Shown here in pieces: positions 1 to 64,000 of a DNA stretch of 64,000 nt. The position numbers were made by a program, and so were the translations under genes. How positions within the stretch are numbered: the stretch's first letter is position 1; the number at the start of each line of letters is the position of its first letter. The DNA is from Crenobacter oryzisoli (GTDB lineage Bacteria > Pseudomonadota > Gammaproteobacteria > Burkholderiales > Chromobacteriaceae), in assembly GCF_030385785.1 (NCBI RefSeq), contig NZ_JAUEDK010000011.1, positions 1 through 64,000 on the forward strand, given 5' to 3'. Below the pieces are notes generated by a model. It ran no database searches, was not told the DNA's origin, and worked only from the letters and a program-made list of their open reading frames with translations.

Positions 1-241
1 GGGGGTTGCGCCGACCGATCTTAGCTTTACGACAGCGCTGCATTATTTGCGCTATGAGTGGAGCTGGCTGGCGATCAGCAGCCCCGGCACCTTGCCGGCG
101 CGCTTGCTGCGTCTGCGGGAACGCCTCAGGGAGTTGCTGCTACCGAAACAACGGCGGGGGCGTGAATGCCCCCGCGTGGTGAAAAAGCTGCCGTCCCGTT
201 ACCCAATCAAACAGGTTCGATCCGCTAAGTGAACGGCATTA
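1..241 (+). mobile_element. Right end of an IS4-family insertion sequence, cut by the window edge
   Basis: The transposase 3' end is followed directly by CTAAGTGAACGGCATTA (225-241), which overlaps the stop codon. Read on the other strand this is TAATGCCGTTCACTTAG, close to the terminal inverted repeat I remember for IS4 (beginning TAATGCCGATCAGTTAAG). The element therefore probably ends at about 241. The left end lies outside the window, so intactness and the target duplication cannot be judged. The element lies about 35 bp downstream of the chemoreceptor stop codon. Confidence 0.6.
2..232 (+). CDS. IS4-family transposase, C-terminal 76 residues (partial)
   Basis: An open frame enters from the left edge and ends in TGA at 230-232. 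The visible residues run from GVAPTDLSFTTALHYLRYEW to a very basic tail containing RVVKKLPSRYPIKQ. A conserved leucine/arginine-rich helix followed by a basic K/R-SRYP tail is typical of the end of IS4-type DDE transposases. The catalytic DDE residues would lie upstream and are not visible, so activity cannot be judged. A methionine codon at 47 is internal and not the start, because the frame is open and protein-like from base 2. The stop codon lies inside the presumed terminal inverted repeat, as is common in compact insertion sequences. Confidence 0.65.
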   Translation, partial: GVAPTDLSFTTALHYLRYEWSWLAISSPGTLPARLLRLRERLRELLLPKQRRGRECPRVVKKLPSRYPIKQVRSAK

Positions 242-261
242 CCCCAAACGGGGCGCTTTTT
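242..261 (+). terminator. Short GC hairpin followed by T run
   Basis: CCCC (242-245), loop AAAC, GGGG (250-253), then CGC and five T (257-261). The stem is only four base pairs, so this is a weak candidate terminator for transcription leaving the IS element toward the convergent chemoreceptor gene. Confidence 0.3.
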
Positions 262-275
262 CGTGGCGAATCGCC

Positions 276-2156
276 TTACAGCTTGAATCGGCTGAACGCC
301 GCGTCCATCCGCGACGCCGCCTCGGCCAACGCTTGCAGCGTGCCGCTCACTCCCTGCAGGCGTCCGTCAGTTTCCTGCACGCGGTTGTTGATGGTCTCGG
401 TGCTCTGCGCGATCAGCGTCGAGGCATTATGCTGCTCGGTGGTCGATTGGGCGATGTCGTTCATCCGGGTCACTACCGACTCCATCGACGCGCGAATGGT
501 CTCGATGTCGCTAACCACCAGTTGCGTCTGCTCCACCCCGCCATCCACCGACTGCACCGTCAGGTTGACGTCGCCGACCGCTTGACCGGTCTCGCGGCGG
601 ATCGTCTCTACCTGCTGGGCGATCTCCAGCGTGGCCTGGGAGGTGCGTTCGGCCAACTTGCGCACCTCGTCAGCCACCACCGCGAAGCCGCGACCCTGCT
701 CGCCGGCACGTGCCGCCTCGATCGCCGCATTCAGCGCCAAGAGGTTGGTCTGGTCGGCGATGTCGCGAATCACATTGGTGATGCTGCTGATGTCCTGCGA
801 ACGACGGTCGAGCGAAACCAGCATCGACTCCATCGAACGAACCGCCGTCACCGTGCCTTCCATCGCATCCGACAGGTTCTGCATGCGCGTGGCGCTCTGC
901 GCCAGCTCGTCATGCGTACCCTTCACCAACAGGTCCACCTGCCCCGCACTGTCGGCGACGTGGGCGATGCTGACGGTGATCTCCTCCAGCGTGGCCGCAT
1001 TGGACGACGATACTTCGGCCATCTGGCGCGACCCGTCGGCCAGGCTGCTCAGCTGCGAGCTGGCTTGGTGCACCCCGCCGATCAGCGTGTGCGCCTCGCC
1101 CTGCAGTTGGCCGAACAGCTTGCGCAGCTGGCCGACAAACTGATTGAAGGCGCGGGCGGTCGCCGCGATCTCGTCGCTACCGCTGTCGTCCAGCCGTAGC
1201 GTCAAGTCGCCATCCCCTTGGGCAATGTCCTCCATCACGTCACGCAGGCGATTCAGACCCGCCAGCATGCGGCCGATGGCGATGCTGGTCACCGCGACGA
1301 TCAGCACCAGCGCGACCGCCGAGATGGCTAACAGGGCATACAATAGCGAGGACAGCGGTGCCATCAGCTCGGACTTCTTGGCCGCCACGCCGATGTACCA
1401 GTTGGTGCCGGCGATCGGCTGCAGTTCGACCAGCATGGTCTCACCGTCGATGACCGCCTCGCTCGGCACGGTCTGGCTGGCCAGAACGTTCAGGGCGCCG
1501 GCGGTCAGCGACGGTGCGATGTCGGTGATGGGCTTCAGGGTCAGCTCGGCCTTGGGATGGGCGATGATCAGGCCATCGCGGTTGACGATGAACGGATAGC
1601 CATCGCCGCGAACCTTCTGCGACAGCACCGCTTTCATGATGTCGCTGGCGAACACATCGCCCCCGACCACCCCAGCGAACGTGCCGTCGACATTGAAGGG
1701 ACTGGCCACTGTGATCGTCAGCTTCTTACTTTGCAAATCGATGTAGGGATCGACAACGATCGTTTTGCCGGCAGCCTTGGTCTGCTGAAACCAGGGACGG
1801 GCATTCGGGTCATAATCAGCGGGCGGGACCCAGCCGCTGGCAAAGGTGGTGCGCTTGTCGGCAAAGGCCACATAGACATCGAAGAAGCGCCCGCCCTCGG
1901 CAGCGCGCTTGAAATATTCGACGGCGTCCGGTCGCTGGGCAATTTTCACCTGGCTGCTGATCTGCGCCTGTTTCTCCTCCAGCCAACTTTTCACCACACT
2001 GCCCTGCCCGGCGAGGATGGAGTGAAACTCCTGGGACACCCCGTCGCGGATCTCGCTGCGCATGTGAAAATAAGAAAATAGCAGTACCGCCGTGCCAAAC
2101 AGCATGGTCAATAACACCGTCAGGCTGATCAGCCGACTCCTTAATGTCTTCATCAT
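276..2156 (-). CDS. Methyl-accepting chemotaxis protein with dCache sensor
   Basis: Inner-membrane chemoreceptor of 626 residues that passes ligand binding to CheA/CheW. The N-terminal membrane helix is at about residues 10-30. A periplasmic dCache-type sensor follows (about 35-265) with YDPNARPWF near 118, a later VDPYID and GVVGGDV. This series of Tyr, Arg, Trp-aromatic, Tyr and Asp resembles the amino-acid-binding motif of dCache_1 receptors, so an amino-acid ligand is possible but inferred. A second membrane helix (about 275-298) leads into a HAMP domain and the cytoplasmic signalling hairpin, whose tip contains [20 protein letters not shown] and [18 protein letters not shown]. The protein ends in SRFKL and lacks a CheR/CheB-docking pentapeptide. 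The first of two ATG codons is preceded by AGAGGG. It stands alone, with no che genes nearby. Confidence 0.93.
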
Positions 2157-2300
2157 GAATACCCTCTGTAAGTTTTTATGTAGTTTTTTTATTTCTCAAT
2201 CGATCGATGACCGATTGTTCTCCCCACGCTACTCGTAATGACTGGCTGCTTCAGTATGTCTGCTGCGAGGTGCTTCCTCGGCGGGTCACGCTCAGGTGCG

Positions 2301-2522
2301 CTACCGGCGGACGAAGCTCAAGCCCTTGCCGTTGGCGGTCGGGTTGCCCCTGCCTGTGCCCCACTACGGCGACACCTTGTTGGAATCGACCCGGCCGCTG
2401 AGCTGCCCGACGTCGCTGGCGTTGCAGTTATGGCTGTCGATGGTGAAGGCGGCGTTGGCCGGCTTGCAGATCCGATTCAGCGTGCGGCCGTTGTAGTAGA
2501 CCGCACCGCCGGACAGGCAGCC
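2301..2522 (-). pseudogene. Decayed coding remnant of unknown family with an in-frame TAG
   Basis: On the minus strand a protein-like stretch starts abruptly with CLSGGAVYYNGRTLNRICKP (from about 2519). It continues with ANAAFTIDSHNCNASDVGQL and SGRVDSNKVSP, meets TAG at 2364-2366, and then reads on in the same frame as WGTGRGNPTANGKGLSFVRR to a second TAG at 2301-2303. Composition on both sides of the first stop is alike (Gly/Asn/Ser-rich, typical of a secreted or surface protein), so the TAG looks like a nonsense mutation in a gene that has also lost its 5' part. Upstream of 2522 the frame becomes Arg-rich and unnatural. I do not recognise the family. It lies just upstream of the chemoreceptor and in the same direction. 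Confidence 0.4.
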
Positions 2523-2903
2523 CCTAGAAGTCGCGCGTTCAACATGTCTACAGTCCTGTCTGCTTCCCCGTCTCCTGCACCATCCCCACCGGCGTGGCCA
2601 TACGGCAGCCAGCGAGACGACTTTTTCACTATGTTTCCTTGTGATCTGGCCGATCTACCATTAAGCATCTGCTTTATATTTTACCCGCAGTAAGCATGCA
2701 ATTCGAGTTGCAATACAATAGAAAAGCACCAAAAGCATTGTGGCAAAATCGCCTCAGCCAGAATCAGCGCCACGGTACGTATTCCCCCTGTGCGAACCTT
2801 GCGATGACACCATCGTCCCACTTTTTCAATGGCCCCCATGGTGCTTCGCTCAGTCGACCGGGGCCGGCCTGCACCTCGTTCGGACGCCATCTTCACGACG
2901 CCC
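2523..2903. other. Non-coding stretch before the bufferin operon
   Basis: No frame on either strand looks like a real protein. The part from about 2660 to 2760 is distinctly AT-richer than its surroundings and probably carries the promoter-distal upstream region of the bufferin operon. No RNA gene or repeat was recognised. Confidence 0.4.
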
Positions 2904-2930
2904 TGTAAGAAACGCGGCCGTGACGCGACT
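2904..2930 (+). promoter_or_regulatory. Possible ECF-type promoter of the bufferin operon
   Basis: TGTAAGAAA (2904-2912) is followed after about 12 nt by GCGACT (2925-2930), roughly 55 nt before the start codon. Extracytoplasmic-function sigma factors often use a -35 of the TGTAA type, and bufferin/gig operons in other bacteria are controlled by ECF sigma factors or respond to metals. No sigma or anti-sigma gene lies next to this operon, so the assignment is weak. Confidence 0.3.
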
Positions 2931-2982
2931 GACTCAGCGGAAACGGCCTTCGCCGTCCTCCCCCTCTACTAGGAGAAACACC

Positions 2983-3240
2983 ATGAAAGCATCCCGCACC
3001 CTGATCGCTTCCGCCCTCGGCGCCGTCGTTGCCATCGGTGCCGCCAGCCTGCCGGCCCAAGCCGCCGAGAAGGAAAAATGTTTCGGTATCGCCACCGCCG
3101 GCAAGAACGACTGCGCGTCGGCCTCCGGCCTGCACAGCTGCGCCGGCCAAGCCAAGACCGACCATGACCCGGGCGACTTCAAATACGTCGCGAAGGGCAG
3201 CTGCCAACAGATGGGCGGCATGCTGCAACCGAAGAAATAA
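2983..3240 (+). CDS. bufA1: DUF2282 bufferin-type precursor peptide
   Basis: Secreted small precursor of 85 residues. A Sec signal peptide (about residues 1-28, hydrophobic core [16 protein letters not shown], cleavage after AQA) precedes a core with four cysteines in the order EKCFG, NDCAS, HSCAG and GSCQQ. This is the spacing I know from DUF2282/BufA1 (also GigP) peptides. In bufferins the cysteines are oxidatively modified by the DUF692 enzyme and the mature peptide binds copper in the periplasm. The ATG at 2983 is chosen because AGGAGA sits at 2971-2976 and the signal peptide begins there. It is first in a four-gene operon with the oxidase (75 nt downstream), the DUF2063 partner and a DoxX protein. 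Copper buffering here is inferred from the family. Confidence 0.9.
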
Positions 3241-3314
3241 ACCCGCTCCCTCCGCCGGTGGGGTGGGCCGAACACCGCCCCGCCAGCCCCTTCCCTGATT
3301 CGTGAGACCCCACC

Positions 3315-4151
3315 ATGACCACGACCCTGCCCGCCGCCAGCGGCATCGGCCTGCGCGCACCGCACTATCGACAGGTGCTCGACAGCCGGCCTGCCATCGG
3401 CTGGCTGGAGGTACACAGTGAGAATTTCTTCGACGGCGGCCTGCCGCTGGCGATGCTGCGTCGCGTCGCTGCCGACTATCCGCTGTCGTTGCACGGCGTC
3501 GGCCTGGGCCTGGGTTCGGCGAGCCGTCCCGACCCGACCCACCTCGCGTCGCTGAAACGCCTGGTCGACGCAATCGAACCGGCAGCGGTGTCGGAGCACT
3601 TGGCGTTCAACCACGCAGGCCAGCGCTACGCCAACGACCTGTTGCCCATCCCGTACACCCGCGCGGCGCTCGACACCATCGCCGCTCACGTCGCCGAGGC
3701 CCAGGACGCAATCGGTCGACCATTGCTGCTCGAGAACCTATCGAGCTACCTCGAATACCCGGCCAACGAGCTGACCGAGGCGGAGTTTCTCGCCGAACTG
3801 GTCAGCCGCACCGGTTGCGGCCTGCTGCTCGACGTCAACAACCTGTACGTCAACCAGCAGAATCTCGGCACCGACGTCGATGCCTTCCTCGCCGCACTGC
3901 CGGCCGAGACAATCGGCGAATACCACCTGGCCGGCTACTCGCAGCGCGGCACACTGCTGATCGACACCCACAGCCGGCCCGTGCACGACGCGGTATGGGC
4001 GCTGTACGACCGGGTGCTGGCCCATTTCGGGCCGCGCCCCACACTGATCGAGTGGGACATCGACATCCCGCCGCTCGATACCCTGCTCGGCGAGGCGGCC
4101 AAGGCGCAGCGCCGGCTCGACGCCGACGCAACGAGGGGGGATGCACGATGA
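3315..4151 (+). CDS. bufB: DUF692 multinuclear iron oxidase (MNIO) modifying the bufferin
   Basis: TIM-barrel non-haem iron enzyme of 278 residues that installs cysteine-derived modifications in the upstream DUF2282 peptide, acting in the cytoplasm before export. The family's metal-ligand motifs are all present: EVHSENF (32-38), SLHGVGLGLGS (58-68, His60), VSEHLAF (92-98, Glu94/His95), NDLLPIPYT (107-115), LLLENLSSYL (137-146, Glu140/Asn141), GCGLLLDVNNLYVN (167-180, Asp173/Asn175), GEYHLAG (201-207, His204), LLIDTHSRPV (214-223, Asp217/His219) and LIEWDID (244-250). The start at 3315 gives the usual length. The stop overlaps the next start in ATGA (4148-4151), indicating translational coupling with the partner protein it needs for substrate recognition. 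Confidence 0.92.
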   Translation: MTTTLPAASGIGLRAPHYRQVLDSRPAIGWLEVHSENFFDGGLPLAMLRRVAADYPLSLHGVGLGLGSASRPDPTHLASLKRLVDAIEPAAVSEHLAFNHAGQRYANDLLPIPYTRAALDTIAAHVAEAQDAIGRPLLLENLSSYLEYPANELTEAEFLAELVSRTGCGLLLDVNNLYVNQQNLGTDVDAFLAALPAETIGEYHLAGYSQRGTLLIDTHSRPVHDAVWALYDRVLAHFGPRPTLIEWDIDIPPLDTLLGEAAKAQRRLDADATRGDAR

Positions 4152-4888
4152 GCGACTGGCAACGCTGGCAGGCCGGGCTGATCGCCGCGATCCACGACCC
4201 CGCTCTGCCCGACACGGCCTACGGCGCCGACGGACTCGCGGTCTACCGCAACAACTACCGGGTCGGCCTGATCGACACCGTGAAGTCGCTGTACCCGGTG
4301 ATCGCGCAACTGGTCGGCGACGATTTCCTGACCGGCCTCGCGCGCGAATACGTGAGGCGCACCCCGTCGGCCAGCGGCAACCTGCACCGCTACGGCGAGG
4401 GCTTCGGCAACTTTGTCGACGGCTTCGAACCGGCCGCCGACCTGCCCTACCTCGGCGGTGTAGCACGGCTGGAATGGGCGCTACACCGCGCCTATTACGC
4501 CGTCGACGCCACGCAGTTCTCCCCGGCAACGTTGGCCGCAATCGCCCCGGAAAGCTGGGGCGAGCTGTGCCTGGCCTTTCAGCCGGCCTGCGCGCTGGTG
4601 CGTTCGGCCCACTGGCCGATCGTCGCTATCTGGCAGGCGCACCGCCCCGGTGGCGCCCCGTCCCGGGTCGACCTCGGCAGCGGAGGCGAAAACGCACTGG
4701 TGTACCGTCAACCGGACCTTGAGGCCGGACTGCTGCCGCTGAGCGATGCCGACGCAGCATTCATCGCCGCACTGATGGGCGGCGCGACGCTGGAAACGGC
4801 CACCGATGCTGCGCTGACGCTCGACGCCGATTTCGACCTGCAACCGCTGCTGGTGACGCTGCTGCAAACCGGCTGTCTCGCAGCCTGA
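4148..4888 (+). CDS. bufC: DUF2063 partner protein of the bufferin oxidase
   Basis: Protein of 246 residues. The N-terminal DUF2063 DNA-binding-like/partner domain (about 1-95) shows LAVYRNNYRVGLIDTVKSLY, VGDDFLTGLAREYVRR and LHRYGEGFGNFV, then PYLGGVARLEWALHRAYYAVD. These are hallmark segments of the protein that pairs with DUF692 enzymes in bufferin and gig operons, where it recruits the precursor. The C-terminal half is less conserved. It overlaps the preceding gene by four bases and is followed 13 nt later by the DoxX gene. The ATG at 4148 lies after a run of purines (GAGGGGG at 4132-4138) that can act as ribosome-binding site inside the upstream gene. Confidence 0.88.
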   Translation: MSDWQRWQAGLIAAIHDPALPDTAYGADGLAVYRNNYRVGLIDTVKSLYPVIAQLVGDDFLTGLAREYVRRTPSASGNLHRYGEGFGNFVDGFEPAADLPYLGGVARLEWALHRAYYAVDATQFSPATLAAIAPESWGELCLAFQPACALVRSAHWPIVAIWQAHRPGGAPSRVDLGSGGENALVYRQPDLEAGLLPLSDADAAFIAALMGGATLETATDAALTLDADFDLQPLLVTLLQTGCLAA

Positions 4889-4901
4889 CCCACGGAGGTC
4901 C

Positions 4902-5360
4902 ATGATGAACGCGCTGTGCCGCCTGATCGCCTATTTCACCCCGCCGATCCGCCTAGCCAACGCGCTGCAGCCCTTGCTGCTGCTGGGCCTGCGGCTGTTC
5001 CTCGCCAGCGTGTTCTTCAAGTCGGGGCTAACCAAGATCGCCGACTGGGACACCACGCTGACGCTGTTCACCGAGGAGTACCACGTCCCCCTGCTGCCGC
5101 CGGCGGTGGCAGCGGTGATGGCAACCTGCGGCGAGCTCGGCCTGTCATCGCTGCTGGTGGCGGGGCTCGCCGGCCGCTTCGCCGCCACCGGCCTGTTCAT
5201 CCTCAACACGGTCGCGGTGATCAGCTACCCGGGGCTGACCGAGATCACCCGTTCCTACCACTACTACTGGGGCACCGAACTGATGGCGCTAATGCTGTTC
5301 GGCCCAGGGCTCGTCTCGCTCGACGCCTGGATCACGCACCGCTGCCGCACCCGACGGTGA
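4902..5360 (+). CDS. DoxX family membrane protein
   Basis: Integral membrane protein of 152 residues with four predicted helices (about 25-45, 68-88, 95-112, 122-142). The motifs LRLFLASVFFKSGLTKI near the first helix and GELGLSSLLVAGLAGR are those of DoxX/MauE-like proteins. It ends the DUF2282-DUF692-DUF2063-DoxX cassette, the same order as gigPABT of Cupriavidus. Its role there is not established; a redox or quinone-linked role in the membrane has been suggested for DoxX proteins. The first of two adjacent ATG codons follows GGAGGTC at 4894-4900. Confidence 0.85.
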   Translation: MMNALCRLIAYFTPPIRLANALQPLLLLGLRLFLASVFFKSGLTKIADWDTTLTLFTEEYHVPLLPPAVAAVMATCGELGLSSLLVAGLAGRFAATGLFILNTVAVISYPGLTEITRSYHYYWGTELMALMLFGPGLVSLDAWITHRCRTRR

Positions 5361-5412
5361 GCGGCGTGGCATAATCGGAGGTATCCATTCAACAGCCGTG
5401 CTGCCCCGAACC

Positions 5413-6264
5413 ATGTCGAACGCTTCCTACACCCTGGTGGTTCAGTCCGCCGATCTCGATACCCTCGATTTGTCCGAGCTCGCCGAGTTGGCCGAAGCCG
5501 GCGAAGTCGACCGCCCCACCGCCGGCGTGGCACGGCTCGCATCGGCCAACCTGGCCAACCGCGAAACGGTGATCGACTGGTGTGAAGGGCGCGAGCTCGA
5601 CGCCGCTTTCGTGCCGAGCGAACGCTACTTCGCCGACTTTGGCCTGATCGTGTCCGACATGGACTCGACGCTGATCACCATCGAGTGCATCGACGAAATC
5701 GCCGGCCGGCTCGGCATCAAGGACAAAGTCGCCGCGATCACCGAGCGCTCGATGGCCGGCGAGCTCGATTTCGCCGACAGCCTGCGCGAACGCGTCGCCC
5801 TGCTCGAAGGCCTGGCGGAGCGCGAACTCGAAGCCGTCTACAACGAGAAGGTCGCACTGACCCCCGGGGCGCGCGAACTCTTGGCCGCCTGCCGCCAGCA
5901 CGAGCTGCGCTTCATGCTGGTATCGGGTGGCTTCACCTTCTTCACCGAGCGCCTGAAGGAAGACCTTGGCCTCGATTACGCCTTTGCCAATACTCTGGAA
6001 GTGAAGGACGGCAAACTCACCGGCGGTCTGGTCGGCGACATCGTCGACGCCGCCGCCAAGGCACGCCTGCTGGTCGAGGTACGCAAGGAGCTGAATCTCG
6101 CCCCCGAACAGGTGATCGCGATGGGCGACGGCGCCAACGACCTCCTGATGCTGGCCGAAGCCGGCGTCGGTGTCGCATTCCGCGCCAAGCCGGTGGTGCG
6201 CCGCCAAGCCGACGTGGCGATCAACCATGTCGGCCTGGATGGTGTCCGTCATCTGTTCCTGTAA
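5413..6264 (+). CDS. serB: Phosphoserine phosphatase
   Basis: HAD-family enzyme that removes phosphate from O-phosphoserine, the last step of serine synthesis. The HAD core carries the nucleophile motif SDMDSTLITIECIDEIA (about 83-99), the second motif MLVSGGFTFF (about 172) and the acidic motif GDGANDLLMLAEAGVGVAF (about 236-254). The N-terminal 75 residues are a short degenerate ACT-like region usual for proteobacterial SerB. ATG 5413 is preferred because MSNASYTLVVQSADL matches the normal N-terminus. A GTG at 5398 with GGAGGT 15 nt upstream would add five residues. A -10-like CATAAT lies at 5370-5375. The gene follows the bufferin operon closely but probably has its own promoter. Confidence 0.93.
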   Translation: MSNASYTLVVQSADLDTLDLSELAELAEAGEVDRPTAGVARLASANLANRETVIDWCEGRELDAAFVPSERYFADFGLIVSDMDSTLITIECIDEIAGRLGIKDKVAAITERSMAGELDFADSLRERVALLEGLAERELEAVYNEKVALTPGARELLAACRQHELRFMLVSGGFTFFTERLKEDLGLDYAFANTLEVKDGKLTGGLVGDIVDAAAKARLLVEVRKELNLAPEQVIAMGDGANDLLMLAEAGVGVAFRAKPVVRRQADVAINHVGLDGVRHLFL

Positions 6265-6291
6265 GCGGCCCTCTGAACAGTGAAGGGCCGC
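6265..6291 (+). terminator. Hairpin after serB without T run
   Basis: GCGGCCCT (6265-6272) pairs perfectly with AGGGCCGC (6284-6291) around an 11-nt loop, starting at the last base of the serB stop. No T tract follows, so it may be an mRNA-stabilising or processing hairpin within a serB-PilZ transcript rather than a terminator. Confidence 0.45.
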
Positions 6292-6328
6292 ACAGCAAGA
6301 TGGTGAACAAGCTTGTAAGGAGACGTGC

Positions 6329-6838
6329 ATGTCGGTGACCCTGCCTCCACTCGACACTGTCAGCTTCGACGCCGAACTGCCGCTGCAGAGCCGTCCGCTC
6401 GACGCTCTGCCCGCCCGGCTCGACCGAGAGACGCGGCTGGCGCTGCGCCTGCTGGCGGCTCCGACCGAGACCCGGGAGAACAGCGACCCGCTGCTGCTGC
6501 GCGTCGAGGCGAAGCTGGATCTGGCGCTGGAACTGGGCCTGTTGGCTCGCCACCAAGGCCACCCGTCGCAGCGCGCCAGTCGGGTCGGTCTCGAGGCGCT
6601 GGCATGGCATGCACCGACGTCGATAACGGTCGGCGAACGGCTGCTGCTGACGCTGTTCCCCAATGTCGACTCGGCGCTGGCGCTGTTGCTGCCGGTCGTG
6701 GTCGAGTACAGCCAGGGCGACGGCGAAGGCGGCAGCGTCGTTAAAGCCCGGCTGATCGCGCCGTTCGACGATGGCAGCCGCGAGAGCTGGGAGCGCTGGG
6801 TATTCCGCCGCCACCGCCTCGGCCTGCACAGCCGCTGA
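6329..6838 (+). CDS. Atypical PilZ (PilZ_2-like) domain protein, possible c-di-GMP receptor
   Basis: Cytoplasmic protein of 169 residues. ELPLQSRPLDALPARLDRET near the start, the helical segment LLLRVEAKLDLALELGLLAR (about 54-73), the beta-rich SRVGLEALAWHAP/VGERLLLTLFP middle and the C-terminal ESWERWVFRRHR fit the atypical PilZ family of betaproteobacteria as I remember it. The canonical RxxxR c-di-GMP motif of ordinary PilZ domains is not present, so nucleotide binding is not shown by sequence. AAGGAG at 6317-6322 fixes the ATG at 6329. It lies 64 nt after serB on the same strand, and no pilus or flagellar gene is adjacent. Confidence 0.7.
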   Translation: MSVTLPPLDTVSFDAELPLQSRPLDALPARLDRETRLALRLLAAPTETRENSDPLLLRVEAKLDLALELGLLARHQGHPSQRASRVGLEALAWHAPTSITVGERLLLTLFPNVDSALALLLPVVVEYSQGDGEGGSVVKARLIAPFDDGSRESWERWVFRRHRLGLHSR

Positions 6839-7251
6839 ATCCGCCCTTCAACGCATAATGCACCGTCCTGGGTCGGCTCGATACGCCGATCCGCCGCGGG
6901 CTTCCCCAGCCCCTTACCGATGGCACCACACCAGCGGCTTCTAGCTGATCTGCGGAAACCACGGCCCCTCCACCCACTTGCCCCCCTACCCGCCTGACCT
7001 CGCCATTTGGACCGACGGCCACCAGCGAAACAGGGCTCTAGCTGTCCGCTGCGATCAAGCTGAATCATGCGGTAAGACCAAGAGCAGCAAGGGGCCCACA
7101 GACGTTCGATTACCTGCGCACGATGATCGACAGATGAGACAGCCAGAGCTGTCGACTGCCTTGGCAAGCACTGCAAGCAGCCAGCAACGCCGTCCTTGCG
7201 CCCACCAATTGAGACAAGCCAGGCGTGAAGCGGGAAGAGGATAGTTACCGA
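6839..7251. other. Convergent intergenic region, nothing recognised
   Basis: Lies between the PilZ-like gene and the convergent acetyltransferase. Short frames here have no protein-like character. I see no tRNA, repeat or strong terminator. Confidence 0.4.
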
Positions 7252-7791
7252 TTAAGGATGTGGGGCCGCCGGACGGATGTTCAGGTCGTAGTACATATGG
7301 CGCTTGGCCATGAACGTGTCGCCCACCCGCACTGCCAGCGGTTCCAGTCCGTAGCTGAGGAAACCGCAGCGGGCATAGAGCCGGCAAGCGGCATCATTGT
7401 CGTCGGTGACAGTGAGCTGCACGATGCGCACACCGCCACGTAGCTTTGCGTAATTCAGCACCGCCTGGATCAGCCGCTGCCCGAGCCCCTGTCCCCGGTA
7501 GCGGACCGGAACGTACATGCCGAACAGATTGGCCTTGTGCCTCACCTTCTCGCGCGACTCGAAAGCGATGCCGGCCACACCGGCCAGTCGCCCGCCGTCG
7601 AAGGCGGCGAACACGACCTCGGGGGCCAGGGAGGCTTCGGTCAGGCGCTCGCCCCACCAGGACAGGGGCAAGGCGGCTCGCTCCTCCACGCTCGACGTGA
7701 ACGCTTCGGGATGGCTTTGATAGGCTTCCAGCATCAACTGTCGGTAGGCGACGGCTTCGGAAGGAATAAGGCGGCGAATGTCGATGTGCAT
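7252..7791 (-). CDS. GNAT-family N-acetyltransferase
   Basis: Cytoplasmic acetyl-CoA-dependent acetyltransferase of 179 residues; the substrate is unknown. The N-terminus IDIRRLIPSEAVAYRQLMLEA and the middle FAAFDGGRLAGVAGIAF are typical GNAT strands. Motif A with the acetyl-CoA pyrophosphate loop is MYVPVRYRGQGLGQRLI (about 92-108). Motif B follows as VQLTVTDDNDAACRLYARCGF (about 124-144), where the Asn and Tyr are the usual general-acid region. It lies 45 nt downstream of the MFS gene on the same strand, so it may be co-transcribed with that exporter. Confidence 0.85.
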   Translation of the reverse strand: MHIDIRRLIPSEAVAYRQLMLEAYQSHPEAFTSSVEERAALPLSWWGERLTEASLAPEVVFAAFDGGRLAGVAGIAFESREKVRHKANLFGMYVPVRYRGQGLGQRLIQAVLNYAKLRGGVRIVQLTVTDDNDAACRLYARCGFLSYGLEPLAVRVGDTFMAKRHMYYDLNIRPAAPHP

Positions 7792-7836
7792 TGCCCAACC
7801 ATAGCACGAGCCCGCAATCGTTGGGCAGCCACGGTC

Positions 7837-9213
7837 TCAATGACCCGCCGCGACCCGCCCTGCTCCGTTTGTCATGCGCAGGCAGCTCACCCCGGCTGCA
7901 CTGAGCGCGAACGCCGCGCCGACGATCAGACCGGTATGCGTGCCGTGATGTGGGAACAGCGTAAACAGCAGCGCCACCAGCGAGGCGCCGGTCGTCTGGC
8001 CGAGCAGACGCGCGGTGCCTAGCATGCCGCTGGCCCCGCCGCTACGGTGCGGTGGCGCGGATGACAGCATCGCGAAGTTGTTCGGCGATTGGAAGAAACC
8101 GAAGCCGACCCCACACAGCGCCATCCGCCAGACGATGTCCAGATAGCTCGGCTGCGCGGGCAGCAAGGCCAGCGACAGCAGGCCTGCCGCGAACAGGGCG
8201 AGCCCGACCGCGCCGAGCAGGCCCGGCGAATACTTCTCCACCAAGCGGCCGGACAGCGGCGCTACCGCCATGATCACCAGCGGCCACGGCGTCATCAACA
8301 GGCCAATCTGGGCCGGGCCGTAACCGAGCGATTGCAGGTAGAACGGCAGCGACACCAGCGCCAGCATCTGAGCGGTGAACGAGCAGATCGAGGTACCGAC
8401 CGACAAGCCGAACAAGGGAATGCGCAGCAGATCGACCGGCAGCAGCGGTGCGGCGAGGCTGAGCTGGCGGCGCACGAACACGTAGCCGACCGCCAGCGAG
8501 ACCATGAGCATCCCGCCGACCAGGAGCGGGCTCTCGCCGTGACCGAAACCGTCGACGCTGAAGATCAGCAGGCCGAAGGTCAGCGCGTTGAGCAGCGCAC
8601 TCCGGATGTCGAAACGATGGCTGACCTTGTGCGGGTTGGCCGGCAGCGCGCGCAGCGCCACCAGCCAGGCGACGAGGCCGATCGGCAGGTTGATCGCGAA
8701 CAGCCACTGCCACGAGGTCAGCGACAGGATCGCCGCCGCGATGGTCGGACCGGCCGCCGACGACAGCGCCACCAAGAGCGAGTTGAAGCCCATGCCGCGA
8801 CCGAGCTGCGCCTTCGGGTAGATCACCCGGATCAGCGCGGTGTTCACGCTCATGATCGCCGCGGCTCCGAAACCCTGCAGGATGCGCGCGATGGTCAGCG
8901 TGGTCAGCGAGTCGGACAACGCGCAGCCCACCGAGGTGAGGGTGAACACCGCCAGCCCCCATTGGTAGATGCGCTTGTAGCCGATGATGTCGCCGAGCGA
9001 GGAGAACGCCAACAGCGACACGGTGATCGCCAGCTGGTAAGCGTTGACCACCCAGATCGAGGAAGCGGGGCTGGCGTTCAGGTCGCGGGCGATGGTCGGC
9101 AAGGCGACGTTGGCGATCGCTCCGTCGAGCACCGCCATGCTGACGCCGAGCGCGATAACGAGGATCGCCCAATAGCGCTGCGGCAAGGGGACGCCGTCGT
9201 GTGGACTGCTCAT
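7837..9213 (-). CDS. MFS transporter, DHA2-like drug exporter
   Basis: Inner-membrane proton-driven exporter of 458 residues. The first helix ends in the DHA signature MAVLDGAIANVALPTIARDL (about 27-46). The cytoplasmic loop 2-3 carries SLGDIIGYKRIYQWG (motif A form), and helix 5 has LSSAAGPTIAAAILSLTSWQWLFAINLPIG, the motif C region of drug:proton antiporters. ATG at 9213 is chosen over an ATG 15 bases upstream because GAAGG precedes it at normal spacing. The divergent LysR gene starts 127 bp away with a dyad operator between them, so that regulator probably controls this transporter. The transported compound is unknown. Confidence 0.88.
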   Translation of the reverse strand: MSSPHDGVPLPQRYWAILVIALGVSMAVLDGAIANVALPTIARDLNASPASSIWVVNAYQLAITVSLLAFSSLGDIIGYKRIYQWGLAVFTLTSVGCALSDSLTTLTIARILQGFGAAAIMSVNTALIRVIYPKAQLGRGMGFNSLLVALSSAAGPTIAAAILSLTSWQWLFAINLPIGLVAWLVALRALPANPHKVSHRFDIRSALLNALTFGLLIFSVDGFGHGESPLLVGGMLMVSLAVGYVFVRRQLSLAAPLLPVDLLRIPLFGLSVGTSICSFTAQMLALVSLPFYLQSLGYGPAQIGLLMTPWPLVIMAVAPLSGRLVEKYSPGLLGAVGLALFAAGLLSLALLPAQPSYLDIVWRMALCGVGFGFFQSPNNFAMLSSAPPHRSGGASGMLGTARLLGQTTGASLVALLFTLFPHHGTHTGLIVGAAFALSAAGVSCLRMTNGAGRVAAGH

Positions 9214-9294
9214 GGAAACCTTCTGCACAGAGGCCGTGGGGCCGATGGATCGTGGTACTGCAGAATTGAAGTGTAGAAACGTGATTGATTGCTG

Positions 9295-9311
9295 TCGATA
9301 ATAGCTATCGA
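9295..9311. promoter_or_regulatory. LysR-type operator dyad between exporter and regulator
   Basis: TCGATA-ATAGC-TATCGA is a perfect inverted repeat with a 5-nt spacer, of the T-N(11)-A class used by LysR regulators, 30 bp before the LysR start and 82 bp before the exporter start. A further half site GATAGC lies at 9319-9324. Divergent layout with an intervening dyad is the classic LysR arrangement. Confidence 0.6.
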
Positions 9312-9340
9312 CCTCTTTGATAGCTTTTACGACTCAATCC

Positions 9341-10246
9341 ATGGAACTGCGCCAGCTGCACTATTTCATTGCCGTCGCCGAAGAATTGCACTTCGGCCGC
9401 GCCGCCGAACGGCTCGGCATCACCCAGCCGCCGTTGAGCCAGCAGATCCGCGCGCTGGAGGACAGCATCGGCGCGCGGCTGTTCAACCGCACCAACCGCC
9501 GCGTCGAGCTGACCGAGGCAGGACGGCTGTTCCTCGCCGAGTGCCGCGCCATCCTCACTCGCCTCGACGATGCAGTCGAACAGGCCGCGCGCGCGCACCG
9601 CGGCGAGGTCGGCGAGCTGCGTCTTGGCTTCACCGTGTCTGCCCCATTTACCACGGTGTTCCTGCGCTCGATCTACGCATTCCGGCAGAGTCACCCGGAT
9701 GTGCGCCTGGCGCTGCAGGAGCTAAACACCGTCGACCAGATCGAGGCACTGATGGAGCGGCGGCTGCATGCCGGGCTGATCCGCCCGACCGACCTGCCCG
9801 AGGCGCTGACCGCGATCGAGCTGATGCGCGAACCGATAGTGATCGCGATGCGCAGCGACCACCCTCTGGCGCAGCAGGCACCGGGCGAGGCGCTGCCCCT
9901 GGCCGCGTTCGCCGACGACGACTTCGTGATGTTCCCGCGCAATCTCGGCATCCCGCTCTACGAGCAGATCATCGCACTGTTCCGCCATGCCGACTTTACA
10001 CCGCGCGTCGCGCAGGAAGCGCGCGAGGCGTCGACGCAGATCGCGCTGGTCGCCGCCGGCTTCGGCGTGGCGATCCTGCCGGCGTTACAGCAGCGCATTC
10101 AGCTCGACAACGTCACCTACCGCGCGATCGCCGACCCTCAGGCGCGCACCGCGGTGTGGCTGGCCTACCGCGAGGAGGACCATTCGCAGCTGCTGCAGGG
10201 CTTCGTGCGCCAGGTGAAGACGGAGGTGGCGCGGGCATCGGCGTAG
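9341..10246 (+). CDS. LysR-family transcriptional regulator
   Basis: Regulator of 301 residues. The winged helix-turn-helix covers about residues 1-60: MELRQLHYFIAVAEELHFGR AAERLGITQP, then PLSQQIRALEDSIGARLFNR. The effector-binding domain (about 90-295) starts GELRLGFTVSA and contains MREPIVIAMRSDHPLAQ and VAAGFGVAILPALQ, as in the BenM/CatM-like group. ATG 9341 is chosen because MELRQLHYF is the canonical N-terminus; the frame extends 24 nt further upstream but that would add an unusual leader. It is divergent from the DHA2 exporter and most likely its activator in response to an unknown, perhaps aromatic, effector. Confidence 0.92.
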   Translation: MELRQLHYFIAVAEELHFGRAAERLGITQPPLSQQIRALEDSIGARLFNRTNRRVELTEAGRLFLAECRAILTRLDDAVEQAARAHRGEVGELRLGFTVSAPFTTVFLRSIYAFRQSHPDVRLALQELNTVDQIEALMERRLHAGLIRPTDLPEALTAIELMREPIVIAMRSDHPLAQQAPGEALPLAAFADDDFVMFPRNLGIPLYEQIIALFRHADFTPRVAQEAREASTQIALVAAGFGVAILPALQQRIQLDNVTYRAIADPQARTAVWLAYREEDHSQLLQGFVRQVKTEVARASA

Positions 10247-10324
10247 CTCAAAACCCTTTTTCGCCCGCATTCCACGAAAAAACATGCACGAATGAAATGC
10301 CGTGTTGTGTCGTGGGGTTCGTGG

Positions 10325-10359
10325 CAAAAAAATTGGCCGAACCCATCAGTTCGGCCAAT
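10325..10359 (-). terminator. Terminator of mpl built from an inverted pair of the RTTGGCCGAA word
   Basis: ATTGGCCGAAC (10332-10342) pairs perfectly with GTTCGGCCAAT (10349-10359) around CCATCA. On the minus strand the 11-bp stem is followed by seven T (10325-10331), so it is a good intrinsic terminator for mpl, 22 nt after its stop. Both arms are copies of the dispersed 10-mer. Confidence 0.85.
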
Positions 10360-10380
10360 CTTGTCCAACAGCACGACGAC

Positions 10381-11757
10381 TCAGAGCCCCAGCCGCGCCA
10401 ACAGCTTGCCGTGGATGCCGCCGAAGCCGCCGTTGCTCATTACCAGCACCTGGTCGCCGGGGCGCGCCTCGGCGACCACCGCCGCGATCAGCGTGTCCAG
10501 ATCGTCGAAGGTCTGCGCCTTGTCGCCGAGCGGCACCAGTGCCTCGGCCGGGCTCCAGCCCAGGTTGGCCCCGTAGCAGAACACCCGGTCGGCGTCGGCG
10601 AGCGAGCCTGGCAACGCGCCCTTCATCGTGCCGAGCTTCATCGTGTTGGAGCGCGGCTCCAACACCGCCAGGATGCGGGTATCCGGCCCGACCTTGGCGC
10701 GCAGGCCGGCCACCGTGGTGGCGATCGCGGTCGGGTGGTGGGCAAAGTCGTCGTAGACGGTGATGCCGCTCACCACGCCCTTCACTTCCATGCGGCGCTT
10801 CACGGTGCGGAAGCGGCCGAGCGCGGCGATCGCGTCGGCCACCGGCACGCCGACATGACGGGCAGCGGCGATCGCTGCTAACGCATTCATCCGGTTGTGC
10901 TCGCCCAGCTGGGTCCAGACCACCTTGCCCTGCACCGAACCGTCGAGCCACACCTCGAAGCTACCGTCGGCGTCGACCGCACCGACCTGCCAGCCGCCCT
11001 CGCCGCCGAAGCGCTCCACCGGCGTCCAGCAGCCGCGCGCCAGCACCCGGTCAAGACTCGCCTCGCGGCCGTTGGCGACGATGCGGCCATTGCCCGGCAC
11101 GGTGCGCACCAGATGGTGGAATTGCGTCTCGATCGCGGCCAGATCGGCGAAGATGTCCGCGTGATCGAATTCCAGATTGTTCAGCACGGCGGTGCGCGGC
11201 CGGTAGTGGACGAACTTGCTGCGCTTGTCGAAGAAGGCGGTGTCGTACTCGTCGGCCTCGATCACAAAGAACGGGCTGACGCTCGCCGGGTCCTGACGCG
11301 GCGCACCCGGGAGCCGCGCCGACACACCGAAGTTCTCCGGAATGCCGCCGATCAGGAAGCCCGGTGCCAAGCCGGCGTCTTCGAGGATCCACGCCAGCAT
11401 TGAGCTGGTGGTGGTCTTGCCGTGGGTGCCGGCCACCGCCAGCACCCAGCGCTCGTGCAGCACGTTTTCGGCCAACCATTGCGGGCCGGAAATATACGGC
11501 AGGCCGCGGTTGAGGATCTCCTCCATCAGCGGCTTGCCGCGGGTGACTACGTTGCCGATCACGTAGACGTCGGGATTCAGTTCGACCTGCTCGGCGCCAA
11601 AGCCCTGGGTCAGCTCGATGCCCATCGCCTCGAGCTGGGAGCTCATCGGTGGGTAGACGTTGGCGTCGCAACCGGTGACGCGGTGGCCGGCCTGCTTGGC
11701 GATGGCGGCGAGGCCGCCCATGAAGGTGCCGCAGATGCCGAGAATGTGGATGTGCAT
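10381..11757 (-). CDS. mpl: UDP-N-acetylmuramate:L-alanyl-gamma-D-glutamyl-meso-diaminopimelate ligase
   Basis: Mur ligase of 458 residues that recycles peptidoglycan tripeptide by ligating it to UDP-MurNAc in the cytoplasm. The N-terminal Rossmann motif HIHILGICGTFMGGLA (2-17) replaces the GIGGxGMS form of MurC, a known mark of Mpl. The ATP loop is AVAGTHGKTTTSSMLAWILE (about 110-129). The central domain has FFVIEADEYDTAFFDKRSKF and LNNLEFDHADIF; the C-terminal domain has YDDFAHHPTAI and LEPRSNTMKLG. The ATG at 11757 is preferred over an extension 24 codons longer because it gives the conserved start MHIHILGICGT. It stands alone with its own terminator; no other mur gene is adjacent. Confidence 0.95.
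   Translation of the reverse strand: MHIHILGICGTFMGGLAAIAKQAGHRVTGCDANVYPPMSSQLEAMGIELTQGFGAEQVELNPDVYVIGNVVTRGKPLMEEILNRGLPYISGPQWLAENVLHERWVLAVAGTHGKTTTSSMLAWILEDAGLAPGFLIGGIPENFGVSARLPGAPRQDPASVSPFFVIEADEYDTAFFDKRSKFVHYRPRTAVLNNLEFDHADIFADLAAIETQFHHLVRTVPGNGRIVANGREASLDRVLARGCWTPVERFGGEGGWQVGAVDADGSFEVWLDGSVQGKVVWTQLGEHNRMNALAAIAAARHVGVPVADAIAALGRFRTVKRRMEVKGVVSGITVYDDFAHHPTAIATTVAGLRAKVGPDTRILAVLEPRSNTMKLGTMKGALPGSLADADRVFCYGANLGWSPAEALVPLGDKAQTFDDLDTLIAAVVAEARPGDQVLVMSNGGFGGIHGKLLARLGL
11467..11476 (-). repeat. Copy of the dispersed 10-mer GTTGGCCGAA (example inside a gene)
   Basis: One of ten copies of the RTTGGCCGAA word that lie within coding sequence; here it encodes part of WLAEN in mpl, reading TTG-GCC-GAA. 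The other genic copies start at 648, 5487, 23586, 26718, 28661 (A variant), 31446, 42424, 55094 and 57312. They fall in three different reading frames (LAE, SAN and VGR), which argues for a DNA-level signal. Confidence 0.7.
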
Positions 11758-11878
11758 GACGACTCTTGCTTGAGAAAACGGCAAAACGCCAAGGATACCG
11801 CAAAGCACCCCAACCGCGCCGCCGCGCATCGACCCTGCGGTGATGACGGCACTGGCCGGACGGGGTTCCCTAGCCTAC

Positions 11879-12512
11879 CTAGCCCGCGGCTTCCAGACCC
11901 CGCCACACCCGCCGCAGTGCATGGCCCGAGTCGAGGTGTTTCTGCTCGAACGGGGCTAGGCAGACCTCGGGCAGCCAGCGCGCGGCCGGTCAGCGCACTC
12001 AGCCCCAGCGCGAACCCCTCGACATAGATCGCCCAATTGCTGCGCAGTTCCATCACCCCGCCAAGCTTGGGCAGCAACGGAAACACCACGTGGCCGTGCC
12101 AGCGCCGCTGCAGGTGATGGCGCTCCGGCCAGGGGTTCGGGTAGAGCAGCCAGTGCTGGGCCAGCTGCACGCCGTCGTCGACCATCAGTCGCCACAGGTC
12201 GACCAGATCGGCACGCAACAGCAGCGCGTTGTCCGGCAACGCCAGCGGCTTGGCGTGCGACAGCCGGTCGAACGACGGGTCGACGCCTAGCACGAAATGA
12301 TCGGGATGACGTTTGGCCAGACGGATCGTCGACAGACTAACGCCGCAACCGGTGTCGAGGACCAACGGGGTGCCGCCGCCCCAGGCGGCACGGGCCTCGG
12401 TCCAGGCTGCACAGTTGAAATCGGCCAGCGGCTTGGCGAACGGCCGGGCGCGGTGGTGGCCCTCATGAGGGCCAGGCTGGTTGCTGGTGACGAAACGGGT
12501 GTTGGCGTGCAT
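11879..12512 (-). pseudogene. TrmB-like SAM-dependent methyltransferase with a C-terminal frameshift
   Basis: The first 178 or so residues are intact: HANTRFVTSNQPGPHEGHHR, the SAM-binding loop LVLDTGCGVSLSTIRLAKRH, LGVDPSFDRLSHA, and the TrmB-type substrate motif WLLYPNPWPERHHLQRRWHG followed by GVMELRSNWAIYVEGFALGL. After SALTGRA the reading frame breaks in GCGCGC (about 11978-11984). Shifting by one base restores WLPEVCLAPFEQKHLDSGHA LRRVWRGLEAAG and a TAG at 11879-11881. The total of 634 nt is three times 211 plus one, so a single extra base explains it. The tail is conserved-looking, so the mutation is recent or is a sequencing error. Product: a tRNA guanine-N7 methyltransferase relative, not necessarily TrmB itself. 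ATG 12512 is chosen as the first methionine after an unlikely leader. Confidence 0.7.
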
Positions 12513-12599
12513 CGGGCAAATCAAGAGAAACGACAGCCCCCTCGTATCGCCGCTTCTCGACGCTGGGCCGAACCCGGACGGCGGCAAGGCACTATGAAC

Positions 12600-12624
12600 A
12601 ACGCCCGCCGGAGGGGCGGGCGTT
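12600..12624 (-). terminator. Terminator of the nhaD-like gene
   Basis: AACGCCCGCC (12600-12609) pairs with GGCGGGCGTT (12615-12624), a 10-bp perfect stem with a 5-nt loop, 20 nt after the antiporter stop. The T tract on the minus strand is poor (GTTGTTC). Confidence 0.6.
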
Positions 12625-12644
12625 TCAGCTAGCGTCGTGGGTCG

Positions 12645-14051
12645 TCAGAGACGAAAGAACACCAGCGTCAGCAGCGCGAACAGCGGCAGCAGGAACACGC
12701 CGGACCAGGCGAGGTAACCGAAGAAGCTCGGCATCGCTACGCCGCGCTGCTCGGCGATCGCCTTGACCATGAAGTTCGGTGCGTTGCCGATGTAGGTCAT
12801 CGCCCCCATGAACACCGCGCCCATCGAGATCGCCAGCAGCGTCTGCGACAGCTGAGTCATCAGCGTGGGTGCATCGCCGGCGGCCAGGTTGAAGAACACC
12901 AGATAGGTCGGCGCATTGTCGAGGAAGCTCGACAGGATGCCGGTCATCCAGAAGTACATCGCATTGATCGGCATGCCATCCTCGCCCGACACCATGCCGA
13001 CCAGGCCCGCCAAGTGACCATCGCTGCCGGCACGCAGGATGGCGATCACCGGGGCGATGGTGATAAAGACGCCGGCAAACAGCTTGCCGACCTCCAGGAT
13101 CGGGGCCCAGTTGAACTCGTTGCCGGCACGCACCTGCTTCGGCGTCATCGCCAGCGAGGCGAACGCCAGCAGGAGCAGCAACAGGTCGCGCACCAGATTC
13201 TGTAGCTCCCAGTGGGTACCAATGACATCGAAACTGACGCCCGGCTTCCAGAAGCCCGACAACAGCACCGCGCCGACCACACCGGCGAGGAGCACGAAGT
13301 TGAAGGTGCCGTACAGCTTGATCGGCGAGTCTTCGCTCGGGTCATACGGCTCGACGCCTTCTTTCTTGAAGTAGTAGCAGTCGACCGCGTAGAAGATCGC
13401 CAGCAATGCCAGCGACAGCAGCAGCACCGGCAGCGCCATGTGCTCCATCGTCCAGAAGAAATCCACGCCCTTCAGGAAACCGAGGAACAGCGGCGGGTCG
13501 CCGAGCGGGGTCAGGCCGCCGCCGACGTTGGCGACGAGGAAGATGAAGAACACCACCACGTGCACATTGTGCTTGCGATTGTCGTTGGCCCTCAGCAGCG
13601 GCCGGATCAGCAGCATCGCCGCACCGGTGGTGCCCATCAGCGATGCGAGCACGGCACCGATCGCCAGGATGCTGGTATTGAGCTTGGCCGAGCCGCGCAG
13701 ATCGCCCCACACCAGGATGCCGCCCGAAACAGTGTAGAGTGCGAACAGCAGCACGATAAAGGGGACATATTCGGTCAGCAGCGCATGCACCAGCAGTGCC
13801 AGCGTGACGTGGCTGCCGAAGGTCAGTGCAAACGGCGCGAGGAACAGCGCAGTCCATATCGCGGTGATCTTGCCGAAATGGTGGTGCCAGAAGCCGGGCG
13901 CGAAGATCGGAAACAGCGCGATCGACAACAGGATGCCGGCAAACGGAATCGCCCAGGCGAGGCTCAGCGTCGCGCCGTCGAGGTCGGCTGCCTGGGCAAG
14001 CCCAGGCACCAAGAGCAGCAGCGGCAAGAGGGTCCTCAGGATGGGGGTCAT
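12645..14051 (-). CDS. NhaD-type sodium:proton antiporter (ion transporter superfamily)
   Basis: Inner-membrane transporter of 468 residues with about 12-13 hydrophobic helices and an N-terminal signal-like helix (LRTLLPLLLLVPGLAQA). Conserved polar segments inside the membrane are LMGTTGAAMLLIRPLLRAND (about 138-157) and FLVANVGGGLTPLGDPPLFLGFLKG (about 170-194), repeated in the second half as GILSSFLDNAPTYLVFFNLAAG and GAMTYIGNAPNFMVKAIAEQRG. Such paired TxxGD/NAP re-entrant segments are typical of the NhaD/ArsB/CitM ion-transporter superfamily. I favour Na+/H+ exchange, but the ion is inferred. Monocistronic, with a terminator downstream and a run TTGTTTCTCCTG-type leader giving AGGAGA before the ATG. 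Confidence 0.75.
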   Translation of the reverse strand: MTPILRTLLPLLLLVPGLAQAADLDGATLSLAWAIPFAGILLSIALFPIFAPGFWHHHFGKITAIWTALFLAPFALTFGSHVTLALLVHALLTEYVPFIVLLFALYTVSGGILVWGDLRGSAKLNTSILAIGAVLASLMGTTGAAMLLIRPLLRANDNRKHNVHVVVFFIFLVANVGGGLTPLGDPPLFLGFLKGVDFFWTMEHMALPVLLLSLALLAIFYAVDCYYFKKEGVEPYDPSEDSPIKLYGTFNFVLLAGVVGAVLLSGFWKPGVSFDVIGTHWELQNLVRDLLLLLLAFASLAMTPKQVRAGNEFNWAPILEVGKLFAGVFITIAPVIAILRAGSDGHLAGLVGMVSGEDGMPINAMYFWMTGILSSFLDNAPTYLVFFNLAAGDAPTLMTQLSQTLLAISMGAVFMGAMTYIGNAPNFMVKAIAEQRGVAMPSFFGYLAWSGVFLLPLFALLTLVFFRL

Positions 14052-14450
14052 TGTTTCTCCTGTCTGATGGGAAGCCGGTGCGGGTCAACCGCCGACGAAG
14101 GCGCAGCGTTGGGCGCTACGTCACAGTGTAGCCGCCGACTTCCAACGGGCATATCGCCCGATTGCAAAAAGGGACGGACAGTCCGCCCCAAACACGATAC
14201 GACGCATAGCGTGCCTTGGCTCGTCCCTCTGGAGGAGATTCGATTTCAGGTCATGCGCTAGGCACAGCCGGACGAGCAGGCCGCCCCACGACAACGACGG
14301 CCGTCCAAGAACCGCAGCCACAACTTGACGTTGTGATGCTGTCTTGCCGTTCTATTTGTACTGTCTGAGGCCGCGCGCCTCGCCAAGGCCGCTTCACTGA
14401 GTGTTGTTAGCGGCTCTAAAACGGCTTCTGAGGAAAGGGGGCGTCGTCGC
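14052..14450. other. Intergenic region, nothing recognised
   Basis: About 400 bp between gloA and the antiporter, both on the minus strand. No protein-like frame, tRNA or strong hairpin with a T run was found. It must contain the antiporter promoter. Confidence 0.35.
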
Positions 14451-14840
14451 TTAGCGGCGGCCCTTCTGGATGAACTCGATCTTGTAGCCGTCCGGATCCT
14501 CGATGAAGGCGATCACCGTGGTGCCGTGCTTCATCGGGCCGGCTTCACGGGTTACCTTACCGCCCTTGGCGCGGGCCGCGTCACAAGCGGCGGCCGCGTC
14601 GTCGACCTCGACCGCGATGTGGCCGTAGCCGGTGCCCAGTTCGTACGATTCGGTGTCCCAGTTATGGGTCAGTTCAAGTACAGCAGTGTCCTTCTCGTCG
14701 CCATAGCCGACGAAGACCAGGGTGAAGCGACCTTCCGGATAGTCGGTCCTGCGCAGCAGCTTCATGCCGAGCACGTCCTGGTAGAACGCCAGCGAGCGCT
14801 CGAGGTTGCCGACGCGCAACATGGTGTGTAACAGACGCAT
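14451..14840 (-). CDS. gloA: Lactoylglutathione lyase (glyoxalase I, nickel type)
   Basis: Converts the hemithioacetal of methylglyoxal and glutathione to S-lactoylglutathione. The 129-residue length and the sequence [20 protein letters not shown] match the E. coli-type enzyme. The four metal ligands are in place: His5, Glu56 (AVLELTHNW), His74 (GYGHIAV) and Glu122 (YKIEFIQ). The absence of the insertions found in zinc enzymes indicates the Ni2+/Co2+ class. ATG 14840 is chosen because AAGGAGA precedes it and the His5 numbering fits. A glutathione S-transferase and a GPx-like gene elsewhere in the window agree with a glutathione-using cell. It follows the YgjP gene by 60 nt. Confidence 0.96.
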
Positions 14841-14900
14841 GGGGGTTCTCCTTAAGTCTTGCCGCCAACCGCCGCCCAACCTGCTGGCTGCGGCAGGGGC

Positions 14901-15608
14901 TCAGCCGATTTCGAACAGCTCGGCCGAATGCTGTTTGAGCCAGTCGCGCCGGGCCTGCCACTCCGGACAATGCTGGCCGACCAGCGCCCAGAACGCGGCA
15001 GAATGATTCATGTGCTGAAGATGGGCGAGTTCGTGCACGATCACGTAGTCGCTGATCGCCACCGGTGCCTGCACCAGCCGCCAGTTGAGCCGCACCACGC
15101 CGGCGCTGCTGCAGCTGCCCCAGCGGCCGCGCGCATTAGCGAGTTTCACCTCGCGCGGGATCAGGCCGGTATGGCGCGCCAGCGCCGCAGTGCGCGCGGG
15201 CAGGTACAGCGCCGCCTCCCGCGCTAGCCATTGCGCCAGCAGCGCGCGCTGTTCGGCCGGTTCGATGGCTCCGGCCAGCCACAGCGTGTCGCCATCGCGC
15301 CGCACGCTGCGGCGCTTTCCCTCGTACGGCGCGGGTCGCAGCGCCTGACCGAACAGGCTGACTCTCTCCGGCAGCGCCTCGCTCACGATCGGCGCAGCCC
15401 GCCACTGCTGGGCAATCCAATCGCGGCGAAGTTCCAGGATGCGCTGCAATTCGGCCAGCGGCACCCCGGGCGGGGCGGCCAGCTTCACCTCGCCATTGGC
15501 GATGCGCAACGAGATGCGCGTGCGCGCCTTGCGCGACACGCGTACCGGCACCCTGCCCTCAGGCAGAGTGAGATGCAATACGTCGGGCACGATCGTCCGG
15601 GTTAGCAA
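14901..15608 (-). CDS. YgjP-like zinc metallopeptidase domain protein (DUF45)
   Basis: Protein of about 235 residues with the zinc-metalloprotease motif YVIVHELAHLQHMNHSAAFW (about 188-207): two His and Glu in HELAH, plus a further His. The upstream segments VRVSRKARTRISLRI and NARGRWGSCSSAGVVRLNWR are the YgjP/WLM signature. The cellular substrate is unknown. The start is uncertain: the longest frame begins with TTG at 15608 and would overlap the plsC end by 50 nt; a GTG at 15590 is an alternative. The gene is in the same direction as plsC and gmhB and probably translationally coupled to plsC. Confidence 0.85.
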   Translation of the reverse strand: MLTRTIVPDVLHLTLPEGRVPVRVSRKARTRISLRIANGEVKLAAPPGVPLAELQRILELRRDWIAQQWRAAPIVSEALPERVSLFGQALRPAPYEGKRRSVRRDGDTLWLAGAIEPAEQRALLAQWLAREAALYLPARTAALARHTGLIPREVKLANARGRWGSCSSAGVVRLNWRLVQAPVAISDYVIVHELAHLQHMNHSAAFWALVGQHCPEWQARRDWLKQHSAELFEIG

Positions 15609-16329
15609 ACGGGCCGACCCCGCCGATCTCGCACTGGCGCGCCTCGATCCACTCCTCGGCCTCCCTCATCAACGCCTCGGGACCGCGCGCCTCGTTCGGA
15701 TAGAGCGGCTTACCGATCACTACGGTGATCTCGCCCGGCTGCTTGATGAAAGCATTGCGCGGCCAGAATTCGCCGGCGTTGTGAGCCACCGGCACCAGCG
15801 GCATCTCCAGCGTCTTGGCAAGACGCGCCGCACCGAGCTTGTACTTGCCGCGCTTGCCCGGCTTGATGCGGGTGCCCTCCGGGAACACGGTGATCCAGAA
15901 GCCGTGGCGCAGCCGCTCCTTGCCCTGTTTCAGCAGCCGGTTGTTGGCGGTCGCTCGGTCAGCACGGTTGATGGTGATCGGGTTCATCAGCGCCAACCCC
16001 CAGCCGAACACCGGGATCCACAACAGCTCGCGCTTGGCGACATAGATCTGCGCCGGGAAGATCGCCTGCAGCGCCAGCGTTTCCCAGCCGGACTGGTGCT
16101 TGGAGCAGATGATGCCGGGATTATCGCCGATGTTCTCGGCGCCGATTACCTTGTACCTCAGGCCGACCACGTGGACCAGCGTCCAGGTCAACACACGCGC
16201 CCAGGTCTGGCCGATCACGTGGCGGGTGCGGCGTGGCAGCGGCGCGGCGATGAACAGGGCAAGGAAAAACAGCGGCGTGATGATGATCAGCACCAGCCAG
16301 TAAATCAGGTTGCGAAGCAAAATGGACAT
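15559..16329 (-). CDS. plsC: 1-acyl-sn-glycerol-3-phosphate acyltransferase
   Basis: Membrane-bound acyltransferase of 256 residues that makes phosphatidic acid. An N-terminal hydrophobic helix (about 5-30) anchors it. The acyltransferase block I is SKHQSGWETL (about 94-103), where the usual HxxxxD is HxxxxE, the form common in betaproteobacteria. Block II holds KRELLWIPVFGWGL, block III FPEGTRIKPG (about 153-162), and block IV VPVAHNAGEFWPRN. ATG 16329 gives the conserved MSILLRNLIYWL; the frame is open 22 codons further upstream, but without a ribosome-binding site. It follows gmhB by 52 nt, the same order as in Chromobacterium and Neisseria relatives, linking envelope lipid and LPS core genes. 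Confidence 0.92.
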   Translation of the reverse strand: MSILLRNLIYWLVLIIITPLFFLALFIAAPLPRRTRHVIGQTWARVLTWTLVHVVGLRYKVIGAENIGDNPGIICSKHQSGWETLALQAIFPAQIYVAKRELLWIPVFGWGLALMNPITINRADRATANNRLLKQGKERLRHGFWITVFPEGTRIKPGKRGKYKLGAARLAKTLEMPLVPVAHNAGEFWPRNAFIKQPGEITVVIGKPLYPNEARGPEALMREAEEWIEARQCEIGGVGPFANPDDRARRIASHSA

Positions 16330-16381
16330 AATGACACCGTTCGTCCAAGCTCGAGGCCGGCCGAACACTCCTGCAAATCGG

Positions 16382-16927
16382 TCAGTCGGTGGCACCGCCG
16401 ATTAGGTAATCGGCAGCATCGAAAAGGTTGTCGAACACCAGCGTGCCCTCGGGCAGGCCACCGGCGGCCAGGGTCTTCTCCCCCTTGCCGGTCTTTACCA
16501 ACAGCGGCTGGCCACCGACTGCGGCAATCGCCTGCAGATCACGCAGGCTGTCGCCGATCAGCGGCAGGCCGTTGGTGTCGGCGTTGAAGCGCTGGGCGAT
16601 CTCCTGGATCATGCCCGGCATGGGCTTGCGGCAATCGCAGTTGTCGTTGGCGGTGTGCGGACAGAACAACACCGCGTCGATGCGGCCGCCTGCCTGGCCG
16701 ACCAGCCGGTGCATCTTCTCGTGCATGGCATTGAGTGCCTGCACGGTGTAGAGCTTGCGGCCCAGCCCCGACTGGTTGGTCGCCACCACCACGCGCCAAC
16801 CGGCCTGGGTGAAGTTGGAGATCGCCTCCAGGCTCTTGTCGATCGGCACCCACTCGGCCGGGCTTTTCACAAAATCGTCGCGGTCGTGATTGATCACGCC
16901 ATCGCGGTCCAGAATCACCAGTTTCAC
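16382..16927 (-). CDS. gmhB: D-glycero-beta-D-manno-heptose 1,7-bisphosphate 7-phosphatase
   Basis: HAD phosphatase of 181 residues in ADP-heptose synthesis for the lipopolysaccharide inner core. Nucleophile motif LVILDRDGVINHDRDDFV (3-20), motif II VVVATNQSGLGR (about 46-57), the zinc-binding loop FCPHTANDNCDCRKP with Cys/His ligands (about 88-102), and the acidic motif LIGDSLRDLQAIAAVGGQPLLVKTG (about 122-146). The length matches the family. It lies between glyS and plsC in the same direction. No other heptose gene is in the window. Confidence 0.95.
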   Translation of the reverse strand: MKLVILDRDGVINHDRDDFVKSPAEWVPIDKSLEAISNFTQAGWRVVVATNQSGLGRKLYTVQALNAMHEKMHRLVGQAGGRIDAVLFCPHTANDNCDCRKPMPGMIQEIAQRFNADTNGLPLIGDSLRDLQAIAAVGGQPLLVKTGKGEKTLAAGGLPEGTLVFDNLFDAADYLIGGATD

Positions 16928-16997
16928 AGCATCCCCTCAAGAGACACGAAAGGCGCACGCCCCCTCCCCCGAGGACGTGCGCCCGCTTGCAGCGGCC

Positions 16998-19205
16998 TTA
17001 CTCGGCCAGCAAGGAAATGTCAGCCACGCGGTTGAACAGCGCCGACAGGCGCGCCAACAGCGCGATCCGGTTGGCGCGCACCGCGGCATCGTCGGCCATC
17101 ACCATCACGCCGTCGAAGAACGCATCCACCGGTGCCTTAAGGCCGGCCAGCAGCGACAGCGCGGCGGTGAAGTCGTGAGCGGCGAACTTGGCCTCCACCT
17201 GCGGCGCCAGCGCCTCGACCGCCTGATGCAGCGCGGTTTCGGCCGCCTCGGCGAACAGCGCCGGGTTGACCGCACCGACCTCGCCCTCGGCCTTCTTCAG
17301 GATGTTCTTCACGCGCTTGTTGGCGGCGGCCAGCGTGGCCGCTTCCGGCAGGCGCTTGAACTCGGCCACCGCGGCCAGCACCGCACGCACCTCGTCGAGG
17401 CGGTCCGGGGTCTGCGCCAGCACGGCGTCGATAACACTCAAATCAATAACTGGTCTATTACCAGACAACTGACCCGCTAGCATCTCCCCAGCTTCCTGAG
17501 TAGAAAGCTTGCCAGCATTAACTTGTGCATGAACCTCTTGAGCAAATGCATGTTGCGCAGCGAGGTTTGGCACAACACTACCCTCCTCTAGAAGCTCCAT
17601 GCGCAACAAGTTTCTGAGGCGTTCAAGCATGAAGCCGTACAGCTCGTCGGCTGTGTTGGCCGCCAGCTTGCCGGCCGGGAAGACCTCGGCTACCAGCTTC
17701 AGCAGTGCCTTCAGGCTCAGCGGCGATTCGAGCAGCATGCGCAGCACGCCCAGCGCGGCGCGGCGCAGCGCGAACGGGTCCTTGTCGCCGGTCGGGATCA
17801 GGCCGATGCCCCAGATGCCGACCAGGGTTTCGAGCTTGTCGGCCAGCGCCACCGCGGTAGCGATCGGGCCGACCGGCAGCGTGTCGCCGGCGAAGCGCGG
17901 GTGGTAGTGGCCCTCGATCGCGGCAGCCACCTCCGGGTCGTGACCGTCGTGCAGCGCGTAATACATGCCCATCACGCCCTGCAGTTCCGGGAACTCGCCG
18001 ACCATGTCGGTGACGAGGTCGGCCTTGGCGAGGTAGGCGGCGCTTTCGGCACGGTCCTGATCCGCCCCCAGCTGCGCGGCGATGCCGCCGGCGATCGCCT
18101 GCAGGCGCTCGACGCGCTCCAGCACGGTGCCGATCTTGTTGTGGTAGACCACGTGCGCCAAACGCGACAGACGGGTGTCGAGGCGGTGCTTCTGGTCCTG
18201 CTCAAAGAAGAACTTGGCGTCCGACAGGCGCGCGCGCAACACGCGCTCGTTGCCGTGGATGATGTTGGACGGGTCTGCCGCCTCCAGGTTGGATACCAGG
18301 AGGAAGCGGTTCATCAGCTTGCCCTGACCGTCCAAGAGCGGGAAATACTTCTGGTTCTGCTGCATAGTCAGGATCAGGCACTCCTGCGGCACGCGCAGGA
18401 ACTCGGCCTCGAAGCCGGCCTCCAGCACCACCGGCCACTCGACCAGCGCGGTCACCTCGTCGATCAGCGCGTCATCGGCGGCGATGGTCGCGCCAAGGTC
18501 GGCGGCGTGCTTGTCAAGGCGGTGACGGATCAGGCTGCGGCGGGTATCGAAGCTCGCCACCACCTTGCCCTGTTCGAAGAGTTCGACCGGGTACTGGTCG
18601 GCGTGGCTGATCACCACCTCGCCCTGCGACAGGAAGCGGTGGCCGCGGGTGGCGTTGCCGCTCTTAAGGCCCAGCACCTCGCCCGGCACCACTTGGTCAC
18701 CGTGCAGCATGATCAGGCCGTGCACCGGACGCACGAACTGGTGGTCCAGGTCGGACCAGCGCATCAGCTTCGGCACCGGCAGCTTCTTCAGCGCGGAGGC
18801 CACGATGTCGGACAGCGCGGCGGACAGCGGTTCGCCGGTCTTGGTCGACTCGTAGGCGTACACGTCCTGCTTGCCGTCGTTGGAGACGGTCAGCTCGTCG
18901 ACGCTGACGCCGCAGGAGCGGGCGAAGCCTTCCAGCGCCTTGGTCGGCACGCCGTCTTTCATGCCGGCGGCGAGCGACGGGCCTTTCTTCACGATGTGCT
19001 GGTCCGGCTGCAATGCCAGCACGCCGGCGATCTGCACCGCCAGGCGGCGCGGGGAGGCGAACACGTGCACATTGGCATCGGCGGCGGCAAACTGCAGTTT
19101 CCTCAGTTCGTCGCTAATCGTGTCGGCGAAGCTGGCCGCCAGCTGAGGCAGCGCCTTCGGCGGCAGTTCCTCGGTCAAAAGTTCAATCAGCAGGGTTGCG
19201 TTCAT
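16998..19205 (-). CDS. glyS: Glycine--tRNA ligase, beta subunit
   Basis: Beta subunit of the alpha2beta2 glycyl-tRNA synthetase, which carries the tRNA-recognition parts. ATG 19205 gives the conserved MNATLLIELLTEELPPKALP. Diagnostic segments include ASPRRLAVQIAGVL, LPVPKLMRWSDLDHQFVRPV, ALVEWPVVLEAGFEAEFLRV PQECLILTMQ NQKYFPLL and GIWGIGLIPTGDKDPFALRRAALGVLR (around 455-480). At 735 residues it is about 45 longer than E. coli GlyS (689). The extra length corresponds to residues about 540-585 (FAQEVHAQVNAGKLSTQEAG, MLAGQLSGNRPVIDLS), encoded by an AT-richer stretch at 17440-17620. The C-terminal anticodon-binding part (KRLPEAATLAAANKRVKNIL) resumes afterwards. It is 63 nt downstream of glyQ. 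Confidence 0.96.
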   Translation of the reverse strand: MNATLLIELLTEELPPKALPQLAASFADTISDELRKLQFAAADANVHVFASPRRLAVQIAGVLALQPDQHIVKKGPSLAAGMKDGVPTKALEGFARSCGVSVDELTVSNDGKQDVYAYESTKTGEPLSAALSDIVASALKKLPVPKLMRWSDLDHQFVRPVHGLIMLHGDQVVPGEVLGLKSGNATRGHRFLSQGEVVISHADQYPVELFEQGKVVASFDTRRSLIRHRLDKHAADLGATIAADDALIDEVTALVEWPVVLEAGFEAEFLRVPQECLILTMQQNQKYFPLLDGQGKLMNRFLLVSNLEAADPSNIIHGNERVLRARLSDAKFFFEQDQKHRLDTRLSRLAHVVYHNKIGTVLERVERLQAIAGGIAAQLGADQDRAESAAYLAKADLVTDMVGEFPELQGVMGMYYALHDGHDPEVAAAIEGHYHPRFAGDTLPVGPIATAVALADKLETLVGIWGIGLIPTGDKDPFALRRAALGVLRMLLESPLSLKALLKLVAEVFPAGKLAANTADELYGFMLERLRNLLRMELLEEGSVVPNLAAQHAFAQEVHAQVNAGKLSTQEAGEMLAGQLSGNRPVIDLSVIDAVLAQTPDRLDEVRAVLAAVAEFKRLPEAATLAAANKRVKNILKKAEGEVGAVNPALFAEAAETALHQAVEALAPQVEAKFAAHDFTAALSLLAGLKAPVDAFFDGVMVMADDAAVRANRIALLARLSALFNRVADISLLAE

Positions 19206-19268
19206 GGTGTCTGTTCTGTTCGGTCGCACGAATGCGCCGCCGGCGATGGCACGGCGGCGCGGCTCGGG

Positions 19269-20159
19269 TCAGTCGCGCTTGAGCATCGGGAAGCCCAGGG
19301 CTTCGCGCGAGTCGTAGTAGGCCTGCGCCACGCCGCGCGCCAGGTTGCGGATGCGGCCAATGTAGGTGGCGCGCTCGGTCACCGAGATCGAACCGCGCGC
19401 ATCGAGCAGGTTGAAGGTGTGGCCGGCCTTGAGGATCATCTCGTAGCCCGGCAGCGGCAGGCCGGCTTCCAGCAAGCGCTTGGCCTCGGCCTCGTAGTCG
19501 TTGAACTGGCGGAACAGCAATTCGACGTTGCTGTGCTCGAAGGCGTACTTCGACTGCTCCACCTCGTTCTGGAAGAACACATTGCCGTAGGTGACCGGGG
19601 TGCCGTCCGGCAGGTAGGTCCACACCAGCTCGTAGACGTTCTCGATGTTCTGCAGGTACATCGCCAGACGCTCGAGACCGTAGGTGATCTCGCCGAGCAC
19701 CGGCTTGCAATCGAGGCCGCCCACCTGCTGGAAGTAGGTGAACTGGGTCACTTCCATGCCGTTCAGCCACACTTCCCAACCGAGGCCCCAGGCGCCCAGC
19801 GTCGGGTTTTCCCAGTTGTCCTCGACGAAGCGGATGTCGTGCTGGGTCGGATCGAGGCCCAGTTCCTTCAGCGAACCGAGGTACAGGTCCTGGATGTTCG
19901 GCGGCGACGGCTTCAACACCACCTGGAACTGGTGGTGCTGGAACAATCGGTTCGGGTTCTCACCGTAGCGGCCGTCCTTCGGGCGGCGCGACGGCTGCAC
20001 ATAGGCGGCGTTCCACGGCTCCGGGCCGAGGGCGCGCAGGAAGGTGGCGGTGTGCGAGGTGCCGGCGCCGACTTCGGTATCGTAGGGCTGCAGCAGGGCA
20101 CAGCCCTGGCGATTCCAGTAGTTCTGCAGCGTGAGGATGATTTCCTGGAAAGTCAGCAT
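19269..20159 (-). CDS. glyQ: Glycine--tRNA ligase, alpha subunit
   Basis: Catalytic alpha subunit (296 residues) that forms glycyl-adenylate together with GlyS. ATG 20159 gives the standard [20 protein letters not shown]. Highly conserved segments follow: [60 protein letters not shown] and [20 protein letters not shown], which make up the class II catalytic motifs. Usual length. It is the first gene of a glyQ-glyS unit that may extend to gmhB-plsC. Confidence 0.98.
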
Positions 20160-20484
20160 GTCACGTGAATGGGTAATGGACAAAATTGGATCGATTTTAC
20201 TTGCCTTTACCGACGCGGGAAAGCAAGCATCGCGCCGGATTGGCGGTATATGTCCTTCACACTGAATGACTAGGACATTAGCAACATGACTGCAGAGCGA
20301 TGCTGGGCCGAGGCCGGCGACGGCCAAAGCCGGCACACACTGCCGAGCCCTGTCACTGGATCACGCAAATCCGACACCGGCCCTGCTGCCAACGGCAGCG
20401 CAATAGGGAGCGATAGCCATCACTTCGGCTTCACCAAGGGGGAATGACTCAAAAGCACCGACGCTTTCACGCAGCCCCAATGAC
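20160..20484. other. Intergenic region upstream of glyQ
   Basis: Holds the glyQ promoter region on the minus strand and separates it from tdh. I found no T-box-like leader (not expected in this group), no small gene and no repeat. Confidence 0.35.
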
Positions 20485-20516
20485 AACGGGCCGGCCCCAT
20501 GAGGAGCCGGCCCGTT
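20485..20516 (-). terminator. Terminator of tdh
   Basis: AACGGGCCGGC (20485-20495) pairs perfectly with GCCGGCCCGTT (20506-20516), an 11-bp stem and 10-nt loop, 30 nt after the tdh stop. The T tract is short. Confidence 0.6.
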
Positions 20517-20545
20517 AGACCAACTTAGCGGTCAGTCGTCGGCGC

Positions 20546-21577
20546 TTACGCCGCCTGCCAGTCCAGGATCACCTTGCCCGACTGCCCGGACAGCATCGCC
20601 TCGAAGCCGGCTTCGAAGTCGTCGACCTTGTAATGGTGAGTGATGATCGGGCTGATATCGAGGCCCGATTGCAGCAGCGCCACCATCTTGTACCAGGTCT
20701 CGAACATCTCGCGGCCGTAGATGCCCTTGATCTCCAAGCCCTTGAAGATCACCTGGTTCCAGTCGATCGCGGTGTTGTCCGGCGGGATGCCGAGCAGCGC
20801 CACCTTGCCGCCGTGGTTCATCACGTCGAGCAGCTGACGGAATGCCTGCGGGTTGCCGGACATCTCCAGGCCGACGTCGAAGCCCTCGTGCATGTCCAGC
20901 TCGGCCATCACTGCCTTCAGGTCCTGCTTGGCGACGTTGACCGCTCGGGTCGCGCCCATCTTCTCGGCCAGACCCAGCCGGTACTCGTTGACATCGGTGA
21001 TCACCACGTGACGCGCGCCGACGTGGCGTGCGATCGCCACCGCCATGATGCCGATCGGGCCGGCGCCGGTGATCAGCACGTCCTCGCCGACCAGGTTGAA
21101 GCTCAGCGCGGTGTGCACCGCGTTGCCGAACGGGTCGAAGATCGATGCCAGGTCATCGGAGATGTCGTCCGGGATCGGGAAGGCGTTGAACGCCGGAATC
21201 ACCAGGTATTCGGCGAAGGCGCCCGGGCGGTTCACGCCGACGCCGACGGTATTGCGGCACAGGTGGCGGCGGCCGGCGCGGCAGTTGCGGCAGTAGCCGC
21301 AGGTGATGTGGCCTTCGCCGGACACGCGCTGGCCGAGCTTGAAGCCCTGCACTTCCGAGCCGATGCCGGCGACCACACCGACGTATTCGTGGCCGACGTG
21401 CATCGGCACCGGGATGGTCTTCTGCGCCCAGTCGTCCCAGTTCCAGATGTGGATGTCGGTGCCGCAGATCGCGGTCTTGGTGATCTTGATCAACAGATCG
21501 TTGTGGCCGATTTCCGGCACGGCCACGTCGGTCATCGTCAGACCCTTGGCCGGTTGCAGTTTTGCCAATGCTTTCAT
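20546..21577 (-). CDS. tdh: L-threonine 3-dehydrogenase
   Basis: Zinc-dependent medium-chain dehydrogenase (343 residues) that oxidises threonine to 2-amino-3-ketobutyrate with NAD+. Catalytic zinc Cys and His lie in [20 protein letters not shown] (about 34-53) and GHEYVGVV. The structural zinc loop is [15 protein letters not shown] (about 97-111). The NAD-binding motif is [20 protein letters not shown] (about 167-186). Start [13 protein letters not shown] at 21577 is the usual N-terminus. kbl lies upstream on the same strand with a 127-nt gap, so the two form the threonine-to-glycine pathway, although transcription order is kbl then tdh. Confidence 0.97.
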
Positions 21578-21704
21578 GAAGCTGCCTCTACTTGTCCTTG
21601 TCGGGTTAGCCGAAGGATCGCCCCGGCCCACCCTGTCTTAATCCGGCCCGCTATCGGGGCCGCTCGGCAAACGGCAACAGGTGATGCGCCGCCCGCCATG
21701 ATCA

Positions 21705-22910
21705 TTATGCCGGGATCACGCCCAGCTTCTGCCCTACCTTGATGAACGCCGCCACCGCCTGCTGCACCTGCTCGGTGGTGTGGCCTGCCGACATCTGGGT
21801 GCGGATGCGTGCCTTGCCTTTCGGCACCACAGGGTAGGAGAAGCCGATCACGTACACGCCTTCCTTCAAGAGTTCGGCCGCCATCTCGCCGGCCAGGCGC
21901 GCGTCGCCGAGCATCACCGGGATGATCGGGTGCTCGCCCGGCACCAGCTCGAAGCCGGCTTCAGCCATCTCATTGCGGAACAGCTCGGCGTTGGTCTTCA
22001 GCCGCTCGCGCAGCTGGCGCCCCTCGTCGGACGCGAGGATCTCCAGCACTTTCAGGCTGGTGGCGGCCAGCGCCGGGGCCAGGCTGTTGGAGAACAGATA
22101 GGGGCGCGAGCGCTGGCGCAAGAGCTCGACGATCGGCTTGTGCGCCGACACGTAGCCACCCGATGCGCCGCCGAGCGCCTTGCCCAACGTGCCGGTGTAG
22201 ATGTCGACCCGGTCGGCCACGCCGCAGTATTCCGGGGTACCGGCGCCGGTGTCGCCGATAAAGCCGACCGCGTGCGAGTCGTCCACCATTACCAGCGCGT
22301 CATAGCGTTCGGCCAGATCACAGATGCCCTTCAGGTTGGCGATGATGCCGTCCATCGAGAACACGCCGTCGGTGACGATCAGCTTGAAGCGTGCGCCTGC
22401 CTCGTCGGCAGCCTTGAGCTGTGCCTCGAGGTCGGCCATGTCGTTATTCTTGTAGCGGTAGCGCCGAGCCTTGCACAACCGAATGCCGTCGATGATCGAC
22501 GCGTGGTTCAGCTCGTCCGAGATCACCGCGTCCGCCTCGCTCAGCAGCGTCTCGAACACGCCACCGTTGGCGTCGAAGCAGCTCGAATACAGGATGGTGT
22601 CGTCAGTGCCGAGAAAGCGCGAAATCGCCGCCTCGAGCTCCTTGTGCACGCTCTGGGTGCCGCAAATGAAGCGCACCGAGGCGCAGCCGTAGCCGTAGTC
22701 GTCGAGGCCCTGCTTGGCGGCGGAGATCAGCCGCGCGTCATCGGCGAGCCCCAGATAGTTGTTGGCGCAGAAGTTCAGCACCGCGGAACCGTCGGCCAGC
22801 GTAATGCCAGCGCCCTGCGGGGTGGCGATGATGCGTTCGGGCTTCTCGAAGCCGTCGGCGCGGATCTGGTTCAGCGTGGCCTCGAGATGGGCGAGATAGG
22901 TATGGTTCAT
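21705..22910 (-). CDS. kbl: Glycine C-acetyltransferase (2-amino-3-ketobutyrate CoA ligase)
   Basis: PLP enzyme (401 residues) that splits 2-amino-3-ketobutyrate with CoA into glycine and acetyl-CoA. Alpha-oxoamine synthase motifs are present: [51 protein letters not shown] (about 209-227, the PLP-contacting Asp and His) and the Schiff-base lysine in [18 protein letters not shown] (about 240-257). The start [13 protein letters not shown] matches the family. First gene of the kbl-tdh pair. Confidence 0.97.
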
Positions 22911-23014
22911 GAAAGACTCTGTACGTGTCGGTTACACAAGCGAGCGCACTGCCGCCGGGGTGGCCGGTAACAGTGTTCAGAAACGGGAGCATGGAGCGGT
23001 GCGCTGCCGGCAAG

Positions 23015-23024
23015 GTTGGCCGAA
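23015..23024 (+). repeat. Intergenic copy of the dispersed 10-mer GTTGGCCGAA
   Basis: Exact copy, 105 bp upstream of kbl and outside any gene. See the finding on the RTTGGCCGAA word. Confidence 0.7.
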
Positions 23025-23104
23025 AGAGCGCGCTCCGGCCCTGTCTGCGTCGATTGTAGCCAAAGCGGCCGGTTTTGACCGGCCCCACGTAACAGGTCGC
23101 AATA

Positions 23105-23140
23105 AAAAACCCGCCTGCATTCGCAGGCGGGGTGGTTTTT
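23105..23140. terminator. Bidirectional terminator downstream of hemB
   Basis: CCCGCCTGC (23110-23118), loop ATTC, GCAGGCGGG (23123-23131), with a run of A before and GTGGTTTTT after. A 9-bp GC stem flanked by A and T runs works in both directions. It lies 113 nt after the hemB stop and isolates hemB from kbl. Confidence 0.85.
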
Positions 23141-23243
23141 GCTACAGCGACAGGGCCACTGCCCTGCCAGTTGGCGAGTGCCCCACTAAGCAGTGAAAGT
23201 CATAGGGCCAGGCAGGACAATAACGCCGGAAGAACTCGGGTAC

Positions 23244-24308
<1,065 letters not shown>

Positions 24309-24336
24309 TCACAGGCAAAGCACGCAAAAAAACGCG

Positions 24337-24540
24337 TCAACGCTGACGCGGCGGCTCGTCCTTCTTCAGCGGCTCATCGTCCTCGGGCGGGTCGTCGTCG
24401 AAGCGACGGTAGGTACCGGGCGACACGCCGGGGGGCAGATTCAGCGGCGGCTCACGCTTGGCCAGCCGCACCAGCGTGCCGACCACGGTGGCGATCGGCG
24501 CGACGATAATCACGATCCAGAACCAGATCGAATGCAGCAT
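24337..24540 (-). CDS. Small single-helix membrane protein, unknown function
   Basis: Predicted protein of 67 residues. An N-terminal hydrophobic helix (SIWFWIVIIVAPIATVVGTLV, about 4-24) is followed by a polar tail rich in Asp, Glu, Lys and Pro ending DDPPEDDEPLKKDEPPRQR. The codon pattern in this frame (GC-rich third positions) is coding-like, but the ribosome-binding site is weak (AAAGAC). It lies between dnaJ and hemB on the same strand. I do not recognise a named family. Confidence 0.55.
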   Translation of the reverse strand: MLHSIWFWIVIIVAPIATVVGTLVRLAKREPPLNLPPGVSPGTYRRFDDDPPEDDEPLKKDEPPRQR

Positions 24541-24703
24541 GGCAGCGGTCTTTAACAGAAAAACAGGCAGTCTACTCTTTGCGACTCGGCCCGGCAAAAA
24601 CGGGCCGGCGACAGGCGGCACATCACCGGCGATGATCATAACGAGAGGGGTTGGGCTTTTGACCTCTTCAAGTATACGAGTCAGCCCTTCCGAAAAGCAG
24701 ACA

Positions 24704-24733
24704 TGAAAAAACGGCGGCCAATCGGCCGCCGTT
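24704..24733 (-). terminator. Terminator of dnaJ
   Basis: AACGGCGGCC (24710-24719), loop AATC, GGCCGCCGTT (24724-24733); on the minus strand the stem is followed by a T run (complement of GAAAAAAC). It starts 24 nt after the dnaJ stop. Confidence 0.88.
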
Positions 24734-24756
24734 CTCAAACGCATCGCGTAGCAAGC

Positions 24757-25893
24757 TTAGTCGAAGAACTCGCGCAGCTTGTCCATAAACGACTTGGCGC
24801 GCGGGTTGTGAGTGGCCTTGTCGCCCTCGCCGATCTGCTCGAACTCGCGCAGCAGTTCCTTCTGGCGATCGGTCAGCTTCACCGGGGTCTCGACCACCAC
24901 ATGGCACATCAGGTCGCCGTAGTCGTTGCCGCGCACCGCCTTCACGCCCTTGCCGCGCAGGCGGAACACCTTGCCCGACTGAGTCTCGGCCGGGATCTTC
25001 ATCTTGGCCATGCCGTCCAGCGTCGGGATCTCGATCTCGCCGCCCAGTGCCGCCGTGGCGAAGGTGATCGGCATCTCGCAGTGCAGGTCCATGCCGTCGC
25101 GCTGGAACACCGCATGCTGCTTGATGTGGGTGACCACGTACAGGTCACCGGACGGGCCGCCGTTGGTGCCCGGCTCGCCCTCGCCCGCCAGACGGATGCG
25201 ATCGCCCTCGTCGACGCCGGCCGGGATCTTCACGTTCAGCGTCTTGTGCGTCTTCAGCTGGCCGGCGCCGTGGCACTTGGTGCACGGGTCGGTGATCTGC
25301 TTGCCGCTGCCGTGGCAGGTCGGGCAGGTCTGCTGCACCGAGAAGAAGCCTTGCGACACACGCACCTGGCCATGGCCACCGCAGGTCGAGCAGGTCTTCG
25401 GGCTGGTACCCGGCTTGGCGCCCGTGCCGTGGCAAACATCGCAGTTCTCGTGGGTCGGGATGCGGATCTGACGCTCGCAGCCCTTGGCAGCCTCTTCGAG
25501 CGTGATCTCCATGTTGTAGCGCAGGTCTGCACCACGGTAGACGTTGGAACGCCCGCCGCCGCCCGCGCGACCACCGAAGATGTCGCCGAAGATGTCGCCG
25601 AACGCGTCGGCAAAGTCGCCGAAGCCGCCGGCACCACCGCGGAAGCCACCGCCCGCGCCCATGTTCGGGTCAACGCCGGCATGGCCGAACTGATCGTAGG
25701 CGGCACGCTTGTCCGATTCGGACAGGATCTCGTACGCCTCCTTCACTTCCTTGAACTTGTCCTCGGCTTCCTTGCTGTCCGGGTTGCGGTCCGGATGGTA
25801 CTTCATCGCCAGCTTGCGATACGCCTTCTTGATGTCGTCGTCGGACGCATCGCGATTGACGCCGAGCACGTCGTAATAGTCACGTTTGGACAT
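24757..25893 (-). CDS. dnaJ: Chaperone DnaJ (Hsp40)
   Basis: Co-chaperone of 378 residues that delivers clients to DnaK and stimulates its ATPase. Domains: J domain with the HPD motif in [11 protein letters not shown] (about 30-40), a Gly/Phe-rich linker (about 75-112), the zinc-finger region with four CxxCxGxG repeats ([32 protein letters not shown]; about 151-215), and the C-terminal substrate-binding domain. Canonical length. It is downstream of dnaK, separated by a 263-bp gap containing a large inverted repeat, so its expression relative to dnaK may be tuned there. No heat-shock promoter of its own was seen. Confidence 0.98.
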
Positions 25894-26002
25894 GGTGTCT
25901 TAACCTTGTGGCCCACTGCAAAGGGTGGCCGAAAACGGAAATGCCGAAACAGCAAAGGCACAGAGGCCGGCGGGATCATTCCCCACCCGCCCCTGTGCCT
26001 CT

Positions 26003-26144
26003 CGAGCCTGTCATCCTCCTGCTACGCGTCCCTGATCGGGGTTCATGTGCGGCTCGGAATCCTCATGTACTGCTGTACATTCCGGTTCCTGCGCTGCGCT
26101 TCACCCCGCTGAGGGCCGCTCGCGACAGAGTCTGAACAGGCTCG
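26003..26144. repeat. Large nested inverted repeat between dnaK and dnaJ
   Basis: The 142-bp element has matching arms at several levels: outer CGAGCCTGT (26003-26011) with ACAGGCTCG (26136-26144); middle CCCT-CGGGGT (26030-26042) with ACCCCG-AGGG (26103-26115); inner ATGTAC (26065-26070) with GTACAT (26075-26080). It ends 12 bp from the dnaK stop and lies wholly in the dnaK-dnaJ gap. Its overall look is that of a REP/BIME-type intergenic repeat or a structured mRNA element; the class is not certain. Confidence 0.6.
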
Positions 26145-26156
26145 GGACCTCAACGC

Positions 26157-28073
26157 TTACTTCTTGTCCTTCACTTCTTCGAACTCAGCGTCGACCACGT
26201 TGCCGTCGTCCTTCTTGGCGTCGGCACCGGCGGCCGCTTCGCCTTCCGGCTGCTGCTGAGCGTACATCTGCTCAGCCAGCTTGTGCGACGCTTCCATCAG
26301 CGCCTGTACCTTGGCGTCGATCACTTCCTTGTCGTCGCCCTTCACCACTTCTTCGGCTTCTTTCAGCGCGGCTTCGATCTTGGCCTTTTCGGCGGCATCG
26401 ATCTTGTCGCCGTACTCGGTCAGCGATTTCTTCACCGAGTGGATCAAGCCTTCGGCCTGGTTCTTGGCTTGCACCAGTTCGGCCAGCTTCTTGTCTTCCT
26501 CGGCGTTGGCCTCGGCGTCCTGCACCATGCGCTCGATCTCGGCTTCCGACAGACCCGACGACGCCTGGATGGTGATGTTGGCCTGCTTGCCGGTGCCCTT
26601 GTCCTTCGCCGATACATGCAGAATGCCGTTGGCGTCGATGTCGAAGGTCACTTCGATCTGCGGCATGCCGCGCGGTGCCGGCGGAATGTCCGACAGGTTG
26701 AACTGACCCAGCGACTTGTTGGCCGAAGCGCGCTCACGCTCGCCCTGCAGCACATGGATGGTCACCGCGTTCTGGTTGTCCTCGGCGGTCGAGAAGGTCT
26801 GGGTCGCCTTGGTCGGGATCGTGGTGTTCTTCTGGATCAGCTTGGTCATGATGCCGCCCATCGTCTCGATACCGAGCGACAGCGGGGTCACATCCAGCAG
26901 CAGCACGTCGGTACGGTCACCGGCCAGCACCGAACCCTGGATCGCGGCGCCAACGGCCACGGCTTCGTCCGGGTTCACGTCGCGGCGCGCTTCCTTGCCG
27001 AAGAACTCCTTCACCTTGTCGATCACCTTCGGCATGCGGGTCTGACCGCCGACCAGGATCACGTCGTGGATGTCGTTGATCGACAGGCCGGCGTCCTTCA
27101 GGGCCACGCGGCACGGCTCGATCGAACGCTCGATCAGGTCTTCCACCAGGCTCTCGAACTTGGCACGGGTGATCTTCATCGCCAGGTGCTTCGGACCGGT
27201 CGCGTCCATGGTGATGTACGGCAGGTTCACCTCGGTCTGCGCGGCGCTCGACAGCTCGATCTTGGCCTTCTCGGCCGCTTCCTTCAGACGCTGCAGCGCC
27301 ATCACGTCGTTCTTCAGGTCCACGCCCTGTTCGCGCTTGAACTCGGTCACGATGTAGTCGATGACGCGCTGGTCGAAGTCTTCGCCGCCGAGGAAGGTGT
27401 CGCCGTTGGTGGCCAGCACTTCGAATTGCTTGTCGCCGTCAACGTCGGCGATCTCGATGATCGAGATGTCGAAGGTACCGCCGCCCAGGTCGTACACGGC
27501 AATCTTGGTGTCGCCCTTCTCGTGCTTGTCCATGCCGAACGCCAGTGCAGCGGCGGTCGGTTCGTTGATGATGCGCTTCACTTCCAGGCCGGCGATGCGG
27601 CCTGCGTCCTTGGTGGCCTGACGCTGGCTGTCGTTGAAGTAGGCCGGTACGGTGATCACCGCCTCGGTCACTTCCTCGCCCAGGTAGTCCTCGGCCGCCT
27701 TCTTCATCTTGCGCAGCACTTCAGCCGAGATTTGCGGCGGGGCCAGTTCCTGGTCGTTCACTTTCACCCAGGCGTCGCCGTTCTTCGCCTTGGTGATTTC
27801 GAACGGCATCAGGTCGATGTCTTTTTGTACTTCCTTGTCTTCGAAGCGGCGACCGATCAGGCGCTTCACCGCGTACAGGGTGTGCTTCGGGTTGGTGACC
27901 GCCTGGCGCTTGGCCGGGGCGCCGACCAGGATCTCGCCGTCGTCCATGTAGGCGATGATCGACGGAGTGGTACGCGCGCCTTCGGCGTTCTCGATCACCT
28001 TCGGCTGGCCGTTTTCGATCACGGACACGCAGGAGTTGGTGGTGCCCAGGTCAATACCGATAATTTTGCCCAT
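26157..28073 (-). CDS. dnaK: Chaperone DnaK (Hsp70)
   Basis: ATP-dependent chaperone of 638 residues. The nucleotide-binding domain has [20 protein letters not shown] (2-21), [38 protein letters not shown] (about 192-209) and [19 protein letters not shown]. The conserved linker is [19 protein letters not shown] (about 385-403). The substrate-binding domain follows, and the C-terminus ends [13 protein letters not shown], the usual EEV-type tail. It sits between grpE and dnaJ with a sigma-32-like promoter in the grpE-dnaK gap. Confidence 0.99.
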
Positions 28074-28148
28074 ATTCTGTATTCCTATTCCTTGTAACTC
28101 GATTTTTTGCCGCTCTTGCCGGGCGGCATCGTCTGTCTTGGTTAGCTA

Positions 28149-28176
28149 CATCGTGGCCATTCGCCACGTTTTCAAG
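28149..28176 (-). promoter_or_regulatory. dnaK: Sigma-32-like promoter of dnaK
   Basis: On the minus strand CTTGAA (complement of 28171-28176) is followed after 14 nt by CCACGATG (complement of 28149-28156). The -35 is perfect for the heat-shock consensus, the -10 moderate. The spacer contains a 6-bp inverted repeat CGTGGC/GCCACG. Confidence 0.5.
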
Positions 28177-28183
28177 AGGGGAT

Positions 28184-28732
28184 TTATGCCTTGGCCTTCG
28201 CGACCACCACCATCGCCGGACGCAACACGCGATCGGCCACGGTATAGCCCTTCTGCATCACGCGAATCACGGTGTTCGGCTCGGCGTCCGACTCCTCGGC
28301 GCTGATCGCTTGATGCTTGTGCGGGTCGAGCTTCTCGCCGATCGGGTTCACTTCGCTGATGTCGGCCTTGTCGAACGCGGAGGCCAGTTGCTTCAGCGTC
28401 AGGTCCACACCGAATTTCAACGCGTCGAACTGACCGCTCTGGTCGGCTAGCGCCATCTCCAGGCTGTCCTTCACGCTAAGCAGCTCGCCGGCAAACTTGT
28501 TGATCGCAAACTTGCGGGCGTTCTGCACGTCTTCGGTCGCGCGGCGACGCAGATTGTCAGCGTCGGCGCGGGCGCGCAGGAAGTTGTCCTTCAGCTCGGC
28601 GACTTCCTTCTCCAGCTCGGCGATTCGGGTCGCGTCGTCACTCGCTTCGACGCCGGCTGCTTCGGCCAATTTGTCGATGGCGATATCCGCGGCATCCACC
28701 GCCCCTTGCTTGCTGTTCTCGTTTTCCTGCAT
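28184..28732 (-). CDS. grpE: Nucleotide exchange factor GrpE
   Basis: DnaK nucleotide-exchange factor of 182 residues. The acidic, poorly conserved N-terminus (about 1-35) leads to a long coiled coil ([30 protein letters not shown], about 42-70), then the beta domain with [34 protein letters not shown] and [28 protein letters not shown] 28732 follows AAGGAATC. First gene of grpE-dnaK-dnaJ. Confidence 0.97.
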
Positions 28733-28777
28733 GACGATTCCTTAACTGAATCCGACAATGGTAAAGACTGGATCAAG

Positions 28778-28803
28778 GTAAGGTCTTTAACCGGTAATTC
28801 AAG
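28778..28803 (-). promoter_or_regulatory. grpE: Sigma-32-like promoter of grpE
   Basis: CTTGAA (complement of 28798-28803), 14-nt spacer, CCTTAC (complement of 28778-28783), about 46 nt before the grpE start. Same spacer as at dnaK and htpG. Confidence 0.5.
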
Positions 28804-28862
28804 AGCGATCGACACTGATCGCCACGTTTTCTGTCGCCACCGGCCTGCCCGACAAACAAAAA

Positions 28863-28886
28863 CGGCCCCCGATTACTTTCGGGAGC
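28863..28886 (-). terminator. Terminator of the first NCS2 permease
   Basis: On the minus strand CGGCTCCCGA pairs with TCGGGGGCCG apart from one mismatch, followed by TTTTTGTTTG. It lies 29 nt after the permease stop. Confidence 0.8.
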
Positions 28887-28914
28887 CGATCGGCTCATTT
28901 ATATGCAGTGAGAC

Positions 28915-30261
28915 TTACACCGTCTCGCGAGCAATCTCTTCAATGAACTCGCCCTCGTGCTCGTCAATGACCTGAGTCGGACGGCCCGGCAGGATCAGAT
29001 TCAGGAACAACGCCACCAGCGAGCCCACGGTGATGCCCGAAGCGAAGACTTCCTTGATGAAGGCTGGCAGTTTGGCCAGCAGTTCCGGACGCATCGTCAC
29101 CGCCACGCCACACCCGATTGCCACCGCAATGATCAGGCCGTTGCGCTTGGTATGTTCGACCCGGCCGAGCATCTGGATGCCGGCAGCGATGATCATCGCG
29201 AACATCATCAGCCCCGCGCCACCGAGCACCGGCAGCGGGATGGTCACGATAAATGCCCCGAGGATCGGAAACAACCCGGCCAGCACCAGCAGCATGCCTG
29301 TCAGCGTCACCACGTGACGGCTGGCCACCCCGGTCAGCGACACCACACCGATGTTCTGCGCGAACGACGAGAACGGCGTGGTCGACATCACCGCGGCCAG
29401 CGCCGAGCCGACGCCATCGCACAGAACGCCGCGGGCGATCTTCTTGCCGCTCATCGGGGTCTTGGTGGCCGCGCCCAGCGCCAGGAAGTTACCGGTCGAT
29501 TCGACGATAGTCACCAGGTAGGCGATCGACATGCCGACGATGCCCGAGATCGGGAAGGCCAGGCCGAAGTGCAGCGGCTGCGGCACCGCAAACGACTGCG
29601 CCTGATGCACCGCCGAGAAATCCACCAGGCCGAACGCCAGGCAGACCAGGTAGCCGACAAACATGCCGATCACGATCGCCGCCGCCGAAATGATGCCCTT
29701 GCCCCACTGCACCAGCCCGATCACCAGGATCAGCACGAACAGCGCGATGCCGAGGTTGGCCGGATCGGCATAGTGCGCCGAGCCCACCTGGCCGCCGGCG
29801 AACCAGTCGATCGCCACCGGAATCAGCGACAGGCCGATCATCGTTACCACCGTGCCGGTCACCACCGGCGGGAACAGCTTGCGGATCTGCGGCATGAAGA
29901 AGCTGCCGACGATCATCACGAAGGAGCCGACCAGCGACGACCCGAGAACCCCCGCCATGCCGTGCTCGAAGCCGACGGCGATCGCGGCGGCCACGAAGGT
30001 GAAGCTGGTACCCATCACACAGGGCAGCTTGATGCCGATCGGGCCGACGCCCTTGCACTGGATGATCGTTACCACGCCCGACACCATCAGTGCCGCGTTC
30101 ACCAGCGCCACTACCTGCTCGGTCGGCAGCTTCAGCACGCCGCCCACCACCAGCGGCACCGCGATGATGCCGCCCAGCGCAGCCAGCAAATGCTGGGCGG
30201 CCAGCAAGAACGACGTCGCCAATGGCGGCCGGTCCTCCACGTTGTACAGCAACTGTTCCAT
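28915..30261 (-). CDS. NCS2-family nucleobase permease (xanthine/urate type), copy 1
   Basis: Inner-membrane proton symporter of 448 residues with about 14 helices. Family motifs: AAQHLLAALGGIIAVPLVVGG (about 21-41), GVGPIGIKLPCVMGTSFTFV, the helix 8 motif IVESTGNFLALG (Glu essential in XanQ) and the NAT signature QNIGVVSLTGVASRHVV (about 316). The C-terminal cytoplasmic tail is acidic. Substrate specificity among xanthine, urate and uracil is not decided by sequence here; the xanthine/urate branch is favoured. ATG 30261 follows GGAG; a slightly longer start is possible. It is the closest paralogue of the next gene, which lies 320 bp upstream in the same direction, and shares a 20-bp upstream motif with it. 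Confidence 0.9.
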   Translation of the reverse strand: MEQLLYNVEDRPPLATSFLLAAQHLLAALGGIIAVPLVVGGVLKLPTEQVVALVNAALMVSGVVTIIQCKGVGPIGIKLPCVMGTSFTFVAAAIAVGFEHGMAGVLGSSLVGSFVMIVGSFFMPQIRKLFPPVVTGTVVTMIGLSLIPVAIDWFAGGQVGSAHYADPANLGIALFVLILVIGLVQWGKGIISAAAIVIGMFVGYLVCLAFGLVDFSAVHQAQSFAVPQPLHFGLAFPISGIVGMSIAYLVTIVESTGNFLALGAATKTPMSGKKIARGVLCDGVGSALAAVMSTTPFSSFAQNIGVVSLTGVASRHVVTLTGMLLVLAGLFPILGAFIVTIPLPVLGGAGLMMFAMIIAAGIQMLGRVEHTKRNGLIIAVAIGCGVAVTMRPELLAKLPAFIKEVFASGITVGSLVALFLNLILPGRPTQVIDEHEGEFIEEIARETV

Positions 30262-30361
30262 CCTGCATCTCCTCAATCGAATTGGACACGGTCGACTACC
30301 GCCAGCCTAAAGAGTCTTGTTGTTAAAATTTTTAAGGCGGCAATCTTGTCAACTTCACGTA

Positions 30362-30381
30362 ATGGATGTCAATTCCATTTT
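30362..30381 (-). promoter_or_regulatory. Shared upstream motif of NCS2 permease copy 1
   Basis: ATGGATGTCAATTCCATTTT lies 100 bp before the start and is identical to 32024-32043 upstream of copy 2, whereas the flanks differ. It contains an imperfect dyad TGGATGTCAATTCCA, and on the minus strand TTGACA, a perfect -35 hexamer. Probably promoter plus operator. Confidence 0.65.
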
Positions 30382-30533
30382 CACAAAAACCATCAGATCA
30401 TGTTTTTTTCATAGAAAAACTGGATTTTTACCAGAAATTACCGGGAATTTATCTCAATAAAAATACATGCCGATTGTCGAACAATGCTTTGCAGAAACAA
30501 ATTCCAATCATCTATATCGGCATTTAAAAAGCA

Positions 30534-30559
30534 AAGGCCCACCGCGCGCGGTGGGCCTT
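30534..30559 (-). terminator. Terminator of the second NCS2 permease
   Basis: AAGGCCCACCGC (30534-30545) pairs with GCGGTGGGCCTT (30548-30559), a 12-bp near-perfect palindrome. It lies 22 nt after the permease stop; on the minus strand it runs into TTGCTTTTTAAAT. Confidence 0.8.
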
Positions 30560-30581
30560 CAATTGGAATCTCTCCGTCGGC

Positions 30582-31931
30582 TCAGGCAGCCTCGCTGGCA
30601 ATCTCCTCGAGTTCGCGCGCCTGCAGCTCGTGCTCATGTTCGCTCTCGACCGGACGGCCCGGCAGCAGCAGATTGAGCAGCACCGCCACCAGCGCACCGA
30701 CGGTAATCCCGGAGCCGAACACTTCCTTGACGAAGGCCGGAAGCTTAGACAGCAGCTCCGGTCGCGCCGTCACCGCCAGGCCGCAGCCGATCGCCACCGC
30801 GATGATCAGGCCATTGCGCTTGGTATGCTCGACCTTGCCCAGCATCTGGATGCCGGCCGAAATGATCATCGCGAACATCATCAAACCCGCCCCTCCCAGC
30901 ACCGGCTGCGGCACCGTCACCACCAGCGCGCCAAGCACCGGGAACAGGCCGGCCAGCAGCAGCATCACGCCGGTAAAGGCCACCACATGGCGGCTGGCCA
31001 CCCCGGTCAACGACACCACGCCGACATTCTGGGCAAAGGTCGACACCGGCGGACTCGACACCAACGAGGCGAAGGCCGAGCCGACGCCATCACACAGGAT
31101 GCCGCTGGACAACCGCTTGCCGTCCACCTCGGTTTTCGTGGCCGAGCCGAGCGCCATGAAGGTACCGGTGGTCTCCACCATGGTGACCATATAGGCGATC
31201 GACATCGCCACGATACCGGACGGAGGAAAGGACAGCCCGAAATGCAGCGGCTGCGGCAGCGCGAACACCACGGCATGCTGCACCTGGGTGAAATCGACCT
31301 TACCCATCAGCAGACAGACCAGATAGCCAACGAACATGCCGATCACGATCGCCGACGCCGAGATGATGCCCTTGCCCCACTGCACCAACCCGATCACCGA
31401 AACCAGCACCAGGAAGGCAATACCCAGATTGACCGGGTCGCCGTAGTTGGCCGAATGGGCGCCACCGGCAGCCCAGTCGATCGCCACCGGCACCAGCGAC
31501 AGGCCGATCATGGCCACCACCACACCGGTGACGGCGTGCGGGAACAGCTTGCGGATCTGCGGCATGAAGAAGCTACCGGAGATCATCACCAGCGAGCCGA
31601 CCAACGACGAGCCGAGAATGCCCGGCACACCATGTTCCATGCCGACGCTGATCGCCGCACCGACGAAGGCGAAGCTGGTGCCCATCACACAGGGCAGGCG
31701 AATGCCGACCGGCCCGACGCCCTTGCATTGAATGATGGTGACGATACCCGAGCCGAGTAGCGCGGCATTGACCAGCGCGACCACCTGATCGGCCGGCAGG
31801 CGCAACGCGCCGCCTATCACCAGTGGCACGGCAATGATGCCCCCCAGGGCGGCCAGCAGATGCTGGGCGGCAAGCAACAGGGAGGTCAACACGGGCGGGC
31901 GATCCTCCACCCTAAACAGCAACGGGTTCAT
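30582..31931 (-). CDS. NCS2-family nucleobase permease (xanthine/urate type), copy 2
   Basis: Paralogue of copy 1 (449 residues). Same architecture and motifs: AAQHLLAALGGIIAVPLVIGG, CKGVGPVGIRLPCVMGTSFA, MVETTGTFMALGSATKT and QNVGVVSLTGVASRHVV. Roughly three quarters of residues appear identical between the copies by eye, pointing to an old tandem duplication. Differences around helices 7-8 (VETTG against VESTG; VSSPPVSTFAQN against MSTTPFSSFAQN) could alter substrate choice. The copies are separately transcribed: each has its own terminator and upstream motif. No purine catabolic enzyme is adjacent. Confidence 0.9.
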   Translation of the reverse strand: MNPLLFRVEDRPPVLTSLLLAAQHLLAALGGIIAVPLVIGGALRLPADQVVALVNAALLGSGIVTIIQCKGVGPVGIRLPCVMGTSFAFVGAAISVGMEHGVPGILGSSLVGSLVMISGSFFMPQIRKLFPHAVTGVVVAMIGLSLVPVAIDWAAGGAHSANYGDPVNLGIAFLVLVSVIGLVQWGKGIISASAIVIGMFVGYLVCLLMGKVDFTQVQHAVVFALPQPLHFGLSFPPSGIVAMSIAYMVTMVETTGTFMALGSATKTEVDGKRLSSGILCDGVGSAFASLVSSPPVSTFAQNVGVVSLTGVASRHVVAFTGVMLLLAGLFPVLGALVVTVPQPVLGGAGLMMFAMIISAGIQMLGKVEHTKRNGLIIAVAIGCGLAVTARPELLSKLPAFVKEVFGSGITVGALVAVLLNLLLPGRPVESEHEHELQARELEEIASEAA

Positions 31932-32023
31932 CTGGCTTCTCCATCTACTCTCAATCAGGCACTGCTCTGCTTAAGATTGTTATGTGTGTTTCTTACTGGC
32001 CGCCATACTGTAGTTTCCACCTG

Positions 32024-32043
32024 ATGGATGTCAATTCCATTTT
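32024..32043 (-). promoter_or_regulatory. Shared upstream motif of NCS2 permease copy 2
   Basis: Second exact copy of ATGGATGTCAATTCCATTTT, 92 bp before the start. On the minus strand TTGACA is followed after 16 nt by TACAGT, a plausible sigma-70 promoter. Confidence 0.65.
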
Positions 32044-32309
32044 ATGAATTTGAGACAAAATCAATCGATGCCATCCATACCATTGTTTTCTCTCAACTTT
32101 ATATCTTCATATAAAGATAAAAATCTTAGACGTCATTGAATTGGCGCATTTCGGAAACAAAGCGCTCTGCCATTGGCACTTTCTGTCCAACTATCACCCG
32201 CCACCGGCGAGATTCACCCAAGCCTAATGGTGCCATCTCTGCCCGCCACGGCTAGCCCGCCTCACCGCCCCCCCCTGCCCGTCGCACCACCGCCACAACC
32301 TTTTTTTGC

Positions 32310-32327
32310 AAAAGTGTCGACACTTTT
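32310..32327. promoter_or_regulatory. 18-bp perfect palindrome upstream of aceA
   Basis: AAAAGTGTCGACACTTTT is a perfect palindrome centred on GTCGAC. Dyads of the TGTCGACA type are typical of GntR/FadR-like regulators, several of which control acetate, lactate or glyoxylate metabolism. No GntR gene is in the window. Confidence 0.6.
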
Positions 32328-32401
32328 TAAAAAACAGCGCAAATTGTTCGCAAAGACAGCACAGCACAGCACCATTTTTTTTCGATTTTAACCAGACATG
32401 T

Positions 32402-32430
32402 TTGTTTGTGAATAACCCTGATTTTATTAG
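32402..32430 (+). promoter_or_regulatory. aceA: Candidate sigma-70 promoter of aceA
   Basis: TTGTTT (32402-32407), 17-nt spacer, TATTAG (32425-32430). It sits 74 bp downstream of the palindrome, a spacing that would suit an activator or distal operator. Confidence 0.4.
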
Positions 32431-32653
32431 CTAAAAATGGCTTCACAGCACAAAAAAATGTGATTTAATGGAAGCACAACGACACCAGACGGCACCTAGA
32501 AATGCCGCACCGCAGCGAAGCCAGTCGCAACCAAACTGGCGACAGATCGCAAGATCGGCCTGCCGTTCGTCGACAGCAGACCGAAAGGAAGAAAACAGCG
32601 CCGACCTTTAAAGCCGGCACCGAGGAAACCTACCAAGGAATAGGGAGAGCACC

Positions 32654-33949
<1,296 letters not shown>

Positions 33950-34000
33950 GCGCCCCCTGCTCGACACAGGCCCTCGCCGCGACGTAAGGTGTTGTTTTAC

Positions 34001-34018
34001 CGAACGTTGCGGCGTTCG
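34001..34018 (+). other. Hairpin between aceA and aceB
   Basis: CGAACG-TTGCGG-CGTTCG: a 6-bp stem in the 136-nt gap without a T run after it. Possibly an mRNA stability or attenuation element. Confidence 0.35.
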
Positions 34019-34085
34019 CATTGCCTAATCTGACAACCATTGAGAAAGAGGCGGATAACCGCCCGCGCAAAATTCAGGAAAACGC

Positions 34086-35687
34086 ATGATGACTCGACCA
34101 ACCTACCCTGCCGGTATTGAGATCGAGGGCTCGATCACCCCGGAATTTGCCGAGATCCTGACCCCCGAAGCAATGGAATTCATTTCCAAACTTCATCGCA
34201 AATTTGAGCCGCGCCGCCGCGAATTGTTGCAGGCACGCATCACTCGACAGAAAGCCCTTGACAGCGGAAAGCTACCTGATTTTCTGCCGGAGACGGCAGA
34301 GATCCGCAACGGCGACTGGAAGATCGCGCCGCTGCCGAAGGACCTGCTCGATCGCCGCGTCGAGATCACCGGCCCGGTAGAACGCAAGATGATGATCAAC
34401 GCGCTCAACTCCGGCGCCAAGATCTTCATGACCGACTTCGAAGATGCCAACTGTCCGAGCTGGGAAAACCAGATCCAGGGCCAGATCAACGTCCGCGATG
34501 CCTACCGCAAGACCATCAGCTTCACCTCGCCGCAGGGCAAGGAATACAAGCTGAACGATCAGATCGCCACCCTGCTGGTGCGTCCGCGCGGCTGGCACCT
34601 GATGGAAAAGCACGTGAAGATCGACGGCGACATCGTGTCCGGCGCCATCTTCGACTTCGCGCTGTCCTTCTATCACAACATCAAGCACCTGGTTGCCAAC
34701 GGTAGCGCCACCTACTACTACCTGCCGAAGATGGAGTCGCACCTCGAGGCGCGCCTGTGGAACGACATCTTCTGCTTCGCGCAGGACGAGCTGGGCATCG
34801 CCCGCGGCACCATCAAGGGTACCGTGCTGATCGAGACCATCCTCGCCGCCTTCGAGATGGAAGAGATCCTGTACGAGCTGCGCGAGCACTCCGCCGGCCT
34901 GAACGCCGGCCGCTGGGACTACATTTTCAGCTGCATCAAGAAGTTCAAGACCAACAAGGACTTCTGCCTGGCCGACCGCGCCCAGATCGGCATGACCGTG
35001 CCGTTCATGCGCGCCTACGCCCTGCTGCTGCTCAAGACCTGCCACAAGCGCAACGCCCCGGCCATCGGCGGCATGAGCGCGTTGATCCCGATCAAGAACG
35101 ACGAAGCGGCCAACGAGAAGGCCCTGGCCGGCGTGCGCGCCGACAAGGACCGCGATGCGGCCGACGGCTACGACGGCGGCTGGGTGGCCCATCCGGGCCT
35201 GGTGCCGGTGGCCATGGCTGCCTGGGACGCCGTGCTGGGCGACAAGCCGAACCAGATCGACAAGCAGCGTGACGATGTGAACGTGAGCGGTGCCGACCTG
35301 CTGAACTTCCAGCCGGAGACCCCGATCACCGAGACCGGCCTGCGCATGAACATCAACGTGGGCATCCAGTACCTGGGCGCCTGGATCTCCGGCTCGGGCG
35401 CGGTACCGATCCACAACCTGATGGAAGATGCCGCCACCGCCGAAATCTCGCGCGCGCAGATCTGGCAATGGATCCGCAGCCCGAAGGGCGTGCTGAACGA
35501 CGGCCGCAAGGTCACCCACGAGCTGTTTGCAGAACTCGCGGCCGACGAAGTGGCCAAGCTGCGCGACGAGTACGGCAGCAAGTGGACCAAGCAATACGAG
35601 GATGCAGCCGAGATGTTCAAGATGCTGACCACCTCGGATGACTTCGTCGAGTTCCTGACCCTGCCGGGTTACGAATACCTCGCCTAA
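34086..35687 (+). CDS. aceB: Malate synthase A
   Basis: Condenses glyoxylate with acetyl-CoA to malate, completing the glyoxylate shunt. 533 residues, the AceB (isoform A) length rather than the longer GlcB. Characteristic parts: [20 protein letters not shown] (about 115-134), [75 protein letters not shown] (about 244-283, with the catalytic Arg and Glu/Asp for Mg) and the C-terminal catalytic Asp in [17 protein letters not shown]. The first of two ATG codons follows AGGAAAA. It ends the aceA-aceB unit with a strong terminator. Confidence 0.98.
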
Positions 35688-35722
35688 GCCTCGCAACGCA
35701 GCAATTTGCCACGTTGCACCCC

Positions 35723-35753
35723 AAAGCGGCCCCATGCGGGCCGCTTTGTTTTT
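35723..35753 (+). terminator. Terminator of aceB
   Basis: AAAGCGGCCC (35723-35732), loop CATGC, GGGCCGCTTT (35738-35747), then GTTTTTG. Strong intrinsic terminator 35 nt after the stop. Confidence 0.9.
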
Positions 35754-35839
35754 GCCGATCACTTCACACCGAAACATCCTGCCTACAATATCCAATTTTT
35801 GAAATAATATTTTGTCTACTGGCGGATATTTTTTTGTTC

Positions 35840-35858
35840 TTTGCAATAAAATTGCGAA
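35840..35858. promoter_or_regulatory. Dyad upstream of the ABC importer operon
   Basis: TTTGCAATAAAATTGCGAA: half sites TTTGCAAT and ATTGCGAA around AAA, with one mismatch, 70 bp before the first gene. Candidate operator in an AT-rich promoter region. Confidence 0.4.
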
Positions 35859-35927
35859 CATGCGCCGGCGCCTGACGCGCCGCCGTGCTGTGCCTTATAA
35901 AGATCAGACACACAACAAGGAGAAAGC

Positions 35928-36908
35928 ATGAGACACCTGTCGCGCCGCCTGTTCGTAACGACCGCTCTCGCCGGGTTGGTTGCCAGCGCCTTTGCGGTAT
36001 CGGCCAATGCAGCCGAAATGAAGAAAGTGGCGATCACCGCCATCGTCGAACACCCGGCGCTCGACGCAGCTCGCAAAGGTATCGAGGACGAGCTCAAGGC
36101 TGCCGGCTACATTCAGGGCAAAAACCTCAAATACGAATTCCAAAGTGCACAGGGCAATACCGCCACCGCTGCACAGATCGCCCGCAAGTTCGTCGGCGAC
36201 AATCCGGATGTGATCGTCGGCATCGCCACCCCGAGCGCACAGGCGCTGGCCGCCTCGACCAAGTCGATCCCGGTCGTGTTCGCCGCCGTGACCGACCCTG
36301 TAGCAGCCAAGCTGGTAAAGGACTGGAAACCGTCCGGAACCAACATCACCGGCGTATCCGATGCCCTGCCGCTGGCTCCGCAAATCGAGCTGATTAAGAA
36401 GGTGAAGCCGGGCGTGAAGCGCGTCGGCATGGTGTACAGCCCGGGTGAGGTGAACTCCACCATCGTCGCCAAGGAGCTGAAAGCCGAACTCGCCAAGCAG
36501 GGCATATCCCTGGTGGAAGCGTCGGCCGCCCGCACCGTGGACGTGCCGTCTGCCGCCAAGAGCCTGGTCGGCAAGGTCGACGTGATCTACACCACCACCG
36601 ACAACAACGTGGTGTCGGCCTACGAGTCGCTGTACAAGGTCGCCGTCGACAGCAAGCTGCCGCTGATCGCCGCCGACACCGACACGGTGAAGCGTGGTGC
36701 CGTCGCCGCGCTCGGCCAGAACTACTACGACATGGGCCGCCAGACCGGCAAGCTGGTAGTGCGCATCCTGAAGGGCGAGAAGCCAGGCGCGATCGCACCG
36801 GAAGTGGGCACCAAGCTCAACCTGGTGGTCAACCCGGGTGCCGCCGAGAAGCAAGGCATCAAGCTGTCGCCAGAACTGATCAAGACCGCCAAGGAAGTGA
36901 TCAAGTAA
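35928..36908 (+). CDS. ABC transporter substrate-binding protein, TrpX-like family
   Basis: Periplasmic binding protein of 326 residues. Sec signal peptide (RRLFVTTALAGLVASAFAVSANA, cleavage after ANA near 28). The mature part starts MKKVAITAIVEHPALDAARK GIEDELKAAGY and contains DVIVGIATPSAQAL, IPVVFAAVTDPVAAKLV, GMVYSPGEVNS, YTTTDNNVVSAYESL and VAALGQNYYDMGRQTGKLVV RIL. This is the PF04392-type binding protein, whose best-known members import tryptophan/tyrosine in Gram-positives; the ligand here is unknown. First gene of a three-gene importer with a permease and an ATPase. AGGAG precedes the ATG by 7 nt. Confidence 0.9.
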   Translation: MRHLSRRLFVTTALAGLVASAFAVSANAAEMKKVAITAIVEHPALDAARKGIEDELKAAGYIQGKNLKYEFQSAQGNTATAAQIARKFVGDNPDVIVGIATPSAQALAASTKSIPVVFAAVTDPVAAKLVKDWKPSGTNITGVSDALPLAPQIELIKKVKPGVKRVGMVYSPGEVNSTIVAKELKAELAKQGISLVEASAARTVDVPSAAKSLVGKVDVIYTTTDNNVVSAYESLYKVAVDSKLPLIAADTDTVKRGAVAALGQNYYDMGRQTGKLVVRILKGEKPGAIAPEVGTKLNLVVNPGAAEKQGIKLSPELIKTAKEVIK

Positions 36909-36923
36909 AGCCTGTCTCGCGAC

Positions 36924-36933
36924 TTCGGCCAAC
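36924..36933 (-). repeat. Intergenic copy of the dispersed 10-mer GTTGGCCGAA
   Basis: Exact copy on the minus strand, 16 bp after the binding-protein stop and before the permease gene. No inverted partner is nearby. Confidence 0.7.
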
Positions 36934-37010
36934 CCTGAAGTCCGCCCTTTCTCCCCAGGCCTGGCCACAAGCCCTTCCTGGGGAGCGAACGTTTCACGAG
37001 GTGTCGTTTC

Positions 37011-37937
37011 ATGTCCCTGATCGCCTTGCTGGGCGCCACGGAAATCGGCCTGATCTTTGCGCTGGTGGCGCTGGGCGTGCTGATTTCCTTCCGCATCCTG
37101 AATTTCCCCGACCTGACGGCCGACGGTAGCTTCCCGCTGGGCGGCGCCGTGGCCGCCACCCTGATCGCCGGCGGCCACGACCCGTGGCTGGCCACCCTGG
37201 CCGGCACCGTAGCCGGCGGCTTGGCCGGCCTGACCACCGCCTGGCTGAACGTGCGACTCAATATCCTCCAGCTGTTGGCCAGTATCCTGGTGATGATCGC
37301 GCTCTATTCGGTCAACCTGCGCATCATGGGCGCGCCGAACATGCCGCTGATCGGTGCCACCACGGTGTTCAGCCCGTTCATTGCCCAGGCTCCCGACTCG
37401 CAATACCTGATCCAGCCCATGGTGCTGGCGGTGATCGTGGTGATCGCCAAGCTGGCCCTCGATGCCTTCTTTGCCTCGCAGGCCGGGCTCGCGATGCGCG
37501 CCACTGGCGCCAACCCGCGCATGGCCCGCTCGCAAGGCATCCCCACCGACCGTATGGTGCTGATCGGCATGGCGCTCTCCAACGCCTTGATCGCGCTGGC
37601 CGGCGCACTGTACGTGCAGACCCAGGGCGGCGCCGACATCTCGATGGGCATTGGTACCATCGTGGTGGGTCTTGCCGCGGTGATCATCGGCGAGACGCTG
37701 ATCCCCGGCCGCACCATCATGATCGCAACGCTCGCTGCCGTACTCGGCGCGCTGGTTTACCGCCTGTTCATCGCGCTGGCGCTGAACGCCGATTTCATCG
37801 GCCTGCAGGCGCAGGACCTGAACCTGATCACTGCAGCCCTGGTCGGCTTCGCACTGGTGCTGCCGTCGATCAAACGCAAAATCGCCGCCCGACGCTCGGC
37901 ATCGACCAAGAGGAACACCGCCAATGATGCGCGCTAA
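37011..37937 (+). CDS. ABC transporter permease (branched-chain-type fold)
   Basis: Inner-membrane permease of 308 residues with about eight hydrophobic helices (for instance LIALLGATEIGLIFALVALGVLISF, LLASILVMIALYSV and MVLAVIVVIAKLALDAFF). Segments FRILNFPDLTADGSFPLGGAVAATLI and the cytoplasmic GLAMRATGANPRMARSQGIPTDR, the coupling-helix region, are those of BPD_transp_2 permeases that go with TrpX-like binding proteins. It overlaps the ATPase gene by 14 nt. A single permease implies a homodimer in the complex. Confidence 0.9.
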   Translation: MSLIALLGATEIGLIFALVALGVLISFRILNFPDLTADGSFPLGGAVAATLIAGGHDPWLATLAGTVAGGLAGLTTAWLNVRLNILQLLASILVMIALYSVNLRIMGAPNMPLIGATTVFSPFIAQAPDSQYLIQPMVLAVIVVIAKLALDAFFASQAGLAMRATGANPRMARSQGIPTDRMVLIGMALSNALIALAGALYVQTQGGADISMGIGTIVVGLAAVIIGETLIPGRTIMIATLAAVLGALVYRLFIALALNADFIGLQAQDLNLITAALVGFALVLPSIKRKIAARRSASTKRNTANDAR

Positions 37938-38718
37938 CGGCCTCTACAAGACCTTCAACCCCGGCACCCCGATCGAGAACCCGGCACTGCGCGGCGCATC
38001 GCTCGATATCCCGCAGGGGCAGTTCGTCACCGTGATTGGCTCGAACGGTGCCGGCAAGTCGACCTTTCTCAATGCCATCAGCGGCGATCTGATCGTCGAC
38101 CAGGGCACGATCGAAATCGCCGGGCGCGATGTCACCCGTCTGTCAGCCTGGCAGCGCGCCGGACTGGTCGCGCGCGTGTTCCAGGACCCGATGGCCGGCA
38201 CCTGCGAGGCACTGACCATCGAGGAGAACCTGGCCATCGCCTGGCAGCGCGGCGAAAAACGCGGCCTGAGGGGTTCTCTGAACAGCTCGTTGCGCAGCCT
38301 GTTCCGCGACAAGCTTGCAACGCTGAAGCTGGGCTTGGAGAACCGCCTCACCGACCACATGGGCCTCTTGTCCGGCGGGCAGCGCCAGGCAGTCAGCCTG
38401 CTGATGGCCTCGCTCAAACCGTCGCAGATCCTGTTGCTCGACGAGCACACCGCCGCGCTCGATCCAAAGACCGCTGCCTTCGTGCTGGAGCTGACCGACC
38501 AGATCGTACGCGAGAACAAGCTGACCGCCATGATGGTGACGCACTCGATGCGCCAGGCGCTCGATCACGGCGACCGCACTGTGATGCTGCATCAGGGCCG
38601 GGTGGTGCTCGATGTCGCCGGCGCCGATCGGGCCAAGATGGACGTCCCCGATCTGCTGGCAATGTTCGAACGCACTCGCGGTGAAGCGCTGGCCGACGAC
38701 GCGCTGCTGCTCGGCTAA
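37924..38718 (+). CDS. ABC transporter ATP-binding protein
   Basis: ATPase of 264 residues powering the importer. Walker A GSNGAGKSTFL (about 37-47), Q-loop VFQDPMAGT (about 86), signature LLSGGQRQAVSLLMA (about 141-155), Walker B ILLLDEHTAALDP (about 164-176, with His replacing the usual Pro of DEPT), and the switch His in MMVTHSMRQAL (about 198). Its start lies inside the permease gene, so the two are translationally coupled. The last gene of the operon; no obvious terminator with a T run follows. Confidence 0.92.
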   Translation: MMRANGLYKTFNPGTPIENPALRGASLDIPQGQFVTVIGSNGAGKSTFLNAISGDLIVDQGTIEIAGRDVTRLSAWQRAGLVARVFQDPMAGTCEALTIEENLAIAWQRGEKRGLRGSLNSSLRSLFRDKLATLKLGLENRLTDHMGLLSGGQRQAVSLLMASLKPSQILLLDEHTAALDPKTAAFVLELTDQIVRENKLTAMMVTHSMRQALDHGDRTVMLHQGRVVLDVAGADRAKMDVPDLLAMFERTRGEALADDALLLG

Positions 38719-38852
38719 GTCCCGCCTCCGTCCCCGCCCGACGGCGGGGACGCTCCCCTTCTACAAAAGCGACACAAAACTCGGACGCAAGCGGGTTGGC
38801 CGAGCGCCGCCAACGGCGTATCGTAAGCGCTCTATCCCAAAAGGAGTGCTTC

Positions 38853-39545
38853 ATGCGTACGCTTTATCCCGTCCTGTTGACCACAGCCCTACTCGCCCCT
38901 GTCTACGCCGTTGCCGCCGAGGCGACCGTCGTTAGCCTGAGCGGTCAGGCGCAACGCGAGGTCGACAATGACGAGACCAGCGTCGTGTTGTACGCACAGG
39001 AAAACAACAGCAGCCCTGCCCGTCTCGCCGATAGCCTCAATCGCACGCTCAAGCGTGCACTGGCCGATGCCAGCGTGGTTAAAACGGTCGAGGCCAGCAG
39101 CGGCCAGGCCAATACTTGGCCGCACTACGACAAGAACGGCAAGATCAACGGCTGGCAGGGCCGCGGCGAGATCCGCATGAAGAGCCGCGACAGTGCCGCG
39201 CTTGCTGAACTGACCGGCAAGCTGCAGAGCTACTTGCAGCTGGAACGGGTCAGCTTCAGCGTGTCCGATGCGGCACGCCGTCAGACCGAAGCGACGCTGA
39301 TTCCAGAGGCGATCCGCGAGCTGAACAGCCGCGCCAGCGCGGTCGGCAAGGCGATAGGCAAGCCGGCGCTAACCATCAAGGAACTGAATATCGGCGAGAG
39401 CCGCGACATCGGCCCGCGCCCGATGATGGCAATGGCCAAGTTCGCCGGCGCAGACGCCGCACCGGAACAGGTCACCGCACCGAGCTGGGAAGCCGGCAAG
39501 AGCACCATTTCGGTTCAGGTATCCGGCAAAGTAGAATTGCGTTGA
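38853..39545 (+). CDS. SIMPL-domain (DUF541) periplasmic protein
   Basis: Exported protein of 230 residues. Signal peptide RTLYPVLLTTALLAPVYAVAAEA (cleavage near 21-23). The mature part carries the SIMPL-domain pattern: VVSLSGQAQREVDNDETSVVLYAQ, LNRTLKRALADAS, VKTVEASSGQANTWPHYDKNGKI, GWQGRGEIRMKSRDSAALAEL and later LIPEAIRELNSRASAVGKAIG. The family has no settled function; some members affect stress resistance or signalling. AAGGAG at 38841-38846 fixes the start. Monocistronic. A one-mismatch copy of the dispersed 10-mer (GTTGGCCGAG, 38795-38804) lies in its upstream region. Confidence 0.88.
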   Translation: MRTLYPVLLTTALLAPVYAVAAEATVVSLSGQAQREVDNDETSVVLYAQENNSSPARLADSLNRTLKRALADASVVKTVEASSGQANTWPHYDKNGKINGWQGRGEIRMKSRDSAALAELTGKLQSYLQLERVSFSVSDAARRQTEATLIPEAIRELNSRASAVGKAIGKPALTIKELNIGESRDIGPRPMMAMAKFAGADAAPEQVTAPSWEAGKSTISVQVSGKVELR

Positions 39546-39627
39546 TCAACAGGCCTATTCGGGCGGCAACCTGAATATAATTAAGCAAGCCGTGCCCAGA
39601 ACTTCAGCGCAACCGACCCAAACCATC

Positions 39628-40242
39628 ATGAAACTGATTGCATCGCTGACCAGCCCGTTTGCCCGCAAGGTACGCATCGTGCTGCTGGAGAAGAAGATCG
39701 ACTGCCCGCTCGAGGAAGTGCAGCCGTGGATACTGGACAGTCATGTCATCGACCATAACCCGCTGGGTAAGGTACCGGTGCTGATCCTGGACGACGGCAG
39801 CAGCCTGTTCGATTCGCGGGTCATCGTCGAGTTCCTCGATACCATCTCCCCGGTGTCGCGAATCCTCCCGCAGGACAAACGCGCGCTGATCGCGACCCGA
39901 CGCTGGGAGGCACTGGCCGACGGCGTGTGCGATGCGGCTACCGCAATCGTGATCGAACAACGCCGACCGGTCGCACAGCAAAGCGAGGACTGGATCCATC
40001 GTCAGATGCAGAAGGTGGAACGGGGGCTGGCGATGCTGGCGCACGACCTGGGCGACCGCCACTGGTGCAATGGTGAGGCCTACAGCTTGGCCGACATCGC
40101 GGTCGGTGTGTGCCTCGGCTACCTCGACTTCCGTTTCCCGGCGATCAACTGGCGGGACCGCTATCCGCGGTTGGCCGAGCTGCAGCTGCGCCTGTCGACC
40201 CGCCCCTCTTTCGTCGACACCGTGCCTCCTCCACATGCCTGA
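39628..40242 (+). CDS. Glutathione S-transferase family protein
   Basis: Cytosolic GST-fold protein of 204 residues. Thioredoxin-like N-terminal domain MKLIASLTSPFARKVRIVLLEKKID (1-25; Ser/Phe near the glutathione site) with the cis-Pro motif NPLGKVPVLILDDG and the glutathione-binding LFDSRVIVEFLD (Asp-Ser). All-helical C-terminal domain has the N-capping motif GEAYSLADIAVGVCLGYLDF (about 147-166). ATG 39628 gives the standard start; an upstream extension of 12 codons is unlikely. The substrate is unknown. Confidence 0.92.
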   Translation: MKLIASLTSPFARKVRIVLLEKKIDCPLEEVQPWILDSHVIDHNPLGKVPVLILDDGSSLFDSRVIVEFLDTISPVSRILPQDKRALIATRRWEALADGVCDAATAIVIEQRRPVAQQSEDWIHRQMQKVERGLAMLAHDLGDRHWCNGEAYSLADIAVGVCLGYLDFRFPAINWRDRYPRLAELQLRLSTRPSFVDTVPPPHA

Positions 40243-40264
40243 ACCGCAGCCGGGCAAGATGACG

Positions 40265-40294
40265 ACAGCCGCCCCTCGGGTCGGCTGTTTGTTT
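40265..40294 (+). terminator. Terminator of the GST gene
   Basis: ACAGCCG (40265-40271) pairs with CGGCTGT (40282-40288), followed by TTGTTTG. Confidence 0.7.
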
Positions 40295-40310
40295 GTGCAG
40301 TGCCAATGAA

Positions 40311-40335
40311 AAAACGGAGGGGATAATCCCCTCCG
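40311..40335 (-). terminator. Terminator of the porin gene
   Basis: CGGAGGGGA (40315-40323), loop TAA, TCCCCTCCG (40327-40335); on the minus strand a T run follows (complement of AAAAAA before 40315). Starts 40 nt after the porin stop, facing the GST terminator. Confidence 0.85.
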
Positions 40336-40374
40336 ACAATTGACTGACTTGTCAAACGACTGGAACGGTACGGC

Positions 40375-41490
40375 TTAGAACCAGTGTTGCAGCGACACCG
40401 AGGTGGTGCGCTGTTTCTGGATACCGGTCTGGTTGAGCGGCGAACCGTCGGTGTAGCTGGTATAGCCATTGCCTATGTTCAGCGAGCCAAACTCCAGCGA
40501 AGCGGTAGTGCGCTTGGACAGCGCGTAGTCGAGACCAAGGATGTACTGCCAATAACCGCTATTGCCGATGCTGGTGTCGCCGTTATTGCCATCCTTCACA
40601 TTCCAGCCCTTGGAATAGGTGACGCGCGGGATCAGCGGTCCGAAGCTGTAGGCCACGGTGATGGCAGCCTCTTGGGTCTTCAGGCTGTTCGGCTGGAACG
40701 GAAAGGTCGATGCGCTGTCGGCGGCACCGGTGGTTTCGTTGTAGTAGTAGCGGTCGCCCCAGCCCCAGCCGCGCGCCTGTTGATACGCCAAGGTCAGCAA
40801 CAGGTTGTTAGCGTTGTAGCCCCCCATCAGGGTGCTGGCATAGGCATCCTTGCCCGAACCGTTGGAGTTGGTGCGGTGATCGTAGCCGTACTGCGCGAAG
40901 AAACCAGCATTGTTGTAGTTCAGACCGGCTGCCCACATGTCGCTGGCTTTCTGGGTGCTGCCGGCAGGGGCGGTCTTCTTCTCACCGAAGCCGTATTGCA
41001 GGCTGCCGTTGAAACCGGCGAAGGTCGGCGAATCATAGCGGATGCTGTTGTTCGGGCGACCGGCGGTACGCTCGAAGATATCGAGTGCGTTGGCACCGTT
41101 GCTGTTGCTGCCGACATCGAGGTTGTACATGTCGCGCTGCGGATTTGTCAGCTTACCGAGACGTACCTTACCGAAGTTGCCCTGCAGGCCAACGAAGGTA
41201 TCACGGGTCGCGAAGGTGCTGTTGCCGTTTTGCGGATTACCAGTGCCATCCACGATTATATAGTTCTCGACCTGCCAGATCGCCTTCAAGCCGCTGCCCA
41301 GATCCTCGTCGCCCTTGAAGCCGATCCAGGACAGGTAATCCTCAACGCGGTTGGTCGAGGTAGTGGTGCCGTCTTTCAGTTGGACGTGATCGTTTTCCAG
41401 ACCGGCATTGATGCGGCCGTAGATGGTCACGTCGGCCATAGCCGCCATCGGCAGCGCCATCACTGCCAGGGCCAGAATGCGTTGCTTCAT
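40375..41490 (-). CDS. Gram-negative outer-membrane porin
   Basis: Trimeric general porin of about 371 residues. Signal peptide KQRILALAVMALPMAAMADV (cleavage after AMA). The mature protein begins VTIYGRINAGLEND, the hallmark of betaproteobacterial porins, and contains SWIGFKGDEDLGSGLKAIWQVEN, FVGLQGNFGKVRLGKL (loop 3 region), many alternating aromatic strands and a C-terminal TSVSLQHWF with terminal Phe for Bam recognition. ATG 41490 follows GGAGGAAG; a TTG six bases upstream is not needed. The lower GC of the gene (about 58% by eye) is usual for porins. Confidence 0.95.
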   Translation of the reverse strand: MKQRILALAVMALPMAAMADVTIYGRINAGLENDHVQLKDGTTTSTNRVEDYLSWIGFKGDEDLGSGLKAIWQVENYIIVDGTGNPQNGNSTFATRDTFVGLQGNFGKVRLGKLTNPQRDMYNLDVGSNSNGANALDIFERTAGRPNNSIRYDSPTFAGFNGSLQYGFGEKKTAPAGSTQKASDMWAAGLNYNNAGFFAQYGYDHRTNSNGSGKDAYASTLMGGYNANNLLLTLAYQQARGWGWGDRYYYNETTGAADSASTFPFQPNSLKTQEAAITVAYSFGPLIPRVTYSKGWNVKDGNNGDTSIGNSGYWQYILGLDYALSKRTTASLEFGSLNIGNGYTSYTDGSPLNQTGIQKQRTTSVSLQHWF

Positions 41491-41752
41491 CTCCAAACTT
41501 CCTCCATTGCGTCATCGTTGTAATAAGTCTTCCACCACACCAAGAATCTTAAGGCATAACTAAAAGACATTCGCGACACTATAAAGGGATGAAGAAAAGC
41601 GCTTCAACAGCATCATTTCCAAATCACGATAAAGCCTTTTCCATTAGGTGTTGGGAAATGGAACCCCATAAAAAACAATATCTTAACATCAATTTTCTTG
41701 ACGTAAAATCACAACACATTTTGTTAATTTGGAAGCGAGTTCCGCATAATGA
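41491..41752. other. AT-rich promoter region of the porin
   Basis: About 260 bp, clearly AT-richer than the surroundings, with several A/T runs and no credible gene. A highly expressed porin promoter is expected here; I could not settle on a single -35/-10 pair. Confidence 0.4.
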
Positions 41753-41780
41753 AAAAGCCTTCCCGAGTGGGAAGGCTTTT
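41753..41780. terminator. Bidirectional terminator after htpG
   Basis: AAAAGCCTTCCC (41753-41764), loop GAGT, GGGAAGGCTTTT (41769-41780). A 12-bp perfect stem with A/T tails, 20 nt after the htpG stop. Confidence 0.92.
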
Positions 41781-41800
41781 CACCGACACCAAGCTGCGAC

Positions 41801-43708
41801 TTAGGCAGACAGCTCGAGCATCAGGCTGTTGATACGCTTGACGAAGCCGGCCGGATCGTCGAGTTTGCCGCCTTCGGCAAGCAGGGCCTGGTCGAACAGC
41901 ACGTGGGCCAGATCGCTGGCACGGGCTTCGTCCTGTTCGCTGGCCAGGCGCTTCACCAAGAGGTGCTGCGGGTTGATCTCCAGCGTCGGGCGACTCTCCT
42001 TCGGCAGGGCTTGGCCGGCAGCCTTCAACAGGCGCTCCAGGTGAGCGCTCATGTCGTTCTCGCCAACCACCAGGCAGGCGGGGCTATCGATCAGGCGGGC
42101 AGTGGCACGCACGTCGGCTACCTTGTCGGCGAGTGCGGTCTTGAGGCGGTCGACTACCGGCCGTGCGTTTTCCTCGGCCGCCTGCTGCGCTTCCTTGTCG
42201 GCCTCATCGTCCAGCGCGCCCAGGTCGAGCGAGCCCTTGGCCACCGACACCAGCGCCTTGCCGTCGAACTCGGTCAGCGACGCAGCCAGCCATTCGTCGA
42301 CGCGGTCGCTCAGCAGCAGCACCTCGACCCCCTTCTTGCGGAACACTTCCAGGTGCGGGCTGTTCTTCGCCGCGGCGTAGCTGTCGGCGGTGATGAAGTA
42401 GATCTTGTCCTGGCCTTCCTTCATTCGGCCAACGTAATCGCTCAGGCTGACCACCTGGGCATCGCTGTCGCCATGGGTGGTGGCGAAGCGCAGCAGTTTG
42501 GCAATGCGTTCCTTGTTGGCGAAGTCCTCGCCAACGCCCTCCTTCAGCACCTGACCGAACTCTTTCCAGAAGCTGGTGTAGTCGTCGGCGCGGTTGGTGG
42601 CCAGGTCTTCCAGCAGACCCAGCACCTTCTTCACGCAGCCGGCGCGGATCGTGTCGATGTCGCGGCTCTGCTGCAGGATTTCGCGGCTGACGTTCAGCGG
42701 CAGGTCGCTGCTGTCGATCACCCCGCGCACGAAGCGCAGGTAGTGCGGCATCAGCTTCTCGGTGTCTTCCATGATGAACACGCGGCGCACGTAGAGCTTG
42801 ATGCCCTGCTTGCGCTCGCGCTCATACAGGTCGAACGGTGCACGCGCCGGGATGTACAACAGTTCGGTGTATTCCTGACGGCCCTCGACGCGGGCATGGC
42901 TCCATGCCAACGGGTCGGTGAAGTCATGGGCGACGTGCTTGTAGAACTCCTTGTACTGCTCGTCGCTGATGTCGTTCTTGCTGCGCGTCCACAGTGCGGA
43001 AGCCTGGTTGACCGCCTCGAGTTCGTCCGATTCGACCGGCTGGCCGTCCTCGCCATAGCTCGGCGCCTTCTTCATCTCGATCGGGATGGAGATGTGGTCG
43101 GAGTAGGTGCGCACGATCTGGCGCAGCTTCCATTCGGACAGGAATTCGTCCTCGCCGTCCTTCAGGTGCAGCACGATCTCGGTGCCGCGGCCCGGCTTGT
43201 CGACGCTCTCGATGCTGTACTCGCCCTCGCCGGCCGACTCCCAGCGCACCGCTTCGCTGGCCGGCTGGCCGGCGCGGCGGGTGGTGACGGTGACCTTGTC
43301 GGCGACGATGAACGCCGAGTAGAAGCCCACGCCGAACTGACCGATCAGGTTGGCATCCTTCTTGTCGTCGCCGGTCAGCGACTCGAAGAAGGCCTTGGTA
43401 CCGGACTTGGCGATGGTGCCGAGGTGGTCGATCACCTCTTCGCGGCTCATGCCGATGCCGTTGTCGGCGATGGTGACGGTACGGTTGTCCGCATCGACGC
43501 TGATGCGAATCTTCAGTTCGGCGTCCTGCTCGAACAACTCGGGGCGGGCGATCGCCTCGAAGCGCAGCTTGTCTGCGGCGTCGGACGCGTTCGATACCAG
43601 TTCGCGGAGGAAGATCTCCTTGTTCGAGTACAAGGAGTGGATCATCAGCTGCAGCAGCTGTTTGACTTCGGTCTGAAAGCCCAGGGTTTGTTTTGCGCTC
43701 ATGGACAT
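41801..43708 (-). CDS. htpG: Chaperone HtpG (Hsp90)
   Basis: ATP-dependent chaperone of 635 residues. The N-terminal GHKL ATPase domain shows [18 protein letters not shown] (about 35-52), [25 protein letters not shown] (about 81-105) and [19 protein letters not shown]. The middle domain has [19 protein letters not shown] with the catalytic Arg, and a C-terminal dimerisation domain follows. Full length. A sigma-32-like promoter precedes it, as for dnaK and grpE. bluB lies upstream on the same strand. Confidence 0.98.
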
Positions 43709-43736
43709 CGAGACAGGTTGGTTGAAGATATGCAGC

Positions 43737-43763
43737 AGATAGGGACTAAACAGCGCTTTTCAA
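43737..43763 (-). promoter_or_regulatory. htpG: Sigma-32-like promoter of htpG
   Basis: TTGAA (complement of 43759-43763), 14-nt spacer, CCCTATCT (complement of 43737-43744), 29 nt before the start codon. The -10 is close to the heat-shock consensus CCCCATNT. Confidence 0.6.
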
Positions 43764-43787
43764 TGCCGAATCGCTTTCCTCTCCCAC

Positions 43788-44435
43788 CTAGATGTCAGCC
43801 GGCCATGTGTTCTCGGCGACCAGCGTCTCGAGCGCCTGGCGATGCGCCCAGTTTTCCAGCTCCAGCATCGGCTTGGGATAAAAGGCCGGCACATGGCCAA
43901 GGCACAGCACCGCGACCGCCTTTGCGCCGGGTGGCAGCCCCAACAAGGCGCCCAGTTGCTGCGGATCGAACAGCGACACCCACCCCATGCCCAGCCCTTC
44001 TGCTCGGGCGGCCAGCCACAGGTTCTGGATGGCACAGGCGACCGAGGCAAGATCCATCTCCGGCAGCGTGCGTCGGCCGAATACATGCCGCTCGCGGCCA
44101 TCCATCAGCGCCGCGACCAACAGCTCGCCACATTCCAGAATGCCCTCCACCTTCAGGCGCATGAAGTCGTCGCTGCGCTCGCCCAGTTGTTCGGCGGTCT
44201 GCTGCCGCTCGGCTTCGACCAGCGCGTGGATTTGGCCGCGCAATGCCCGGTCGGTGATGCGGATAAACCGCCAGGGCTGCATGAAGCCGACGCTGGGCGC
44301 GAAATGGGCCGCCTGCAGCAGCCGGGCCAGCACGTCGGGGTCGACCGGATCGGGCAGGAAGTGGCGCATGTCTCGCCGCTCCTGGATGACTCGGTAGACG
44401 GTGGCAATTTCTTCGGGGCTGTAGCGATGGCTCAT
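43788..44435 (-). CDS. bluB: 5,6-dimethylbenzimidazole synthase
   Basis: Flavin-destructase of the nitroreductase fold (215 residues) that converts reduced FMN to DMB, the lower ligand of cobalamin. Diagnostic segments: VIQERRDMRHFLPDPVDPDV LARLLQAAHFAPSVGFMQPW (about 16-55), the region with RRTLPEMDLASVACAIQNLW LAARAEGLGMGWVSLFDP and PKPMLELENWAHR near the end. No other cobalamin gene is in the window, and no cobalamin riboswitch was recognised upstream. Confidence 0.92.
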   Translation of the reverse strand: MSHRYSPEEIATVYRVIQERRDMRHFLPDPVDPDVLARLLQAAHFAPSVGFMQPWRFIRITDRALRGQIHALVEAERQQTAEQLGERSDDFMRLKVEGILECGELLVAALMDGRERHVFGRRTLPEMDLASVACAIQNLWLAARAEGLGMGWVSLFDPQQLGALLGLPPGAKAVAVLCLGHVPAFYPKPMLELENWAHRQALETLVAENTWPADI

Positions 44436-44560
44436 GACAGACGGACGATGGGGAATAAAGATTCACGACACCTAACGCGCCAACCGGCCCACGGTGCACA
44501 CCACCGGGACGAACGACAGCTGTCGCGTTTCTGCCAATAGCAACACGCCGCAGCAAAGAC

Positions 44561-44589
44561 AAAGGGCCCCGCCGTAGCGGAGCCCTTTT
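44561..44589 (-). terminator. Terminator of rpsT
   Basis: AAAGGGC and CCGC pair with GCGG and GCCCTTT around CGTA with one mismatch, 22 nt after the rpsT stop. The minus strand continues TGTCTTTG. Confidence 0.75.
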
Positions 44590-44610
44590 GCATAATCTTG
44601 CCTGTGGCGA

Positions 44611-44877
44611 TTAGGCAGCCATGGCCTTGACTTGCGCGGACAGACGGCTCTTGTGGCGAGCAGCCTTGTTCTTGTGGAACACGCCTTTGTCAGCGATGCG
44701 GTCGAGCACCTTGGTCGACTGCTGGAAAACGACCTGAGCGGCAGCCTTGTCGCCGGCTTCAACGGCCTTGATCACTTTCTTCACTGCGGTACGGAACGCA
44801 GTACGCAGGCTGGCGTTATGCGCGCGCTGCTTGAGAGCCTGGCGTGCACGCTTGCGAGCTTGTGCGCTGTTTGCCAT
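44611..44877 (-). CDS. rpsT: 30S ribosomal protein S20
   Basis: Binds 16S rRNA in the body of the small subunit. 88 residues; begins [20 protein letters not shown] and is rich in Lys/Arg/Ala throughout, with [19 protein letters not shown] and the end [26 protein letters not shown] precedes the ATG. It is divergent from murJ, as in other Neisseriales. Confidence 0.98.
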
Positions 44878-44913
44878 GGAAAATCTCCTGATGAGCGGAT
44901 TCTGAAACGGCCG

Positions 44914-44942
44914 ATTTTAAGCCCTAAACCAAGGTTTTGCAA
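44914..44942 (-). promoter_or_regulatory. rpsT: Sigma-70 promoter of rpsT
   Basis: TTGCAA (44937-44942), 17-nt spacer, TAAAAT (complement of 44914-44919), about 37 nt before the rpsT start. Good match to consensus. Confidence 0.6.
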
Positions 44943-45065
44943 CAACAAACCCGGACGCGTAAACTCACGCGCTTGTCCAGCGTTATGAGCGTGTCGGCCG
45001 GCGGCGCAGGCACGCCCCCGACAGCTTTCCAACCCTCAATATCTCCCACGCAATCGGGACCTTGC

Positions 45066-46601
45066 ATGAATCTACTCAAGGCGCTGGCCACGGTCAGCAG
45101 CATGACCCTGGTGTCGCGCATCCTCGGCTTTGCCCGTGACGCGATCATCGCTCGGGTATTCGGGGCCAGCGTTGCCACCGATGCCTTCTACGTGGCGTTC
45201 AAACTACCCAACCTGCTGCGGCGCATCTTCGCCGAAGGCGCGTTCTCGCAGGCCTTCGTGCCGGTGCTGGCCGAATACAAGCAGCAGCGAACCGACGACG
45301 AGACCCGCCATTTTCTCGCCCATATCGCCGGGCTGTTATCACTGATCCTGCTGATCGTCACCGTGATCGGCATCATCGCCGCCCCAGCGGTAGTGTGGAT
45401 TTCGGCCCCGGGCTTCGCCAACGAGCCGGACAAGTTTGCGCTGACGGTCAAGCTGTTGCAGGTGACCTTTCCGTACATCCTGTTCATCTCGCTGTCGTCG
45501 CTCGCCAGCAGCGTGCTGAACACCTGGAACATGTTCTCGGTACCGGCGTTCACACCGACCTTCCTGAACATTTCCTTCATTATTTGCGCGCTGTTCCTCG
45601 CACCATATTTCCACCCACCTATCATGGTGCTGGGCTGGGGGGTGTTTCTCGGCGGCGTGGCACAGCTCCTTTACCAGCTGCCCTACCTGAAGAAGGTCGG
45701 CATGCTGACTTGGCCGCGGCTGAACCTGAAGGACGCGGCGGTGTGGCGCGTCGTCAAGCAGATGGGACCGGCGATCTTCGGTGTGTCGATCTCGCAGATC
45801 TCGCTGGTGATCAACACCATCTTCGCCTCCTACCTGGTGTCGGGCAGCGTGTCGTGGATGTACTACGCCGACCGGCTGATGGAATTTCCGACGGGCATCC
45901 TCGGCGTGGCGCTCGGCACGATCCTGCTGCCGTCGCTGGCCAAGCACGCCGCCAACCGCTCGCTGGACGAATACTCGAAGCTGCTCGACTGGGGCATCCG
46001 CCTGTCGCTGCTCTTGGCGCTGCCTGCGTCGGTGGCGCTGGCGATCCTGTCCAAGCCGCTGATCGCCACGCTGTTCATGTACGGTAAGTTCAGCGCCTTC
46101 GACGCGGCGATGACGCAGCGCGCGCTGATTGCGTACGCGATCGGCCTAGTCGGGCTGATCCTGGTGAAGGTGCTGGCGCCGGGCTTCTACGCGCGCCAGA
46201 ACATCAAGACCCCGGTGAAGATCGCCATCTTCACGCTGGCGATGACCCAGCTGATGAACCTGGCTTTCGTCTGGCCGCTCAAGCACGCCGGCCTGTCGCT
46301 GGCGATCGGCCTGGGCGCCTGCCTGAACGCCGGTCTGCTGCTGACGCTCTTGATCCGGCACCGCATCTACATGCCGCAGCCAGGCTGGAAGAGCTTTGCC
46401 GGCAAAACGGTAGTGGCCGTTATCGGCATGGCCGTGGTGCTGCTGGTGCTCGACCATCTACTGCCGACCAACTGGCACGGCCATTCCTATGTGCGGGTCG
46501 GCTGGCTGACCACGCTGATCGTCGCCGGTGCGGCGAGCTACTTCGCCTTCCTGTTCGCGCTGGGCTTCCGCTTCAAAGACTTCGCTCGTCGCGAGCACTG
46601 A
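45066..46601 (+). CDS. murJ: Lipid II flippase MurJ
   Basis: Inner-membrane MOP-family flippase (511 residues, about 14 helices) that moves lipid II to the periplasm. The N-terminus [71 protein letters not shown] is highly conserved and includes the Arg residues lining the central cavity. Later motifs are [20 protein letters not shown] and [23 protein letters not shown] 45066 gives this standard start. Essential gene; divergent from rpsT and followed by a GC hairpin. Confidence 0.97.
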
Positions 46602-46610
46602 GCGCTCTAG

Positions 46611-46633
46611 AGGGGGTGGCTCTGCCACCCCCT
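46611..46633 (+). terminator. GC hairpin after murJ
   Basis: AGGGGGTGGC (46611-46620), loop TCT, GCCACCCCCT (46624-46633). Ten-bp perfect stem 9 nt after the stop, but no T run. Confidence 0.55.
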
Positions 46634-46686
46634 ACGTCCCGTCTCCCCATCATTCCCTTCCACGTGACGTATCATCAAAGCAGGCT

Positions 46687-46696
46687 TTCGGCCAAC
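46687..46696 (-). repeat. Intergenic copy of the dispersed 10-mer GTTGGCCGAA
   Basis: Exact copy on the minus strand between murJ and the DUF2799 gene, 17 bp before the latter's start codon. Confidence 0.7.
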
Positions 46697-46713
46697 CTGT
46701 TTGATGAGCCGCC

Positions 46714-47130
46714 ATGCGTTTCCTGCCGCTGTTTCTTTCCCTGTTGCTGTCCGGCTGCGCCACCCTCAACGAGCAGCAATGCCGCACGCTGTCCTCCGCC
46801 GCGATAGGCGAGACGGACGGCCGCGCCGGCTACCCGACCACCCGGTTCGACGACAACCAGCAGGCCTGCGGCAAGTACCAGCTAACGCTCGATCGCGATG
46901 CCTATCTCACCGGCCGCGCCCGCGGTCTGCAGGACTACTGCACTCCGGACAACGGCACCCGCGTCGGCCTGCGTGGCGAACGCTACTACGGTGTCTGCCC
47001 GAAAGAGCGTGAAGACGCCTTCCTGCTCAAATACTGGCCTGCCTACGTCCAGTTCCAGCGCGAAAGCTATTACGGCAGCTATTGGGCCTGGCCATACCGC
47101 TACTGGGGTTACCCTCCGTACTGGCGGTAG
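46714..47130 (+). CDS. DUF2799 lipoprotein
   Basis: Small lipoprotein of 138 residues. Signal peptide FLPLFLSLLLSGCATLNE with the lipobox LSGC (Cys15). The mature part has the DUF2799 pattern: CRTLSSAAIGETDGRAGYPT, then YLTGRARGLQDYCTPDNGTRVGLRGERYYGVCP with conserved Cys pairs. The C-terminus is rich in Tyr/Trp (YYGSYWAWPYRYWGYPPYW). Function unknown. No strong ribosome-binding site is visible before the ATG. Confidence 0.82.
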   Translation: MRFLPLFLSLLLSGCATLNEQQCRTLSSAAIGETDGRAGYPTTRFDDNQQACGKYQLTLDRDAYLTGRARGLQDYCTPDNGTRVGLRGERYYGVCPKEREDAFLLKYWPAYVQFQRESYYGSYWAWPYRYWGYPPYWR

Positions 47131-47210
47131 CGACTGGCATGGGACCGAACGGCCTTGTCCCCTCTGCCTTGGCACGGCATGCTTGATGCATCCAAAGAGG
47201 GAGGGCCATC

Positions 47211-47921
47211 ATGCCGGAACAGTTCTACCAGAATGCCTATCTCACCCAGCTCGACACTCGCGTGCTGCGCCATAACGAGGCGGGCCTAGTACTTGAGGAC
47301 ACCATTTTCTACCCGCTCGGCGGCGGCCAGCCCGGCGACACCGGGACGGTGAGCGACGCGGCCGGCACCGCACTAGAGATCACCGACACCCGCCGTGACC
47401 GCATGAGCCGAGAGATAGTCCACCTATCAGCCCCGGATGCACCGCGTTTTGCGCCGGGAACACCGGTGACGCTGACACTCGATTGGACACGCCGTTACCG
47501 CCACATGCGCCTGCACACTGCGCTGCATCTCTTGAGCTGCGTGATCCGCGCTGGCGTCACCGGCGGCAACCTCACCGCCGAGTCGGCGCGGCTCGACTTC
47601 GACCTTGGCGACGAATGGGTGCTCGATCGCGACCAGATCGAACAGGCGCTCAACCGGCTGATCGTCGACGACTACCCGGTCAGCGTCGAGATGACCAGCG
47701 GCGCGGCACTGGCGGCCCAGCTGGAACTGATCAAGACGATGTCGGTGCAACCACCGCTCGATCTGCCGGAGATCCGCTTGATCCGCATTGAGGGCACCGA
47801 CCTGCAGCCCTGCGGTGGCACGCATGTGGCGCATACCGGCGAGATCGGCCGGGTGGTGGTAAAGAAGATCGAAAACAAGGGTAGCCGCAACAAGCGCGTG
47901 GTGATCGCGCTGGCCGACTGA
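47211..47921 (+). CDS. AlaX-type alanyl-tRNA editing protein
   Basis: Free-standing editing enzyme (236 residues) that hydrolyses Ser- or Gly-tRNA(Ala). The glycine-rich FYPLGGGQPGDTGTV (about 33-47) is the AlaX-M/L motif. The zinc site is HMRLHTALHLLS (two His, about 98-109) and CGGTHVAHTGEIG (Cys and His, about 201-213), as in the editing domain of AlaRS. GGAGGG precedes the ATG. Convergent with the RND pump, separated by a strong terminator. Confidence 0.9.
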   Translation: MPEQFYQNAYLTQLDTRVLRHNEAGLVLEDTIFYPLGGGQPGDTGTVSDAAGTALEITDTRRDRMSREIVHLSAPDAPRFAPGTPVTLTLDWTRRYRHMRLHTALHLLSCVIRAGVTGGNLTAESARLDFDLGDEWVLDRDQIEQALNRLIVDDYPVSVEMTSGAALAAQLELIKTMSVQPPLDLPEIRLIRIEGTDLQPCGGTHVAHTGEIGRVVVKKIENKGSRNKRVVIALAD

Positions 47922-47941
47922 CACGTCCGGCACCAGATGCA

Positions 47942-47969
47942 AACAGGGCTGCCCGGGGGCAGCCCTGTT
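47942..47969. terminator. Terminator between alaX and the RND operon
   Basis: AACAGGGCTGCC (47942-47953), loop CGGG, GGCAGCCCTGTT (47958-47969). Twelve-bp perfect stem between two converging genes. Confidence 0.8.
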
Positions 47970-47979
47970 GCTTTGCAAT

Positions 47980-47989
47980 ATTGGCCGAA
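47980..47989 (+). repeat. Intergenic copy of the dispersed 10-mer, ATTGGCCGAA form
   Basis: Lies three bases after the stop of the RND gene (which ends at 47992 on the other strand) and 10 bp from the hairpin. Confidence 0.65.
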
Positions 47990-47991
47990 AT

Positions 47992-50900
47992 CTAGACCTT
48001 GTCGGCCTGCAGCGTACCGTTCAGGCGAGCTAACAGCCGGCGCACCCGGCCGCGCAGGCCGTCCAGATAGGTGTACACCACCGGCACCACGATCAGCGTC
48101 AGCACCGTCGAGGTGACCAGCCCCCCGATGATCGCGTGCGCCATCGGCGCGCGCGTCTCCGAACCTTCGCCACCACCCAGCGCCAACGGCAGCATGCCGA
48201 AGATCATTGCCAGGCTGGTCATCATGATCGGGCGCAATCGCACCTTGCCCGCCTCGACGATCGCATCCTCACGGCCCATGCCCTCGCGGCGCACCTGGTT
48301 GATGAAATCGACCAGCAGAATGCCGTTCTTCGCCGCCAGGCCCATCAGCATCACGATGCCGATCACCGAGAACATGTTCAGCGTGCTACCGAACAGCAAG
48401 AGCGCCACGAACACGCCGACGAAGGCGAGCGGCAGCGCCATCATGATCGTCACCGGCAGCGTAAAGCTCCTGAACTGCGCGGCAAGGATCATATAGATGA
48501 AGATCACCCCCATCGCCAGCGCCTGGATCGCAAAGGCCAGCGATTCCTCCATGTCGCGCCGCTCGCCTTCCTGCGCCAGCGTCACGCCAGGCGGCAACTT
48601 CAGCGAGTCGGTGATCTTGGCGATGTCGGAGAACACATCGCTGCTGTCGCGTCCGGTGATATTGCCGGTCAGCGTGATCTCGCGCTGCAGGTCGACCCGG
48701 TCGATCTGGCGCGGACTGGTCGCATCGCGCAGTTGCGTCACCGACGACAGCGGCACCATCGCCGCGCTGCCGTCGTCGGCCCGCTTGCCCGGCACGGTGA
48801 TCGCATCGAGCAGCTCGTTCTGGCGCGCCAGCTTCGGAATCCGCAACTTGACGTCGTAGTTCTCGCCGTCCGGTGCCTCCCAGGTGGTGGTGGTCTCGCC
48901 GGCCAGCAGGATGGACAGCGTGTTCCCAACTTTGGCCAGATCGACCCCCAGGCTCGACGCCGCGTCGCGGTTCACCTCAACGTTCAGTGCCGGATCGGCA
49001 TCGGCAAGACTGCTCTGCAGGTCGCTGACGCCCTTGATACGCTTGACCTTCTCGCCGACCTCATCGGCAGCCTGCTCGAGCAGGCGGATGTCGCTGCCAC
49101 GCAAGCCGATATGGATTGGCTTGCCGCCCGAGCCATTCTTGCCCATCTCCTCGACCGACACAATCTCAACCCCGGCCACATGCGCCACCTGCGCCCGGGC
49201 GATGTCCATCAGAGCGAACAGGCTGCGCTTGCGCTCACGCTTCTTGCCGACGTCGACGACCAGCTTGCCGTCGGTCTTGCCGGCGCCGAAGCTGCCGCCA
49301 CCGACTGAGATGCTGACCGACTTCACCTCGGGAATCTGCTGGCGCAGCAGCGTCTCGATCTCGCGCGCCTTGGTGCCGGTGTATTCCAGCGAAGAACCCG
49401 GCGCAGTCTTGAAGCTGACCGAGAACTCGCCCTTGTCGGTACGCGGAATGAACTCGCCGCCGATGGTCGGTACCAGCATGAAGCTGCCGATGGTCAGGGC
49501 GATCGCCAGCGCGATCACCGTCTTACGGTGGTGCAGCGACCAACGGATCACGCCGCCGTAGCGCTCGGCCATGCGGTCAAGCGAGCTCTCGAACCAGTCG
49601 AGGAAACGGCCGACCGGCCCCTTGTGGCGGTCGCCGTGGTGATGCGGGTCGTGCCAGATCGACGACAGCATCGGATCGAGGGTGAAGCTGACCAGCATCG
49701 AGATCAGCACCGCCACCGTCACCGACAGGCCGAACTGATGGAAGAACTTGCCGATGATGCCGCCCATGAAGCCGACCGGCAGAAACACCGCGACGATGGT
49801 CAACGTGGTCGCAAGCACCGCGAGACCGATTTCGGCCGTCCCCTCCATCGCCGCCTGGTAGTGGCCCTTGCCCATCGACGCGTGGCGCACGATGTTCTCG
49901 CGCACCACGATCGCATCGTCGATCAGCAGGCCGATCGACAGCGACAGCGCCATCAGCGTCATCAGGTTGAGGGTGAAGCCGAGCGCCTGTACCGCGAACA
50001 AGGTTCCGATCAGCGCCACCGGCAGCGTCAGGCCGGTGATCACCGTGCTGCGCCAGCTGCCGAGAAACAGGAACACGATCAGCACCGTCAGCACCGCACC
50101 CTCGATCAGCGTACTGCGCACATCGGCCAGCGAATTCTTCACGTCCTGCGACTTGTCGTAGGTGTATTTCACCGCGGTGCCGGCCGGCATCTGCGACTGC
50201 ATTCCCAGCATCACCCGCTTCACGCCGTTGGCGACATCGACCACATTGGCACCGCGCGAGGCGCGCACATCGAGACCGACCGCCGGCTTGCCGTCGAGCA
50301 GCGAAATGCTGGTCTGTTCGGCCTCGCCGTCGACCACGTCGGCAACGTCGGACAGCAGGATCGGCCCGCCGGCGCGGTAGGCGATCACGAGCTTCGCGAA
50401 GTCGTCCGGACTCTTGAGCTTGCCGGCCACCCGGATCGCCAGCTCGTTGCTGGCGGTGCCGACCTCACCGGCCGGGTAGTCGCGGTTGGCGGCGCGCACC
50501 GCGTCGGACACGTCGCTCGGCGACAGGCCGAGCGCTTCGAGCCGGTACGGATCGAGGTCGATCCGGATCGCCCGGTTGACGCCGCCGATCACTTTCACCT
50601 CGCCGACGCCGGACACGGTCTGCAACCGTTTCTTCAGCGTATTGTCGACCCAGCTGGTCAGCTCGCGCGGACTGACCTCGCTCGAACTCAAGGCCATCGA
50701 CATCAAGGGCTGGTCGTTCGGGTTGAACTGCGACACGCTGGGCGTGGAAACCTCGCGTCGGAAGCGCCCCTGCACGCTACCGACGCGGTCGCGTACATCC
50801 TGCACCGCCACGTTCGGATCGACGGTCAGCTCGAACTCGACCACGATGGTCGAATTGCCCTCGAACGAATACGAGCGGATGTGCTTGATGCCGCTGATGG

Positions 50901-51117
50901 TGTTGAGCGCCTCCTCGAGCGGCTTGGTGACCTCGCTTTCGACCACCTCGGGCGAGGCGCCCTCATAGTTGGTGCTGACCATCGCCACCGGGAAGCGGAT
51001 GTCCGGAAACTCCTCGACCGGCAGGCTCCTCATCGCGAACAGGCCGAGCACCACCAGCGCCAGCATCAGCACGGTGGCGAAATACGGGTTCTTGATACTG
51101 ATCCGGGTAAGCCACAT
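47992..51117 (-). CDS. RND efflux pump, inner-membrane transporter
   Basis: Proton-driven exporter of 1041 residues (HAE1/AcrB-like). Begins [40 protein letters not shown]. The proton-relay Asp pair is in [20 protein letters not shown] (about 401-420). Conserved segments are [28 protein letters not shown] and, in the second repeat, [24 protein letters not shown] (about 925-948). Twelve membrane helices and two large periplasmic loops. It forms a two-gene operon with the adaptor 11 nt upstream; no outer-membrane TolC-type gene or local regulator is present, so it probably borrows a TolC encoded elsewhere. The substrate is unknown. Confidence 0.95.
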
Positions 51118-51128
51118 GGCAGCGCTCC

Positions 51129-52220
51129 TCAGCCGGCGCGCGGCAGCATCACCGCATCGCCCGGCTTCATGCCGAGTAGCGCCGCCGACAGCACCGTCTC
51201 ACCGGCGGAAACGCCGGTGACCGCCGCCTGGCGCTCCGACTCCGACGTGAGCAGCAAGGTCACCGGCCGCTTCTCGAGTTTGCCGTTCTTCACCACCATC
51301 ACCCACGGCTTGCCGCTGCGGTCGTTGATCGCGGCCAGCGGCAGTGCCACATGGTCGCTCACTTCCTTGAGCACCAGCGCACCCTTCACGAACTGGCCGC
51401 CCTTGAGCACGCCGTCCTTGTTCTCTACCCGCACGTAGACGGTGAAGCTGCGCGTGCTGACCGATGCCACCGGGTTGATCCGCACCAGCTGCCCTTTGAA
51501 GCGCTCGGACAGCCCTTCGACGCTGAAGCGCGCCGGCAGGCCGGTCTTCACTTGCGAGATCTGCCTGGACGGCAGCGTGGCGGCGATCTCCAGCACCGAC
51601 AGGTCGGCGACCGCGAACAGACGGGCGTTCTTGACGATCTGCTCGCCCGGATTGATCTTGCGCTCGTACACCACGCCGGTGATCGGCGCATGCACCACGG
51701 TGTACGACAGCTGCTTGCGCGCCCGCGCCAGCTGACTGCGCTGCGCCTCCAGCTCCCCGGCTTTCACCACGTAGGCGCTCTCCGCTTCATCGAGTGCGGT
51801 CTTGGAGATGAAGCCCTTGCCGGCCAGCTCGCGCTGCTGGTTGAGCTTGATCTTGGCGAGTCTCAACTGCGACTCGTTGTTGCTGAGCCGGGCACTTTGC
51901 TCGGCAACGCTCTGGCGCAGCTCCTCGCTGTCTATCGTCGCCAGCACCTGCCCCGCTTTCACCCTTTCACCCTCGCGCACCTTCACCTCGCTGACGGTGC
52001 CATCGATCTGCGAAGCAAGCACACTGCTGGACAGCGCCGACAGCGTACCGGTGAACGGCAGGCTGTCGGCGACCGGTGCCACGCACGCAGTCAGCACGTC
52101 GGCGCTGGCGAGTTCGCGCGCAGGGTTGACGGGCTTGGCATCGGCCGCCGGCTGGGATTTGCCACAGGCGGCAAGCAGTACCACGCTGGCGACGATGATC
52201 AGGCGAAGGGTCTTGGTCAT
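51129..52220 (-). CDS. RND efflux periplasmic adaptor (membrane fusion protein)
   Basis: Lipid-anchored adaptor of 363 residues. Lipobox LLAACGK (Cys19). Lipoyl-like half motifs are VLASQIDGTVSEVKVREGERVKAGQVLATID (about 67-97) and SYTVVHAPITGVVYERKINPGEQI, separated by a coiled-coil hairpin (about 100-165) that contacts the outer-membrane channel. Beta-barrel and membrane-proximal domains follow. First gene of the adaptor-pump operon; start MTKTLRLIIVASVVLLAAC. Confidence 0.94.
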   Translation of the reverse strand: MTKTLRLIIVASVVLLAACGKSQPAADAKPVNPARELASADVLTACVAPVADSLPFTGTLSALSSSVLASQIDGTVSEVKVREGERVKAGQVLATIDSEELRQSVAEQSARLSNNESQLRLAKIKLNQQRELAGKGFISKTALDEAESAYVVKAGELEAQRSQLARARKQLSYTVVHAPITGVVYERKINPGEQIVKNARLFAVADLSVLEIAATLPSRQISQVKTGLPARFSVEGLSERFKGQLVRINPVASVSTRSFTVYVRVENKDGVLKGGQFVKGALVLKEVSDHVALPLAAINDRSGKPWVMVVKNGKLEKRPVTLLLTSESERQAAVTGVSAGETVLSAALLGMKPGDAVMLPRAG

Positions 52221-52312
52221 AAAGATCGCGAGAGTTGTTGATCAAGGCTGGGGTGGCGTCGTTCGCGGCCAGGCACTGCGACGCCCCCTCATCCGGCGAA
52301 GCGAGCCGGCGC

Positions 52313-53575
52313 TCAGGCCGGCGGGTTGACGCCCTTGGGCAAGAGCAGCCACAGGCTGCCCTGCTGCTTCATCCGCCCCGCGTACATGCCAGCCTCGGTG
52401 CCGTAGCCCCAGAAGAAGTCGGCACGCAGCGCGCCGCGGATCGCGGTGCCGGTGTCCTGCGCGTGCATCAGGCGGTTGAGCGGCTGGGTCGACAGCGGGT
52501 AGGTGGTCGACAGGTAGACCGGCGAGCCGAGCGGAATGTAATGCGGGTCGACCGCAATGCTATAGCCGTCGGTCAGCGGCACGCCCAGCGCGCCGAGCGG
52601 GCCGCCCTCCGGATGGCCGAGGGTGCGGAAGAAGATGTAGCTCGGGTTGACATTGAACAGCTCGTCCTGACGCGAGGGGTTGCGGGCGATCCAGTCCTGG
52701 ATGCCCTGCATCGACGCATCACCCAACGTCATCTGCCCCTGGTTGACCAGCCACTTGCCGATCGACTGATAGGGATAGCCGTTGGTGTCGGCGAAACCGA
52801 CGCGCAGAAAGCTGCCGTCGTCGAGCTGGATGCGCCCCGAGCCCTGCACCTGCAGGAAGAACAGCTCGACCGGGTTCTCCACCCAGGCGAGCACCTGTGC
52901 GGTATTTACGCCCTGTCCCTGCGCGATTTGCGCGCGGGTGTAGTACGGCACGAAGCGGTTGCCGTCAATGCGCCCCTTCAACGTCTTGCCGCGGCCGTCG
53001 TTGGCGAAGTCGGTCGGATTCAGCTCGAACTCTCCTGCCCCGGCGCTCGTCTTACCCGGCACCAGCATCAGGCGCTTGGCGCCGGCACGGCGGGCGACCA
53101 GCACCGAGCGTGCACGGTCGGCGGCGGAGACGTCCAGCGACAACAGGTCGATTGGTGCGCCGTACACCGGGTATGGGGTGCGTGCGGACCGGGTGCGGCT
53201 ACCGGCCAAGAGTGGCTCGTAATAGCCGGTGATCAGGCCGGTGTTGCTCGCGCCGTCGCGCAGCTGCCACGGCACGAAGCGGGCCTCGAAGAACTGGCGC
53301 ACCATCGCGGCATTGTCCGGCGACAAGCGGGCCGCCTCGCTGCACACCGGGCCCCAGCCAGCGCGGCGCTGCAGCGTCTTGCAGCTTTGCTGCAGTGCCA
53401 ACAGCGTGGTACCGGATTGCTGCGCTTTCCAGTCGGGCAGCTGGTCGAAGCCGACCGGGGCGTAGCGAGCGTTGCCGCCGAAGGAGGGACCACTGCTACT
53501 GGTCGGCGCACGCGGTGCGGTGGAACAGGCTGCCAGCCAGATCAGCGGCAGCAGCAGAAGAAGCCGTTTGAGCAT
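52313..53575 (-). CDS. mltA: Membrane-bound lytic murein transglycosylase A
   Basis: Outer-membrane lipoprotein (420 residues) that cleaves peptidoglycan to 1,6-anhydro products. Lipobox WLAACST (Cys17). The MltA domain has GLITGYYEPLLAGSRTRSAR, RGKTLKGRIDGNRFVPYYTRAQI, VLAWVENPVELFFLQVQGSGRIQLDDGS and LRVGFADTNGYPYQSIGKWL. The C-terminal 3D domain holds the catalytic Asp in MHAQDTGTAIRGALRADFFWG. It follows the RND adaptor gene upstream on the same strand by 92 nt but is not part of that operon by function. Works together with mpl and murJ in cell-wall turnover. Confidence 0.95.
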   Translation of the reverse strand: MLKRLLLLLPLIWLAACSTAPRAPTSSSGPSFGGNARYAPVGFDQLPDWKAQQSGTTLLALQQSCKTLQRRAGWGPVCSEAARLSPDNAAMVRQFFEARFVPWQLRDGASNTGLITGYYEPLLAGSRTRSARTPYPVYGAPIDLLSLDVSAADRARSVLVARRAGAKRLMLVPGKTSAGAGEFELNPTDFANDGRGKTLKGRIDGNRFVPYYTRAQIAQGQGVNTAQVLAWVENPVELFFLQVQGSGRIQLDDGSFLRVGFADTNGYPYQSIGKWLVNQGQMTLGDASMQGIQDWIARNPSRQDELFNVNPSYIFFRTLGHPEGGPLGALGVPLTDGYSIAVDPHYIPLGSPVYLSTTYPLSTQPLNRLMHAQDTGTAIRGALRADFFWGYGTEAGMYAGRMKQQGSLWLLLPKGVNPPA

Positions 53576-53693
53576 GGGAATACCATCAACAGAATCGGGG
53601 CGCGTGGCTCGGACCCCCGGGCCTCACATTGTACGACGGCTGTGACAGGATGACAGCGGCGCAGTTCAGCACCGCCTAATGTTTTGCCGGGCA

Positions 53694-53730
53694 TAAAAAA
53701 CGCTGCCCGGATGGATGTTCCGGGCAGCGT
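53694..53730 (-). terminator. Terminator of the GPx-like gene
   Basis: ACGCTGCCCGG (53700-53710) pairs with CCGGGCAGCGT (53720-53730); the minus strand ends in TTTTTT (complement of 53695-53700). Confidence 0.88.
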
Positions 53731-53760
53731 GTGCAGAGACCTCGACAGAGCGGCCTGATG

Positions 53761-54351
53761 CTACGAGCCGCTGATCGCCTTCAAGCGGGGAGGCGCTGGC
53801 GGCGGCACGCTTGGCGCCGGCGCGGGCATCCCGTTCAGATAGTCCTCGATCTGGCCGATCAATTTCGGGTCGTCCGGCTCGGTGCGGGTGCCGTAGCTCG
53901 TCACCGTTGTGCCTCCCGGCGCGATCAGATATTTGTGGAAGTTCCAGCGCGGTGCGTCGCCGCTTACCGTGATCAGCTGGCGGTACAGCGGGATCGCGTC
54001 CGGCCCGACTACGTGCGCCTTGGTCGCCATCGGGAAGCTGACACCGTAGTTGGCCAAACAGAACTTGCCGATGTCGCTGTTCCTTTCGAGCTCCTGGTGA
54101 AAGTCATTCGACGGCACGCCGACGATGACGAAACCGCGATCGCGATAGCGCTTGTACAGCGCCTCGAGCTTGGTGAACTGCGGGGTGTAACCGCAGTGGC
54201 TGGCGGTGTTCACGACCAGCACCGGTCGGTCGGCGTACTGGCACAGATCAACCGTACCGCCCATCAACCCCGGCAGCTGTTGATTCAGCAGCGTCGGGCA
54301 GGCGGCCTGGGCGGTGAGTGGCAGCCAACAAAACAGCAGAAACGTCTTCAT
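53761..54351 (-). CDS. Periplasmic glutathione-peroxidase-like protein with altered active site
   Basis: Thioredoxin-fold protein of 196 residues of the GPx family. A signal peptide (KTFLLFCWLPLTAQA, cleavage after AQA) predicts export, unusual for bacterial GPx. The peroxidatic Cys is in VVNTASHCGYTPQFTKLEAL (about 48-67) and the Trp/Asn motif RWNFHKYLI (about 141-149) is kept. The motif normally reading PCNQFG is PSNDFH, losing both the resolving Cys and the tetrad Gln. The C-terminus is Pro-rich (PAPAPSVPPPAPPRLK). ATG 54351 is chosen because the signal peptide begins there. Thioredoxin lies upstream on the same strand but has its own terminator. Confidence 0.85.
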   Translation of the reverse strand: MKTFLLFCWLPLTAQAACPTLLNQQLPGLMGGTVDLCQYADRPVLVVNTASHCGYTPQFTKLEALYKRYRDRGFVIVGVPSNDFHQELERNSDIGKFCLANYGVSFPMATKAHVVGPDAIPLYRQLITVSGDAPRWNFHKYLIAPGGTTVTSYGTRTEPDDPKLIGQIEDYLNGMPAPAPSVPPPAPPRLKAISGS

Positions 54352-54436
54352 GAGCCTCGTCTTCAACGCCTCGGGGGGGAACTGATTTGACTCTAGCCGC
54401 CCTGCCTTCCGGCGACAATCGCCGATTTGCAGAACA

Positions 54437-54459
54437 AAACGGGCGGACAGGGTCCGCCC
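54437..54459 (-). terminator. Terminator of the thioredoxin gene
   Basis: GGGCGGAC (54441-54448), loop AGG, GTCCGCCC (54452-54459); minus strand then GTTTTGTTC. Starts 31 nt after the stop. Confidence 0.8.
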
Positions 54460-54489
54460 CTGCCCGCCCGCTACCAGCAATCGACAGAC

Positions 54490-54855
54490 TTACTGCTGTT
54501 CGGCTTCTGCCAACTCGGCCTTGACCTTGTCCATGTCGAGCGCACGCACTTCGCCGATCAGTTGCTCGAGCTGGCCCCCGCTCAACGCGCCGGCCTGGTT
54601 GAACAGCAACACGTTGTCGCGCAGCACCATCAGCGTCGGGATCGAACGGATGTTGAAATGGGCCGCCAGATCCTGCTCTTCCTCGGTGTTGATCTTGGCG
54701 AACACGACGTCGGTGTGCTTGTCGGACGCGGCTTCGAACACCGGGCCGAACGACTTGCACGGGCCGCACCACGGTGCCCAGAAATCGAGGATGACGATGC
54801 CGTCGGTGTCGACGATGCTGTTGAAGGTGTCGGCGGTGAGGTTGATGGTCGCCAT
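54490..54855 (-). CDS. Thioredoxin (co-chaperone-like)
   Basis: Thiol-disulfide oxidoreductase of 121 residues. The redox motif is ILDFWAPWCGPCKSFGPVFE (about 22-41), with the cis-Pro in IRSIPTLMVLRDN (about 70-82). The length and a C-terminal helical tail (VRALDMDKVKAELAEAEQQ) are slightly longer than E. coli TrxA (109), so it may be a secondary thioredoxin rather than the housekeeping one. No signal peptide. GAAA-rich leader before the ATG. Confidence 0.92.
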   Translation of the reverse strand: MATINLTADTFNSIVDTDGIVILDFWAPWCGPCKSFGPVFEAASDKHTDVVFAKINTEEEQDLAAHFNIRSIPTLMVLRDNVLLFNQAGALSGGQLEQLIGEVRALDMDKVKAELAEAEQQ

Positions 54856-54997
54856 GGCGGTTTCTTTCCTATCGGTTACGGGTGGCTACGTGCCATGGGC
54901 TCAGGATAGGGGCGCACCGCCGCTTTTGAAAGGGATAGCACCGCTTATATTTTTCAACCTGTCCGATAGCGGCCGACTATCCCTTGCGATGACAACC

Positions 54998-55945
54998 TTA
55001 GCTGCGATGCTGGATGCGCCAGCACTGGTGGATCTTCTTGTTGCGGAAGTCCTCCGGCACCGACTGCGCGCTGATGTCGCGCACCGCGTAGCGTTCGGCC
55101 AACGCGGGTTCCAGCGTGAAGCTGCGCAGGTTGTTGGAGAAGTACAGCGTGCCGCCCGGTGCCAGCAGCGCCATCGCCCCGTCGATCAGCCGCTCCTGGT
55201 CGCGCTGCACGTCGAGGATCTCCAGCATCTTCTTCGAGTTGGAGAAGCTCGGCGGGTCCATCACGATCAGGTCGAACTGCTTGCCGGCCGCACGCGCGTC
55301 GTCCAGATACTGGAACACGTCGGCGCGGACCAGCCGGTGCGCGTCGAGGTCCAGGCCGTTCAGCTCGAAGTTGCGACGCGACCAGGCCTGATAGGTGTTG
55401 GACAGGTCGACCGTCTCGCTCGACACCGCGCCGCCAGCGGCGGCGTAGACGGTGAAGCTGCCGGTATAAGCGAACAGGTTGAGGAAGCGCTTGCCAGCCG
55501 CCTCCTCGCGCACCCGCTTGCGGGTATTGCGGTGATCGAGAAACAGCCCGGTGTCGAGATAGGTGTCGAGGTTGACCCAGAAACGTTGACCGAACTCCTC
55601 GATCACGAAGTCCTCGCCCTCCTCGCCGGTCTTCTCGTACTGGTTCTCGCCCTTCTGGCGGCGACGGGTCTTCACCGATACCGCGCTCTTGTCGAAACCG
55701 GTGACGAAGCAGATCGCCTCCACCACTTCGGCAAGCCACGCCTCGTGCTCGTCATCCGGCATCAGCCAGCCGGTGTCGAACTCCTGCAGGTGCACGCGCT
55801 CGCCGTAGAAATCGACCGCGAACGGAAACTGCGGCACGTCCCGGTCGTAGGCGCGCCAGGCGTCGATGCCCTGGCGACGCGCCCACTTGAGGTAATGCTT
55901 GATGTTCTTGCCGAGCCGGTTGGCGAAGGGACTGACGTCCACCAT
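54998..55945 (-). CDS. Standalone RlmK-type 23S rRNA methyltransferase
   Basis: SAM-dependent methyltransferase of 315 residues that matches the C-terminal (RlmK, m7G2069) half of E. coli RlmL rather than a full fusion. It has a short RNA-binding-like N-terminus (NRLGKNIKHYLKWARRQGID AWRAYDRDVPQFPFAVDFYG), KTRRRQKGENQYEKTGEEGE, LDTGLFLDHRNTRKRV, SAM loop FLNLFAYTGSFTVYAAAGGA (about 155-174), DLSNTYQAWSRRNFELNGLD and the catalytic IVMDPPSFSNSKKMLEILDVQRD. It ends IHQCWRIQHRS. ATG 55945 is chosen because MVDVSPFANRLGKN follows; earlier codons give Arg-rich nonsense. The RlmL (m2G2445) partner, if present, is elsewhere. Confidence 0.88.
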   Translation of the reverse strand: MVDVSPFANRLGKNIKHYLKWARRQGIDAWRAYDRDVPQFPFAVDFYGERVHLQEFDTGWLMPDDEHEAWLAEVVEAICFVTGFDKSAVSVKTRRRQKGENQYEKTGEEGEDFVIEEFGQRFWVNLDTYLDTGLFLDHRNTRKRVREEAAGKRFLNLFAYTGSFTVYAAAGGAVSSETVDLSNTYQAWSRRNFELNGLDLDAHRLVRADVFQYLDDARAAGKQFDLIVMDPPSFSNSKKMLEILDVQRDQERLIDGAMALLAPGGTLYFSNNLRSFTLEPALAERYAVRDISAQSVPEDFRNKKIHQCWRIQHRS

Positions 55946-56055
55946 GACAGCGCTTACTCCTGATCTAGAAAAGGACTGGCGCCGCCCCGCCCGAGCCGGA
56001 CGGAAACAGCGCCATCGATAGGAATGGATTGTACACCGGCCACAGCCGGTGGGTC

Positions 56056-56550
56056 CTACTGGCTCTTCTGATAGGCAATCAGCTTGCGGTACACCGGCTC
56101 CGGCAGGTACTGGCGGATCACGTTCTCCCAGCCCTGCGGACCGACCAGACCCTTCACCATCGTCGACGACACCTCGGCGTACTCGCGTGGCGGCAACAGG
56201 AAGATGGTGGTGATGTCCGGGTGCAGGTCGGAATTGATGTAGCGCATGGTGCGCTCGTACTCGTAGTCGCTGGCGGTGCGGATGCCGCGCACGATGTAGT
56301 TGGCACCGATGCTCTGCGCGTAGTTGACCAGGAACTGGTGCTCGAACACCTCGACGCGCAGTTTGGAGAAGCCGCGCGTAACAGCGCGCAGCATGTCGGC
56401 GCGTTCCTCCACACTGAAGGTGCAATGCTTGTCGGGATTGACCCCAATGGCGACCACCAGCTCGTCGAACAGCTCGACGGCCTCGCGGATCATCCACAGG
56501 TGCCCATTGGTCGGCGGGTCGAAGCTACCGGCATACACGGCACGTTTCAA
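56056..56550 (-). CDS. coaD: Phosphopantetheine adenylyltransferase
   Basis: Transfers AMP from ATP to 4'-phosphopantetheine, the penultimate step of CoA synthesis. 164 residues from the TTG start. The nucleotidyltransferase motif TxGH is in [20 protein letters not shown] (2-21); [42 protein letters not shown] (about 90-108) and the second signature [11 protein letters not shown] (about 131-141) follow. The TTG at 56550 has AGGAAG 9 nt upstream and gives the normal N-terminus; an in-frame ATG at 56583 would add 11 residues. Confidence 0.94.
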
Positions 56551-56635
56551 TTCTCGTCTTCCTCGATAGTGGATCGTATTCATGGCGAATGTACCCCGCG
56601 TGACGGAAGGCGGACAAGCCGTTTTTTTGCAGCGC

Positions 56636-56665
56636 AATAAAAAAACCCCGCCAATGGCGGGGTTT
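56636..56665 (-). terminator. Terminator of the dppBCDF genes
   Basis: AAACCCCGCC (56643-56652), loop AAT, GGCGGGGTTT (56656-56665), with a T run on the minus strand. Starts 22 nt after the dppF stop. Confidence 0.9.
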
Positions 56666-56687
56666 CGCAACCGGCTATCCCAGTCTA

Positions 56688-57658
56688 TCAGACGTTGATT
56701 TCCTCGGCTCGGTGGCAAGCCACCTGGCGGCCGCCGATCGGGCGCAGCTCCGGCACCTCCTGCTTGCAGCGCTCCACCGCGTGCGGGCAGCGCTTGTGGA
56801 AAGCGCAGCCGGTCGGCGGATTGAGCGGGCTGGGCAGCTCGCCGACGATCTTGATTTTGGTCTTGCGGTCTTCCGGGTGGATCGACGGCGTGGCCGACAA
56901 CAGCGCCTGGGTGTACGGGTGCAGCGGCTTGGCATACAGCGCCGTCTTGCTGCCCACCTCCACCGCGCGGCCCAGGTACATCACCATCACGTCGTCGGCG
57001 ACATGCTCGACCACCGACAGGTTGTGCGAGATGAACACATAGGCGGTGCCGAATTCCTGCTGCAGGTCCATGAACAGGTTGAGCACCTGCGCCTGGATCG
57101 ACACGTCCAGCGCCGAGGTCGGCTCGTCGGCCACCACGATCTTCGGGTTCAGCATCATCGCCCGCGCGATCGCGATCCGCTGGCGCTGACCGCCGGAGAA
57201 CATGTGCGGATAGCGGTAGAAATGCTCCGGGCGCAGGCCGACCTTGGCCATCATCGCCTTCACCTTGGCCTCGCGTTCGGCGGCGGACAGATCGCTGTTG
57301 ATCGTCAGCGGTTCGGCCAACTGGGTGCCGATCTTCTGGCGCGGGTTGAGCGAGGCATACGGGTTCTGGAACACCATCTGCACCTTGCGGCGCAGCGCCT
57401 TCAGCTCGCTCTGGCCGGCCTTGGCCACCGACACATTGTCGAGGCTCAGCTCGCCCGAGGTCGGCTCCTCGATCAGCGTCAGCTGGCGCGCCAGCGTCGA
57501 CTTGCCGCAACCGGACTCGCCGACCACCGCCAGCGTCTTGCCCGCCGCTAGCTCGAACGACACGCCGTTGAGCGCCTTGACGGTGGCATGCCCCTTCATA
57601 AAGCCGCGCGACACCTTGTAGTGGCGGGTCAGGTCGCGGGCGGATAGAACGATTTGAC

Positions 57659-57662
<4 letters not shown>
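56688..57662 (-). CDS. dppF: Dipeptide ABC transporter, ATP-binding protein DppF
   Basis: Second ATPase (324 residues) of the dipeptide importer. Walker [17 protein letters not shown] (about 46-61), Q-loop [13 protein letters not shown], signature [17 protein letters not shown] (about 155-171), Walker [15 protein letters not shown] (about 176-189), switch [15 protein letters not shown]. The C-terminal oligopeptide-transporter extension has [15 protein letters not shown], the Cys cluster that can hold an Fe-S centre in DppD/DppF proteins. Its start overlaps the dppD stop by four bases (57659-57662), indicating coupling. Confidence 0.95.
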
Positions 57663-58657
<995 letters not shown>

Positions 58658-58667
58658 CGCATTCCCC

Positions 58668-59582
58668 TCAGGCGGCGCGTTTCAGTTTCGGGTCGAGCGC
58701 ATCGCGCAGGCCGTCGCCCATCAGGTTGATCGCCAGCACCGACAACAGAATGGTCAGACCCGGCAGGGTCACCACCCACCAGGCGCGTTCGATGTAGTCG
58801 CGTGCGGAGGCGAGCATGGTGCCCCACTCGGCGGCCGGCGGCTGCACGCCCAGGCCCAGGAAGCCCAGCGCGGCGGCATCGAGGATGGCCGACGAGAAGC
58901 TCATCGTCGCGTGCACGATCAGCGGCGCCATGCAGTTGGGCAGCACGGTGACGAACATCAGCCGGATCAGGCCCGCGCCGGCGACGCGGCTGGCGGTCAC
59001 GTAGTCGCGGTTCAGTTCGGTCATCGCCGACGCGCGGGTCAGGCGCACGTAGGCCGGCAGCGCGGTAAACGCGATCGCGATGATGGTGTTGATCAGGCCG
59101 GGCCCTAGGATGGCGACGATCGCCACCGCCAACAGCAGCGACGGCAGCGCCATCATGATGTCCATCAGGCGCATGATCATCGGCCCGAGCACCTTCGGGA
59201 AGAACGCGGCCAACAGGCCGAGGATGACGCCCGGGATCAGCGCCATCATCACCGAAGACAGACCGATCAGCAGCGACAGGCGGGCGCCGTAGATCAGGCG
59301 CGACAGGATGTCGCGGCCCAGTTCGTCGGTGCCGAGCAGGAAGCTCGCATGGCCGCCTTCCAGCCAGGCCGGAGGGGTCAAGAGGTGATCGCGGAACTGT
59401 TCGATCGGGCTGTGCGGGGCCACCAGCGGCGCGAACACGGCGGCCAGCAGCACCAGCGCCATGAACACCAGGCCGGCGACGGCCCCCTTGTTGAATGAGA
59501 AGCCCTGCCAGAACTCCTTGAGCGGCGAGGGATAGGTCTGCGAGAGGTCCTCGCGAGCGGCGGTTTGGACGGTATTCGCCAT
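58668..59582 (-). CDS. dppC: Dipeptide ABC transporter, permease DppC
   Basis: Inner-membrane permease of 304 residues. A cytoplasmic N-terminus ([20 protein letters not shown]) is followed by six helices. Conserved: [23 protein letters not shown] (about 83-105), and the EAA coupling motif [36 protein letters not shown] (about 182-217). The end [12 protein letters not shown] is typical. Located between dppB (18 nt upstream) and dppD. Confidence 0.95.
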
Positions 59583-59600
59583 GATGTCTCTCCTTGCGGC

Positions 59601-60629
59601 TTACTTGGCGTGGCGGATACGCGGGTTGGCGATACCGTAGAGGATGTCCACGATAAAGTTCACCACGATGATCAGGGTGGCGACGATCAGGATGCCGTTC
59701 TGCACCACCGGATAGTCACGGCGCGCGATCGCGTCGATCAGCCACTTGCCGATGCCCGGCCAGGAGAAGATGGTCTCGGTCAGCACCGCACCGCCCATCA
59801 GCGTGCCCACCTGCAGGCCGACCACGGTCAGCACCGGGATCAGCGCATTGCGCAGGGTGTGGATGAAGATCACCCGAGCCGGCGACAGGCCCTTGGCGCG
59901 CGCGGTGCGCACATAGTCCTCGCGCAGCACTTCCAGCATCGACGAGCGGGTCATCCGCGCGATCACCGCCAGCGGGATGGTACCCAGCACGATGGCCGGC
60001 AGGATCAGGTGCTTGAGCGCGTCGACGAAGGCGCCGGCGTTGGCCGACGGGTCGGCCCGCTCGGCCAACCAGCTGTCGATCAGCATGAAGCCGGTGCGCG
60101 GAGTGATGTCGTAGGCAAGATCGAGGCGGCCCGAGACCGGGGTCCAGCCAAGCTTCACCGAGAAGAACATGATCAGGATCAGGCCCCACCAGAAGATCGG
60201 CATCGAGAAGCCGGTCAGCGAGATACCCATCACCCCGTGGTCGAAGATCGAGCCGCGCTTGATCGCGGCGATCACGCCGGCGAGCAAGCCGACCACCACC
60301 GCGAAGATCATCGCGGCGGTTGCCAGTTCCAGCGTGGCCGGGAACAGGGTGGTGAATTCGTGCCAGACGCTGTCACGGGTGATCAGCGACTCGCCGAAGT
60401 TGCCGTGCAGCAGATTGGTGAGGTAATCGAAGTACTGGGCAGGCAACGGCTTGTCGAGACCGAGCCGGTGCATCGCCGCGGCATGCATCGCCGGGTCGAG
60501 CGTACGCTCGCCCACCATCACCTCGATTGGGTCGCCCGGAATCATCCGGATCAGACCGAAAGTCAGCAGCGTGACCCCCAGGAAGGTGGGAATCAGCACG
60601 CTCAGTCGTCGGAACAGGAACAACAGCAT
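59601..60629 (-). CDS. dppB: Dipeptide ABC transporter, permease DppB
   Basis: Inner-membrane permease of 342 residues. Starts MLLFLFRRLSVLIPTFLGVT LLTFGLIRMIPGDP, the hallmark of OppB/DppB, with six helices, the EAA motif MLEVLREDYVRTARAKGLSPARVIFIHTLRNALIP (about 215-249) and the end GIANPRIRHAK. ATG 60629 is chosen over a longer frame because of this N-terminus. First gene after a 427-bp gap downstream of dppA. Confidence 0.95.
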   Translation of the reverse strand: MLLFLFRRLSVLIPTFLGVTLLTFGLIRMIPGDPIEVMVGERTLDPAMHAAAMHRLGLDKPLPAQYFDYLTNLLHGNFGESLITRDSVWHEFTTLFPATLELATAAMIFAVVVGLLAGVIAAIKRGSIFDHGVMGISLTGFSMPIFWWGLILIMFFSVKLGWTPVSGRLDLAYDITPRTGFMLIDSWLAERADPSANAGAFVDALKHLILPAIVLGTIPLAVIARMTRSSMLEVLREDYVRTARAKGLSPARVIFIHTLRNALIPVLTVVGLQVGTLMGGAVLTETIFSWPGIGKWLIDAIARRDYPVVQNGILIVATLIIVVNFIVDILYGIANPRIRHAK

Positions 60630-60998
60630 GGGACTTCTCTCGTTTCGGGTTGTCCGAAATGGCGGCGTGGCCGTCGGTATGCCGGTGGATCGGCACGCGA
60701 CACGCGCAGGACCTCGTCGCCGCATTGCAACGCAGAGTGAAGTGTCAGGATGTCGGGAGAAATCGGGAGGGGGACGGCGGGAGAGGTGTCGGGCAACAGC
60801 CACGACCGAACCACCCACCTAAAACGGTCATCGCTGCTGCCTCGACCTGTGCAAGATAGCAGCCGGTACCCGAACCGATCTTGATTCAGGTCAAACCCAC
60901 GACCATTCCACTCCGTTTTCACCCTTCCGTCCGCTTCACGCTGCCAGGGAGCCAGTCGCCCAGAAAAAATGCCCCCTGGATAAACGACCGTCCCTTAA
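60630..60998. other. Gap between dppA and dppB
   Basis: About 370 bp without a credible gene. In dpp operons the binding-protein gene is often separated from the transporter genes by an mRNA structure that lets dppA be made in excess; the hairpin at 60999-61029 fits this. A second promoter for dppB may lie here but I could not identify one. Confidence 0.4.
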
Positions 60999-61029
60999 TG
61001 CACATCGGGGGCCTGGCCCCCGACGTGCA
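60999..61029 (-). terminator. Hairpin after dppA (partial terminator)
   Basis: TGCAC (60999-61003) plus TCGGGGG (61005-61011) pair with CCCCCGA (61017-61023) plus GTGCA (61025-61029) around CCTGG, 27 nt after the dppA stop. No T run, so probably read-through or mRNA stabilisation. Confidence 0.55.
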
Positions 61030-61056
61030 CGCTACAGCTTCAGCAGCAAACCCGCC

Positions 61057-62652
61057 TTACTTCAGGCTGACGCCGTAGAACGAGTTCAGGCCAAACGGGC
61101 TGACCTTGAACCCTTGCACCGACTTGCTCATCGGCTGGTTCACGGTGGAGTGGGCGATCGTGGTCAGCGGAACCTGCTGCTTCACGATCTCCTGCGCCTT
61201 CATATAGAGCTTGGTGCGCTCGGCAACGTTGGAGGTCGTCTTGCCCTTCTGGATCAGGTCTTCGAACGGTTTGTAGCACCACTTCGAGAAGTTGTTGCCG
61301 TTCATCGCGTCGCAGCCGAACAGCACGCCCAGCCAGTTGTCCGGGTCGCCGTTGTCGCCGGTCCAGCCGATCAGCATGGTGTCCTGCTCGCCCTTCTTGG
61401 CGCGCTTGATGTACTCACCCCACTCGTACGACTGGATCTTGGCCTTCACGCCGATCTTGGCCCAGTCGGCCTGGATCATTTCGGCCATCAGCTTGGCGTT
61501 CGGGTTGTACGGACGCTGCACCGGCATCGCCCACAGGCCCAGGTCGAAGCCGTTCGGGAAACCGGCCTTGGCCAGCAGCGCCTTGGCTTTATCCGGGCTG
61601 TACGGCGCATCCTTCAGCGACTTGTTGTATGACCATTGGGTCGGCGGCATCGGGTTGGTGGCCGACTGGCCTGCACCCTGGTACACCGCGTCGAGGATGG
61701 CTTTCTTGTTGATCGCCATGTCGAGCGCTTCGCGCACTTCCAGCTTGTCCAGCGGCTTATGCTTCACGTTATAGGCAAGGTAGCCCAGGTTGAAACCAGG
61801 CTGGGTAATCACCTTCAGCTTGGCATCGGCCTTGATCGCCGGCAGGTCGGCCGGACGCGGGAAGGTGGTGATCTGGCACTCGCCGGCCTTCAGCTTCTGG
61901 AAGCGTACCGACGGGTCGGTGGTGATCGCGAACACCAGGTTGTCGACCTTCGGACCGTCAGCCTTGTTCCAGTAGTCCTTGTTGGCGGCAAAGCGGATCT
62001 GCGCGTCCTTCTGGTAGCGCTTGAAGATGAACGGGCCGGTGCCGACCGGTTGCTGATTGATCAGCTGCGGCTTGCCTTCTTTCAACAGCTTGTCCGCGTA
62101 TTCGGCCGACTGGACCGACGCGAAGCTCATTGCCAGGTTCTGCACGAAGGCGGCATCGATCTTCTTCAGGGTGAACTTGACGGTGTACGGATCGACCTTT
62201 TCGACCTTGGTGATGTTCTCGTCCATGCCCATGTCAGTGAAGTACGGGAACTCGGTCGGGTACGCCTTGCGGAACGCATTGTTCTTGTTGAGCATGCGGT
62301 CGAAGGTGAATACCACGTCGTCGGCGTTGAACTCGCGGGTCGGCTTGAAGTAGTCGGTAGTCTGGAACTTCACACCGTGGCGCAGGTGGAAGGTGTAGGT
62401 CAGGCCGTCCGAGGAGACGTCCCATTTCTCGGCAAGGCCCGGGATGACCTTGGTGCTGCCGCGCTCGAACTGTGTCAGGCGGTTGAACACGGTTTCGGCC
62501 GAGGCGTCGAAATCGGTACCGGTGGTGTACTGACCCGGGTCGAAACCGGCCGGGCTCCCCTCCGAGCAATAAATCAAGGTGCCGGCAGCCTGGGCCATCG
62601 AGGCGGCGGTAAGCAGTCCGGCAGTAATCAGCAGCGTCTTGGCAGCGCGCAT
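61057..62652 (-). CDS. dppA: Dipeptide ABC transporter, periplasmic binding protein DppA
   Basis: Periplasmic solute-binding protein (531 residues, SBP_bac_5). Signal peptide RAAKTLLITAGLLTAASMAQA (cleavage after AQA, near 22). The mature part begins GTLIYCSEGSPAGFDPGQYT TGTDFDASAETVFNRL, very close to E. coli DppA (GFDP, YDAS). Further: FNADDVVFTFDRMLNKNNAF, LGYLAYNVKHKPLDKLEVREALDMAINK, AYPTEFPYF and MLIGWTGDNGDPDNWLGVLF GCDAMNGNNFSKWCY with the two Cys of the DppA disulfide. AAGGAAAC precedes ATG 62652. In enteric bacteria DppA also binds haem; that role cannot be inferred here. Confidence 0.96.
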   Translation of the reverse strand: MRAAKTLLITAGLLTAASMAQAAGTLIYCSEGSPAGFDPGQYTTGTDFDASAETVFNRLTQFERGSTKVIPGLAEKWDVSSDGLTYTFHLRHGVKFQTTDYFKPTREFNADDVVFTFDRMLNKNNAFRKAYPTEFPYFTDMGMDENITKVEKVDPYTVKFTLKKIDAAFVQNLAMSFASVQSAEYADKLLKEGKPQLINQQPVGTGPFIFKRYQKDAQIRFAANKDYWNKADGPKVDNLVFAITTDPSVRFQKLKAGECQITTFPRPADLPAIKADAKLKVITQPGFNLGYLAYNVKHKPLDKLEVREALDMAINKKAILDAVYQGAGQSATNPMPPTQWSYNKSLKDAPYSPDKAKALLAKAGFPNGFDLGLWAMPVQRPYNPNAKLMAEMIQADWAKIGVKAKIQSYEWGEYIKRAKKGEQDTMLIGWTGDNGDPDNWLGVLFGCDAMNGNNFSKWCYKPFEDLIQKGKTTSNVAERTKLYMKAQEIVKQQVPLTTIAHSTVNQPMSKSVQGFKVSPFGLNSFYGVSLK

Positions 62653-62728
62653 TGATAGTTTCCTTCTTCTCTGTTTATAAACGGTAATTATTTTTATATA
62701 ACCTGACGCTCTATGGCGTCGCCGGGAT

Positions 62729-62757
62729 ACATTATTCAGGTCGTGATGAATTGGCAA
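62729..62757 (-). promoter_or_regulatory. dppA: Sigma-70-like promoter of dppA
   Basis: TTGCCA (complement of 62752-62757), 17-nt spacer, TAATGT (complement of 62729-62734), about 77 nt before the dppA start. The leader contains a small hairpin GACGC/GCGTC (62705-62720). Confidence 0.5.
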
Positions 62758-63019
62758 GTGCAATCCGTACCGCACGTTTTGGGTAGTTCGGCGCCACGGT
62801 CATTCGACGGAGCACCGCCCTCCCCTAGCCAATTCACCACGACCCATTTGCCCGACTAGTGTGAGCTGTGAGCGCGAGTATTTCAGAAGGCTCCCCTTCC
62901 TATCCACTTACAAAAACTTATGCTTGCTACGTTTTTGTTATAGGCGGTGAGGTGGCATGCCTACATTCAGCGGCATCGATGTATCGTCGTTTGTATCGTT
63001 GGCGACAAAATGTGACAAA
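62758..63019. other. Intergenic region between dppA and the FabH-like gene
   Basis: AT-richer stretch, especially 62870-63019, without a credible gene. It must contain the 3' end region of the FabH-like gene; I see no strong terminator hairpin. Confidence 0.35.
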
Positions 63020-64000
63020 TCAATATTTCTTCAGAACGACCGAACCGACCGAATAGCCGGCGCCGAACGACGACAGTACGCCGACCTGCCCTGCCGCCAT
63101 GTCACGGCTATACAGGTGGAAGGCGATCACCGAGCCGGCAGAACTGGTATTGGCGTAACGATCGAGGATCACCGGCGCTTCGTCGCGGTTGGCTTCGCGG
63201 CCGAGCACCCGGCGGGCGATCAGCTCGTTCATGCCGAGGTTGGCCTGATGCAACCAGAAGCGCCTGACGGCAGTCGGTTCGAGCGCCAGCTCGGCGAGGT
63301 GGGCGACGATATGCTCGCCGACCATCGGACATACCTCCTTGAACACCTTGCGGCCCTGCTGCACGAACAGCTTGTCCAGTGCGCCGCTACCGCGCTCGTC
63401 GCAGCGGTTGAGGAAACCGGCGTTGTTGCGGATGTTGTTGGAAAACAGCGTGGCCAGTTTGCTGCCGAGCACCGCGAAACGCTGCGCCGACACCGCCAGG
63501 TCGGCCCGCTCCAGCACCACCGCGGTGCAGGCGTCGCCGAAGATGAAGTGGCTGTCCCGGTCGCGGAAATTCAGGTGGGCGGAACAAATTTCCGGGTTCA
63601 CCATCAGCACCGCGCGAGCCTGACCGCTCGCGATCGCATTGGCTGCGGTCTGGATGCCGAAGGTCGCCGACGAACAGGCGACATTCATATCAAAGGCGAA
63701 ACCATCGATGCCCAGCGCGTTCTGCACCTCGATCGCCAGCGCCGGGTAGGCTCGCTGCAGGTTCGAGCAAGCGACGATCACCATGTCGATGTCGGCCGCC
63801 GAGCGCCCAGCGTTCTCCAGCGCCTCGCGCGCCGCGTGCACCGCCATCTCGGCTTGGACCGACATCTCCTCGTTGCCGCGCTCTGGCAGGAAAGGTTTCA
63901 TCCGCTCGGGATCGAGCACGCCATCCTTGTCGAGCACGAAGCGGCTCTGAATGCCCGACGCCTTGACGATGAATTCCGCGCTCGATTCGACCAGCGCTTC
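63020..64000 (-). CDS. Beta-ketoacyl-ACP synthase III-like protein (FabH2/PA3286 type), N-terminus cut off
   Basis: Thiolase-fold condensing enzyme; 326 C-terminal residues are visible and the frame continues past the right edge (in-frame reading from base 64000: EALVESSAEFIVKASGIQSR FVLDKDGVL). Catalytic Cys in DMNVACSSATFGIQTAANAI, active-site His in RRFWLHQANLGMNELIARRV and Asn in DRYANTSSAGSVIAFHLYSR complete the Cys-His-Asn triad. The insert VLDKDGVLDPERMKPFLPER GNEEMSVQAEMAVHAA and larger size resemble the long FabH variant known from Pseudomonas PA3286, which condenses acyl-CoA from beta-oxidation with malonyl-ACP, rather than housekeeping FabH. Ends SVGSVVLKKY. Confidence 0.88.
   Translation of the reverse strand, partial: EALVESSAEFIVKASGIQSRFVLDKDGVLDPERMKPFLPERGNEEMSVQAEMAVHAAREALENAGRSAADIDMVIVACSNLQRAYPALAIEVQNALGIDGFAFDMNVACSSATFGIQTAANAIASGQARAVLMVNPEICSAHLNFRDRDSHFIFGDACTAVVLERADLAVSAQRFAVLGSKLATLFSNNIRNNAGFLNRCDERGSGALDKLFVQQGRKVFKEVCPMVGEHIVAHLAELALEPTAVRRFWLHQANLGMNELIARRVLGREANRDEAPVILDRYANTSSAGSVIAFHLYSRDMAAGQVGVLSSFGAGYSVGSVVLKKY

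Follow-up and report, generated by a model that had tools for sequence, protein, structure and literature searches.

The window, by which we mean the whole 64,000 nt stretch of DNA that was analysed, contains an intact bufferin operon of four genes on the forward strand, bufA, bufB, bufC and doxX, preceded by a chemoreceptor gene and followed by serB (Table 1). The first-pass annotation had described a complete operon of DUF2282, MNIO, DUF2063 and DoxX genes, and all four were found where it had placed them, with scores above the cut-offs of their families. Position 2904, from which the feature had been delimited, is the first base of a -35-like element rather than the start of a gene; the best start for bufA is the ATG at 2983. 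The second and third genes overlap in the sequence ATGA at 4148-4151, as had also been recorded, and gaps of 74 bp and 13 bp separate bufA from bufB and bufC from doxX respectively. The serB gene, which starts 52 bp 3' of doxX, is possibly cotranscribed with the operon. No Rfam family was detected in the window at gathering scores, and a terminator scan of positions 2150-5500 returned two terminator-like sites, approximately the number expected by chance (1.8).

Table 1. Features of the bufferin operon and its immediate surroundings, in window coordinates.
Feature	Position	Strand	Basis
-35-like element TGTAAG of a putative ECF promoter	2904-2909	+	sequence; found upstream of bufA in many relatives
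-10-like element CGACT, 16 bases after TGTAAG	2926-2930	+	sequence; relatives
Ribosome-binding site AGGAG	2971-2975	+	sequence
bufA, Buf1 precursor, 85 aa, Cys 33/44/53/74	2983-3240	+	PF10048; BufA alignment
Apparent Sec signal peptide, 27 aa, cleavage between AQA and AEKEK	2983-3063	+	read by eye from sequence
bufB, MNIO bufferin maturase, 278 aa	3315-4151	+	NF050167; PDB search matches
bufC, DUF2063 and RRE-type partner protein (PME type 1), 246 aa	4148-4888	+	PF09836; model
doxX, membrane protein, 152 aa, gigT/hvfX-like	4902-5360	+	PF07681; model
serB, phosphoserine phosphatase, not a bufferin gene	5413-6264	+	TIGR00338, 239.1 bits (cut-off 144.15)

The precursor matches DUF2282 (PF10048) with 83.3 bits (cut-off 22.4), whereas no NCBIfam model matches it at an E-value threshold of 0.001; searches of its own genome found neither a second DUF2282 nor a second MNIO gene. 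The Sec signal and four cysteines that had been attributed to it are both apparent, the former by eye, and the four-cysteine pattern is common to the relatives listed in an alignment of 98 BufA sequences that includes the one from the window. Mass losses had been anticipated at all four cysteines. In Buf1 bufferins, however, it is the two central cysteines that are reported to be modified, whilst the first and last form a disulphide (PMC12452194), hence such losses are not to be expected at all four positions.

The product of bufB exceeds the cut-off of the NCBIfam model MNIO_BufB (NF050167; 361.5 bits, cut-off 310), as it does that of MbnB_TglH_ChrH (345.1 bits, cut-off 25), and it matches four further MNIO models, each below its own cut-off. 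A search of the PDB included 3BWW, TglH and MbnB entries among its matches, and beside the 3BWW alignment the ligand motifs can be read as H60, H95, E140, N175 (in DVNN), H204, D217 and H219 (in DTH) and E246, such that the enzyme does retain the His, Glu, Asp and Asn ligands claimed for this DUF692 protein. Its plasmid-borne MNIO relatives comprised 352 records, every one of them less than 60% identical. The partner protein BufC matches DUF2063 (PF09836) with 73.0 bits (cut-off 27.2). Sequence searches of the PDB yielded no credible relative of it, one returning nothing and another a single match at E 0.9; relatives emerged only from a fold search, in which the BufC model (pLDDT 90.8) matched TglI (8hci/8hi7) and NGO1945 (3dee) with a Foldseek probability of 1.00. 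The only NCBIfam models touched by BufC and DoxX were the HvfC and HvfX equivalogs respectively, and both were rejected (34.6 bits against a cut-off of 142, and 55.2 bits against 80), with the two genes being classified as Buf1 rather than hvf.

DoxX itself (PF07681, 57.4 bits, cut-off 23.6) yields a model with a pLDDT of 97.1, which had no relative in the PDB by sequence at E 1 and a top Foldseek E value of 0.6. VIA-align gave a Z score of 13.3 to NACHO/TMEM35A, and scores between 7.5 and 10.3 to the membrane portion of vitamin-K carboxylase; as unrelated-looking chains reached Z scores of up to 8.6, this likeness may represent no more than a common helical-bundle arrangement. The DoxX proteins of bufferin operons have invariant charged and polar residues, amongst them H120, E78 and R92, and no conserved cysteine. 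This speaks against a thiol-disulphide carrier function for DoxX itself, and the candidate role of a DsbB-like carrier was discarded on these grounds. The first-pass annotation considered the function of DoxX to be open, in agreement with a 2026 preprint in which HvfX is termed 'yet uncharacterized' (PMC13419390).

DUF2282 is present in 57 of the 61 genomes searched from the same taxonomic family. Among 80 related loci, 68 contain the complete set of four, and 65 have the genes arranged in this order on one strand; a DoxX gene is found in 69, and some of the other 11 loci are cut by contig ends. This is almost certainly a Buf1 bufferin operon of the gigPABT type. That it is non-functional here, or that the precursor is exported without modification, is very improbable given four open frames, intact motifs and the retention of the operon in a near relative (L003), where BufB is 92% identical. 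The adjacent serB gene shares the locus in 24 of the 80 cases, 22 of which carry names that we take to be those of Neisseriales; the remaining two are L010 ('Beta proteobacterium L13') and L026 ('Xenophilus sp.'). The housekeeping setting, to which attention had been drawn, is hence nothing unusual, and the earlier interpretation stands as regards the bufferin/gig reading, whilst losing the four-cysteine modification.

Regulation, on which the first-pass annotation was silent, is the most informative part of this locus. The core of TGTAAG-N16-CGACT, at N16 spacing, precedes 43 of the 98 bufA genes examined. Within 400 bp upstream of the 98 BufA ORFs, GTAA and CGA were found 16 bases apart 59 times, 17 bases apart 16 times and at any other spacing from 12 to 20 only six times in total. 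An alternative is that copper acts on the operon by way of some other factor (a two-component system, CueR, RpoS or a housekeeping promoter), with this site not serving as its promoter. The predominance of the N16 spacing stands against such an arrangement, as do the lack of any sigma-70-like promoter in a simple scan of positions 2150-5500 and the two matches in the genome to an extended form of the site, compared with none for its control. Conversely, the site is missing at both spacings, N16 and N17, upstream of 40 of the 98 ORFs, RpoS may be involved in GIG induction in Legionella (PMC5413113), and the short form GTAAG-N16-CGACT is no rarer in the genome than its reversed control (five matches against 12), the count on which it was rejected as a genome-wide marker of the regulon. 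Overall, we regard control by such another factor as unlikely.

The published neisserial promoter consists of GTMAGBWTT, 12-13 bases and CGTCTAAH, equivalent to 16-17 bases from GTAAG to CGTCT; the bufA site agrees with it in the -35 GTAAG and in the spacing, but has CGACT rather than CGTCT at -10. Amongst 17 hand-chosen relatives, TGTAAK-N16-CGWCTRA had 13 matches, against seven for the control, and none in eight of the genomes, counts which by themselves are weak proof. The same promoter-like site precedes methionine-sulfoxide reductase genes in relatives; the secreted MsrB of one of these (G036) has no close orthologue in the present genome, in which a single 50% match was found.

An ECF sigma gene unlinked to the operon was found on another contig, C38 (TIGR02943, 234.9 bits, cut-off 162.2), overlapped by a small gene matching an anti-sigma model (NF052368 antisigmaE, 75.4 bits, cut-off 50) and having Cys4, His30, Cys34 and Cys37 at the positions described for MseR (PMC2893595). 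This family of sigma factors occurs in 17 of the 80 related bufferin loci. Across the taxonomic family, the N16 site was present in 48 of 50 genomes with both the sigma factor and DUF2282, as against one of seven with DUF2282 in which the sigma factor was not found, although the Fisher value for this comparison overstates the evidence because the genomes are related. The exceptions are G024 and G039, counted as sigma-positive without an N16 site, and the 330-contig draft G057, which has the site with no sigma factor found; G043 and G048 have the sigma factor without DUF2282. The alternative anti-sigma NrsF was not found in this genome, and in the two family genomes with both NrsF and bufA the spacing is 17. 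Zinc-type anti-sigmas (mostly N16) and NrsF (N17) appear to be alternative types serving the same operon; a strict division of the types by spacing was rejected, being broken by L080, which has the zinc type with an N17 and not an N16 site. These comparisons of sequence make it rather probable that the C38 sigma factor drives the bufA site. Counting against this link, sigma-E expression in N. meningitidis is reported to be unchanged by oxidants (PMC2893595).

Considering the observed genes, families and motifs, together with a promoter-like site that recurs amongst relatives and is associated with the sigma factor, we think it highly probable that this Buf1 operon yields a modified copper-binding peptide, all the biochemistry of which we infer, and rather probable that it is under an ECF sigma factor controlled by a zinc anti-sigma. 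Inactivation of the small zinc anti-sigma (MseR/HrsE-like) would release an ECF sigma factor akin to sigma-E of Neisseria or RpoE2 of Haemophilus, with which RNA polymerase would start transcription at approximately 2937-2940. The BufA precursor would be bound by BufC and handed to BufB, an iron oxidase which, to judge from published members, would convert Cys 44 and 53 to 5-thiooxazoles in the cytosol. Export by Sec, cleavage of the signal at the predicted site and formation of a Cys33-Cys74 disulphide would then give a mature peptide of 58 aa that may bind copper in the periplasm, with DoxX acting in some membrane step, perhaps coupling the redox state of the peptide or the copper to the quinone pool. 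The calculated mass of this 58-mer is 5999.79 Da when reduced and unmodified and about 5989.72 Da when it carries two thiooxazoles (-4.03 Da each) and a single disulphide (-2.02 Da); the modified form would be predicted to absorb near 305 nm.

The stress to which the operon responds might instead not be copper but another thiophilic metal or an oxidant, such as gold, chromate, cadmium or hypochlorite, which the peptide would then buffer. Related systems offer precedents: gig genes respond to gold as well as copper (PMC5413113, PMC10304878), chromate and cadmium induce the Caulobacter sigma-F operon (PMC3511200) and hypochlorite induces an hvf-type operon through RpoE2 (PMC7907618). However, copper is sequestered by bufferins (PMC12452194) and is in general the metal bound by the other thiooxazole peptides (PMC12668002). 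We hold a different stress to be rather unlikely, although, as inducer and ligand may differ, it would not be exclusive of copper binding.

The operon itself is one more fairly ordinary member of a large RiPP class, whilst the comparative result leads to a testable statement on when bufferins are made. The zinc-type sigma/anti-sigma pair appears to link copper buffering with methionine-sulfoxide repair, and we lean towards the view that, in Neisseriales outside Neisseria, Buf1 operons belong to a small envelope regulon of the sigma-E/MseR type together with periplasmic methionine-sulfoxide repair. If so, both copper buffering and the repair of oxidised methionine would be turned on through an anti-sigma of the zinc-thiol type, located in the cytosol and responsive to copper or oxidants, with the sigma gene unlinked to the bufferin operon, and a genus-specific secreted peptide of 61 aa would be a further member of the regulon.

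Several known systems resemble this one in part. In Caulobacter, sigma-F and NrsF control two DUF2282-MNIO-DUF2063 operons, one of them with DoxX, and a YedY gene (PMC3511200); the sigma-F motif, GTAACC-N16-CGAA, corresponds to N17 in the notation used here, one base longer than the bufA site, and NrsF is membrane-bound whereas the candidate anti-sigma of this genome is of the zinc type. The hvf-type operons of Neisseria (sigma-E) and Haemophilus (RpoE2) likewise combine MNIO, DUF2063 and DoxX genes with a zinc-motif anti-sigma (PMC7907618, PMC2893595), but their precursors are of the EGKCG kind (PMC12668002, PMC13419390) rather than DUF2282, and in Neisseria the sigma gene lies inside the operon (PMC2893595) rather than elsewhere. 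The Buf1 bufferins of Caulobacter and others share the same four core genes, four cysteines, apparent Sec signal and BufB equivalog, although the operon in the window lacks an adjacent sigma/NrsF pair and the zinc-type pair is on another contig. Whilst the gigPABT genes of Cupriavidus metallidurans are divergent from rpoQ/rsqA (PMC10304878), and those described here are flanked by the chemoreceptor gene and serB, the two operons are the same in gene content and order.

The four-gene operon described in the first-pass annotation was recovered at the same positions, together with the ATGA overlap between bufB and bufC (4148-4151) and the four Cys residues of the precursor. All four gene products exceed the Pfam gathering cut-offs, and BufB passes the NCBIfam model for MNIO bufferin maturases (361.5 bits, cut-off 310). 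BufC and DoxX scored below the NCBIfam cut-offs for HvfC and HvfX respectively, and a search of NCBIfam with the BufA precursor at E 0.001 found no match; these results fit Buf1 better than the oxazolin type of operon. The genome has a single MNIO (search at E 1) and a single DUF2282 protein (E 0.1). The operon is an ordinary addition to the known Buf1 kind, with a useful regulatory inference.

Genes of the bufferin operon and its neighbours
Gene	Coordinates	Product	Remarks
dCache chemoreceptor gene	276-2156		upstream, strand opposite to operon
bufA	2983-3240	DUF2282 precursor, 85 aa	Cys 33, 44, 53, 74
bufB	3315-4151	MNIO, 278 aa
bufC	4148-4888	DUF2063 protein, 246 aa
doxX	4902-5360	membrane protein, 152 aa
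serB	5413-6264		downstream of doxX

The cassette is common, and its position next to serB is widely shared in this group. A scan of genome contigs gave at least 437 related places, the best 80 of which were compared. The closest among these was Neisseriaceae bacterium JH1-16 (92% in BufB), followed by Chromobacterium, Gulbenkiania, Vogesella, Aquitalea and others. Matches to BufB and BufC were present in all 80 loci, to BufA in 78 and to DoxX in 69, those lacking DoxX, some of them truncated by contig ends, being L007, L020, L041, L060, L064, L065, L067, L071, L075, L076 and L082. The complete set of four was found in 68 of the 80, in the same order and on a single strand in 65; BufA and DoxX lie further downstream in L048 and L052, and DoxX is on the opposite strand in L055. 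Twenty-four of these 80 loci contain serB. By organism name we place 22 of them in the Neisseriales; the remaining two are L010 (Beta proteobacterium L13) and L026 (Xenophilus sp.). Within the window's family, DUF2282 was detected in 57 of 61 genomes.

Two loci, L055 (4860-6716) and L066 (4911-6677), each have a single open frame, of 619 and 589 residues respectively, covering both BufB and BufC homology; these appear to be natural fusions of the MNIO and its partner. Five Aquitalea loci (L013, L014, L017, L018 and L019) carry upstream bufA copies in tandem; in the first copy, MNDC...GCKGQ or SCKGQ replaces KNDC...SCAGQ, hence modification may not be the same in both peptides.

BufB can be aligned with the solved DUF692 protein 3BWW, TglH and MbnB, and its ligand motifs (HG, SEHLAF, EN, DVNN, YHLAG, DTH and IEWD) are intact, as the first-pass annotation had claimed. 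According to PMC13419390, the activity of HvfB, a protein with 72% identity to 3BWW, required each of N175, D242 and H244; we take the BufB counterparts, matched by motif only, to be N175, D217 and H219. Sequence searches of the PDB with BufC found no credible relative; its predicted structure, modelled from 44 sequences (pLDDT 90.8), was matched by Foldseek to TglI (8hci, 8hi7) and NGO1945 (3dee) with probability 1.00. Buf1 modification is on the central Cys, the first and last forming a disulfide (PMC12452194), bufferins with two modified Cys are also mentioned in PMC12538549, and FonA loses 4 H per modified Cys (PMC12668002). By analogy with published Buf1 chemistry, mass losses would be expected at two Cys, alongside one disulfide, rather than at all four as originally anticipated.

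An alignment of 60 of the 70 available DoxX sequences has 21 invariant columns, including R31, K45, Y60, E78, R92, N102, H120, W123 and D141; no Cys is conserved among the 70. Foldseek found no convincing PDB match for the DoxX model (pLDDT 97.1). With VIA-align, NACHO/TMEM35A scored Z 13.3 over 117 residues at 2.7 A, vitamin-K carboxylase Z 7.5-10.3 for its membrane part, and an unrelated-looking chain, 2rld, 8.6; the likeness may be no more than an arrangement that helical bundles often share. PMC10304878 proposes that GigT, with GigP, might deliver electrons from Cu(I) into the quinol pool; our guess is that DoxX has a quinone-linked or client-holding role. Four loci from Nitrospinota/Nitrospinae, judging by title (L060, L065, with little flank, L067 and L076), have bufA, bufB and bufC and no DoxX match, so some such operons may do without DoxX.

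Upstream of many Neisseriales bufA genes lies TGTAAG or TGTAAT, followed after 16 bases by CGACT or close variants. The window's BufA ORF and 97 others, taken from the loci, were compared over the 400 bases 5' of each (just 2 bases for one, in L049). In these 98 stretches GTAA and CGA were separated by 16 bases (N16) 59 times, by 17 (N17) 16 times and by the remaining spacings from 12 to 20 together six times; tandem-gene sites may appear twice in these counts, and the loci are related. Per ORF, 43 have N16, 15 N17 only and 40 neither, the last including second copies of tandem genes. The window's site, 2904-2930, is the sole N16 site in 2157-2982 at up to two mismatches. A near relative, G036, has two extra DUF2282 genes (L177, L194), one about 4 kb upstream of its operon; neither an MNIO within the roughly 3 kb examined nor an N16 or N17 site was found with them.

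Sigma70_r4_2 has 14 matches in the genome, 13 above cut-off, some of which are response regulators judging by sequence. Six ECF-like proteins were compared against the ORFs of the loci. Seventeen of the best 80 loci contain an ECF gene whose best match, at 129-196 bits, is the protein from contig C38 (37911-38474), and in all 17 a small HxxxCxxC ORF follows. The C38 protein, a candidate sigma factor, belongs to TIGR02943 (234.9 bits, cut-off 162.2), and its gene is overlapped by one for a zinc anti-sigma of 59 aa (zf-HC2, 29.0 over 22.2; antisigmaE, 75.4 over 50), whose Cys4, His30, Cys34 and Cys37, numbered from the second Met, coincide with MseR positions. The pair lies about 26 kb or more from each end of C38 (64,402 bases), and is therefore not adjacent to the operon. 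NrsF, the alternative anti-sigma type, was searched for in this genome and not found.

The sigma factor is present in 52 of the 61 family genomes (E 1e-10), and 48 of the 50 with both it and DUF2282 have an N16 site, counting G018, whose site falls just outside the 450-base upstream stretch, with 47 others. The two lacking N16 are G039, which has N17, and G024, whose 73-bit match is hardly a sigma orthologue. Among seven genomes with DUF2282 in which no sigma was found, N16 occurs in one (G057, 330 contigs), N17 in two of genus g4 (G030 and G031, where NrsF about 0.8 kb from bufA replaces the zinc anti-sigma pair) and neither in four (G037, G038, G040 and G044). The association of N16 with sigma has a Fisher P of 5e-6, a guide only as the genomes are related. 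G043 and G048 have sigma without DUF2282; the only NrsF genome besides G030 and G031, G033, also lacks DUF2282.

TGTAAG-N16-CGWCTRA matches the genome twice (reversed control, 0): 5' of bufA, and 54 bases 5' of a gene on contig C94. The latter (8926-9191; L200, L217) encodes a secreted-looking, His/Met-containing 61-aa peptide, and its site reads exactly TGTAAG-N16-CGACTAA. G036 retains both sites and an orthologue of the peptide, which has matches in only two of 61 family genomes at E 0.001, besides weaker paralogues. In 17 chosen relatives, a slightly wider pattern gave 13 sites against seven for the control: six precede bufA, three secreted MsrB-like genes (G036, G045, G047), one a YedY/MsrP-like gene in the DUF2282-less G043, one a cytochrome b561-like gene and one the peptide gene (both G036), and one nothing sensible (G047). 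Pfam checks covered two of the three MsrB proteins and the YedY-like and b561-like proteins. Against a wider regulon count this excess of only about twofold and the report in PMC2893595 that meningococcal sigma-E expression was unchanged by oxidants.

PMC12452194 reports Buf1 clusters with sigma factors and NrsF, zf-HC2 being absent from its main text; no statement linking a zinc anti-sigma to Buf1 was found among the papers listed in literature searches on DoxX/MNIO/bufferin, DUF2063/ECF sigma and bufferin/sigma factor/methionine sulfoxide. The Caulobacter sigma-F motif is GTAACC-N16-CGAA (PMC3511200), equivalent to N17 in our notation, and that of neisserial sigma-E is GTMAGBWTT, 12-13 bases, CGTCTAAH (PMC2893595), equivalent to N16-17 and differing from the window's site in the -10 element, at its third base. 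With their MsrB- and YedY/MsrP-like neighbours, the sites in the relatives echo the membership of msrAB in the sigma-E regulon of Neisseria and the RpoE2 regulon of Haemophilus, and that of YedY in the Caulobacter sigma-F regulon.
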